Shown here one piece after another: positions 1 through 42,694 of a stretch of DNA of 42,694 nucleotides. Source of the DNA: Cryobacterium sp. (GTDB lineage: Bacteria; Actinomycetota; Actinomycetes; Actinomycetales; Microbacteriaceae); contig JACMQV010000268.1 in NCBI GenBank assembly GCA_014376815.1, positions 1 to 42,694 on the forward strand. Direction: 5' to 3'. Each line of letters opens with the position of its first letter. The first letter of the stretch is position 1. Below the pieces are notes generated by a model, which saw only the letters and a program-made list of their open reading frames with translations, was not told where the DNA came from and ran no database searches. Position numbers and translations under genes: made by a program.

Positions 1-257
1 GCGCCGGCCCGCCGTCCACAAGCCCCGAAACAATCGGCTCATTCTGTCCCCCCGATATTTCCCGGCCCAGCGCCTAAGCAGATGCTAGCAACGGGCCGGT
101 CTTCGGCCGTCCCGGGCCGGCCCAGGGGGCCTGAACGGTCGCCCGATCCGGGCGCTTCCCAGCCCGGCCCGATCTGAAGCCTGTAGCCTGAAGGCATCCG
201 ATGGACGCGACCACGTTTCGCTCGGATAGCCAGACGGACGCCCCGAACGGAGGCCAG
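1..257. other. Upstream region of the copper operon, no gene seen
   Basis: I find no convincing coding frame here. The stretch is GC-rich and probably carries the promoter of the following operon, but no clear -35/-10 pair or palindromic operator stands out. An in-frame ATG at 201 would lengthen the first gene by 19 codons, but it has no Shine-Dalgarno sequence. Confidence 0.4.
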
Positions 258-740
258 ATGACCCGCACCAGCGACGCCACCGCGTTCAGCCCCCTGCGTG
301 AGGCCGTCCGTCGCACGATCCTGGCCGTGCTCGCCCTGGTCGCCATGCTGCTCTGCCTGCTGGCGGTGCACGGAGCCGGGAGCGCACTCGGGCACGCGAT
401 GCCGGCCGCCTCGGCGGCGTCCGCCGCCATGTCCGCGTCCCACACCACTGCAGGTCACACCCCGCTCGCCGCGGCCGGGCCGGCCATCGCCGGGACAGCC
501 GCCTCGATGCTGTCCGCCGTCGACCACGCGTCCGGACCGGGCCTGATGACCGGGCACGCCATGCTGGCGATGACCTGCTCCATCCTGCTCGCCCTCGGCG
601 CGGTGGTGGTGCTGGCCCGTCGCCCGTCCCTCTACCAGCGCCTGCTCGAGGCGGGCGGCTTCGTCGTCGGCTCGTTCCGGGCCATCCCGCTGCACCTGCA
701 CCGTCCCAGCCTCACCCTGCTCTCCATCAGTCGCGTTTAG
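258..740 (+). CDS. DUF6153-like small membrane protein
   Basis: This encodes a protein of about 160 residues with a hydrophobic segment near residues 19-40 (VLALVAMLLCLLAV), a long Ala/Ser/His/Met-containing outer loop (GHAMPAAS, SASHTTAGH), and a second hydrophobic segment around the CSILLALGAVVVLA stretch before a basic tail. The layout matches the DUF6153 proteins that often precede DUF305 genes in actinobacterial copper loci. Family membership is from memory, and the biochemical function is unknown. I chose the ATG at 258 because GGAGG lies 4 nt upstream; the in-frame ATG at 201 lacks a ribosome site. His and Met residues in the loop would suit metal contact, but that is inference. It is the first gene of a plus-strand run reaching 4251. 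Confidence 0.7.
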   Translation: MTRTSDATAFSPLREAVRRTILAVLALVAMLLCLLAVHGAGSALGHAMPAASAASAAMSASHTTAGHTPLAAAGPAIAGTAASMLSAVDHASGPGLMTGHAMLAMTCSILLALGAVVVLARRPSLYQRLLEAGGFVVGSFRAIPLHLHRPSLTLLSISRV

Positions 741-833
741 ACCGAAACCTCGCCCGCGCACCTCCCCGGCCGCGCGGCCTCGCCGTACCCGCGGCATCCG
801 GTTTCTCACTCTTCATCGATGAATGGACGAACA

Positions 834-1433
834 ATGCTCAGCCTTCCCCGCACCATCCGCCCTTCCCTGCTCGCCGCTGCCGCGGTCGCCGCCGCCCTCA
901 CCCTGAGCGCCTGCGGCGGCGCGACGACCGCGACGGGCCCCGGCACCAGCAGCACCCCGGCCGCCTCCTCCGCCTCCTCCAACGCGGCGGACGTCGCGTT
1001 CGCCCAGATGATGATCCCTCACCACGAGCAGGCCGTGACCATGAGCGACGACCTGCTGGCCAAGCAGGGCGCCGACCCGCGCGTCGTCGAGTTGGCCACG
1101 CAGATCAAGGCCGCCCAGGAACCGGAAATCAAGCAGCTGACCACGTGGCTCACCGCCTGGGGCGCCGACACCGGTGGCATGTCCGACATGGACCACGGTA
1201 CCGACGGCATGATGAGCGATGCCGACATGATGACCCTGGGCACTGCCTCGGGCGCCGACGCCGACCGGATGTTCCTCGAGCTGATGATCGCGCACCACCA
1301 GGGCGCGATCGCCATGGCGCAGACCGAGGTGGAAGACGGCGCCGACGCCGACGCCCAGGCCCTGGCCGCAGCCATCGTCGCGTCGCAGACCGAGGAGGTC
1401 GCCGTGATGACCGACCTCCTCGGCGCACTGTAA
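834..1433 (+). CDS. DUF305 family lipoprotein
   Basis: This is a secreted lipoprotein of about 199 residues. The N-terminus has a signal peptide ending in the lipobox LSAC, followed by a Ser/Ala/Thr-rich linker. Two repeats of the DUF305 four-helix (ferritin-like) signature follow: MMIPHHEQAVTMSDDLL and, about 80 residues later, LMIAHHQGAIAMAQTEV. Between them is a Met/Asp/His-rich segment (GGMSDMDHGTDGMMSDADMM) of the kind that can bind copper. DUF305 proteins commonly sit beside copper-export or multicopper oxidase genes, as here. The ATG at 834 is preferred because GGA lies 6 nt upstream; the in-frame ATG at 819 has no visible site. Only 10 bp separate it from the next gene, so co-transcription is likely. 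The exact role is unknown. Confidence 0.85.
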   Translation: MLSLPRTIRPSLLAAAAVAAALTLSACGGATTATGPGTSSTPAASSASSNAADVAFAQMMIPHHEQAVTMSDDLLAKQGADPRVVELATQIKAAQEPEIKQLTTWLTAWGADTGGMSDMDHGTDGMMSDADMMTLGTASGADADRMFLELMIAHHQGAIAMAQTEVEDGADADAQALAAAIVASQTEEVAVMTDLLGAL

Positions 1434-1443
1434 GGGCCTGACC

Positions 1444-2403
1444 ATGACGAACCCGACCCGAACCATCCGCCTCGGCGGTGCCGCGGCGGTCACCGTCGGC
1501 CTCACGGCGCTGCTGGCCGGCTGCACACCCGCCACGGATGCCCCGGCAACCTCCCCCTCCACCGCCGCCGGTTTCGAGCACATCCACGGCCTCGGCGCCG
1601 ACTCGTCCACCGGTGAGACCTTCGCCGGGACGCACGAGGGGGTGTGGGCCATTCCCACCGGGACCCTCCCGGACACCTACCTGGCGGGTGCACCGCGCTC
1701 CGCCACCACGGCGCTGACCCGCACCGAGGGCCCGGTCTTCGACGCCATGGGCTTCACGGCGGCACCCTCCGGGCTGCTGCTGGCCTCCGGGCATCCGGGC
1801 CCGGACTCACCGTCCATCCTGACCGGACCGAACCTCGGACTGCTCTCCAGCTCGGATTCCGCGGCGAGTTGGAGATCCGTCTCACTCGCCGGCCAGACCG
1901 ACTTCCATGACCTCGACGCCGTGGCTCTGCCAGGCGACGCGCTCCGGGTCTTCGGCTACGACGCCGCCGACGGGACCCTCGCGGTCAGCGACGACGGCGG
2001 CGCCACCTGGGCGGCCGGAGCCACCCTGGCGCTGCGGGACCTGGCTGCCGACCCGGCGAACCCCGACCGGGTGTTCGCGACCACGGCCGACGGTGTGGCC
2101 GTCAGCGATGACGCCGGGCGCACCTTCGCCCCACTGAAGGATGCGCCGACCCTGGTCCTGATCGACGTGGTCGACGCCTCGGCGGGCGGCGGCCTGGTCG
2201 GCGTCGACCCGGACGGGTTGCTCTGGCACCAGGAGGCCGCGGCCGGGCCCTGGTCGCCGGGAGGGCAGGCCGACGGGACGCCCGAAGCGCTGAGCTTCGT
2301 CGGCGGTTCCGCGCCGTGGATCCTCGCCGCGGACAACCGGGGCGTCGTCGCCAGCGACGACTACGGCACGACCTGGACCGTTCTGGTCCCGGCACAGGGG
2401 TAG
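1444..2403 (+). CDS. Asp-box repeat lipoprotein (F510_1955-type glycosylhydrolase-like)
   Basis: This is a 319-residue lipoprotein. The signal peptide ends in LLAGC, a lipobox, followed by a short Pro/Thr/Ser linker. The mature part starts with FEHIHGLGADSSTGE and contains repeated beta-propeller Asp-box motifs (SDDGGATW, SDDAGRTF, SDDYGTTW), typical of the BNR/sortilin-like fold. Proteins of this type are annotated F510_1955 family glycosylhydrolase and recur in actinobacterial copper clusters. I see no evidence that it cleaves glycans, and a structural or metal-related role is equally possible. It starts 10 bp after the DUF305 gene and lies in the same run. Confidence 0.75.
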   Translation: MTNPTRTIRLGGAAAVTVGLTALLAGCTPATDAPATSPSTAAGFEHIHGLGADSSTGETFAGTHEGVWAIPTGTLPDTYLAGAPRSATTALTRTEGPVFDAMGFTAAPSGLLLASGHPGPDSPSILTGPNLGLLSSSDSAASWRSVSLAGQTDFHDLDAVALPGDALRVFGYDAADGTLAVSDDGGATWAAGATLALRDLAADPANPDRVFATTADGVAVSDDAGRTFAPLKDAPTLVLIDVVDASAGGGLVGVDPDGLLWHQEAAAGPWSPGGQADGTPEALSFVGGSAPWILAADNRGVVASDDYGTTWTVLVPAQG

Positions 2404-2482
2404 GGCACCCGATGCTCGAAGGTACCCCCGGGGGCATACTCCCAGTAACGAACGAACCATCAGCGACGAGAGGACAACGACC
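2404..2482. promoter_or_regulatory. Spacer with candidate CsoR-type copper operator (2421-2439)
   Basis: The sequence GGTACCCCCGGGGGCATAC contains facing C-tract and G-tract half sites flanked by TA on both sides (TACCCCC / GGGGGCATA). This resembles the G-tract pseudo-palindromes bound by the copper-sensing repressor CsoR. It lies about 45 bp upstream of the SHOCT and multicopper oxidase genes, where a second promoter would allow copper induction. No csoR gene is in the window, so this is a motif-based guess. Confidence 0.35.
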
Positions 2483-2752
2483 ATGATGTGGGGCTATGAC
2501 GGAGGAATGGGGTGGACGGCCTGGCTCTTCGGCCTGCTCGCCATCATCGGGATCACGCTGCTGATCGTCCTGGTCGTGCGGCTCTCGGCCGGACCACCCG
2601 CGGGTCCACCGCAGGCCGGACCGCCGCCGGGATCCGGCACACCTTCCCGCAGCCACGCCCGCCAGATCCTCGACGAGCGATTCGCGAAGGGCGAGCTGAC
2701 GGCCGAGCAGTACCGCGAACAGGTCCGCACCCTGGGCGAGGGCGGCGAGTGA
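2483..2752 (+). CDS. Small membrane protein with C-terminal SHOCT domain
   Basis: This encodes an 89-residue protein. The N-terminus has a short aromatic/Met segment (MMWGYDGGMGW), then one membrane helix around residues 12-33 (LFGLLAIIGITLLIVLVV), a Gly/Pro-rich linker (PPAGPPQAGPPP), and a C-terminal SHOCT signature in which a helix is followed by LDERFAKGELTAEQYRE. SHOCT is a short oligomerisation module. The start is supported by GAGAGGA about 8 nt upstream. Its stop overlaps the GTG start of the multicopper oxidase by 4 nt (GTGA), implying translational coupling. A membrane-associated role beside a periplasmic copper oxidase is inferred from position only. Confidence 0.8.
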   Translation: MMWGYDGGMGWTAWLFGLLAIIGITLLIVLVVRLSAGPPAGPPQAGPPPGSGTPSRSHARQILDERFAKGELTAEQYREQVRTLGEGGE

Positions 2753-4251
2753 AACCGATCACCCGCCGCACCGCCCTCACCATGGGCGGCCTCGGGGTCG
2801 CCGGCACCGTCGTCGGCGGGGCGGGGCTGCTCTGGACCAGCCAGGGCGGCCCCGGGCGGGCCGCCGGGCCGGCCGGCAACCCGGCTGACGGCCTGGCCAC
2901 GGGCGATGCCCTCCGCCAGCCCGCCGAGCTGCGCAGCGTCGACGGCGTGCTCGAACTGCGGCTGGATGCCGCCGCCGCGACGGCGCGGATCGGCGGGAGG
3001 ACCGCCACGACGCTCGGCTACAACGGGGGCCTTCCGGGGCCGACCCTGCGCCTGCGCGCCGGCGACCGCCTGCGGGTGAGCCTGCACAACGGCCTGAATG
3101 AACCGACGAACCTGCACACGCACGGCCTGCACGTCTCCCCGGAGGGGAACGCGGACAACCCGTTCGTCATGATCGAGCCCGGCGACTCCTTCGACTACGA
3201 CTACCGGCTGCCGGCCGACCACCCGCCTGGGCTGTACTGGTACCACCCGCACCACCACGGCGTCGTCGCCGACCAGGTGTTCGGCGGCCTCTACGGCGCC
3301 ATCCTGATCGATGACCCTGACCCCGTGGAGGTCGCCCGGGAACGGCTGCTGATCATCTCCGACCTCACGCTCGACGGGTCGGGGCGGGTCGCCTCGGCCG
3401 GGCGGGCGGAACGGATGGCCGGCCGCGAGGGCGAACTCGTGCTGGTCAACGGCCAGCTGAACCCGGCCCTGGGCATCCGCCCGGGCGAACGGGAGCGCTG
3501 GCGCATCGTCAACGCCTGCGTCTCGCGTTACCTGCGGCTGCGGCTCGACGGGCAGACGCTGCAACTGCTCGGCCTCGACTCGGGCCGTTTCGAGGCGCCC
3601 CGCGACGTGGAGGAACTCCTGCTCGCTCCCGGCAACCGCGCCGACCTGCTGGTCACCGCCGCGGAGGGAACGGCCGTGCTGCGGGCGCTGCCCTACGACC
3701 GTGGCCGCATGGGCGGGATGATGGGCGGCCCGGCCCGGTCGACGGCCACGGGATCACTGGCCACCGTCGCCGTCTCCGGCGACGCCGTGGCCGCGGCATC
3801 CGCCGTGCCCCGCCGGCCGGCCGCCCGTGACCTGCGCGGGGGGCCTGTGACGGCCCGCCGGGAACTGACCCTCGCGATGGGCATGGGCGGCGGCATGGGT
3901 GGTGGCATGGGCTTCACCATCAACGGCGAAACCTTCGACGGGGGCCGGGTCGACACCACGGTGCAGGCCGGCAGTGTCGAGGAGTGGCTCCTGACCAATA
4001 CCAGCCCGATGGACCACCCCTTCCACCTGCACGTCTGGCCGATGCAGCTGGTCGAGACCAATGGGCGGCCCGCGGACTCCGCCGCGTGGCAGGACGTCGT
4101 CAACCTGCCGGCGCGGGGGTCGGCGCGGGTGCGCATCGCCTTCGAGGACTTCGCCGGCCGCACCGTGTACCACTGCCACATCCTCGACCACGAGGACCTC
4201 GGCATGATGGGTGTCGTCGAGGCCCGCGGGGCCCTCACCGCGCCGGAGTAG
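2749..4251 (+). CDS. Multicopper oxidase with Tat signal (cuprous oxidase/CueO type)
   Basis: This is a copper-dependent oxidase of about 500 residues that couples substrate or Cu(I) oxidation to reduction of O2 to water outside the membrane. A Tat-type signal (ITRRTALTMGGLG, then a hydrophobic stretch) leads into three cupredoxin domains. All four copper-ligand motifs are present: LHTHG near 122-126, YWYHPHHHG near 163-171, HPFHLH near 423-428, and YHCHILDHEDLGMM near 474-487, with Met as likely axial type 1 ligand. Met/Gly-rich stretches (MGGMMGG; MGMGGGMGGGMGF) resemble the Cu(I)-binding segments of CueO-like enzymes. The GTG at 2749 is chosen because it overlaps the preceding stop and starts the Tat signal; the same frame is open further upstream but there it overlaps the SHOCT gene. 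A role in copper tolerance is inferred from the neighbours. Confidence 0.92.
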   Translation: MKPITRRTALTMGGLGVAGTVVGGAGLLWTSQGGPGRAAGPAGNPADGLATGDALRQPAELRSVDGVLELRLDAAAATARIGGRTATTLGYNGGLPGPTLRLRAGDRLRVSLHNGLNEPTNLHTHGLHVSPEGNADNPFVMIEPGDSFDYDYRLPADHPPGLYWYHPHHHGVVADQVFGGLYGAILIDDPDPVEVARERLLIISDLTLDGSGRVASAGRAERMAGREGELVLVNGQLNPALGIRPGERERWRIVNACVSRYLRLRLDGQTLQLLGLDSGRFEAPRDVEELLLAPGNRADLLVTAAEGTAVLRALPYDRGRMGGMMGGPARSTATGSLATVAVSGDAVAAASAVPRRPAARDLRGGPVTARRELTLAMGMGGGMGGGMGFTINGETFDGGRVDTTVQAGSVEEWLLTNTSPMDHPFHLHVWPMQLVETNGRPADSAAWQDVVNLPARGSARVRIAFEDFAGRTVYHCHILDHEDLGMMGVVEARGALTAPE

Positions 4252-4269
4252 TCAGGCTGCTCGCCTAGA

Positions 4270-5535
4270 ATGAGCGCGAAAGAAACGAAGGATATGAAGC
4301 ACACTGGGTTGTTCCGGCGCACAACGCCGAACCCGAGCACGACCGACAGCGCAGGCCCCCGACCCGGCGATTTCTCCTACCTCGACCCGGGCTCGGTCTA
4401 CCTCGACTCCGCGTGCCAGAGCCTGCGCCCCCAGCCGGTGCTCGATGCGCTGACCGAGTACTACACGGCCTACAACGCCTGCGGCGGGCGCGTGAAATAC
4501 GCCTGGGGCACACGCGTCGACAACGAGGTGCAGGACGCGCGCCACGCGGTGCTCGACCTGCTCGGACTGTCGGGGCGCCAGCGGGCGGTCTCCTTCACCC
4601 TCAACACGACCTTCGGCCTCAACCTGCTGCTGCAGCAGCTGCCGCGAGACCGGTTCGCATCCGTGGTCACCAGCCACATCGAGCACAACTCGGTGTTCCT
4701 GCCCACGATGACGGCCGCCACCCGGCTGGGCGTGCCGCGCCTCGTGCTCGACCGCGCCCCCGACGGCGCCCTGGTCTATCAGCCGGCGCAGCTCGAACGG
4801 GCCGTGGTCGTCGTCACGGTCGCCTCCAACATCGACGGCCGCCTGCTGACCAACCTCACCGACCTCGTGCGCGACACCCACGCCCGGGGCGGGATCGTCA
4901 TCCTCGACGCGGCGCAAGCGATGGCGCACAGCCGCGCCCTGCTGGCAAAAACCGACGCGGACGCGCTCTGCTTCTCCGCGCACAAGATGTACGGCGCGAG
5001 CCTCGGCGTGATCGTGGCCACGCACGAGCTGATCGCATCCCTCGAGCTCACCTTCGTGGGCGGCGGCATGGTGGCGGATGTTCGCGAAGACTCCTACGAC
5101 CTGCTGCCGGGCGATCCCGGCGCCCTGCTCGAACCCGGGCTGCAGGCCTGGGGCGAGACCATCGCCCTGCGCCGCGCTATCGGCTGGCTCGGCACCGTGC
5201 GCCCGGGCGGGCTGACGCCGGCCGCGCACGTCGCGGCACTGTCGCAGCAACTGTTCGACGGCCTCGCCGAGATCCCCGGGCTGACCCTGCTCAACACCGA
5301 GGCCAGCCCCGTGATCAGCCTCTACGCGCCCAGGCAGGACTCCCACCGGCTGGCCGTGTTCCTCTCCCAGTCGGGGATCATGGCGCGCAGCGGCTACTTC
5401 TGCGCCCACCACTACCTCAAGGAACAGCTCGGCCTGCCGCCGCTGCTGCGCTTCTCCCTCGGACTGCACTCCACCCCGGCCGACATCGACAAGGCCGTCC
5501 AGGCCCTCGCGCGCCTGATGAAAGGCCTCTCGTAA
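4270..5535 (+). CDS. Class V aminotransferase, cysteine desulfurase-like
   Basis: This is a 421-residue PLP enzyme resembling SufS/NifS-type cysteine desulfurases. Visible landmarks are SHIEHNSV (PLP ring-stacking His region), LDAAQAMAH (Asp and Gln contacting PLP), FSAHKMYG with the Schiff-base lysine at about residue 239, and RSGYFCAHH near residue 378, which supplies the cysteine that would carry the persulfide. No SufU, IscU or other Fe-S scaffold gene is adjacent. Instead it follows the multicopper oxidase by 18 bp and is followed directly by a membrane-anchored thioredoxin-fold gene. ATG 4270 has no good Shine-Dalgarno; the in-frame ATG at 4294 has GAAGGA only 1 nt upstream, so the start is uncertain. 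Other class V enzymes (selenocysteine lyase, kynureninase-like) are possible. Confidence 0.8.
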   Translation: MSAKETKDMKHTGLFRRTTPNPSTTDSAGPRPGDFSYLDPGSVYLDSACQSLRPQPVLDALTEYYTAYNACGGRVKYAWGTRVDNEVQDARHAVLDLLGLSGRQRAVSFTLNTTFGLNLLLQQLPRDRFASVVTSHIEHNSVFLPTMTAATRLGVPRLVLDRAPDGALVYQPAQLERAVVVVTVASNIDGRLLTNLTDLVRDTHARGGIVILDAAQAMAHSRALLAKTDADALCFSAHKMYGASLGVIVATHELIASLELTFVGGGMVADVREDSYDLLPGDPGALLEPGLQAWGETIALRRAIGWLGTVRPGGLTPAAHVAALSQQLFDGLAEIPGLTLLNTEASPVISLYAPRQDSHRLAVFLSQSGIMARSGYFCAHHYLKEQLGLPPLLRFSLGLHSTPADIDKAVQALARLMKGLS

Positions 5536-6597
5536 GTGTTCTGTATCGCCGCATTCATCGTTCTCGTATTCATGGCCGCCGTCTCGGCCCGCTACCGCCG
5601 CTACCTCGGCAAGGCGTGGAACTGCACCCTCCGCCGCGTCACCTTCCGCCCCTGCGACACGACCTTCAAACAGGACGTGAAGGACCACCTCCTCGCCCCG
5701 CTGGCCGTGCGCCGCCCGGGCCTCGTCGGCCCGGCGAGCGTGACGCTCGAGGTGCTCGCGGTGCTGGTCGTCCTGACCACGATCTGGAGCGGGTACACCG
5801 TCGTCAAGAGCGGCGTGAACCTCTACGTCTACGGCACCTGCAACAAGCAGGATTCCGCGTCCTGCAGCCTGGGTGCCGAGGCCTGCTCCATCCCCGACCA
5901 GACCCCCAGCTTCGGCGAATCCCTGGCCGAGGGCGACGTCATCGGCGCGTTCGGCAACGACTTCGCCAGCCTCGGCGAGACGTTCTCCGCGATCCCGTCC
6001 CGGATGCAGAACTGGGACGCGAAGGCCTATCTTCCGGCCAACGCCAGCTACCTGAACGCCTTCGACGCGAAGAAAGAAACCGCGCTCGAGGTCATCGACC
6101 CCGGCTGCACCTACTGCCTGCAGCTCTTCGAGAACATCGAGGAGGCCGGCTTCGCGTCGAAGCAGAACCTCAGCTACATCGCGTACCCGATCGCCTCGGC
6201 CGACGGCTACAAGTTCAAGAACTCGCTCCTCGTCACGCAGTACCTCGAGGCGCTGCGCCTCAACCCGCTCGCCGACGCGAAGACTCCCGTCGACTGGCAG
6301 ATCCTGAGCCGGATCTACACGGAAAAGAGTGACGCAGGCGTGTCCTGGCAGAGCGTGATCAACGGTGCGGAGCCGGCCGAGGCCACCGCGCTGCTGCAGG
6401 ACTGGGCCGGCGAGTTCGGCCTCAGCCCGGCACAGGTCGCCACGGTCGCATCCGTCGCCGCCTCCGACGAGGTGGCCGGCATCATCGCCGCGAACAAGGC
6501 CCTGGTCGAGGAGAGCATCCACACCGTGAAGATCCCGACGATCATCTTCGACGGACGCCGCCACGACGGCCTGGTCTCGGTCGGCGACCTGGACTAG
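5536..6597 (+). CDS. Membrane-anchored thioredoxin-fold (DsbA/DsbG-like) protein
   Basis: This encodes a 353-residue protein whose GTG start directly follows the stop of the aminotransferase gene, so translation is probably coupled. There is a hydrophobic segment at the N-terminus (IAAFIVLVFMAAV) and a second near residues 70-90 (VTLEVLAVLVVLTTIWSGY). Between them lies a conserved-looking Cys pair (WNCTLRRVTFRPC). After the second helix come more cysteines (GTCNKQDSASCSLGAEAC), then a thioredoxin-like domain with active-site motif CTYC at residues 191-194 in DPGCTYCLQLFENI and a cis-Pro region near KIPTIIFDG. It probably performs thiol-disulfide chemistry outside the membrane. The partner is unknown; the operon suggests the desulfurase-like enzyme or the copper oxidase. 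Confidence 0.7.
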   Translation: MFCIAAFIVLVFMAAVSARYRRYLGKAWNCTLRRVTFRPCDTTFKQDVKDHLLAPLAVRRPGLVGPASVTLEVLAVLVVLTTIWSGYTVVKSGVNLYVYGTCNKQDSASCSLGAEACSIPDQTPSFGESLAEGDVIGAFGNDFASLGETFSAIPSRMQNWDAKAYLPANASYLNAFDAKKETALEVIDPGCTYCLQLFENIEEAGFASKQNLSYIAYPIASADGYKFKNSLLVTQYLEALRLNPLADAKTPVDWQILSRIYTEKSDAGVSWQSVINGAEPAEATALLQDWAGEFGLSPAQVATVASVAASDEVAGIIAANKALVEESIHTVKIPTIIFDGRRHDGLVSVGDLD

Positions 6598-6598
6598 A

Positions 6599-6619
6599 GG
6601 CCGGGCTCGACGCCCGGCC
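6599..6619. terminator. Hairpin between convergent genes
   Basis: GGCCGGGC and GCCCGGCC form a perfect 8-bp stem around the loop TCGAC, 2 nt after the stop of the upstream plus-strand gene and 10 bp before the stop of the convergent minus-strand gene. There is no long T run, as is usual in high-GC actinobacteria. It could serve both directions. Confidence 0.55.
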
Positions 6620-6628
6620 GGCTGGTTG

Positions 6629-7078
6629 TTACGGCTTCCAGACCATCAGCACGACCACGAACACCAGGAGCAGCGACGCGATGCCGGAGCCCATGGCCAC
6701 GCGCGAGTAGCCGGCGACCTTGGTGCCGGCGGCGACGACCGGGTTCTGGGCCAGCGTCTCGGCGGCCGAGCGCATCGCGGGAACCACCAGGAACAGGTTG
6801 ATCACGAGGGCGATCGCGTAGAGCACGATCGACAGCCAGACCCAGGTGGAGGCGAAGGAGAAGCCCTCGTCCGCATCGGCCATGCCGAGGGCGCCGAAGC
6901 CGAAGAACGCCACCAGCACCGACAGGAGGCTGAACAGGTAGACCGATTTCGCCAACGAGGCGACCTGTCCTGCTTCGCCGGCGCGCATGGAGCGCATCGC
7001 GGTCATCGGCAGGATGGCCATCGGGCCGACGATGAAGACGGCGGAGGCGATGTGCAGGGTGTTGAGCAGAAGGTCCAT
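6629..7078 (-). CDS. DUF2269-like integral membrane protein
   Basis: This is a 149-residue protein with four predicted membrane helices: LLNTLHIASAVFIVGPMAI, a central segment around LFSLLSVLVAFFGFGA, WVWLSIVLYAIALVINLFL and the C-terminal GIASLLLVFVVVLMVW. An early His in the first helix and the overall topology resemble DUF2269 membrane proteins, whose function is unknown. The ATG at 7078 has a GGAG close upstream on the minus strand. The same frame stays open well upstream, but there it runs through the next gene antisense-free yet out of frame, so a longer product is unlikely. It is probably transcribed separately from the heme genes. Confidence 0.7.
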   Translation of the reverse strand: MDLLLNTLHIASAVFIVGPMAILPMTAMRSMRAGEAGQVASLAKSVYLFSLLSVLVAFFGFGALGMADADEGFSFASTWVWLSIVLYAIALVINLFLVVPAMRSAAETLAQNPVVAAGTKVAGYSRVAMGSGIASLLLVFVVVLMVWKP

Positions 7079-7152
7079 GACTCCAGAGTATGCCCGGTGG
7101 GAACCCGCCGGTGAAACGACACTTTTGAGGGCCGGGCGACGGCCTGCACACC

Positions 7153-7800
7153 TCAGAGCCGTCGTGTCGGGGCGGTCACCGCCGGGTGGTCGTCGGGGAG
7201 GGCGTGCCGGGAGCCGGCCCGCAGCAGGGCGACGTTCTTCTTCTCCCAGTCGAGCACCGCCTGCCGTTGCGGGTCGATCGCCCGGCCCTCCGCGCAGACC
7301 AGGACGCTGCGCCCACAGACGCAGGAGAGCGGGTTCGCCGAGTCGGCGTGATGCAGCCGGCCGACCCGCCAGATCACGGCCATCGCCCAGTCGATCTGGC
7401 GTTGGGCCAGCACGGCCTTGCGCTCGGCCCGCTTCACGAGGTCGCTCTCCAACAGGCCGCGCACGCCTCCGCTCGCGGCGCGGTCGAACTCGCCTGCCAC
7501 GATGCCCCTGAGTTGCTCGACCTGGCCGGCCAGCCCGTCGATCACCGCCTGCTGCTCGGCATCCGCCACCTGGGACTTCTCGGCGAACTGGCGGTGGTTC
7601 TCCTGCTGGTCGGCGTACTGGCCGACCCAGAGCCTGATGTGCTCGGCATCGCGGCGCTCGGCCTTCTCCGCGCCCAGGTGGTGCAGACAGGATGCGCAGA
7701 CGACCTGGTCCGTCGCCGAGGTGAACGTGAACGGCTGCAGTGCCTGGCAGCAGAAGCACTGGGCCCTGATGGCCGTGTACAGCGGATACGAATGGGTCAC
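7153..7800 (-). CDS. Cys-rich coiled-coil protein of unknown function
   Basis: This is a 215-residue soluble protein. I do not recognise it as a named family. The N-terminus carries CFCC and CASC motifs (residues about 15-18 and 35-38), resembling a treble-clef or ribbon zinc site. The middle is a charged helical region with coiled-coil character (AEKAERRDAEH to LVKRAERKAVLAQRQ). The C-terminal part has a further pair in SCVCGRSVLVC. Zinc binding is inferred only from the paired cysteines. It lies 34 bp downstream of the ferrochelatase gene on the same strand and could be the last gene of the heme operon transcript. Confidence 0.6.
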   Translation of the reverse strand: MTHSYPLYTAIRAQCFCCQALQPFTFTSATDQVVCASCLHHLGAEKAERRDAEHIRLWVGQYADQQENHRQFAEKSQVADAEQQAVIDGLAGQVEQLRGIVAGEFDRAASGGVRGLLESDLVKRAERKAVLAQRQIDWAMAVIWRVGRLHHADSANPLSCVCGRSVLVCAEGRAIDPQRQAVLDWEKKNVALLRAGSRHALPDDHPAVTAPTRRL

Positions 7801-7834
7801 GGTGCTCCTGTCTCGCCCTCAGCCGAGCGTACTG

Positions 7835-8941
7835 CTAACGCCCCCGCGGATGCCCGTCGGCCGGGCCCTTCGCGCAGCACCCCGCAGCGCAGACATCCGG
7901 CCACGGCCCCAGTGCGGTCAGCGCGGCGCGCGGCGCGGCCGGCCCGGGCGCCTGGCGCTCCAGCAGCAGGTCGACGAGCCCCGAGACGAAGACCGGGTGC
8001 ACGCCCGGAGTCGGCACCCGCAGGAACGCGACCCCCAGCTCGCGGGCGGTCGCGGCCGCCTCGGTGTCGAGGTCCCACAGCACCTCCATGTGGTCGGAGA
8101 TGAAGCCCAGCGGCACGACGACCACCGCCCGGATGCCGGCCGCGGCGAGGTCGGTGATCGCGTCGTTGACGTCCGGTTCGAGCCAGGGCATACCGGGCGG
8201 GCCGGACCGGGACTGGAACGCGAGCGACCAGGCGGGTGCGGCGGCGGGTGCGGGTGCGGGCAACGCGGCCATGACCACCGCGGCGACCGCACGGTGCTGC
8301 GCCTCGTAGGCGCCGCCGGGGCCGAGGGCGCGATCCGGGAGGCCGCTGCGGGCGGCATCCGTCATCGGAATGGAGTGAGTCGTGAAGAGAACGTGCGTGT
8401 CGGCGACTGAGACACCCCGCCGGGCGAACGCGGCCAGGGCGTCCCGCACGCCCTCGACGAAGGGGGTGACGAAGCCGGGGTGGTCGAAGTAGGGGCGCAC
8501 CGCGTCGATCCGCACGCCGCCCTGGCCGGTGGGGAGCGCCCCCGCGAGGTCCTCCCGGTACTGGCGGCAGCTCGAGTAGGAGCTGTAGGCACTGGTGGTG
8601 AGGGCGAGCAGCCGGGTGTGCCCGGCCCGGGCGGCGGTCGCGACCTCGTCCCGCAGGTACGGTTCCCAGTTGCGATTGCCCCAGTACACCGGGAGGGAGA
8701 CGCCACGGACCGAGAGCTCGGCCTCGAGCGCCGCCCGGAGGGCCCGGTTCTGGCCGTTCACCGGGCTCACACCATCGGGGGCGCGGTAGTGAGTCGCCAC
8801 GGTTTCGAGGCGGGTCTCCGGGATGCCCCGGCCCCGGGTGACGTTGCGCAGGAAGGGGATCACGTCGTCCTGGCCCTCCGGGCCGCCGAAGCCGAGGAGC
8901 AGGACGGCGTCGTAGAGGGCCGGGAGCACCGTGGTGCTCAT
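7835..8941 (-). CDS. hemH: Ferrochelatase (coproporphyrin ferrochelatase)
   Basis: This 368-residue enzyme inserts Fe(II) into the porphyrin; in actinobacteria the substrate is coproporphyrin III (CpfC). The N-terminus YDAVLLLGFGGPEGQDDVIPF is the family signature, followed by YWGNRNWEPYL, the conserved TSAYSSYSSCRQY segment, TTHSIP (catalytic His) and later P.GF.SDHMEVLWDLD. The internal Cys in SSCRQY together with the C-terminal DVCAAGCCAKG fits the four ligands of the [2Fe-2S] cluster known from mycobacterial ferrochelatase. The start at 8941 (MSTTVLPALYD) is chosen because it lies 7 nt after the stop of the radical SAM gene. It forms an operon with hemY and the radical SAM gene. Confidence 0.93.
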   Translation of the reverse strand: MSTTVLPALYDAVLLLGFGGPEGQDDVIPFLRNVTRGRGIPETRLETVATHYRAPDGVSPVNGQNRALRAALEAELSVRGVSLPVYWGNRNWEPYLRDEVATAARAGHTRLLALTTSAYSSYSSCRQYREDLAGALPTGQGGVRIDAVRPYFDHPGFVTPFVEGVRDALAAFARRGVSVADTHVLFTTHSIPMTDAARSGLPDRALGPGGAYEAQHRAVAAVVMAALPAPAPAAAPAWSLAFQSRSGPPGMPWLEPDVNDAITDLAAAGIRAVVVVPLGFISDHMEVLWDLDTEAAATARELGVAFLRVPTPGVHPVFVSGLVDLLLERQAPGPAAPRAALTALGPWPDVCAAGCCAKGPADGHPRGR

Positions 8942-8948
8942 TCCGCGA

Positions 8949-10145
8949 CTACGCGCCGGCACCGACGGGCGCGGGGGCCGCGGCGCCGGGCTGGAACGGG
9001 CACGCGGGGTCTTCGCCGAGCGGGTCGCCGCTGTCCGCGAAGGCACGGGCACGGGATCCTCCGCACAGGTCGGCGTACTCGCATCGGCCGCACCTCCCCG
9101 TGAACTCGGTCGCCCGGATCTGTTTGAGCAGAGCGTTGTCCCGGTAGATCTCGGCCAGGGGCGTCGTGCACACGTTTCCGAGGCCGAGCGGCAGGAAGCC
9201 CGCGGGGTAGACCTCGCCGTCGTACGCGACGAACACGATGCCTTTGCCGTCGCGGGTCGACGCGGTCTGGGCGCGCGGCAGACCCGCGGGCGGCCCCATC
9301 AGGGTCTCGAGCCTCGCTGACAGCGCGCGGTACCGCTCGCTCACCGGCGCCGGGTCTCCGGCGCGGCGGCGGGCGACGACCCGGCGGAAGAAGGGCGCCT
9401 CGACCGTGCGCACGATGAAGCCGTGCTGGGAGGCGTCGAAGAGGAAGTGGCAGATGTCCTCGTGCTCGGCCGGGCTGACGGCTTCGGTCGAGATGCCGCG
9501 GCCGACCTGCACCAGGAAGAAGACCTCCCAGATGGCCGCGCCCGCGTTCTTGATCAGGGCCGCGACATCCGCGAGCTCGTCCACGTTGGCACGCATGACG
9601 GTCGTGTTCACCTGAACGGTCAGGCCGGCCGCGGCGAGGGCACGGATGGCGCGCACGGTGTCGTCGAAGTGGCCCGGGATGCCGCGCACACCCTCATGGG
9701 TCGCCGCGACGGCCCCGTCGAGGCTGATCGACACCGCCTTGACCCCGCTCGCCACGATCCGCTCGATCATCAGCGGGGTGAGGGTCGGGGTGACGGACGG
9801 GGAGAGCGCCGTGGGCAGACCCAGCCCGGTGGCGTAGTCAACGAGCTCGAACAGGTCCGGCCGCATCAGGCAGTCGCCGCCGGTGAGCACCAGGATCGGG
9901 TACGGCCGTCCGAAGCCCGCCACCTGGTCGATCAGGTCCTTGCCCTGTTCGGTCGTGAGTTCGCCCGGCAGGGCCTGCATGGTGGCGCTGGCCCGGCAGT
10001 GCTTGCAGGCGAGCGCACAGGCGCGGGTCGTCTCCCAGAAGACGAGCATGGGGCGCTCTGCGTAGTCCGGCCCCTTCCCGCGTCGTTCGTGCGGCACGGT
10101 CGGCAGCACGGCGGTCTCGCCGAGGGGGATGCTCAGCCCGCTCAT
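8949..10145 (-). CDS. Radical SAM/SPASM protein (TIGR04053-like, heme-linked)
   Basis: This is a 398-residue radical SAM enzyme. The CxxxCxxC iron-sulfur motif is in ACALACKHC, close to the N-terminus, preceded by LVFWETTRA; the GGD segment (VLTGGDCLMRPDL) replaces the usual GGE. A C-terminal SPASM-type cysteine cluster follows (CGRCEYADLCGG, then DPACPF). It resembles TIGR04053 and the NirJ/AhbC/AhbD group that modify heme side chains. It lies between the oxidase and ferrochelatase genes, overlapping hemY by 4 nt (ATGA) and preceding hemH by 7 nt, which argues for a tetrapyrrole role. hemQ, the usual coproheme decarboxylase, is not seen among these genes, so a decarboxylase role is a hypothesis. 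The start at 10145 is set by the overlap. Confidence 0.8.
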   Translation of the reverse strand: MSGLSIPLGETAVLPTVPHERRGKGPDYAERPMLVFWETTRACALACKHCRASATMQALPGELTTEQGKDLIDQVAGFGRPYPILVLTGGDCLMRPDLFELVDYATGLGLPTALSPSVTPTLTPLMIERIVASGVKAVSISLDGAVAATHEGVRGIPGHFDDTVRAIRALAAAGLTVQVNTTVMRANVDELADVAALIKNAGAAIWEVFFLVQVGRGISTEAVSPAEHEDICHFLFDASQHGFIVRTVEAPFFRRVVARRRAGDPAPVSERYRALSARLETLMGPPAGLPRAQTASTRDGKGIVFVAYDGEVYPAGFLPLGLGNVCTTPLAEIYRDNALLKQIRATEFTGRCGRCEYADLCGGSRARAFADSGDPLGEDPACPFQPGAAAPAPVGAGA

Positions 10146-11599
10146 GCGGACGCCTCGCTCCGGGCCCGCGTATCGGACAGGACCTGCGCATCGGACAGGA
10201 CCTGGGCGATTCTGCCGGCGGTGCGCTCGGCGTCGGCCACGCAACTGGCCAGCCCGACGCCCCGGTAGGCGGAACCGGTCAGGTGGATGCCCGGCAGCCG
10301 GACGAGGGCCTCTTCGGCGGCCGCGAGCCGCGCCTCGTGCCCGACGACGTACTGCGGCATCCCCTGAAGCCAGCGTTCGATGTGGTGTTCGGTCGGGCGC
10401 CCGGTCAGGCCCATGGCCTCCACCAGTTCGGCGTGCACCTGGCTGACCAGGGTGTCGTCGTCGAGGCTCACCCAGCGCTGGTCACGGCGCCGGCCCACCA
10501 TGCAGCGGATGAGCACGGTGTTCTCATCGGCCAGGTGCGGCCACTTTACGCTGGACCAGGTGCAGCCGACGATGAGCCGGCCCTCTTCCGGCGGCACCAG
10601 GAATCCGGTGCCGTCGAGGTCATGGGCGACCGCGGAGCGCGGGTACGCCAGGCAGATCGTGGCCACGTCGACGTAGGGAATGCCGCCGAGCGCGGCCGCA
10701 AGGTCCGGCGCCTCCGCGGCAACCAGGCCGGCGGCGACGAATGCGGGGGTGGCGAGGACGACCGCATCCGCCGGGATGACGGTCCCATCCGCCAATGCGA
10801 CCAGGTAACCGGTGCCGGAGCCTTCCCGGGACACGGACACCGCGGCGCTGCCGAGACGCACGTCATCGCCGGCGACACGGTCGGCCAGCGCGTCGATCAG
10901 GCGGGCCAGCCCGCCGGAGAAGGTCACGAGGGCCGCTCCGCCGGGCGCTCCCGCCGGCTTCGGCGGGGCATTCCGGCGGCGGCGGCGCAGGCCGAGGTAG
11001 AGACTGCGGTTGTCCCTGCCCAGCGCCTCGATGTCCGGGGCGGTGCTGCGGGCGCTGAGCTCGTCGGCCCGGCCCGCATGGACGCCGCCGAGCAGCGGAT
11101 CCACGAGCCGGTCGAAGACCTGACGGCCCATCCGGGGACGCACCAGTTCGGCGATCGTGGGGTCCGCCGGCAGCGACGACCGGGCCGGGAGCACGATGTC
11201 GAGGGCCGCCCGCGCCAGGCCGAGGGGCGAGAGCAGGCGCGATTTCATCAGTGGCAGCAACCGGTCGGGGATCCCGAACAGGGTGCCGGCCGGAAGTCGG
11301 CGCAGCGCGCCGCGCGACCAGATCCGAGCACCGGACCCGGCCGGCGCCACGACGAACTCGCCGAGCCCGAGGTCCTCGACCAGGGCCGCCGCGGCGGGTG
11401 CCCGCACCATCAGGGCATCGGGTCCGACGTCGACCAGGTGCCCGCCGAAGCGTTCGGTGGCGATCTTGCCGCCGAGCCGGGTCCCGCCCTCGACCAGGCT
11501 GAGCTGCACGTCCGCGCCGAGCCGGCGATGCAGGTAGTGCGCTGTCGCCAATCCGCTGATTCCGCCGCCGACGATGACGACCCGTGGTTGAGTGAGCAC
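10142..11599 (-). CDS. hemY: Coproporphyrinogen III/protoporphyrinogen oxidase
   Basis: This 485-residue FAD enzyme oxidises the porphyrinogen by six electrons; in actinobacteria it usually acts on coproporphyrinogen III (also called cgoX). The N-terminal dinucleotide-binding motif VVIVGGGISGLATAHYL is clear, as are GGTRLGGKI, the DVGPDALMVRAP segment, RMGRQVFDRLVDPLLGGVHAG and the C-terminal GIHLTGSAYRGVGLASCVADA, which closes over FAD. The GTG at 11599 is preferred because GGAGGA lies 6 nt upstream and the next residues lead directly into the Rossmann strand; a start at 11641 would add 14 unlikely residues. It is the first gene of the heme operon. TAGGAT at 11671-11666 (minus strand) could be its -10 box. 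Confidence 0.93.
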   Translation of the reverse strand: MLTQPRVVIVGGGISGLATAHYLHRRLGADVQLSLVEGGTRLGGKIATERFGGHLVDVGPDALMVRAPAAAALVEDLGLGEFVVAPAGSGARIWSRGALRRLPAGTLFGIPDRLLPLMKSRLLSPLGLARAALDIVLPARSSLPADPTIAELVRPRMGRQVFDRLVDPLLGGVHAGRADELSARSTAPDIEALGRDNRSLYLGLRRRRRNAPPKPAGAPGGAALVTFSGGLARLIDALADRVAGDDVRLGSAAVSVSREGSGTGYLVALADGTVIPADAVVLATPAFVAAGLVAAEAPDLAAALGGIPYVDVATICLAYPRSAVAHDLDGTGFLVPPEEGRLIVGCTWSSVKWPHLADENTVLIRCMVGRRRDQRWVSLDDDTLVSQVHAELVEAMGLTGRPTEHHIERWLQGMPQYVVGHEARLAAAEEALVRLPGIHLTGSAYRGVGLASCVADAERTAGRIAQVLSDAQVLSDTRARSEASA

Positions 11600-11861
11600 T
11601 TGTATTCCTCCAGCTGCCGGTACATCCAGCGCAGCCGGCAACCGATGGCAATCCTTGTTCCTTCGATCCTACGACTGCCATCAGCACGAATCCGATCGGG
11701 GCCAGCACGCCCGCGGCCAGCGGCCCGGCCAGCGGCCGGCCAGCAGGGGCCGTGGAGGTCTGCGCGAGCGAGCGCATCTCGATCCAGTGGCCGAGCAGCA
11801 TGATCGTGATCAGCAGTGACCCGACCACCGGAACGGTGATGATCAGCATCACCCGGAACAA
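11600..11861 (-). pseudogene. Membrane-protein-like open frame without its own stop
   Basis: A minus-strand frame begins at TTG 11861 (or ATG 11849) with two hydrophobic stretches, VMLIITVPVVGSLLITIMLL and AAGVLAPIGFVLMAVVGS, separated by a polar loop. The frame then runs into the hemY gene out of phase with no stop for hundreds of bases. It reads like the start of a small two-helix membrane protein that lost its end, but it may simply be leader DNA of the heme operon. I do not recognise a family. Confidence 0.3.
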
Positions 11862-11891
11862 GCGGCGGAACCGCCCTGGCCCGTGACCGGA

Positions 11892-12920
11892 TCAGTATCC
11901 GGCGTTGGCCTCCGGGCGCAGCCGGATCAGCCGCTGAGGACCGTCCTCGTCCAGCTCGGCCACGTCGCTTCGCGAGGAGAGGAAGTCGGTGAAGGAGCGG
12001 AAACCGAGCGGCTTCTCATTGAACGAGGGGTCCATCCGGCGCATCTGGGTCTTGACCGCTCCGGTGTTCAGCCACTCATCGGCGTCGCCTTTCGCGTGAC
12101 CGATCTTCAGGGCCCGCACGAGGAGCTCCGTCGCGATGACCTGCGGGTCGGTGTCCTCGGCCGGTTCCGGCTCATCGAATTGCGAATCCTCGGTGTGCGA
12201 GAACATCGGGACCGTCGTCAACAGGCGGGCTTTGATGGGGGGCGTCTGCAGCTGCTCCACCGCGGGCTCGGGCGCCTTCCTGCCCGACGGGGACTTCTCC
12301 GCGGCCGCTGCGGCGACGGGCGCGGGCGCACTCGCGGTGACCTTCACGATTCCGGGCAGGGAGTCATAATCCTCGAATTCGTCGCACGCGGCGGCGAGGG
12401 AGGTACTCGTCGACCCCGCGACTCCGATTCCGACGACGAAACGACCGAGCCGTTTCGACTTCTGGGCGAGGGCGATGTAATCGGAGTCCCCGGCGACGAT
12501 GATGATGTGGGTGAGGTCGGGCAGGCGGAACAGGTCTTCGACCACGTCGACGGCGAGACGGATGTCCGCCCCGTTCTTCGTTCCCCGCGTGGTGGTGGTG
12601 AAGAGCTGGGTGAGGTCCACGGCTCGGGACATGAGCTGGCGTTGATAGCTCGCATTGACGGGCACTGACCAGTCGGCGTACGCGCGGTTGACGACCAGGG
12701 TGCCGAATGACGCGGCGAAATCGATGATCGCGTTGAAATCGACCGTCGCGGCGTTCAGCCTCGCGGCGACCCCGGCATCGGCATCCGCGCTCGATCGGTC
12801 GAAATTGCGGATGCCGTCGCGCTGGAAGGCATTCCGCCCGTGCAGTTGCTGATAGCGAGAGATGACGATGTTGTCGAAGTCGATGTAGAGGCCGACGCGT
12901 GAATCGCTCGGTTCAGTCAT
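11892..12920 (-). CDS. NYN-domain RNase-like protein with C-terminal LOTUS/OST-HTH domain
   Basis: This 342-residue protein has an N-terminal NYN (PIN-like) domain. The acidic metal-binding positions are visible in LYIDFDNIV, GADIRLAVDVVEDL and IVAGDSDYIALAQ. A low-complexity Ala/Pro/Glu linker runs from about residue 195 to 270. The C-terminal part (TELLVRALKIGHAKG to FRSFTDFLSSRSDV) matches the LOTUS/OST-HTH fold, an RNA-binding module often paired with NYN. It is therefore probably an RNA-processing nuclease, though the substrate is unknown. The ATG at 12920 is preferred because AAGGAA lies about 6 nt upstream. It is a single-gene unit: 86 bp or more without genes follow on its 5' side. 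Confidence 0.85.
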   Translation of the reverse strand: MTEPSDSRVGLYIDFDNIVISRYQQLHGRNAFQRDGIRNFDRSSADADAGVAARLNAATVDFNAIIDFAASFGTLVVNRAYADWSVPVNASYQRQLMSRAVDLTQLFTTTTRGTKNGADIRLAVDVVEDLFRLPDLTHIIIVAGDSDYIALAQKSKRLGRFVVGIGVAGSTSTSLAAACDEFEDYDSLPGIVKVTASAPAPVAAAAAEKSPSGRKAPEPAVEQLQTPPIKARLLTTVPMFSHTEDSQFDEPEPAEDTDPQVIATELLVRALKIGHAKGDADEWLNTGAVKTQMRRMDPSFNEKPLGFRSFTDFLSSRSDVAELDEDGPQRLIRLRPEANAGY

Positions 12921-13046
12921 GATGGTTTCCTTAACTCCGGGCGGACGAATCAGTCGCAACCCGAGAGTTCAGTCTGCGGTGAGCCTACGATGAGAGCAAC
13001 TCCCGGGCCGATCCGGAGGCTCGCCGCGGCATCCGCCACCCGCCGC

Positions 13047-13595
13047 TCAGTACGCGCGGACCGTGAGGTTGTTGCGCACCTCCGACCCGTACGGTGACCG
13101 CCACGCGGCCATGCCTGCCTGCTTCTTCTCCGCCCAGGACCGCACGGAGCCGGTGAGCGTCACCTCGCTGCCATGGATGCTCACCGCGATGTTGTCGGCA
13201 TCGAGCTGGGCGTTGCGCAGGATGGCCTTGTGGATCAGCTCCTCCGTGTCTGCCGCCGCCGCCGGGTCAGATTGAGCCGGCTGTCGACGAGGTGCACCCC
13301 CGAGATGCGCTCCACGGCGGCGCGGGATTCCGGCCGTCCAGGAGAGCACGTTCTGCACGGCCCGGGCGATCTCGGTGTCGGTGTGCTCGGCGATCGCCGT
13401 GGAGCGCACCGTGAGGTCGTCGGCGACGGCGGTCACGCCGCGCACGCGGAGCGCCGCCTCGGTGGCGGCGATCCGTTCCGCGTGGCTGCTGACCTCGCCG
13501 GCCAGGGTCACGACGCCGTCGTTGACCGAGACGCCGATATGGGCCGGGTCGAGTCCCGGCATCCAGTTCAGCTCGTCGTTGACCGCGGTCTGCAC
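13047..13595 (-). CDS. BON-domain protein with damaged middle domain
   Basis: This encodes 182 residues. Family members usually have three BON modules. Module 1 ([18 protein letters not shown] to [10 protein letters not shown]) and module 3 ([20 protein letters not shown] to [10 protein letters not shown]) are intact. Module 2 begins normally ([18 protein letters not shown]) but then reads a nonsense stretch rich in Arg/Gly/Pro. In the +1 frame the same DNA gives [19 protein letters not shown], the expected end of a BON module. So a piece of module 2 has been lost out of frame, with a second shift near 13265 restoring the frame. The GTG start lacks the usual leader residues and a good ribosome site. 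It could be a pseudogene. Confidence 0.65.
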
Positions 13596-13660
13596 CGGCC
13601 GCCAAGGGGCCCGGGGCTCCGAATCTGCAAACGGGACCGGCGGGGTGGAGAATTGCCGGC

Positions 13661-14482
13661 ATGACCAATGTTGATCCAGTCCCGGTTTTCTTCCTCTCGG
13701 ACAGTACGGGCATCACGGCGGAAACGCTGGGGAACACCCTGCTGACGCAGTTCCCGGAGATCGATTTCGACCGCACCACCATCCCCTTCATTCTGGACGT
13801 GGCCCAGGCGCAATCGGTGGTCGCCACGATCGACGGGCTGGCCGCGCGGGGCGGGCACAAGCCGATCGTGTTCTCCACCGTGGTGACCAGCAACATCCGT
13901 CACACCCTGGCCGAGTGCACGGGCACCCTGGTGGACCTGCTCGGCACCTATCTCGGACAGCTGGAGCAGGCCCTGGCCGCGCGGGCCAGTAACGAGCCGG
14001 GGCGGGCGCACGGACTGGGCAACGCGGTGCGGTACCAGTCACGTATGACCGCGGTGGAATATGCGATGGAGCATGACGACGGCCAGAGCTTGCGCGCCCT
14101 GGAGAAGGCGCAGATCATCCTGGTGGCGCCGTCCCGGTGCGGCAAGACGCCCACCACGATGTACCTGGCACTGCAGCATGGGATCTTCGCCGCGAACTTC
14201 CCCCTGGTCGACGAGGACTTCGAGCGCGAGGGCCTCCCGAAGCCGCTGCGGCCGTTTGTGGACAAGTGCTTCGGCCTCACCACCAACCCGCTGCGCCTGA
14301 GCCAGGTTCGCACCCAGCGACGCGAGGGGTCGCCCTATGCCTCCCTGCGCCAGTGCGGGTTCGAGCTGCGCAGCGCGGAGCGCCTCTATGCCTCCCACGG
14401 TATTCCCTTCCTCAACTCGGCGAGCATGTCGGTGGAGGAGATGTCAGCCACGATCCTGCAGCAGATGAAACTCAAGCGCTGA
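13661..14482 (+). CDS. ppsR: PEP synthase regulatory kinase/pyrophosphorylase
   Basis: This 273-residue DUF299/PPRP-family enzyme inactivates PEP synthase by ADP-dependent phosphorylation of a threonine next to the catalytic His and reactivates it by phosphate-dependent dephosphorylation. The signature N-terminus [15 protein letters not shown] and the P-loop-like [15 protein letters not shown] near residues 155-170 are both present, as is the C-terminal [10 protein letters not shown] helix. It is immediately upstream of ppsA on the same strand, which supports PEP synthase rather than PPDK as its target. GGAG lies about 10 nt before the ATG. The start is 65 bp from the divergent BON gene, so the two probably share a promoter region. 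Confidence 0.92.
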
Positions 14483-14536
14483 GCGGTTCCGGTCGCAAAC
14501 GCAGACAAGTGAACATGTCAATCAAGTAAACAAATC

Positions 14537-14562
14537 GTGTCAGGTCGCGACAGACCTGACAC
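14537..14562. promoter_or_regulatory. Perfect 10-bp inverted repeat upstream of ppsA
   Basis: GTGTCAGGTC and GACCTGACAC flank GCGACA. The perfect arms lie 54 bp after ppsR and 90 bp before ppsA. No T run follows, so it looks more like a protein-binding site or an mRNA hairpin between the two genes than an intrinsic terminator. Confidence 0.5.
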
Positions 14563-14609
14563 TATGGAAGAAGGGACTCGTCCACGACGGCGAGTCACCT
14601 CACCTCGCG

Positions 14610-14633
14610 TGGCCGCACACCTGGCCGCACACC
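14610..14633 (+). repeat. Tandem 12-bp direct repeat in the ppsA leader
   Basis: TGGCCGCACACC occurs twice with no spacer, ending 18 bp before the ppsA start and just upstream of its AAAGGAG ribosome site. A nearby pair, ACTCG/CGAGT, could form a small hairpin with it. The role is unknown. Confidence 0.6.
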
Positions 14634-14651
14634 TGCAAAGGAGCAGCAATC

Positions 14652-17072
<2,421 letters not shown>

Positions 17073-17106
17073 CACGGGGCCGGGCGCGGGGCCGGGCTCG
17101 GGGCTC

Positions 17107-17406
17107 TCAGGCGCGCGGCGAGCGTCGCGCGCGCGATCCCGGCCATCGCGAGCGGATGCCGCGGCTCACGGATGAAGTACGGCTGCCTTCCCGATTCCTG
17201 CTGTTCCCACTCGAGTAGCCGATAGCGAAGACGATGCAGCGCGCCTTCAGGAAGGGGTTCCGGAACAGGCCGAGCCGGGCGACCGACTCGATCCGGGCGT
17301 TGAAGACCGGCTTCCCGCCGAAGCTCGGGGAGCCGGTCGGCACCATGGCAACCAGGTGGTCCAGCAGTTGGCACACCGTGCCACCCATCGCGAATCGCCC
17401 GCACAT
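17107..17406 (-). pseudogene. Remnant of SRAP (YedK/HMCES-type) abasic-site peptidase
   Basis: On the minus strand from ATG 17406 the frame starts MCGRFAMGG, which carries the essential Cys2 of SRAP proteins. It then skips the normal PxYNVAPTQ region and continues FNARIESVA and FLKARCIVFAIGY, which match the NAR..E and CLVPADGFYEW segments. At about 17210 the coding signal moves to another frame, giving LLEWEQQESGRQPYFI and HPLAMAGI. The frame ends at 17107 with the C-terminal half, including the catalytic His region, missing. Together these show one large internal deletion, one frameshift and 3' truncation, so it is a decayed gene. Confidence 0.75.
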
Positions 17407-17654
17407 GGCCGACCTCCGTTCGCCTGCCCCCTCCCCGCGCACTCCTCTGCGGATAGGCCGCGCACACAGGCCGGGGGCATAGGATCGATGCTGTATTCAG
17501 GCGTATGCAGTCCGCGAGACGGCCCGCATCGTCGTCAATAGCGTTCCCCCCGCCATTGGCGCCCATGACGACGATCCACCCCGATCGAGATCGTGACCTT
17601 TGACCGATTCGATCAGACCCCCCTGACTGTGGCACTTACCGAGCAAGGCTCCCC
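17407..17654. other. Intergenic region, nothing recognised
   Basis: This 248-bp spacer lies between the SRAP remnant and the phosphoglucomutase gene. It must contain the promoter of the downstream sugar operon, but I see no convincing operator or hairpin. It may also hold eroded upstream DNA of the SRAP gene. Confidence 0.35.
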
Positions 17655-18461
17655 ATGAATCCCACGCAATATCCCCTGTCGTGCGCCGAAACGCGCGCCC
17701 GCCTGCTGAACCTGCGCGGCGTTCTGTTCGATCTCGACGGAGTGCCCACGCCCACCGCCGACGTGCACATGGCCGCCTGGTCTCGACTGTTCACCCCGTT
17801 CCTCGAGGACCAGGGCGTGAGCCCCGCGTACAGCGACGCCGACTACTTCCGCCACATCGACGGCAAGCCCCGCTATGACGGCGTGCGTTCCCTGCTCGCC
17901 TCCCGCGGTATCACCCTGCCCGATGGGGATCCGACGGATGCCCCCGAGCTCGACACCGTGTGCGGCCTCGGCAACCGCAAGAACGACGCCTTCAACGAGA
18001 CGCTCGCCGAAGACGGAGTGACCCCCTACCCGGGATCGATCGAGTTCCTCGACTTCGTCGTGGCCGCCGGCCTCGCCGTGGCCGTCGTCACCAGCTCGCG
18101 GAACGGCGAGAAGACCCTCGCCGCCGCCGGCATCCGTGACCGCTTCGAGATCGTCGTCGGCGGCCTGCTCTCCGCGGAACGCGGCCTGGCCGGCAAGCCG
18201 GCCCCGGACACCTACGAGCCCGGCGCCGCGCTGCTCGGGCTCTCCGCCGCCGACTGCGTCGTCGTGGAGGACGCGCATTCCGGCATCCAGGCCGGCCGGG
18301 CCGGCAACTTCGGCCTGGTGCTCGGCGTCGACCGCGGCGTCGGGGCGCAGACCCTCCTGGACGCCGGCGCCGACGCCGTGGTCGCCGATCTCCACGACCT
18401 CCTGCCCGACTCTTCCCCCTTGCTCTCCAACACGTCCCACCCCGCGGAGGCCGGCGAATGA
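17655..18461 (+). CDS. pgmB: HAD-family beta-phosphoglucomutase-like phosphatase
   Basis: This is a 268-residue HAD hydrolase. The nucleophile motif FDLDGVPTPTADVHMAAW has both aspartates and the T.THAD-like tail seen in beta-phosphoglucomutases associated with sugar phosphorylases; the usual Leu after DGV is Pro here. Motif II is AVVTSSRNG, the lysine is in LAGKPAPDTY and motif IV is VVEDAHSGIQAG. It would convert beta-glucose 1-phosphate, released by the next gene's product, to glucose 6-phosphate. Its stop overlaps the GH65 start by 4 nt (ATGA), so the pair is translationally coupled. AAGG lies about 6 nt before the ATG. Confidence 0.87.
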   Translation: MNPTQYPLSCAETRARLLNLRGVLFDLDGVPTPTADVHMAAWSRLFTPFLEDQGVSPAYSDADYFRHIDGKPRYDGVRSLLASRGITLPDGDPTDAPELDTVCGLGNRKNDAFNETLAEDGVTPYPGSIEFLDFVVAAGLAVAVVTSSRNGEKTLAAAGIRDRFEIVVGGLLSAERGLAGKPAPDTYEPGAALLGLSAADCVVVEDAHSGIQAGRAGNFGLVLGVDRGVGAQTLLDAGADAVVADLHDLLPDSSPLLSNTSHPAEAGE

Positions 18462-20959
18462 CCCTGAACCCCTCAGACCCCCTGGACCGCAACCGGTTCC
18501 CCGTTGACGAGTGGGCCCTCGTGGAGAAGAGTTTCTCCGGGGCCGACATGGGCCGCACGGAGACCCTCTTCGCCGTCGGCAACGGCTACCTCGGCCTGCG
18601 CGGCAACGTGGCCGAGGGCCGCGACGCCCACGCCCACGGCACCTTCATCAACGGCTTCCACGAGACCTGGCCCATCCGACACGCGGAGGAGGCCTTCGGC
18701 TTCGCCCGCGTCGGCCAGACGATCGTGAACGCACCGGATGCCAAGATCATCCGCATCTACGTCGATGACGAGCCGCTCGTGCTCACCTACGCCGACCTGC
18801 TCAGCTACGAGCGCCGCCTGGACTTCGCGGACGGCGTGCTGTCCCGCGAGCTGGAGTGGCGCACGCCCTCCGGCAAGCGAGTGTCGATCCGGACGCGACG
18901 CCTGGTGTCGTTCACCGAGCGCCACCTCGCGATCATCGAGTACGAGGTCACAATGCTGGACGCCGACGCATCCGTCGTCCTGTCGAGCCAGATCCTGAAC
19001 CGCCAGGACGGCGCCAGCGAGTACGACGCGTCGACCGGGTCCTCCGACAAGAAGTTCGACCCGCGCAAGGCGGAGTCGTTCACCGACCGCGTGCTGCAGC
19101 CCCGGTTCAAGCGGGCGTCGGACGGCCGCTACGTCCTCGGCTTCCGCTGCACGAACTCGGGCTTGACGATCGCCGGCGCCGCCGACCACGTGATCGAAAC
19201 CGTCAACGAGTACGACGTGGACTCCCACATCGACGACGACCTCGCCAAGCACGTCTACCGGGTCAAGGCCAGGCAGGGCAAGACCATCCGCATCACCAAG
19301 ACGCTCAGCTACCACACCTCCACCGGTGTGCCCACCCATGAGCTCGCCGACCGGTGCGACCGCACCCTCGACCGGGCCCGCGAAGAGGGCACCGCGGCGT
19401 TCCTCACCCAGCAGCGCGAGTGGCTCGCCGACTTCTGGGCCCGCACGGATGTCGTCGTGCACGGTCAGCCCGAGCTGCAGCAGGCCACCCGCTGGAACCT
19501 GTTCCAGCTGGCCCAGGCGACGATGCGCGCGGACGGCCAGGGCGTGTCCGCGAAGGGCGTGTCCGGCTCCGGCTACGGCGGGCACTACTTCTGGGACACC
19601 GAGGTCTACGTCGTGCCGTTCCTCACCTACACGTCGCCGACCGCGGCGCGCAGCGCGCTGCGTTTCCGCCACTCGATGCTCGACCACGCCCGGGCCCGCG
19701 CCACGGAGCTCAACCAGCTCGGCGCCCTGTTCCCGTGGCGCACCATCAACGGTCTCGAGTCCTCCGCGTACTACGCGGCCGGCACCGCGCAGTACCACAT
19801 CGACGCCGACATCTCCTACGCACTGAGCCAGTACGTGGCGGCCACCGGCGACGAGGACTTCCTCGCCCGCGAAGCCATCGACATCCTGGTGGAGACCGCG
19901 CGCATGTGGGCCGACCTCGGGTTCTGGCGCGGCAACGGCAAGGATGTGTTCCACATCCACGGCGTGACCGGCCCGGACGAGTACACCACCGTCGTCAACG
20001 ACAACCTGTACACGAACATCATGGCGCGCTCGAACCTGCGCTCCGCGGTGACCGCGGTGCGGCGACTGCGCTACATCGACGTGGAGTCGTACAACTCCAT
20101 GGTCGCCAGGCTCGGCCTCGACCTGACCGAGGTGGCGGAGTGGGCGTTCGCCGCCGAGGCGATGCACATCCCCTTCGACGAGACCCTCGGCATCCACCCG
20201 CAGGACGCGCAGTTCCTGGAGAAGGAACGCTGGGACCTCTCGCAGACCCCTGCAGCGAACCGGCCGCTGCTGCTGCACTACCACCCGCTGGTGATCTACC
20301 GTTTCCAGGTGCTCAAACAGGCGGATGTCGTTCTCGCCCTGCTGCTGCAGGGCGACCAGTTCACGGCGGAGCAGAAACGCGCCGACTTCGACTACTACGA
20401 CCCGATCACCACCGGCGACTCGACCCTCTCCGACGTGGTGCAGTCGATCATCGCGGCCGAGGTCGGCTACCACGAGCTCGCCCTGAAATACTTCACCTCC
20501 GGGCTGTTCGTCGACCTCGCGGACCTGCACCACAACGCCGCGGACGGCGTGCACGTGGCCTCCGCCGGCGGAGTCTGGAGCGCACTGATCTACGGCTTCG
20601 GCGGGATGCGGGACCACAACGGCCGCGTCACCCTCGACCCGCGCCTGCCCGTGGACTGGGAGGCGCTCAGCTTCCGGATCACGCTCAAGGGCACCCGGGT
20701 GCGCATCGACGTGCGGCAGACCGAGGTCGAGATCACGGTCGAAGACGGCGACGAGGCCAAGCTGGCCGTGCGCGGCCTTGCCGTGCACGTTCGGGAGGGA
20801 CAGCCGGTCACGGTCCCCCTCGCGCACCAGGGCTCACGCGACCCCGGTCAGCCGGCGGCGGCGGCTATCGAGGGCGGACGCCGTTCCGACGGAACCGTGA
20901 TCACGTCGTCGATCCCGACGATCGCCCACGAAGCCGAGTTCTTCGACGCGAGCGACTGA
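18458..20959 (+). CDS. Glycoside hydrolase family 65 disaccharide phosphorylase
   Basis: This is an 833-residue GH65 protein (maltose, trehalose or kojibiose phosphorylase group). The N-terminal beta-sandwich starts ETLFAVGNGYLGLRGN. In the (alpha/alpha)6 barrel, GGHYFWDTEVYVVPF and the catalytic acid region HIHGVTGPDEYT are present, followed by the phosphate-site segment around FTSGLFVDLADLHHNAADGVH. The product, beta-glucose 1-phosphate, fits the beta-phosphoglucomutase encoded just upstream. Which disaccharide is used cannot be read from the sequence. GGAGG lies 6-7 nt before the ATG. A strong terminator follows. Confidence 0.93.
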   Translation: MTLNPSDPLDRNRFPVDEWALVEKSFSGADMGRTETLFAVGNGYLGLRGNVAEGRDAHAHGTFINGFHETWPIRHAEEAFGFARVGQTIVNAPDAKIIRIYVDDEPLVLTYADLLSYERRLDFADGVLSRELEWRTPSGKRVSIRTRRLVSFTERHLAIIEYEVTMLDADASVVLSSQILNRQDGASEYDASTGSSDKKFDPRKAESFTDRVLQPRFKRASDGRYVLGFRCTNSGLTIAGAADHVIETVNEYDVDSHIDDDLAKHVYRVKARQGKTIRITKTLSYHTSTGVPTHELADRCDRTLDRAREEGTAAFLTQQREWLADFWARTDVVVHGQPELQQATRWNLFQLAQATMRADGQGVSAKGVSGSGYGGHYFWDTEVYVVPFLTYTSPTAARSALRFRHSMLDHARARATELNQLGALFPWRTINGLESSAYYAAGTAQYHIDADISYALSQYVAATGDEDFLAREAIDILVETARMWADLGFWRGNGKDVFHIHGVTGPDEYTTVVNDNLYTNIMARSNLRSAVTAVRRLRYIDVESYNSMVARLGLDLTEVAEWAFAAEAMHIPFDETLGIHPQDAQFLEKERWDLSQTPAANRPLLLHYHPLVIYRFQVLKQADVVLALLLQGDQFTAEQKRADFDYYDPITTGDSTLSDVVQSIIAAEVGYHELALKYFTSGLFVDLADLHHNAADGVHVASAGGVWSALIYGFGGMRDHNGRVTLDPRLPVDWEALSFRITLKGTRVRIDVRQTEVEITVEDGDEAKLAVRGLAVHVREGQPVTVPLAHQGSRDPGQPAAAAIEGGRRSDGTVITSSIPTIAHEAEFFDASD

Positions 20960-20983
20960 CCGGCCGCCGCAGCGTCGCAGCGA

Positions 20984-21019
20984 GGAAAGGCCCCCGAGCG
21001 ATCGGGGGCCTTTCCGTTT
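20984..21019. terminator. Strong bidirectional intrinsic terminator
   Basis: GGAAAGGCCCCCGA and TCGGGGGCCTTTCC form a perfect 14-bp stem with the 4-nt loop GCGA, followed by GTTT on the plus strand. It lies between the GH65 gene and the convergent SGNH hydrolase gene and can stop transcription from both sides. Confidence 0.9.
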
Positions 21020-21050
21020 CACGCCTCGCCGAGCCGTTCCGGCCGTGGCG

Positions 21051-21845
21051 CTACAGGGCCGCCTGGATTGCAGCGGCGTAGGCCTGGTAGCCGGCGGGAG
21101 TCGGGTGGAAGGCGTCCGGGCCCGCGAAGTTGACCCAGGAATCCGTGTTGCCGATCGCGTGCCCCGCGAAAGCCGTGGACACGTCGACGAATTCGATGCT
21201 CGCGGTCGGGCGGATTGACTGGGCCCGGGCTACGACACCCTGGATGGTTTGGTTCAGCACGATCGTGGCACCGTTCAACTGGGTGATCAGCGGGTCGGCC
21301 GACGGGGCGAAGAGAAGTGGGTAGCCGGTCACGACTACACGGGCGTTCGGGGCCGCGACCCCGACCCGCGCGTACGTCGCCGCCAGACGCCCGGCCAGCT
21401 CACCGGACTTGATCATCGCCCCGGCCGTGGAAATGGCGTTTCCGCACGCCACCGGGTCCGCCGAGGCGCACGCCGCAGCAATGCCGGCCACGTTCAGGTC
21501 ATTCCCGCCCACGGTCAGGGTCACCAGGGTGGTCCCCCGGTTCAGGGCGGACAGCTGCGTGCCGGTGACATCGACGGTCGTGGCCAGGCTGCAACTGACG
21601 TTGCGCAGCAGGTTGATGCCCTTGACCGCATCCAGAAGCGCCGGGTAGCCGTTCGGGCTCCGCAGGCAGCCATCCAGGTAGCCTTCGCCGCCTTGCCCTG
21701 CCGCGTATGAGTCGCCCAGGGCGACGTATTTGTTGACCGGGGCCGTGGGTGCGGCGGAAGCCGGAAAGGCACCGGCGGCAACCACGCCCGAAGCGGCGAG
21801 GACAACGGCGATGACGCTGGACAGGAGTCGGGTTCGTGGTTTCAT
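21051..21845 (-). CDS. Secreted SGNH/GDSL-family hydrolase
   Basis: This is a 264-residue secreted esterase/lipase-type enzyme. A Sec signal peptide (basic start, hydrophobic core VIAVVLAASGVVAAGAF, ending near ASA-A at about residue 32) precedes the GDS block YVALGDSYAAGQGG with the catalytic Ser. The oxyanion Asn lies in TVGGNDLN, and the C-terminal DAFHPTPAGYQAYA gives the Asp-x-x-His pair. Several cysteines (GCLRS, VSCSLA, AACASADPVACG) probably form the disulfides typical of the Streptomyces lipase-like group. The substrate is unknown. It is monocistronic, with terminators on its 3' side. Confidence 0.9.
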   Translation of the reverse strand: MKPRTRLLSSVIAVVLAASGVVAAGAFPASAAPTAPVNKYVALGDSYAAGQGGEGYLDGCLRSPNGYPALLDAVKGINLLRNVSCSLATTVDVTGTQLSALNRGTTLVTLTVGGNDLNVAGIAAACASADPVACGNAISTAGAMIKSGELAGRLAATYARVGVAAPNARVVVTGYPLLFAPSADPLITQLNGATIVLNQTIQGVVARAQSIRPTASIEFVDVSTAFAGHAIGNTDSWVNFAGPDAFHPTPAGYQAYAAAIQAAL

Positions 21846-22119
21846 GACGCGACTTTACTCTGCCCGCCCTCAAGTTGGGAAGGGCGGGGTGCCCTCGGCG
21901 CGAGCGCGAACGTGCCCTGGATGAGGGACCCGAATGCGCCCGTGACCGGGACCACGTGTGCCCCGCACTGGGGCCCCTTGTGCCCACCTCTGGGGGCAGC
22001 ACGGGCGGACCTATCCGGCGACTGTGTCCTCATAAGAGGGGACAGTCGTCGATCGGCTACGTCTCCTTCACTTCTGCCAGGAGTTCGACCCGATCTCACC
22101 CGACGAAAGCTGGATAGCC
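21846..22119. other. Divergent intergenic region with a hairpin at 22020-22047
   Basis: This 274-bp region separates the divergent SGNH hydrolase and LPXTG genes. It contains GACTGTGTCCTC, the loop ATAA, then GAGGGGACAGTC at 22020-22047: a 12-bp stem with one mismatch and one G-T pair. It could be an operator or a leader hairpin of the surface-protein gene. I see no coding frame. Confidence 0.45.
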
Positions 22120-23121
22120 GTGAATACTGCCCGAAGAAGGATCGTCAAGGGAGTCGCGACCGCCGTAGGCGTCGCCGGCCTCGCCGCGACCGGCGTTGCC
22201 GGGCCCGCGTTCGCCGCCACACAATCCGTGACCGAGGCCTGTGACAAGGTCATCATCGATCTCAGCGGCTATTCCACGGTTGCCGCCCAACCCGCCACGA
22301 CCGTGCCTGGTGCCCTGATCGCCGAGGCCGCACCCCTGATTCCAGCCATTTATGGCGAACCCGAACTCATCTCGCCTGCGACGGATGCCGTCGCCGCCGT
22401 CTCCGAGTACCGGTACGTGCAGATCCATCCACTGACGGGGGAACCCACCGGCAAGGAGCATTGGTTCACCGGCGCCGGACCGGCTGAACCCTCAGTGTGG
22501 GAGCCCACCGGGGAAAGCCGGATTTTGACACCAGCGATTCCGGCCCAGGACCCGGTGTACGGCGAGGCACCGCTCATAACGGCCGAAGTGCCCGCACAGG
22601 ACGCGGTCTATGCGGATGATGAAATCGTTCCAGCCGTTCCGGGAGACGCCACCCCGAACAGCCTGACGCTCGCCGTGGATGGCGTGACCGAACTGGATGC
22701 CGAGTTCGGAGCCGACTACGCCGCTTCCTGGACGATCGATGGAACCAAGGGCCACACCTACTCGGTAGCGATTTCCGGGTATGGAATGGAGGACGTGGCC
22801 CCGATTTTCGGGGAGACCGAGGCCTGCAAGGTCACACCACCGCCGGTCGTCGTCGTCCCGCCCGTCGTCGTCCCTCCCGTCGTGGTCCCGCCCGTCGTGG
22901 TCCCGCCCGTCGTGGTCCCGCCGGTCGTGGTCCTGCCGGTCGTAGTCAAGCCGGCAACCGCGACGCCGGTCACTACCGCACCGGTAGCAGCCACGCCGGT
23001 CGCCAGCATCCGGATGCTCCCCCACACCGGAATGGCCTCAGGGTCCGTTCCGGCAGCGGTCCTGGCCGCGGCCATGGTGCTGGCGGGATCGCTGCTGACC
23101 CTCAGGCGCCGACGCGTGTGA
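22120..23121 (+). CDS. LPXTG cell-wall-anchored surface protein
   Basis: This is a 333-residue sortase substrate. A signal peptide (RRRIVKGVATAVGVAGLAAT, ending PAFAA) is followed by a middle region with degenerate repeats of the form PAIPAQDPVYGEAPLI / AEVPAQDAVYADDEIV and a YVQIHPLTGEPTGKEHWF segment seen in other Microbacteriaceae wall proteins. A Pro/Val tract (PPVVV repeated) would span the wall. The C-terminus has LPHTG, a hydrophobic helix and RRRRV, a complete sorting signal. No sortase gene is in the window. The start is GTG at 22120 with a weak ribosome site. The function is probably structural or adhesive, which is inference. Confidence 0.87.
   Translation: MNTARRRIVKGVATAVGVAGLAATGVAGPAFAATQSVTEACDKVIIDLSGYSTVAAQPATTVPGALIAEAAPLIPAIYGEPELISPATDAVAAVSEYRYVQIHPLTGEPTGKEHWFTGAGPAEPSVWEPTGESRILTPAIPAQDPVYGEAPLITAEVPAQDAVYADDEIVPAVPGDATPNSLTLAVDGVTELDAEFGADYAASWTIDGTKGHTYSVAISGYGMEDVAPIFGETEACKVTPPPVVVVPPVVVPPVVVPPVVVPPVVVPPVVVLPVVVKPATATPVTTAPVAATPVASIRMLPHTGMASGSVPAAVLAAAMVLAGSLLTLRRRRV
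22861..22950 (+). repeat. 15-bp tandem DNA repeat encoding PPVVV units
   Basis: Six consecutive 15-bp units with consensus CCCGTCGTGGTCCCG run through the gene; units at 22876, 22891 and 22906 are identical. This invites slippage, so wall-spanner length probably varies between strains. Confidence 0.8.
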
Positions 23122-23131
23122 CTCGGTGACG

Positions 23132-23165
23132 GAAACGGCCCGGACGTCACAGTCCGGGCCGTTTC
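23132..23165. terminator. Bidirectional intrinsic terminator
   Basis: GAAACGGCCCGGAC and GTCCGGGCCGTTTC form a perfect 14-bp stem with the loop GTCACA between the convergent surface-protein and mvaS genes. The A-rich and T-rich arm ends give short T runs in both directions. Confidence 0.88.
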
Positions 23166-23173
23166 GCGTGGTG

Positions 23174-24655
23174 TCAGGCTTTGGCGACCGGTGCGACGTA
23201 GCGGTAGTACTCGATGCCCTGGTCGTAGAAGTCCGGCCCGTTGGACGTCCCGAGGTGGTCGACGACGAACACGTCGCTGGGCTCCGCGGCGACGAACTCG
23301 CCCAGGCGGCCCTCGTGCAGCGCGATGTACTGCGCCTCGGTCAGGTCGATCGGGTCGTTCAGCGCGCTCTCGAAATTGATGCGCGCAGCGGCGGCCTGCC
23401 AGCCCGGCACGACCCGCATCGGCAGCGCCTCCGCAGCGTCGCCGCTGCCGTAGCCCAGGGCCAGCCACTCCTGGCCGGCGAGTTCGAGGCCCTCGGCCAG
23501 GGCCTGCTGAAGCCCGGATGCGAGCCACGCCGGCAGCGCCGCCGTGTACAGGTTGCCCAGGTCGCGCATGGCTTCGGAGCCGAGGCCGAGCTTGTCCCGC
23601 ACCAGGCTGCCCCATAGCTCGGTGCTGCGCAGGTGCTGGCGCAGGCGCCGGGACAGCGGGAAGACGTCTCCGGTGATCTCGCCGATCTCCGCGCCATTGC
23701 CGTGGAACGGTGAGGGAGCGCGCAGTTCGGCGAGCAGGAGTTCCGCATCGATGCCCGCGTCGGCGCAGTGGGCGCGCAGCTGGTCCCGACCCGATTCAGC
23801 GTCGGCCGCGAGCGTGAACAGGTAGGCCATCACCCAGCCGGTCGCGGGCATCTGGTGGTACGGGCGGTGCATGAACACGCGGTCGACCGCGTCGAAGTAG
23901 TCGAGGGCTCGGCCCGCGCGCTTGCGCAGCACGGCCGCCATGGCGTGATGCGTGGCATCGATGTAGCAGCTCGTCGAGTACCGGCCGTTGAACACGGGCA
24001 GGTCCTGCATCTGCCCGTCGTCGCGCGGCGGCTGGCCCCGGAAACGCGCGAACGGCTTGCGGAAGTCCGCCACGCGGTAGTCGGAGTCGCTGCCGGATCC
24101 GGCCAGATTCACTTCCAGCAGGCGGGGGGCCGACTCCAGGAGCATGGCAACGGCGCCGGCGCCCTGGGTGGGCTCGCCGCTGCCGCCGCGGGCATATTCG
24201 GCGATGTCGGCGGAGACGACGATCGCCTGGCGGTCAGCGCCGTCCGTGGCCAGGTACCGCAGGGCGGCCTTCACACCGTAGACGCCGGCCAGGCAGGCCT
24301 GCTTGAACTCGGGCACCTCGCAGTCGCGGGCCAGCTGGGGCAGGCCGTGGGCGTTGAGGGCCTCGTTGACCATGCCCTTCACGATGACGGCCCCGGCCGA
24401 GTTGTCACTGCTGGATTCGGTGCCCAGCGCCAGGAAACCGACCCTGGACGGGTCGATGTCGTAGTCCCGGATCAGTCGCCACACCGCGTTCGCGGCGAGC
24501 GTGTACACGCTCTGCCCGGGGCCGCGCATGCGAAAACTGCGGCCCACCACGTTCTGGACCTTGTTCCAGGGTTGGTCGTTCCACTCGCACCAGTCCTCCA
24601 GCTGCACACGGTACGGCGGGACAAACAGGGAGAATCCACTAATTCCAGGCGTCAA
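23174..24655 (-). CDS. mvaS: Hydroxymethylglutaryl-CoA synthase
   Basis: This 493-residue enzyme condenses acetyl-CoA with acetoacetyl-CoA to HMG-CoA, the first committed step of the mevalonate pathway. The general-base Glu is in LALGTESSSDNSAG, the nucleophilic Cys is at about residue 121 in EFKQACLAGVYG, and the catalytic His is in FMHRPYHQMPATGW. It is longer than the roughly 390-residue cocci enzymes, with extra sequence in the C-terminal half. The start is TTG at 24655, giving TPGISGFSLFVPPYR directly before the fold; GGAA lies about 4 nt upstream. It is divergent from mvaD and the other mevalonate genes. Confidence 0.92.
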   Translation of the reverse strand: MTPGISGFSLFVPPYRVQLEDWCEWNDQPWNKVQNVVGRSFRMRGPGQSVYTLAANAVWRLIRDYDIDPSRVGFLALGTESSSDNSAGAVIVKGMVNEALNAHGLPQLARDCEVPEFKQACLAGVYGVKAALRYLATDGADRQAIVVSADIAEYARGGSGEPTQGAGAVAMLLESAPRLLEVNLAGSGSDSDYRVADFRKPFARFRGQPPRDDGQMQDLPVFNGRYSTSCYIDATHHAMAAVLRKRAGRALDYFDAVDRVFMHRPYHQMPATGWVMAYLFTLAADAESGRDQLRAHCADAGIDAELLLAELRAPSPFHGNGAEIGEITGDVFPLSRRLRQHLRSTELWGSLVRDKLGLGSEAMRDLGNLYTAALPAWLASGLQQALAEGLELAGQEWLALGYGSGDAAEALPMRVVPGWQAAAARINFESALNDPIDLTEAQYIALHEGRLGEFVAAEPSDVFVVDHLGTSNGPDFYDQGIEYYRYVAPVAKA

Positions 24656-24825
24656 CAGGTTCCACTTCGCGGCTCACGTGCTCGTTCACCCACATCGGGT
24701 CTCAAACGCACCTTTACATTATGAAGGGAGCGGTTTGAGAAGTGCTGTGCGAATAGCTGCTGAACGGCGATCTGCGGCCCCGGTCAGGCACGCTAAAATC
24801 AAGGGAATTCGATCGGAGCACCACT
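24656..24825. promoter_or_regulatory. Divergent mvaS/mvaD promoter region with inverted repeat
   Basis: TAAAAT at 24794-24799 is a good -10 box for mvaD. On the minus strand CATAAT (24723-24718) could be the -10 for mvaS. It sits inside an 8-bp inverted repeat, TCTCAAAC (24700-24707) and GTTTGAGA (24733-24740). Such a repeat around a -10 box would suit a repressor, but no regulator gene is adjacent. Confidence 0.45.
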
Positions 24826-25836
24826 GTGGATCAACCCATCAATGGTGGCGCCACCGCCGCGGCCCGCGCGCACAGCAACATCGCGCTGGTCAAATACTGG
24901 GGCAAGCGCGACGCCATCCTGAACACCCCCGCCGTCGGCTCGATCTCGGTCACCCTCGACGCGCTCTACACCGACACCCGGGTGACGTTTCGAGGCGACC
25001 TCTCCGAGGACGAGCTCTGGCTCGACGGATGCCGCAGCGACGCCACCCGCGTCAGCCGCGTTCTCGACCTGGTGCGCGGGCATGCCGCCAGCGCCGGCCA
25101 CCCCGCCGGCGACCAGCGCGCCGTCGTCTCCTCCACGAACAACTTCCCGACCGGAGCCGGCCTGGCCTCGTCGGCATCCGGGTTCGCCGCCCTCGTCGTG
25201 GCCGCCACCGGCGCCGCCGGCCTCACCCTGCCCGACCGCGAGTTGTCGATCCTCGCCCGCCACGGCTCCGGCTCGGCCGCCAGGTCGATCTTCGGCGGTT
25301 TCGCCGAGATGTACGCGGGCACCGCCGCCGACGGGTCGGACTCCTACGCCGAGGAGCTGCAGGGCCGGGCCGCCTGGCCGCTCTCGGTGGCCGTGGCGAT
25401 CACCGAACGCGGCGAGAAGTCGATCAACTCCACCATCGGCATGGTCCAGAGCGCTGCGACCTCGCCGTTCTACCCGGCCTGGCTCGACTCCGCCGACGGC
25501 GACCTGGCCGAGATGCGGGCCGCGATCGCCGCGCGCGACTTCACCCGGCTCGGGGAGCTGACCGAATTCAACTGCCTCAAACTGCACGCCCTGATGCTGT
25601 CGACCCGGCCCGCGCTGATCTACTGGAACGCCGCGACCGTCGCGGCCATGCACGCCGTGCGCGGCCTGCGCGCCGCCGGGGTGCCCGCCTACTTCACGAT
25701 CGACGCCGGGCCGCAGGTCAAGGTGCTCTGCCTCCCCGCCGATGCCGCCGTGGTCAACCAGGCGCTGGCGACCGTCCCCGGGGTGCACGAGGTGCGCATG
25801 AGCACCCTCGGCCCGGGCGCGTACCGGTTGGAGTGA
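24826..25836 (+). CDS. mvaD: Diphosphomevalonate decarboxylase
   Basis: This 336-residue GHMP-kinase-fold enzyme converts mevalonate 5-diphosphate to isopentenyl diphosphate with ATP. Signatures are ARAHSNIALVKYWGKRD at the N-terminus, NNFPTGAGLASSASGFAAL as the ATP-binding loop with the phosphate-contacting serines, and ARHGSGSAARSIFGGFAEM containing the catalytic Asp-equivalent region. The GTG start at 24826 has GGAG 7 nt upstream. Its stop lies just before or overlapping the start of the phosphomevalonate kinase gene, the first of two close junctions in this operon. Confidence 0.95.
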   Translation: MDQPINGGATAAARAHSNIALVKYWGKRDAILNTPAVGSISVTLDALYTDTRVTFRGDLSEDELWLDGCRSDATRVSRVLDLVRGHAASAGHPAGDQRAVVSSTNNFPTGAGLASSASGFAALVVAATGAAGLTLPDRELSILARHGSGSAARSIFGGFAEMYAGTAADGSDSYAEELQGRAAWPLSVAVAITERGEKSINSTIGMVQSAATSPFYPAWLDSADGDLAEMRAAIAARDFTRLGELTEFNCLKLHALMLSTRPALIYWNAATVAAMHAVRGLRAAGVPAYFTIDAGPQVKVLCLPADAAVVNQALATVPGVHEVRMSTLGPGAYRLE

Positions 25837-25841
25837 CCGTC

Positions 25842-26861
25842 GTGACGATCCATGTTTCCGCGCCCGGCAAGCTCTTCCTGCTCGGCGAGTACGCCGTGCT
25901 CGAGGGGGCGCCGGCCCTGCTGACGGCTGTCGACCGCCGCGTCGAGGTGACCATCGACGACTCGGCATCCGAGGCCTGGCTGTTGACCGCCGTCGGCCTG
26001 GGCATCGAGAACCTGGCCCTGCAGACGGATGGCGCGCTGCCCGCGGGCCTGGCTCCCCAGGTGCGCGCCCGGCTCGACCTGTTCGACGCCGTGCGCGAGG
26101 CCGTCCTGGCCCGGGCGTCCCGGCCGGCCCTCCGGCCGTTGCGGATCTCGATCGACAGCAGCGCCTTCTCCCGGGGCGGCCACAAGCTCGGGCTGGGGTC
26201 GAGCGCCGCCGTGGCCGTGGCTCTGACATCCGCGCTGGCCCGGGCGGCGGGGCTCGACCTCGCCCGAGGGGACCTGTTCCACCTCGCCCACGCGGCGCAT
26301 CGGAGCGCGCAGAACGGCGCCGGCAGCGGCGGCGACGTCGCCGCGAGCGTCTACGGCGGGCTGATCAGCTACACCCGGGGCGCCGAGCCGGTCCCGCTGA
26401 CCTGGCCTGCGAAGCTCAGCCTGATGGCCGTCGTCACGGGCGAGGGTTCGCTGACCACCCGGCTGGTCGCACGAGTCGCCGACTATGCCGCAGCGGATGC
26501 CCAGCGATACCGGGAAGACATGTCCCGGCTGGCCGGTCTGGCGGCGCGGGCGGAGACGGCCCTGGTCGATCCGGCCGCCTTCCTCGGCCTGGCCACCGAC
26601 TACTTCCAGGCCCTCGCCCTGCTCGATGCCCACGCCGGGGCGGGAATCGTGACCGAGCGCCATCGGGAACTGCAGGCCCTGGCACACCGGGAAGGCGGCG
26701 TCTTCAAGACCTCCGGCGCCGGCGGCGGTGACGTCGGCCTGGCGTTCAGCCTCGGCGGCGAACCCACCGAACGCCTGTCCGCGGCCCTCGAAGCCGCCGG
26801 GGCCACGGTCGTTCGGCTCGGTTTCTCCGCTCCCGGCGTCCAGGAAGGTTCCCCGGAATGA
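25842..26861 (+). CDS. mvaK2: Phosphomevalonate kinase
   Basis: This 339-residue GHMP kinase phosphorylates mevalonate 5-phosphate. The start reads IHVSAPGKLFLLGEYAVLEG, the phosphomevalonate kinase signature with GEYAV instead of the GEHSV seen in mevalonate kinases. The second motif is KLGLGSSAAVAVALTSALA, with GAGSGGDVAASVYGG and a C-terminal KTSGAGGGDVGLAF. The GTG at 25842 has GGAG 8 nt upstream and is preferred; an in-frame GTG at 25833 would overlap the mvaD stop by 4 nt. Its end overlaps the ATG of the fused reductase/kinase gene by 4 nt (ATGA). Confidence 0.92.
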   Translation: MTIHVSAPGKLFLLGEYAVLEGAPALLTAVDRRVEVTIDDSASEAWLLTAVGLGIENLALQTDGALPAGLAPQVRARLDLFDAVREAVLARASRPALRPLRISIDSSAFSRGGHKLGLGSSAAVAVALTSALARAAGLDLARGDLFHLAHAAHRSAQNGAGSGGDVAASVYGGLISYTRGAEPVPLTWPAKLSLMAVVTGEGSLTTRLVARVADYAAADAQRYREDMSRLAGLAARAETALVDPAAFLGLATDYFQALALLDAHAGAGIVTERHRELQALAHREGGVFKTSGAGGGDVGLAFSLGGEPTERLSAALEAAGATVVRLGFSAPGVQEGSPE

Positions 26862-29182
26862 TCGACTCGCGCATCCCCAAGTTCTATCGACTGTCGGTCG
26901 CCGAACGCCTGCAGCTGCTGCACGACCGCGGTGTTCTCAGCGACGCCGACCACGCCGCGCTTCGCGACGGCACCTCCTCCCTCGACGTGGAGACCGCCGA
27001 CCGGCTGATCGAGAACGTCATCGGAGTGTTCTCGCTGCCGATGGGGCTCGGCCTGAACTTCCGCATCAACGAGTGCGATTACCTGGTGCCCATGGTCGTC
27101 GAAGAACCGTCGATCATCGCCGCGGTGAGTTCCGTGGCCAGGCTGGTGCGCCAGGCCGGCGGGTTCACCAGCGTCGCGGACGAATCCCTGCTGATCGGTC
27201 AGATCCAGGTCGTCGACGTCGACGATCCCGAGCGCGCGCGGCTGGCCGTGCTCGCCCGCAGCCGGGAGATCCTCGACCTGGCCGACAGCGGGCATCCGAA
27301 CATGGTGGCCCGCGGCGGCGGCGCCCGCGGCGTCGAGGTGTTCCTGCGCGGGGAGACCGCGCAGAACGGCGAGCTGCTCGTGGTGCACCTCAGCGTGGAC
27401 ACCCGGGATGCGATGGGCGCGAATCTCGTCAACTCGATGTGCGAGGCGCTTGCGCCGTTGATCGAGGAGATCACCGGCGGGCGGGTGTTCCTGCGCATCC
27501 TCTCCAACCTGACCGACCGCGCCCTGGTGCGGGCCCGCGCCGTGATACCGCCGGCACTGATCGCGACCGGGGATTTCACCGGCGAGCAGGTTCGGGACGG
27601 GATCGTCCTGGCGAACGAATTCGCCGCTATGGACCCTTACCGGGCGACCACGCATAACAAGGGGATCATGAACGGGGTCGACGCCGTCGCCCTCGCCACG
27701 GGCAACGACTGGCGGGCCATCGAGGCCGCAGCCCATGCGTATGCCGCCCGCGGAATACGATACGCGCCTCTCACCGCCTGGAGCGTCGACGAGCACGGCA
27801 ACCTGGTCGGAGAGCTGACCATGCCCCTGAAGGTGGGCACGGTCGGCGGCCAGGTGGAGTCGAACCCCGCTGTGCGGCTCGCCCGCACGATCCTCGGCGT
27901 CTCCTCGGCCCGCGAACTGGCCGAGGTGATGGCGGCCGTCGGCCTGGCCCAGAACCTGGCCGCGCTCACGGCCCTGTCCACCAAGGGCATCCAGCACGGG
28001 CACATGCGGCTGCACGCCAGGGCCGTGGCGGCTGCGGCCGGCGCCGAAGGAGCCCGGTTCGACGAGGTGGTCGACCGGCTCATCGCCGACGGCGAGATCA
28101 AAGTCTGGAAGGCTCGGCAGATCATGCAGACCCTCGACGGCGCCGTCGCCGAGGCGTCATCCGCCGCCGAAAGCGCGGCCGAGCCGGCCACGCCGCCCCC
28201 GGCATCCGCTCTCGCCGCGGCGCGGCCGCCGGTCTCCCCCGGCGCACCGGGACCCGACGCCCAGGTCGGGTACGGCAAGATCATCCTGCTGGGCGAGCAC
28301 TCGGTGGTCTACGGCCATCACGCCATCGCGGCGCCGATCGGCCTGTCCGTGCGTGCCGAGGCCACCAGGACGACGACGTCCGGGGAGCCGATGATCGCGG
28401 ACTGGAGCGTGGACGGGTCGGTGCGCGAACCGATCCGGAAGGACATCTCGCACCGGGTGGCGGCTCTGATCACCGGGCGCCTCGGCGTGCCGGCCGAGGG
28501 CCTGCGCATCGCGGTCTTCTCCGACCTGCCGCGGGCGAGCGGGCTCGGGGCGTCCGCCGCCTTCGCGGTGGCCGTCATCCGCGCGGTCGCCGGGCGATTC
28601 AACCTGCGGCTCAGCGACGCCGAGGTGTCGGGCCTCGCCTTCGAGTGCGAGCAGATCGTGCACGGCACGCCGTCGGGCATCGACAACACCGTGGCCACCT
28701 TCGGCCGACCGGTCCTGTTCCGAAAGACGGATGCCGTCGGCGGGCACGAGATCCGGGATATCGTCACGCCGTATCCGATCCCGGTCGTGATCGGGATATC
28801 CGGGGTACATGCCCTCACCTCGCAGACCGTCGGCCTGGTGCGCACCGCGTGGCAGAAGAACCCGGCACGCTACGACTCGATCTTCACCCAGATCGACGCC
28901 CTGGTCCTGGCCGGCGTGGAATCGCTCCGGCACGGCGACATCGCCGAACTGGGCGAGCTGATGAACATCAACCAGGGCCTGCTCAACGCCCTGCAGGTAT
29001 CGAGCCCGGAGATCGAGCAGCTCGTGGCCATCGCCCGGCGGGCCGGCGCGCTCGGGGCGAAGCTGACCGGCGGCGGGGGCGGGGGCGCCATGATCGCGAT
29101 CGCCGAACCCGGCGGAGCCGAACCGATCATCGCCGCCATGCGCCGCGCCGGTTTCACCACCTACCTGACCGAGATCCGCTGA
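26858..29182 (+). CDS. mvaA-mvaK1: Fusion: class II HMG-CoA reductase + mevalonate kinase
   Basis: One uninterrupted 774-codon frame joins two consecutive mevalonate-pathway enzymes. Residues 1 to about 425 are a class II HMG-CoA reductase: VVEEPSIIAA (catalytic Glu at 82/83), DAMGANLVNSM (from 184), THNKGIMNG (Lys268), TGNDWRA (Asp284) and QHGHMRLH (His382), each one position from the Pseudomonas mevalonii numbering I remember. An Ala/Pro/Ser linker follows, about residues 428-468. From about 470 it is a GHMP mevalonate kinase: YGKIILLGEHSVVYG, LPRASGLGASAAFAVAV, HGTPSGIDNTVATFG and KLTGGGGGGAMIAIA. Both halves keep their catalytic residues. It would convert HMG-CoA to mevalonate and then to mevalonate 5-phosphate. 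Its start overlaps mvaK2 by 4 nt. Confidence 0.95.
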   Translation: MIDSRIPKFYRLSVAERLQLLHDRGVLSDADHAALRDGTSSLDVETADRLIENVIGVFSLPMGLGLNFRINECDYLVPMVVEEPSIIAAVSSVARLVRQAGGFTSVADESLLIGQIQVVDVDDPERARLAVLARSREILDLADSGHPNMVARGGGARGVEVFLRGETAQNGELLVVHLSVDTRDAMGANLVNSMCEALAPLIEEITGGRVFLRILSNLTDRALVRARAVIPPALIATGDFTGEQVRDGIVLANEFAAMDPYRATTHNKGIMNGVDAVALATGNDWRAIEAAAHAYAARGIRYAPLTAWSVDEHGNLVGELTMPLKVGTVGGQVESNPAVRLARTILGVSSARELAEVMAAVGLAQNLAALTALSTKGIQHGHMRLHARAVAAAAGAEGARFDEVVDRLIADGEIKVWKARQIMQTLDGAVAEASSAAESAAEPATPPPASALAAARPPVSPGAPGPDAQVGYGKIILLGEHSVVYGHHAIAAPIGLSVRAEATRTTTSGEPMIADWSVDGSVREPIRKDISHRVAALITGRLGVPAEGLRIAVFSDLPRASGLGASAAFAVAVIRAVAGRFNLRLSDAEVSGLAFECEQIVHGTPSGIDNTVATFGRPVLFRKTDAVGGHEIRDIVTPYPIPVVIGISGVHALTSQTVGLVRTAWQKNPARYDSIFTQIDALVLAGVESLRHGDIAELGELMNINQGLLNALQVSSPEIEQLVAIARRAGALGAKLTGGGGGGAMIAIAEPGGAEPIIAAMRRAGFTTYLTEIR

Positions 29183-29555
29183 CCACGCACGCATACCGAA
29201 CCTGTATTCGAGGTATTCGAAGCCCGGTATCCGGTCACTCGCTGCTGCAGAATGCGTCGTGGCCGCCGCTCCTCCACAGCTTTCGCCGGGAGTTATCCAC
29301 ACCGTCGATCCCAGCTATTCAGGGGTGAACAGGCGGTATTCACACAGCTCTCCACAGGGTTGTCCACAGGTCCTGTGCACAGACGTATCTTCGACGTGCG
29401 CACAGCCCCGAGCACCCTCCCTCGCGGCGCAGGTTGTGGCAGCGGGCGCGCGTTAGAGCCTGCGCCCGCTTCCACGGGGTGCGCCGCGACGGGGTCACGG
29501 GCGTCGGATGCCCCGGCGCGCGAAGTGGAGTGGCCAAGAAGAGCTAGAACTGCAG
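29183..29555. other. Intergenic region between convergent operons with DnaA-box cluster
   Basis: I see no gene in this 370-bp stretch. It holds two perfect DnaA-box 9-mers in the same orientation, TTATCCACA at 29293-29301 and TTGTCCACA at 29360-29368. Several 7-of-9 relatives surround them (29270-29278, 29336-29344, 29348-29356, 29373-29381). No dnaA, dnaN or AT-rich unwinding element is nearby, so it is not an obvious oriC. It may be a DnaA-titration or regulatory site. Confidence 0.6.
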
Positions 29556-29594
29556 ATTGGGGATCGCCGCGGCATGGGCGCGGCGGTCCCCAAT
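29556..29594 (-). terminator. Terminator hairpin of the pdh operon
   Basis: ATTGGGGATCGCCGCG pairs with CGCGGCGGTCCCCAAT around a 7-nt loop, with one mismatch. The hairpin begins 8 bp past the pdhC stop on the minus strand. No long T run follows. Confidence 0.65.
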
Positions 29595-29601
29595 CCGGTG
29601 A

Positions 29602-30927
29602 TCAGGCGATGATCGTCCACGGGTTCTCGATCAGGCGGGTCAGCGTCTGCAGGAACTGCGCGGCCACGGCGCCGTCGATGATCCGGTGGTCCGCTGACAG
29701 GGTGTAGCGCATCCGGTGCCGCGCAACAATCTCATCCCCGACCACGACCGCCTCGCGGGCGGTGCCGCCGACGGCCAGGATCGCGCCTTCGGGCGGGTTG
29801 ATGATCGCGGTGAATTGCTCCACACCGAACATGCCGAGGTTGCTGATGGTGAACGTGCCGCCTGACATCTGGCCGGCCGTGAGCTTCTTGGCGTTGGCCA
29901 GGGAGACGAGGTGTTTGGCTTCCGTACCGAGTTGGCTGACGGTCTTCTGGTCCGCGTCCTCGATCACGGGAACCACGAGGCCGTTGCCCGAGGCGACAGC
30001 CACACCGATGTTGACGCGGTGGTGCACCAGCATCTCGCCGCTCGCGTCGTCGATGTAGGACGCGTTGACCTCGGGGTGCTCGCGCAGGGCGAGCGCGCTC
30101 GCCCGGATCAGCAGGTCGTTGATGCTCACCTTGGGCCGACCGGCCTGAACGAGTTGCGCGTTCAGCTCGGTGCGCAGTTGCACCAGGTTCTCGGCGTCCG
30201 CCGCGGCGGTGACGAAGAAGTGCGGAATGGTGCGGGCGCTCTCGCCCAGCCGCCGGGCGATGACGCGGCGCATGTTGCTCAGCGGGACAGCCTCGGAGGC
30301 GCGCCTGTCGCCGCTGTCCGATGAGGTTGCGGCGGCTGCCGTGCTCGGAGCAACGGCGGTCGCGCTGGGGGCGGCGGAGTCGGCGCCGGGCGCGGTCGCC
30401 GGGGCGAGCAATGCGTCGGTATCCGAGCGGATGATGCGGCCGCCGGGGCCCGTGCCGCGAACCTGGCTGAGGTCGAGGTGGTTTTCCCGTGCGAGCTTGC
30501 GCACCAGCGGCGAGGCGAAGAGACGCTCACCTCCCCCGGCGGCATTGCCGTCTGCCACGGAAGGTGCCGAAGCGGTTGCCGGGGCGGCAGCCGGAGCCGG
30601 GCTCGCGGGCGGAGCCTCGGTCGCCGGGGCAGCCGCCGGTGCGTCGGCAGGGGTGGCCGGCGTCGCCGCCGGTGCGGGCGCGGCGCTCGGCTTGCCGTCG
30701 TCCAGCAGCGCGATGGGCACGCCGATGGAGACCAGCTTGCCCTCGGGCACGAGATGCTCGGAGAGTGTGCCGGCCTCGTAGGCCTCGTACTCCATCGTGG
30801 CCTTGTCGGTCTCTATCTCGACCAGCAGGTCCCCGACCTCGACCCGGTCACCGGGCTGCTTGTGCCAGATGGCGATGGCACCTTCCTCCATGGTGTCGGA
30901 GAGGCGGGGCATTGTGATTTCGATCAT
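29602..30927 (-). CDS. pdhC: Dihydrolipoamide acyltransferase, E2 of pyruvate dehydrogenase-type complex
   Basis: This 441-residue E2 core protein transfers the acyl group from E1 to CoA. A single lipoyl domain at residues 1-78 carries the lipoyl-lysine in EIETDKATMEYEA. A long Ala/Pro linker follows, then the peripheral-subunit-binding domain (ASPLVRKLARENHLDLSQV), a second Ala/Ser/Thr linker and the catalytic domain ending with the active-site DHRIIDGA. The substrate could be pyruvate, acetoin or branched-chain oxo acids; single-lipoyl E2 with separate E1 alpha and beta is shared by these. No E3 gene is in the window. It overlaps pdhB by 4 nt. Confidence 0.92.
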   Translation of the reverse strand: MIEITMPRLSDTMEEGAIAIWHKQPGDRVEVGDLLVEIETDKATMEYEAYEAGTLSEHLVPEGKLVSIGVPIALLDDGKPSAAPAPAATPATPADAPAAAPATEAPPASPAPAAAPATASAPSVADGNAAGGGERLFASPLVRKLARENHLDLSQVRGTGPGGRIIRSDTDALLAPATAPGADSAAPSATAVAPSTAAAATSSDSGDRRASEAVPLSNMRRVIARRLGESARTIPHFFVTAAADAENLVQLRTELNAQLVQAGRPKVSINDLLIRASALALREHPEVNASYIDDASGEMLVHHRVNIGVAVASGNGLVVPVIEDADQKTVSQLGTEAKHLVSLANAKKLTAGQMSGGTFTISNLGMFGVEQFTAIINPPEGAILAVGGTAREAVVVGDEIVARHRMRYTLSADHRIIDGAVAAQFLQTLTRLIENPWTIIA

Positions 30928-31940
30928 GATTCTTCACCCATCGGGTAGCGGCGGCGACCGACGGCGTCGAGGGTCTGACGGATGGCGCCGATGACGTCCT
31001 CCGCCGACGGTAACGCGGCCGTCTCCAGTGGTTTTGAGTACGGCAGAGGGACCTCGGCCATCGCGACGCGCCGAACGGGCGCGTCCAAGTAGTCGAAGGC
31101 GCCATCGGAGATCGTGGCCGCAATCTCAGCGCCGATACCGTATGTCAGCCAGTCATCCTCGAGGATGACGGCGGCGTGCGTCTTCTTGACGGACTCCACG
31201 ACCGTTTCACGGTCGAGAGGACGCAGGCTACGCAGGTCGATGACCTCGATGTCGAGGCCGTCCGATTCCGCGAGCTGCGCCGCGACCTGAAACGCCACAT
31301 GGGCCATCCGCGAATAACCGATCAGGGTGATGTCGCTCCCCTTCCGGGTGACGGCGGCCTTGCCGATCTCGGCCGGCACGTCGCCGTCCGGCACCTCGCC
31401 CTTGATGTTGTAGAGCGACAGGTTCTCCAGGAACAGCACGGGGTCATCGTCCCGGATCGCCGCGATCAGAAGCGCCTTGGCGTCGGCCGGCGTGCTGGGC
31501 GCGACGACCTTCATCCCGGGGACGAAGGCGTAGAAGAGCTCGATGTTCTGCGAGTGGGTCGCCCCGAGCTGCTGTCCGCCGCCACCCGGCGTGCGGATGA
31601 CGAGGGGCACTCTGGCCTGTCCGCCGAACATGCCGTAGATCTTGGCGGCGTGGTTCACGATCTGGTCGAGCGCGAGCAGAGAGAAGTTGATGGTCATGAT
31701 CTCGACCACGGGGCGGAGCCCGAGCATCGCGGCACCGATGGCGGCACCGGTGAAGCCCTCTTCGGCGATTGAGGTATCCCGCACCCGCTTCTCGCCGAAC
31801 TCGTCCAGCATGCCCGCTGTGATCTTGTACGCGCCTTCGAAGAGACCGATCTCCTCGCCCATCAGGAACACATTCTCGTCACGCAGCATCTCGGACCGCA
31901 GCGTGTCGTGCAGTGCCTGGCGATAGGTCATGATGCTCAT
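30924..31940 (-). CDS. pdhB: Pyruvate dehydrogenase-type E1 beta subunit
   Basis: This 338-residue thiamine-diphosphate-dependent E1 beta subunit pairs with the alpha subunit encoded just upstream. The N-terminus TYRQALHDTLRSEMLRDENV and GEEIGLFEGAYKIT, FGEKRVRDTSIAEEGFTGAA, TPGGGGQQLGATHSQNIE and DLRSLRPLDRETVVESVKKT are typical of the transketolase-like pyrimidine-binding and C-terminal domains. GGAG lies 7 nt before the ATG at 31940. Both ends overlap neighbouring genes by 4 nt (ATGA), so the three subunits are translationally coupled. Confidence 0.93.
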   Translation of the reverse strand: MSIMTYRQALHDTLRSEMLRDENVFLMGEEIGLFEGAYKITAGMLDEFGEKRVRDTSIAEEGFTGAAIGAAMLGLRPVVEIMTINFSLLALDQIVNHAAKIYGMFGGQARVPLVIRTPGGGGQQLGATHSQNIELFYAFVPGMKVVAPSTPADAKALLIAAIRDDDPVLFLENLSLYNIKGEVPDGDVPAEIGKAAVTRKGSDITLIGYSRMAHVAFQVAAQLAESDGLDIEVIDLRSLRPLDRETVVESVKKTHAAVILEDDWLTYGIGAEIAATISDGAFDYLDAPVRRVAMAEVPLPYSKPLETAALPSAEDVIGAIRQTLDAVGRRRYPMGEES

Positions 31941-33067
31941 AGGTTGACTCCGTAGTCGGGGATCGGTGCCGGCTCGAACAGGGGCTGCCCAGGCAACCGA
32001 TGAGAGTCATTCGCCACCGGTGTGGCGTAGGTGTAGTCGAACAGGGTCGACACCTCCGGGAACGGGCTGTTCTCGGCGAAGGCCGCCGCTTCCGCTACCT
32101 GCCGGGTTACCTCCTCGTCGATCTTCGCCAGCTCCTGCTCACCGAGCAGACCATCGGCGACCAGCTTCGCGGCGAAGGTGTGCACCGGGTCGCGTTCCTT
32201 GACCAAGGACATCTCCTCATCGGAGCGGTACTTGGCCGGGTCGACAACGGAGTGCCCACGGAGTCGCTCCGTGACTACCTCGAGCAGGAAAGGCTGGCCG
32301 CTGCGAGCCATCAGAACGGCACGGCGGGCGGCCTCGAACACGGCGACGGGATCGAGGCCATCGACACGTTCCGACGCCATCCGGTAAGCGGATGCCCGCT
32401 TGTAGAGGTCCGGCTCGGCCGAAGCCTTGTCGACAGTCGTGGCCATTCCCAGCCTGTTGTTGATGATCACGTAAACGATCGGAAGGTTCCACAGCGACGC
32501 GATGTTCAGCGACTCGTGGAAGGCCCCGATGTTCGTGGTGCCATCGCCCATCGTGCACAGGACGATCTCGTCCCCGCTGCGGTAGTCGATGGCGAGGGCG
32601 GCCCCGGTCGCCAGTGGGATTTGACCGCCGACGATGCCGTAGCCGCCCAGCATCCGCTTCTCGAGGTCGAACATGTGCATCGAGCCGCCCCACCCCTTCG
32701 ACACCCCGTCGGAACGGCCGTACAGCTCGGCCATCACCCGGTTGGGGTGGATGCCGCGGGTGATCGCGTAGCCATGCTCGCGGTAGTTGGTGAAGAGGTA
32801 GTCGCTCGGGCGCAGCGCCGCCAGGAGCCCCACGACCGCAGCCTCCTCGCCCAGATTCAGGTGGCAGTAGCCGCCGATCAGCGCTTGCGTGTAGGCCCGG
32901 GCGGCCCGCTCTTCGAACCGGCGGATGAGCATCATCTGGCGGTAGAACCCTCTCGAGCGCTCCCGGTCGGCCGGGGAAAGGTCGGTTTTCGGGTCCGGAG
33001 GCGATTGCTCCGACGAGGTGAGTGGTGGGGACTTTGTCGCCACGGTTGTACGCGGTCGAGTGGCCAT
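31937..33067 (-). CDS. pdhA: Pyruvate dehydrogenase-type E1 alpha subunit
   Basis: This 376-residue E1 alpha subunit binds thiamine diphosphate and decarboxylates the 2-oxo acid. Signatures are YRQMMLIRRFEERAARAY, GGYCHLNLGEEAAVVG, FTNYREHGYAITRG, WGGSMHMFD and the ThDP motif GDGTTNIGAFHESLNIASLW...INN. The phosphorylation-loop-like HSVVDPAKYRSDEE is also present. The ATG at 33067 is preferred because GGGAG lies 7 nt upstream; the same frame continues to 33118. As first gene of the operon it faces the TetR gene across a 138-bp promoter region. The order E1 alpha, E1 beta, E2 also occurs in acetoin dehydrogenase operons, so the exact substrate is not certain. Confidence 0.92.
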   Translation of the reverse strand: MATRPRTTVATKSPPLTSSEQSPPDPKTDLSPADRERSRGFYRQMMLIRRFEERAARAYTQALIGGYCHLNLGEEAAVVGLLAALRPSDYLFTNYREHGYAITRGIHPNRVMAELYGRSDGVSKGWGGSMHMFDLEKRMLGGYGIVGGQIPLATGAALAIDYRSGDEIVLCTMGDGTTNIGAFHESLNIASLWNLPIVYVIINNRLGMATTVDKASAEPDLYKRASAYRMASERVDGLDPVAVFEAARRAVLMARSGQPFLLEVVTERLRGHSVVDPAKYRSDEEMSLVKERDPVHTFAAKLVADGLLGEQELAKIDEEVTRQVAEAAAFAENSPFPEVSTLFDYTYATPVANDSHRLPGQPLFEPAPIPDYGVNL

Positions 33068-33205
33068 GAAAGAACTCCCTGCTCGGCCTTCGTGAGGTCG
33101 GGGATCGAAGAGTCGCATCGAATTTTAATGATACGAATTAGTTTCATTCTACATCCGAGAGTACGTTTGCCGTAAACCTTTTTCGACCACCCGGAGGGCT
33201 GCACC
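33068..33205. promoter_or_regulatory. Divergent pdh/tetR promoter region with candidate operator
   Basis: An AT-rich island in GC-rich DNA. AATGATAC (33127-33134), GAATTA, then GTTTCATT (33141-33148) is a 22-bp inverted repeat with one arm mismatch, the size expected for a TetR operator. On the minus strand TAAAAT at 33127-33122 could be the pdhA -10 box, overlapping the repeat. Repression of pdh and autoregulation by the adjacent TetR is inferred. Confidence 0.55.
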
Positions 33206-33829
33206 ATGGACCCAGCGACCGCAGCGAGCCCGGTTCGGAAGCGCGGCCGGCCCACGGAGGCGGGCCGCATCGAACGTCGCGGCCAGATCCTCGACGCCGC
33301 TTTGCCGGTCTTCCTTGAATACGGCTTCGGCAATGCGACCGTGGACCGAATTGCGGGCGCGGCCCGGGTCACCAAACGCACCATCTACACCTACTTCGGC
33401 AACAAGGATGGTGTCTTCACCGAGATGCAGCAACGCCTCGCCGCGAACGTCAGTGGCGAGCCTCTCCAACCCGAGACGCTGGAATCCCTCGCCGTGCGCA
33501 TCGTCTACGGGCTGCACTCGGCCCAGATGATCGGACTGCACCGCCTCGTGATCGCCGAATCGCTGCGGTTTCCCGAACTCGCCCGAAAGCTGCACGACAA
33601 CGGCGATATGTGGCACATAGCGCGCCTGGCGGACCACATTCGCAGCGAGCACAGCCCGGCGGCGGCGGCCCATGCCGAGCCGCTCTATGCCCTTCTTCTG
33701 GGCGAAGACTACAGGCGGCGGTTGCTCGGGCTCCTCGGGCCGGTGACAGCTGCCGAGGCCACGGTTCAGGCTCAGTCCGCGCTGGCCCTCATCCACCTGA
33801 CGGACGTGGACCCCTCCTCAGGCCGGTGA
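33206..33829 (+). CDS. TetR/AcrR-family transcriptional regulator
   Basis: This is a 207-residue regulator. After a basic leader (RKRGRPTEAGRIERRGQ), residues about 25-72 form the TetR helix-turn-helix: ILDAALPVFLEYGFGNATVDRIAGAARVTKRTIYTYFGNKDGVFTEM. The C-terminal ligand/dimer domain is all-helical (residues 85-200) and resembles the TetR_C group with LHRLVIAESLRFPEL. The ligand is unknown. It is divergent from the pdh operon, and an inverted repeat lies in the shared promoter, so pdhABC is the likely target. GGAGGG lies about 8 nt before the ATG. Confidence 0.9.
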   Translation: MDPATAASPVRKRGRPTEAGRIERRGQILDAALPVFLEYGFGNATVDRIAGAARVTKRTIYTYFGNKDGVFTEMQQRLAANVSGEPLQPETLESLAVRIVYGLHSAQMIGLHRLVIAESLRFPELARKLHDNGDMWHIARLADHIRSEHSPAAAAHAEPLYALLLGEDYRRRLLGLLGPVTAAEATVQAQSALALIHLTDVDPSSGR

Positions 33830-33975
33830 CGTCTCGTCTCGGTCCACCGTCGCGGCAACAGCAGTGTCGCGCTCCGGTCCGATTCGCTCATAGTCCTTGC
33901 GGTCGATGTCCAGAGTGCAGGTGTTCTCCTCGACGAACGGGCGCAGCGGGTCGACAACCGCCCCGAGAATGACGA
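33818..33975 (-). pseudogene. 3' remnant of an unrecognised gene
   Basis: On the minus strand a frame with normal codon bias reads VVDPLRPFVEENTCTLDID and RKDYERIGPERDTAVAATV before a stop overlapping the 3' end of the TetR gene by 12 nt. Upstream it runs straight into the terminator hairpin at 33974-34008 with no usable start. It looks like the C-terminal end of a lost gene. I do not recognise the family. Confidence 0.4.
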
Positions 33976-34008
33976 AAGGCCCCCGGTTTCCCGGGGGCCT
34001 TTCTTGTC
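33974..34008. terminator. Strong intrinsic terminator after the TetR gene
   Basis: GAAAGGCCCCCGG and CCGGGGGCCTTTC form a perfect 13-bp stem around TTTC, followed by TTGT on the plus strand. It is 145 bp past the TetR stop, separated from it by a gene remnant. Confidence 0.88.
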
Positions 34009-34183
34009 CGACTGGTTTTCGCAAATAGTTTCAACCTATTTAGCAATTAACCCTGTGTGGGTGTTTCAGCCTATTGGCGCGGCCCAGTCATAGCGCGGGA
34101 GCCGGTGACTCGGATACGGAGCCGTTCCAACCTAAGCTCGAAATCGTTCCAGCACCCAGGGATTTTGCCCCCAATGCTGGTGG
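34009..34183. other. AT-rich junction between core and accessory DNA
   Basis: This short spacer has runs such as AATAGTTTCAACCTATTTAGCAATTAA and is much less GC-rich than everything before it. The following 8 kb also have lower GC and mixed codon use. I see no tRNA, attachment repeat or integrase here, so the boundary is judged from composition only. Confidence 0.4.
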
Positions 34184-35614
34184 TCAGTGTTTCGATGCCG
34201 TGTTGATTTTGGCGGCGAAAGTCTTAGCTTCCATGCCTCGATTTGCACCTACGGCCACTGCCCACGAGTACAACTCGCCGTCTACGGTCATGCACAGTCC
34301 CCGTGTATCAACGGTCTTCTTCGTCTTGTCGCCAAAGATTCTGATATCCATTCCAAACATCACGTCCGCAGCGACGCGCGTGGGCGAGATCCTACGTTCG
34401 AGGCCGCCAACCGCGTCAACAAAAGCGTGTGCCCCGCGAAGTGTCTGGACCTGACCGCGAAAACTAATGGTGTCTCCACTGATTTCCAGCCCACAGAACC
34501 TCGACGGAAGTCTTTCAGCCCAAGTAGTCAGCCAATTTCCCTGAGTTCGCACCGCAACGTCCTCAATCGCGACGGAGGGATCGGGCTTCTGCAGCCCTGC
34601 GGAGTCAACCCATCCGCTGCCAGCATGATGAGAGAACATCGCAAGTGATCTCTTCGGAACGGCCCCTGCAATCGCAGCCGCGACCTTGAATGCAAAGGAC
34701 TGCCACTCGAAGTTCGAGGCACTGCCGGAGAATTGAATCGTGTTGATGTCCTTCGCAGGCTTTGCCGGGGCCGTCCAGCTCGCGACGAGATCAACGCGGA
34801 GATATCCCGCGCGCATTCCTGCTGCTGACTCGAACACCGCCCCACTCAATGCCTTCAACGGCAGTACTCGCACGTTGCGCCCGGCACGAAGCGTCAGGTT
34901 GTTCGCGTCGAGTTCTGCGCTCCCGAACGAACCCTTGATGCGAAGGGGAATGGCCACGATTGGCTGGCTCGGAGTCACGAACTGGCCGTGCGCATGCTTA
35001 CTCTCAAGAAGAACCCCGAGGGACACGGTCGCAATGGTCTGCTCTTTAGCGGCCGTGGCGAACTGCAACGAGTGCAGTCCTTGCTGCAATTGCGTAAGGA
35101 GCCGCCGCCTCTGAGTCTCCGACAGCTCGTGCTCCGTGTCGCTTTCCTGCGCTGCTTCGACCGGCGCTGTGGACTTCTCGCTCACACCGCGTGCGTTTCC
35201 GAGATCCTCGACGAGGCTCGTCTCCCCGAGGTCCAGCTCTTCCCCACCAAGTGGCTCCACACCCTCGGGCCTCGCGATTGAGGGCTGGGCCTCCCGACGG
35301 TGACCTTGGTACTTCCCGTGCACTGTGCTGCTCACATCTTGCGGGGCACGTCTCCTTACGGCATGGAAGAACACCCTCGCATCCTGCGCCTGGTCAGTAC
35401 GGAATCTGACACTTACGCGGCCCAGGCTGGTTTGAAATTGGATGGACCCGACAGTCAGAATCGTTGGCTCTGCGAATGCCAATCCAACGAGATCCTGGAA
35501 TTCAATCACCAGGACGGATGCACCAAGCGTTAATCGCTCCGCACCGCTTGTGGCCCGAATGGCTATTCCACTATCCGTTATGTCCGCGTCGCCGCCTGGC
35601 CCGTGAAAGTTCAT
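34184..35614 (-). CDS. Multi-domain PH-like (DUF4429-type) protein
   Basis: This protein of about 476 residues appears to hold three PH-like beta-barrel units. The first (residues 1-90) starts MNFHGPGGDADITDSGIAIRA, close to the DUF4429 opening. A charged Glu/Gln-rich linker of about 100 residues follows. The second unit runs from IPLRIKGSFGSAELDANN to FAFKVAAAIAG, and the third ends GLCMTVDGELYSWAVAVGAN and FAAKINTASK, resembling the C-terminal PH-like modules of actinobacterial hypothetical proteins. No signal peptide or membrane segment is seen. The ATG at 35614 starts the first domain; an in-frame GTG at 35644 with GAGG upstream is possible. The function is unknown. Codon use is less GC-biased than in the core genes. 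Confidence 0.65.
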   Translation of the reverse strand: MNFHGPGGDADITDSGIAIRATSGAERLTLGASVLVIEFQDLVGLAFAEPTILTVGSIQFQTSLGRVSVRFRTDQAQDARVFFHAVRRRAPQDVSSTVHGKYQGHRREAQPSIARPEGVEPLGGEELDLGETSLVEDLGNARGVSEKSTAPVEAAQESDTEHELSETQRRRLLTQLQQGLHSLQFATAAKEQTIATVSLGVLLESKHAHGQFVTPSQPIVAIPLRIKGSFGSAELDANNLTLRAGRNVRVLPLKALSGAVFESAAGMRAGYLRVDLVASWTAPAKPAKDINTIQFSGSASNFEWQSFAFKVAAAIAGAVPKRSLAMFSHHAGSGWVDSAGLQKPDPSVAIEDVAVRTQGNWLTTWAERLPSRFCGLEISGDTISFRGQVQTLRGAHAFVDAVGGLERRISPTRVAADVMFGMDIRIFGDKTKKTVDTRGLCMTVDGELYSWAVAVGANRGMEAKTFAAKINTASKH

Positions 35615-35644
35615 TTCTCTGCCACCCCCTGTGCCACACGACAC

Positions 35645-35760
35645 CTCGTCAGTTTAGATCGCGTCCAAAATGACGCCGTCATCGATGAGGCCGGTGCGGG
35701 GCTTCGCTAGACCGATTCGCTAACGCCCAACGGATGGAGCAGCCGACGGCAGCCTGACGA
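35645..35760. other. Spacer, nothing recognised
   Basis: This short non-coding stretch lies between the PH-like protein gene and a gene remnant. It probably contains the promoter of the PH-like gene on the minus strand, but no clear element is visible. Confidence 0.3.
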
Positions 35761-35988
35761 TTACTCCGTAGCCACTCGAATTTCCTCGAGTGTGAGTGGG
35801 TTATCGAGCTGGCGGCTCCAGTAGGCCCACCCGTCGGCGTCTTCCGCACCGTCACCTTTGGCAGCCAGGTCCGGCGTTCGGTACTCAGCGTTATCCAGAA
35901 GAATCATCGCGTCTTCAGTCAACTCTGCGATTGAGTCGGTCCTTCCATCGGTGGGGATCAGGAGAGTGCCTGGAAGTATGACTCCCGT
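35761..35988 (-). pseudogene. 5'-truncated remnant of an unrecognised gene
   Basis: A minus-strand frame of 75 sense codons with good coding character reads VILPGTLLIPTDGRTDSIA, AELTEDAMILLDNAEYRTP, GAEDADGWAYWSRQLDN and ends LTLEEIRVATE. It opens right after a stop with no start codon near the beginning; the first internal ATG is at 35907 and lacks a ribosome site. It is most likely the C-terminal end of a truncated gene, or less likely a 48-residue protein. The family is not recognised. Confidence 0.45.
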
Positions 35989-36114
35989 TTACCCCGCCCG
36001 GCGAACCTGCCCGCGCGGGCGCGTTATCTGCGACACCGCAGGTGCCTCACAACCCATACATTTCGAGACAACAACACCATCAACAACACGCCGCCACGCA
36101 AACGTCCACAACCC

Positions 36115-36163
36115 GTCTCAGAACATCCCTGAAGCCGACCATGTTCTGAGACTATTCTGAGAC
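36115..36163. promoter_or_regulatory. Candidate resolvase (res) binding site, copy 1
   Basis: GTCTCAGAAC (36115-36124) and GTTCTGAGAC (36143-36152) form a perfect 10-bp inverted repeat. A second TTCTGAGAC lies at 36155-36163, 11 bp (one helical turn) after the first. The site ends 9 bp before the resolvase start, where serine resolvases normally bind and autoregulate. Confidence 0.6.
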
Positions 36164-36172
36164 GATAGACCG

Positions 36173-36379
36173 ATGGTCACCACACACGTCACCCTCGTCG
36201 GCTACGCGCGCGTTTCCACCCACAGCCAAGACGCCACGATGCGACAAGACGCACTCATCCGTGATGAAGGTTTGCACGACACAGACTTCTGGGGTTATGG
36301 CCTTGAATCCGTTCTACCAGAGTGTGGTTGGGCGCCCGCCGCGGGCCGGCCCGCGGCACCGTCACCCGCCCGGTGTTAG
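36173..36379 (+). pseudogene. Truncated copy of serine resolvase gene
   Basis: The first 28 codons (TTHVTLVGYARVSTHSQD, catalytic Ser included) are almost identical to the intact resolvase at 37153. After about 36257 the similarity stops and the frame runs on into unrelated sequence to a stop at 36379. The upstream site is copied as well, so 36132-36257 and 37112-37237 form a direct repeat. The rest of the catalytic and DNA-binding domains is missing. Confidence 0.8.
36338..36357. repeat. 20-bp perfect palindrome upstream of chlorite dismutase gene
   Basis: GCCGCGGGCCGGCCCGCGGC is fully self-complementary. It lies about 58 bp before the chlorite dismutase start and downstream of the resolvase fragment. 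It could stop read-through from the fragment or bind a regulator. Confidence 0.6.
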
Positions 36380-36414
36380 CGTCAGGATGACCTATACCGT
36401 CATTAGGAGCACCC

Positions 36415-36999
36415 ATGACCGACGTTTTGCCCGTAACCTTCACCGCTGGTACCACCGGCCTATGGCGTATCGAACGCATCACCACAGTCACCGGTGACGG
36501 GCTCCCCGCCGCCGCCCGACTACTCGTCGAGGAGGAAGCACCCGTCGCCGGACCGAGGGTTCCTCCGACGGTGGCGACGAGTGCTCCGGGTTGGGTTCTG
36601 TGCGGCACGGTCAGCAACCAGCGGTACACAACCGCCGCCGAACTGGCTCTGCTGAACGCGCGGTCTCCGGCCCTCGGCCGGCCAGGTGCCACCGTCGCCT
36701 CCCTCATTCCAATCACAAAATCACAGGCGTGGTGGGAAATGGCCCAGGACGAACGGCGCGGCATTCTTGAGGAAACCAGCCATCACATCCGCCGCTCGAT
36801 GGACTACCTGCCCGCCGTGGCCCGGCGGCTGCACCACTGTCGGGACCTCGGCGGGCCGTTCGACTTTCTGACGTGGTTCGAGTTCGCGCCCGAGAACGCA
36901 GCGGCTTTCGACGATCTCCTCGGTGAGCTCCGAAACACCGAGGAATGGACCTTCATCGAGCGCGAAGTCGAGGTGCGCGTGGAGCGCGCGAGCGTGTAA
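36415..36999 (+). CDS. cld: Chlorite dismutase, short (lineage II) type
   Basis: This 194-residue heme protein of the chlorite dismutase family splits chlorite to chloride and O2. Alignment by memory to the short dimeric enzyme of Nitrobacter winogradskyi is close through SLIPITKSQAWWEMAQDERR, EETSHHIRRSMDYLPAVAR, HHCRDLGGPFDFLTWFEF and RNTEEWTFIEREVEVRV. The proximal heme His is His124 and the distal Arg is Arg137, matching His114 and Arg127 there. It is not a HemQ-type coproheme decarboxylase, which is longer and lacks the distal Arg. GGAG lies 5 nt before the ATG. It sits alone between a truncated and a complete resolvase copy, so it was probably acquired by transfer. Confidence 0.88.
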   Translation: MTDVLPVTFTAGTTGLWRIERITTVTGDGLPAAARLLVEEEAPVAGPRVPPTVATSAPGWVLCGTVSNQRYTTAAELALLNARSPALGRPGATVASLIPITKSQAWWEMAQDERRGILEETSHHIRRSMDYLPAVARRLHHCRDLGGPFDFLTWFEFAPENAAAFDDLLGELRNTEEWTFIEREVEVRVERASV

Positions 37000-37111
37000 G
37001 CGGTCCACCCCACCTCGGAACGGGCCACTTCACGGCGCCTCGATGACCCCGCGACGCGGCAACACGCGCCACACGAGTCCCACCGAACCGAAACAATGAA
37101 GAAGATAGCTA

Positions 37112-37143
37112 AAGTCGACGAGGTTCTGAGACTATTCTGAGAC
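37112..37143. promoter_or_regulatory. Candidate resolvase (res) binding site, copy 2
   Basis: GTTCTGAGAC (37123-37132) and TTCTGAGAC (37135-37143) repeat copy 1, 980 bp further on in the same orientation. The upstream GTCTCAGAAC arm of copy 1 is absent here. It ends 9 bp before the ATG of the intact resolvase gene. Confidence 0.55.
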
Positions 37144-37152
37144 GATAGACGG

Positions 37153-37725
37153 ATGGCCACCACACACGTCACCCTCGTCGGCTACGCCCGCGTTTCCACC
37201 CACAGCCAAGACACCACAATGCAACAAGACGCACTCACGTCCGTCGGCTGTGGGCGGATATTCACCGACACCATCTCCAGCCGTGCACCCAGCCGGCCCG
37301 GGCTTATCGCTGCGCTCGACTACCTCCGACAAGGCGACACTCTCTGCGTCTGGAAACTGGACCGCCTCGGCCGATCCGTCAAAGAAGTCCTCACCATCGC
37401 CGACGACCTCCACGACAAACACATCGCCGTCCGGATCCTCACCGGCACACTCTCCGGAACCTACCGACCCACCGGAGAAGGCAAATTCTTCTTCACCATG
37501 ATGGCAGCGTTCGCCGAACTTGAACGTGACATGATTCGCGAACGCACCCTCGCGGGCCTCACCACCGCCCGTGCCCAGGGCCGAGTCGGTGGGCGCCCGA
37601 CCGTCGTAACACCCGACACGCTCGCAGCGGCCAAAGCCCGACAACAACGCGGCGAAACCCCCACCCAAATCGCCAAGGCCCTCGGCGTCTCACGAGCGAC
37701 GATCTACCGCCACCTCAACCCTTAG
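37153..37725 (+). CDS. Serine recombinase/resolvase
   Basis: This 190-residue small serine recombinase is complete. The catalytic Ser15 is in GYARVSTHSQD. The Arg-rich active site includes LDRLGRSVKEV, and the E-helix is AELERDMIRERTLAGL. The C-terminal helix-turn-helix is TPTQIAKALGVSRATIYRHL. The length fits TnpR-type resolvases of Tn3-family elements or DNA invertases. No transposase gene is in the window. TTCTGAGAC repeats directly upstream are its likely binding site. Codon use (CACC/CCGAC-rich) is slightly different from the core genes. Confidence 0.93.
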   Translation: MATTHVTLVGYARVSTHSQDTTMQQDALTSVGCGRIFTDTISSRAPSRPGLIAALDYLRQGDTLCVWKLDRLGRSVKEVLTIADDLHDKHIAVRILTGTLSGTYRPTGEGKFFFTMMAAFAELERDMIRERTLAGLTTARAQGRVGGRPTVVTPDTLAAAKARQQRGETPTQIAKALGVSRATIYRHLNP

Positions 37726-37841
37726 CGCCAACCACCGTTCCATTACTGGCCAGACCCCGAGAGGTGCACTCATGCGTGACCGTGCTGAAATCTCTTTTGG
37801 TTCTCGGTCATCATGACGAACCTCCGCGACCTCATCCTCGG

Positions 37842-38408
37842 TCACCCGTCCCAGCCGCGCACAAGTTCAAGTCGCGGTCGGTCATCAGCCCCAACGCCGA
37901 GTTGCACTGTCGTGCGGTACCGACCGCTCTCCAGGTTCCAGGTGGCGTCGACTCGGGCAAATCCATCGGACGATGCACCTGATGGCGCCAATGCGAGCCA
38001 CGCGGGCAGATCCGGCATCGGCGACCCCTCGGGCCAACGAACAGTCGCCCGGTCCGATCCGGAAAACAGGAACTGGCTAGCCCCGGAGTCGATCACTTCT
38101 GCACCGGGCGGGAACCTGACTCTAGAAAGCTTCTGGACGAACTCCACGTTGAGGGAGACACACCACGATGGGTCAAGAATGAAGCAATCACCCTTTGGTG
38201 TTCCGCTGCCATCAGAGATTGGAGGGAAGACCATCACACGCCCCATGAAGTACATCCCGATGAGGCCGACAACCGCCAAGCAGGCGAGGGTGACAAACAG
38301 GGCCAGCTTGCCGAGCCAGGACCCGCCCCCGGTCGGGACCTGTCGGGCGGGTTCCCCCAAGCCGAGGGCGTCCAACCCCACAGCTCCACCCGCGTTGTTT
38401 TCATCCAC
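37842..38408 (-). CDS. Single-pass membrane protein of unknown function
   Basis: This is a 188-residue protein. A Gly/Ala-rich cytoplasmic N-terminus of about 30 residues leads into one membrane helix (LALFVTLACLAVVGLIGMYF), then an outer domain with a likely disulfide in DCFILDPSWCVSL and a beta-rich C-terminal part (SRVRFPPGAEVIDSGASQF to YRTTVQLGVG). I do not recognise a family. The start is GTG at 38408; there is no strong ribosome site. The stop-proximal end faces the resolvase gene convergently. Confidence 0.6.
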   Translation of the reverse strand: MDENNAGGAVGLDALGLGEPARQVPTGGGSWLGKLALFVTLACLAVVGLIGMYFMGRVMVFPPISDGSGTPKGDCFILDPSWCVSLNVEFVQKLSRVRFPPGAEVIDSGASQFLFSGSDRATVRWPEGSPMPDLPAWLALAPSGASSDGFARVDATWNLESGRYRTTVQLGVGADDRPRLELVRGWDG

Positions 38409-38724
38409 GATCGCAGTCTAGGCACTCTGACCATGTCCACATGCCGGGACGACGTCTGCTCGTCGACGACAAATACGGTTGCCTTCACGCGGCCCCCAAG
38501 CCGGAGGTCTCCTGGCGCTTAGTTTGCGCGAAAAGGGGAGAGCGAGTGGCTGATGGTCGCGTCCAAGTTCCGCAGGGGAACCCTCACTGACACTGCGACC
38601 GCGGTCTCGCGAACTCGCCGCCCCTACGATCGGAGTCTCGCGAACCGGTCTCGATTGAAAAATTGTTGGCAGAAAAAGGTGACGTGGTTGACCGGCCATT
38701 ATTTCTTCTGCCGCGTTGCGTTGG
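38409..38724. other. Non-coding stretch with an 11-bp direct repeat
   Basis: I see no convincing gene in these 316 bp. GTCTCGCGAAC occurs at 38604-38614 and 38635-38645, 31 bp apart. An AT-richer patch follows (TTGAAAAATTGTTGGCAGAAAAAG). It may hold the promoter of the membrane protein gene on the minus strand. Confidence 0.4.
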
Positions 38725-38952
38725 CTAGAGATGTTGTGCGTCCGGGCGGTCCCACACGAGCGTGATCGTGACACCGGTCGCCAGTGGTTCGATACGCAAT
38801 GCCAGGTCAGCGCCGAACAATTCTGATGTTTCCAGATCCGTCTGAGCACCCTGCGACTGCGCGACCAAGCTCTCGAGCGCGATTGCAACAGAACGTCCCC
38901 AGTCATGAGGGTGTCGGCTGGACGAAGAACTACGCGCAGTGATCAGGGCCAT
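38725..38952 (-). CDS. Small hypothetical protein, 75 residues
   Basis: This small minus-strand frame reads MALITARSSSSSRHPHDWGR, then SVAIALESLVAQSQGAQTDL and ends ATGVTITLVWDRPDAQHL. Hydrophobic and charged residues alternate plausibly, and the first half may be a helix. I do not recognise it. There is no strong ribosome site, so it could be a chance frame. Confidence 0.4.
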   Translation of the reverse strand: MALITARSSSSSRHPHDWGRSVAIALESLVAQSQGAQTDLETSELFGADLALRIEPLATGVTITLVWDRPDAQHL

Positions 38953-39125
38953 AGCTCATCGTGAACCGATATCAGCAGCGTGACAAGTCGCTTGATTACA
39001 AAATGAGCCCGCTGACGATTTGGGTGACCTTAGGACCTGCCCTGCAGTTCGGTTACCCGTTGCTGTGGGTCGAGTGAGGGCGAACTCCAGCAGTTCTCAT
39101 TCGTCTTGAAACGCAGTGATGGCTG

Positions 39126-39539
39126 TCAAGTCCGCGGGGTGGCGCCCATAGCTTTCAGCTCGGCTAGGATCTCAAGCTGTTGGCGGTTGATGGTCATGAG
39201 TGCCTGAATTTCTTTCTCGGCTTTCAGGTTCGTGTCGTAATCATGCTGCGCCATCACACCGGCGATGGCGTCCTGCCGTTTCGCGGCGATAAGCAAAATG
39301 GCGCCCTGCAGCCCGGCCAGCATCGAGAGGAACAGGTTGAGCAGGATGTAGGGGTAGGGATCCCAAGCCTTCGATGCCAGAACCAAAGTATTAACAGCGG
39401 CCCAGATGATCATGAAGCCGATGAAACCTCCGACGAAGGGCCAGCTTCCCATCCCGTTCCGCATGAGGTCGGCGGCCCGTTGGCCTGTGGTCAACGAGTC
39501 TTTATGCTCCTGGTGCCAAGTTTTGTTTTCATCGGTCAT
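39126..39539 (-). CDS. DUF1003 family membrane protein
   Basis: This 137-residue protein has the DUF1003 layout: a charged N-terminus, then MGSWPFVGGFIGFMIIWAAVN as helix 1, a short loop with WDPYPYILLNLFLSMLAG as helix 2, and QGAILLIAAKRQDAIAGV leading into a helical charged C-terminus (AEKEIQALMTINRQQLEIL). Its function is unknown. It stands alone on the minus strand. The 100 bp before it contain no other gene. Confidence 0.87.
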   Translation of the reverse strand: MTDENKTWHQEHKDSLTTGQRAADLMRNGMGSWPFVGGFIGFMIIWAAVNTLVLASKAWDPYPYILLNLFLSMLAGLQGAILLIAAKRQDAIAGVMAQHDYDTNLKAEKEIQALMTINRQQLEILAELKAMGATPRT

Positions 39540-39660
39540 GGTTCAACCTAACCGGCAGCAGCCTCACCGGACGGACACACAACGAAGCAATTTAAGTGCG
39601 AAAGCCCTCACGACATGGAGCTCCCGGTGTGTCACACGGGAACGTTCACCGAACGGCTGG

Positions 39661-40016
39661 TTAGCCTGCGTTAGATATAAATCGTTCGAGAAAATCCGCC
39701 AAATCGGTGACGGATTGCAGACCATCCAGCTCGACGCTCGCTCCGGCTCGAAGGCGTGGCTCGACCTCGACAACATACCTACGAATTTCGACTTGTTCTT
39801 CTGGCTTTTGTCCATAGGGATTACTAGTGCGCGCGGTGACGCGCAGGAGGAGCACGTCGACGGGAACGGAAAGCAGAACAACGTGGTGAAAACGGTCGTA
39901 GAACGTTCCTTGGTTCTCAACGGTTCCAGAAACGAACACGTCGGGCTCGGTCTCAAGCAGTGCGGTCATGCGGGACTCGTCCCAAAAACCATGAGGATCC
40001 CCCCAGCAGTGCCCGC
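39661..40016 (-). pseudogene. C-terminal remnant of P-loop nucleotide kinase-like ATPase
   Basis: The frame ending at 39661 reads GDPHGFWDESRMTALLE, DVFVSGTVENQGTFYDRF, HHVVLLSVPVDVLLLRVTA and ends LDGLQSVTDLADFLERF. This matches the C-terminal two thirds of AAA_18/shikimate-kinase-like proteins. The N-terminal P-loop (GxxGxGK[ST]) is missing: upstream codons do not continue the fold and contain stops in the alternative frames. It is most likely a 5'-truncated pseudogene. Confidence 0.65.
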
Positions 40017-40046
40017 AGGCCGAAGGCGGACCCAGGGTTGGAGCTT

Positions 40047-40163
40047 TTAGACCGAGGGGTGAAGCGCCCAGGTGACGTCTACCTGCGTTGTGCCGGTCAG
40101 TTCGATGTCCTCGGGCCAAATTGAGCGGCCCGTCGGCTGTCTCTCACTGCGCGAGGAGCCCAT
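40047..40163 (-). CDS. 38-residue small protein coupled to the sigma factor gene
   Basis: ATG 40163-40161 overlaps the last base of the sigma factor's TGA (TGATG arrangement), so ribosomes could re-initiate. The frame gives MGSSRSERQPTGRSIWPED and IELTGTTQVDVTWALHPSV before a TAA at 40049-40047. Hydrophobic and acidic residues near WPEDIELTG look non-random, but there are no homologues I recognise. It would be the last gene of the three-gene operon. Confidence 0.4.
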   Translation of the reverse strand: MGSSRSERQPTGRSIWPEDIELTGTTQVDVTWALHPSV

Positions 40164-40825
40164 CACGGCGTCCGATCCACAATCGACACTGAGATTGCAG
40201 TCGATTCGATGACATTCTCGCGAGGGATGCCCGTGAGGCGGCTGGTGAGCACGTCCTGCTCGCCGATCATGCTCTTTGGCAACGCAGGTAATCGGTCGTC
40301 GGTCGCAGGTTCAAGTGCGATTCGCAGCGCGGCTTTAGCCCGTTGGTATCTGCCGCGGGCGGTGGATTCGCTGATGTGAAGAAGCTGGGCCGCTTGGACG
40401 ATGGTGAATCCGTCCCAGTGCACCAACATCACCAGGTCGCGACCTTTCGCCGGGAGGGCGTTCACCGCGTCCCTGACTTCGTTATCAGTGTCAGGCGGCT
40501 CGACGATGGCGGTTCTGATAGAGGTGCGCAGTTCGTCAGCCAAAGCGATTCGGCGGTGGGTTCCCCGCCGCCAGTTCGTCAGAACGTTTCGCGCAACGAC
40601 GAACATCCACATTCGGGATGCTTCATTCTCTTTAGGGATCTGGCCGATGCGTCTCCAGGCGACGAGAAACGCTTCGGCTAGCAGGTCTGCAGCATCCTCA
40701 GCTGAGAGGGTGCGCCTGGCCAAATAGCTGAGCAGGTCAGTGGCGGTGCTCTCGTGCAGCCGCCTCAGACGTTCGGCTGCGGCCTCACGACCGGCTTCCC
40801 GGGCAACCTTTCCAGAACCCCTCAT
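40163..40825 (-). CDS. ECF-family RNA polymerase sigma factor
   Basis: This is a sigma-70 family protein of about 220 residues. Region 2 is visible in SAEDAADLLAEAFLVAWRRI with SRMWMFVVARNVLTNWRRG as the -10 recognition helix, and region 4 in VRDAVNALPAKGRDLVMLVH and TIVQAAQLLHISESTARGRYQRAK. It is preceded, not followed, by a gene for a membrane protein likely to restrain it, with the two starts and stops overlapping (GTGATG; the ATG at 40825 or the GTG at 40828 are both possible). The tail after region 4 (about 35 residues) is unusual for ECF factors. Its promoter targets are not known. Confidence 0.88.
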   Translation of the reverse strand: MRGSGKVAREAGREAAAERLRRLHESTATDLLSYLARRTLSAEDAADLLAEAFLVAWRRIGQIPKENEASRMWMFVVARNVLTNWRRGTHRRIALADELRTSIRTAIVEPPDTDNEVRDAVNALPAKGRDLVMLVHWDGFTIVQAAQLLHISESTARGRYQRAKAALRIALEPATDDRLPALPKSMIGEQDVLTSRLTGIPRENVIESTAISVSIVDRTP

Positions 40826-41496
40826 CACTTCTCGTCACAGCGAGTGCCCGATTCCACCGAGACTCCTGGCTTCATCAGCCCGGCTGTGATGAATGTTCTC
40901 ATCGCCTGCTCGGTGAAGTTCATCTCAAGCACAGAATCCCGTGGTTCCGCGGCCGTCGACGACGGATTTCCACTGCGCTGCCCGGACGCTCCATCCGCGC
41001 CAAATCCCTCAGCCGCTGCCGCGGCATCTGCAGCTTGCTTAGCTCTCTGAGCTGTGGTGTTTTCCTGGGACAGGAGATCCGCCGACACCACCAATTGCGA
41101 CCAGTCGTGGTCACGCAAGAACTCCCGGGCATTGGCCACGTTTTCTTCAAGGTGTTCGTCCGCCGTAACGACATCTCGTCCGACCTTGATGATCATTGTG
41201 CAATCGGCTGTTCCCCCGCCAGTCAAGGGGAAGCTTCGAGAGACCGCGGCGTCCGGTTCCCATGGTGCCCAGGCGATGAGCGCCGGGACCGCAGTGGCGG
41301 TGGTTGCCCCTCCGATCGCGATCGCGATACCCAGTCCGATCACCATCTTCACGCGATGGGCGCGCTTGCGAGCCGGCGAGATCACCGAATCCGCGACCGC
41401 ATTCGCCAGACGCTGCGCACTGTCAACGACAGCGGCATCGTCGGCAAGCCCGCGCAATGCCGACTGCGACAGTCGGCCGTCAAGATCAGAGTTCAT
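40825..41496 (-). CDS. Single-pass membrane protein, possible anti-sigma partner
   Basis: This 223-residue protein has a cytoplasmic N-terminus (residues 1-48), a membrane helix (VKMVIGLGIAIAIGGATTAT), then an outer domain with Cys in GTADCTMIIK and a C-terminal GTRCDEK. It is encoded before and overlapping the ECF sigma factor, so an anti-sigma role is inferred from context. The N-terminal part lacks the HXXXCXXC zinc anti-sigma motif. The start is the ATG at 41496 with GGAAAGG roughly 9 nt upstream. It is the first gene of the operon. Confidence 0.6.
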   Translation of the reverse strand: MNSDLDGRLSQSALRGLADDAAVVDSAQRLANAVADSVISPARKRAHRVKMVIGLGIAIAIGGATTATAVPALIAWAPWEPDAAVSRSFPLTGGGTADCTMIIKVGRDVVTADEHLEENVANAREFLRDHDWSQLVVSADLLSQENTTAQRAKQAADAAAAAEGFGADGASGQRSGNPSSTAAEPRDSVLEMNFTEQAMRTFITAGLMKPGVSVESGTRCDEK

Positions 41497-42297
41497 GGGA
41501 GGTGCCTTTCCGTGCCATTTCGGTCCCTATCTCCGAACATGTCCAGCTGACGCCGTAACTTAACTTTTCCCCAATTATGAAGGTCTGCAGTTCGGTGGCC
41601 AATCGCTTCGACACCACGTGCGCGTGCCGACCAGGGCGGCCGAGGCATCGAGGTCATCGGGACGACCAACCGGCCGCCATTCAGGTACTCGCGCATCTTT
41701 GATCGAGGCTCGAGGCGGAGCTTGCTAGGTGCACGCAAGGGGACGGCCTGCGGGCACTCCCCTGCTGTTATTGGGGAACACGCCTGAGAATTTCGTTGCC
41801 TGCCCGTTGAGGTGGCCCGGAGCTCAGTCTCAGTTAGCTGCCTGCCACGGGCGCCCCGGCGTAGTTTTCAAGGCCCCGGGTGTTTTGGGCGTCTTTGCCT
41901 TTCACAACGGCAGCTCCGGTCTGGCATTGACCAGATTTGCGAAGAGAAAACCAGCCCGAATTGGACCTACGCGAGCGGAATTAGATCAGACGTCTCAAAC
42001 CACTCGAGACGAGACTCAAGCGTTCACGGTCATGCTTTCAGATACCGCGTGGTCTCGACTTAAATGCCTGCTGTCGAACTGCTTGCGTTCTGACGGGAAG
42101 GTCGTCGCGTCCTGTGCTCCGGATACCACGTAGGTGCCGCTGAACACGGCGACCACCGCTTCGAACTCATGTGTGCCGGCGTCACACTGCGGTCATTACA
42201 CATCCGACCAGATCTCGACTGCGATCGCGGATGAAGTTGAAATGGCAACACTCACTCCAGCCCCAACATCAGCGCCGGGCAGCCATTCTCCCCGGCA
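41497..42297. other. Gene-poor accessory region with decayed sequence
   Basis: No intact gene is supported in these 800 bp. An AT-rich stretch (41554-41580) before the anti-sigma gene probably holds its promoter. At 41993-42006 CGTCTC/GAGACG forms a small inverted repeat. The frames in this stretch lack homology that I recognise, apart from the possible transposase fragment listed separately. Confidence 0.35.
42032..42133 (+). pseudogene. Possible 5' remnant of an IS5-like transposase gene
   Basis: The plus frame reads VMLSDTAWSRLKCLLSNCL followed by RSDGK, resembling the N-terminal LSDxxWxxIxPLLP..GKPGRP of IS5-family transposases, then a stop. The preceding GAGACGAGACTCAAG could be a terminal repeat, but no partner end is seen. 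This is a weak call. Confidence 0.25.
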
Positions 42298-42333
42298 CCG
42301 AAAGAGCCCCCGGGTACCCGCTCCCGGGGGCTC
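42298..42333 (-). terminator. Intrinsic terminator of glyS
   Basis: GAGCCCCCGGG (42304-42314) and CCCGGGGGCTC (42323-42333) form a perfect 11-bp stem with an 8-nt loop. On the minus strand it is followed by TTTCGG. It lies 139 bp past the glyS stop. Confidence 0.8.
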
Positions 42334-42471
42334 AACGCCAATGCTGGCGACGCAAGCAGGCGTGGACATCCCCCGACGTCCGACAACCGGCCAATACAGA
42401 ACCTATTGGCAGACAGAGCCGTCTTTCGGATCAGACACGCCGGGGATCCGACGCGCCACTGACGGCGGTAT

Positions 42472-42694
42472 CTACGCCCCTACGAGCTGTTCGGCAAGAT
42501 AGCCAACGACACGATCAAGGGAGACGCGCTCCTGCGCCATCGAATCACGCTCGCGCACCGTAACAGCGTTGTCCTCCAGGGTCTCGAAGTCGATGGTGAC
42601 ACAGAACGGCGTGCCGATCTCATCCTGGCGGCGGTAGCGGCGACCGATGGCACCCGCGTCGTCGAACTCGATGTTCCAAAACTTGCGCAGGTCC
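42472..42694 (-). CDS. glyS: Glycyl-tRNA synthetase, C-terminal end (cut by the window)
   Basis: The last 73 codons of a gene that enters from the right edge. The protein ends [39 protein letters not shown], then [19 protein letters not shown] and YLAEQLVGA. This is the anticodon-binding domain end of the class II dimeric glycyl-tRNA synthetase, with the conserved [10 protein letters not shown] and VTVRERDS motifs. The start and the catalytic domain lie outside the window. Confidence 0.93.

Follow-up and report, generated by a model that had tools for sequence, protein, structure and literature searches.

A chlorite dismutase gene between direct repeats in Cryobacterium: probable chromosomal insertion into the decayed right end of a Tn3-family transposon

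We examined a 42,694-nucleotide stretch of DNA from Cryobacterium sp. (assembly GCA_014376815.1, contig JACMQV010000268.1; the window), in which a chlorite dismutase gene (cld) lies between two direct repeats, each carrying the start of a serine resolvase gene (tnpR). An earlier note on this DNA had proposed that the resolvase could excise the gene as a 980-bp circle. The arrangement is probably explained instead by a decayed right end of a Tn3-family transposon that received an insert of ~870 bp of chromosomal DNA together with a 114-bp duplication, and we do not expect excision of cld by the resolvase. The locus has the look of a scar left by a single insertion, not of a resolvase-excisable cassette.

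The two co-directional repeats were confirmed at 36120–36257 and 37100–37237, 91% identical and exactly 980 bp apart. When trimmed against relatives, the part most likely common by descent was reduced to 114 bp with 6 mismatches, at 36144–36257 (copy A) and 37124–37237 (copy B), both on the forward strand. Copy A comprises two TTCTGAGAC motifs, a leader, and the first 85 nt of tnpR, where the gene is broken; the same tnpR begins in copy B and continues there as a 190-aa resolvase, so that only the second resolvase is intact, as had been noted. Exact TTCTGAGAC sites were present in each repeat as described (36144 and 36155; 37124 and 37135), and one inverted copy at 36115 was found in addition. 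With one mismatch allowed, seven occurrences of TTCTGAGAC were found against 6.3 expected, the motif alone being not above chance; it gains meaning because of its arrangement and its conservation in relatives. Comparison with three other Cryobacterium copies revealed two derived bases common to A and B, and private changes numbering five in A and at most one in B. These shared bases, thin evidence at two sites only, suggest that A and B are sister copies, in contradiction to an origin of the two 5' ends from unrelated resolvase families.

The intact tnpR (37153–37725, forward strand) encodes a serine resolvase (PF00239, E 2.6e-40), whose closest solved matches were entries titled DNA-invertase, followed by gamma-delta resolvase. 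Its Ser15 aligns with Ser10 of gamma-delta resolvase, a residue with a catalytic role. The dN/dS was 0.11 against each of the three Cryobacterium copies, and that of cld was 0.19 against its closest relative (genome G015), suggesting that both genes have been constrained over at least part of their divergence. The last tnpR codons overlap a 38-bp terminal inverted repeat of Tn3-family type, a right end located at 37721–37758 on the reverse strand and running past 37725, where the region of the earlier note stops. The repeat matches Cryobacterium locus L015 (2581–2618) exactly, recurs, little altered, after this tnpR in other actinobacteria, and is bordered on the outside by the five bases GAGAG. 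No left inverted repeat was present in the window within 12 mismatches (the next best, with 13, was at 5869), and no second one in the genome assembly within 3 mismatches of the pattern used. No match to Tn3 transposase (PF01526) was found in this incomplete genome, the same search finding it in 2 of 14 control genomes. The assembly amounts to 3.1 Mb in 301 contigs, of which the window is contig 169, with 87.5% completeness and 6% estimated contamination; because it is incomplete, its unsampled parts could contain the transposase, the other inverted repeat or the TrkA-C gene (see below) that we did not find.

Among relatives of this end, two facing inverted repeats surround tnpA both in L023 from Arthrobacter, with the 5-bp sequence CTTTA on both outsides, and in L048 from Cryobacterium PH29-G1 (tnpR incomplete), with TAGTC on both outsides; matching 5-bp sequences outside the repeats also occur in L044 (AGCGT) and L064 (AGACC). 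Directly ahead of res, L015 has a Tn3 transposase gene (PF01526), C. levicorallinum (L004/L016) has tniQ (PF06527), and genome G016 (L005/L017) has a tniQ-like gene that scores 25.2 against a Pfam cut-off of 27. Presence of res-tnpR behind a tniQ-type gene in L016 and L017 suggests that such ends are common to different transposon types. In Subtercola vilae (L020, 4888–6582), a single-passenger element of the same family carries, between its left and right repeats, a lone short-chain dehydrogenase gene followed by res and tnpR; it has no transposase and no matching target duplication. The window resembles Tn3-family transposons in having res upstream of tnpR, site I distal and a terminal repeat of the right type, and its relatives carry tnpA and 5-bp target duplications. 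By contrast, the window itself has neither tnpA nor a left repeat, and its res/tnpR is interrupted by a chromosomal segment; it holds a remnant, the right end, and not a complete member of the family.

Next, we asked how much of res each repeat contains, using a res profile built from the DNA upstream of tnpR in 28 other loci, with the window left out. In copy A the profile matched 36040–36176 over model positions 25–163 of 163 (E 2.8e-22), delimiting a complete res of a Tn3-family resolvase at 36040–36172 (forward strand); the earlier view that the repeats are resolvase and res sequence was thus correct, and copy A is a genuine res by profile. In copy B the match was confined to 37106–37155, model positions 112–162 of 163 only (E 1.6e-6), and the one further significant match in the window came from the palindromic part of copy A read on the opposite strand. 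A 26-bp site I matrix, made from other loci with the window again left out, gave its highest scores in the window at 36044–36069, with 18.7 and 18.6 on the two strands against 11.9 for the runner-up. This sequence, two inverted half-sites on the forward strand, is taken as crossover site I of copy A on comparative grounds rather than from footprinting. The accessory resolvase motifs of copy A follow at 36115–36163 (forward strand), arranged as GTCTCAGAA, 20 bp, and two tandem TTCTGAGAC. Copy B retains the two tandem TTCTGAGAC beside tnpR, that is, the tnpR-proximal part of res only, and lacks site I and the left two thirds or so of res. The matrix scan detected no site-I-like sequence between 36990 and copy B, where the highest score was −3.8. 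An upstream extension of copy B's res did not rise above shuffled sequences (135 of 500 reached the score), and the DNA upstream of copy B aligned with cld-flanking DNA of G015. Two further site-I-like scores, at 42378 and 42581, lay outside any full res match and were rejected. By these profile and matrix comparisons, the window contains one complete res, in copy A, and not two.

These results bear directly on the proposal that the co-directional sites recombine to release a 980-bp circle carrying cld, which re-inserts at res sites. The same-orientation repeats, the intact resolvase, the conserved motifs in both copies and the complete res of copy A all fit that proposal, and a serine resolvase with its cognate res is predicted from the sequence. 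However, Tn3 resolvase is described as needing catalytically active subunits at site I (PMC9943657), and copy B is without it. By the rules of the Tn3 family, copy B would be unable to take part in site-specific recombination; because it has no crossover site, excision of cld by the resolvase is not to be expected, and we consider a resolvase-mobile cassette highly improbable.

Site I of copy A nevertheless may carry the trace of a different recombination event. Its right 13 bp are identical to other Cryobacterium copies and its left 13 bp are not, and the exact identity to L017–L019 starts at TACATTTCGAGAC, the right half of the site. The left half is still half-site-like, 0.5% of the 13-mers in the window scoring as high. 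In blastn comparisons, the alignment of copy A with L017 started at 36057, beside the center of site I, and those with L015 and L016 extended to 36048 with mismatches. Module exchange at res site I between Tn3-family transposons has been described (PMC7157771), and as in the cases described there, the identity of copy A to the Cryobacterium copies stops at the site I center; in contrast to them, copy A has no assigned partner, and cld itself is not at site I. The left flank of copy A was probably exchanged by the resolvase at site I, an event that would concern the DNA to the left of the element and not cld. A 68-bp stretch, 35982–36049, was matched at 76% in genome G022 (L121; E 2.5e-6 per genome), with no res beside it; the matched stretch stops within the left half-site of site I and may be a trace of the exchange partner.

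The divergent left half of site I could also be read as a sign that two separate Tn3-family insertions flanked cld, and that later deletions spared res and the tnpR start on the left and a 5'-truncated res with tnpR on the right. Such elements do occur in the genus. Two insertions are nevertheless unlikely: the end points of both deletions would need to fall in roughly one and the same stretch of 114 bp, A and B resemble sister copies, and the surroundings of copy A retain neither an inverted repeat nor a transposase.

The favored explanation, insertion of chromosomal DNA into a single res/tnpR, draws on comparison of the segment between the repeats with relatives of cld. Such relatives (E ≤ 1e-20) were present in 8 of 57 genomes of the genus, the window's own included, and thus in seven besides it. 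The closest, G015, has a cld segment in common with the window from 36320 to 37126 (forward strand; 92.9% identity in an 812-bp alignment), and no res, tnpR or tnpA was found in the 20 kb around its cld. The cld of the closest relative is also free of the repeats, which the earlier note had named as an outcome that would speak against mobility. The G015 DNA runs parallel to the window as far as GAGGTTC, after which the window continues with TTCTGAGAC; since G015 carries the segment without res/tnpR, the right junction is placed at or just left of the first TTCTGAGAC of copy B. This edge is slightly blurred: of the 22 bases that precede 37124, 19 agree with G015, 16 with the res of L015 and L016, 15 with copy A and 14 with L017. 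When copy B was first aligned to L015 and L016, the alignments began at 37102 rather than 37124, and the res profile match begins at 37106, both of which count against the main explanation. Taken together, the comparisons locate the right junction to within ~20 bp, in the range 37102–37126 and most likely at its right end.

At the left edge, 36255–36293 (reverse strand) resembles, by a short, weak match, the early codons of a TrkA-C-domain gene, which we take to be KhtT-like. The same gene was matched in six other genomes (299 searched, the window's own included), at best with 87% identity over 39 bp (E 5.3e-7), and the match to the TrkA-C gene (PF02080) standing divergently beside cld in genome G018 (L109) was 86% over 28 bp (E 0.004). 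These matches suggest, less firmly than the comparison that places the right junction, that the gene remnant is the left edge of the insert. No TrkA-C gene was found elsewhere in the window's own genome, which says little as that genome is incomplete. In G018, cld (L109, 9680–10158) adjoins the TrkA-C and Na/H-exchanger genes; it matches in two reading frames without approximately the first 29 residues and looks broken. The comparisons at the two edges support an insert of ~870 bp inside res/tnpR, comprising the TrkA-C gene remnant, cld and downstream DNA. A search for the empty site, scoring the best five candidates per genome, returned no match to the left flank (34064–36060) in the 56 other genomes of the genus apart from the 68-bp match in G022, and none to the right flank (37750–38561); both flanks together were not found in any of the 57 genomes of the genus, the window's own included, which counts against the main explanation. 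A tRNA-anchored island was considered and rejected, there being no tRNA in the window.

Mis-assembly was also considered, with cld as the bridge between two resolvase copies from a mixed metagenome, and the 301 contigs and estimated contamination leave room for it. However, the longest exact match between copies A and B is 30 bp, which makes a k-mer mis-join unlikely, if still conceivable; the outer junctions have only short strings in common, and the cld DNA and the resolvase DNA both match Cryobacterium at 92–94%. An assembly artefact therefore has very little probability in our estimate.

The inserted gene (36415–36999, forward strand) encodes a short, clade-2-type chlorite dismutase of 194 aa (PF06778, 31.7 bits against a cut-off of 25). 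Its best solved relative was 3qpi, titled Chlorite Dismutase (196.7 bits), followed by the short Clds 9gtj and 5k8z. His124 and Arg137 align with His114 and Arg127 of clade-2 Clds, described as heme-ligating and catalytic, respectively (PMC7931450), and the gene is complete-looking with its predicted heme His and distal Arg in place, as first reported. In the Cyanothece Cld, Gln74 hydrogen-bonds the catalytic Arg, and the position has been studied by mutagenesis (PMC7931450). Of 11 aligned sequences, eight have Gln at this position; the window Cld, L107 and L108 have Ser. Presence of the same Ser in the closest Cryobacterium Clds (L107, 9906–10490; L108, 9945–10523) marks it as a natural variant. 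The protein resembles clade-2 (lineage 2, short) Clds in length, proximal His and distal Arg, and differs from the Cyanothece Cld in having Ser instead of Gln74; the label clade-2-type was chosen because of this replacement, one substitution alone being no reason to leave the clade. The enzyme is presumably an ordinary detoxifier of chlorite or another oxidant. Upstream of cld, at 36374–36404, TTAGCGTC and ATACCGT-like strings are kept, as judged by eye, in L107 and the more distant L108, and may be promoter elements.

To examine whether the arrangement recurs, we surveyed 84 resolvase loci (the best 80 of 106 together with L008, L015, L016 and L017; L015/L018 and L016/L019 are the same places) and 10 cld loci of 3.5 to 20 kb, comprising seven from Cryobacterium, two from the 527 plasmid records with a cld match, and one from another genome of the class. 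Among the 84 resolvase loci, which include the best 80 of 106, none contained cld (E ≤ 1e-3), a second co-directional res (E ≤ 0.001), or other cargo between the same repeats; a res match of any kind was present in 34, of which 28 had built the profile. L046 was the sole locus with two same-strand res matches, both on the reverse strand within its single res, a double match that is due to the palindromic parts of res. Neither res, window-type tnpR nor tnpA was found in any of the 10 cld loci, and the two plasmid loci had IS transposases beside cld. Within a set of 33 loci, extra tnpR-like stretches were seen in L017, L018, L029, L032, L035, L043 and L047, mostly 3' parts or other resolvases, and none of the 33 had a second tnpR 5' end followed by cargo as in the window. 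In this sample the arrangement was therefore seen once, which speaks against a mobile cassette and gives the resolvase-cld neighborhood of the earlier note no counterpart. We also considered that the duplication and the short shared strings at the junctions may reflect a recurrent process in which Tn3-family res-tnpR ends capture chromosomal genes one at a time. A 980-bp cld circle, including 114 bp of res/tnpR, would then have integrated at the resident res-tnpR and could leave through the repeats with the help of resolvase-bound half-sites; we hold this to be very unlikely.

The proposed history would thus begin in a Cryobacterium chromosome with a decayed Tn3-family transposon, of which the right-hand end with res, tnpR and the terminal repeat is present. 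Chromosomal DNA of ~870 bp would have entered res/tnpR, with 114 bp of res/tnpR duplicated on both sides; the alternative offered in the earlier note, insertion into the resolvase 5' end, is supported by the comparison with relatives. We infer that the insertion was illegitimate from the short strings common to both sides at each junction. Two routes, indistinguishable on this sequence, would serve: a staggered break may have been repaired by fill-in, or a circular molecule that held the segment plus 114 bp of res/tnpR may have integrated through a single crossover. A duplication of 114 bp is long for break fill-in, which counts against the main explanation. The five private changes of copy A and at most one of copy B fit duplication at insertion, after which the broken copy A would have decayed. 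Loss of cld, if any, would be possible by homologous recombination between the 114-bp repeats, leaving one res and one whole tnpR.

Several known systems resemble parts of this locus. TIME-RES and TIME-COMP1 are described as tnpA-less Tn3-derived elements with tnpR, together with res in TIME-RES and a chromosomal-type gene in TIME-COMP1 (PMC4133298); the window likewise keeps res-tnpR with a Tn3 end and no transposase, and L020 is built in the same way, but unlike the elements described there the window has one inverted repeat and no recognizable target duplication. Movement of cld between genera, on composite transposons, islands and transposase-linked neighborhoods, is already on record (PMC9751292), whereas the carrier in the window is what remains of a Tn3-family res-tnpR end. 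In the literature searched, no paper combined chlorite dismutase, transposon and resolvase, and to that search the combination of cld with a Tn3-family resolvase is new as an instance, not as a kind. Collectively, the locus indicates that a chromosomal fragment inside a transposon remnant can mimic a recombinase-flanked cassette, and that a distinguishing test is whether the crossover site I is present in each repeat. Were cld in fact moved by the resolvase, resolution systems of the Tn3 family would have to be counted among the known ways in which single genes travel, and if the gene-capture reading were true, res-tnpR ends would be general gene-capture points.
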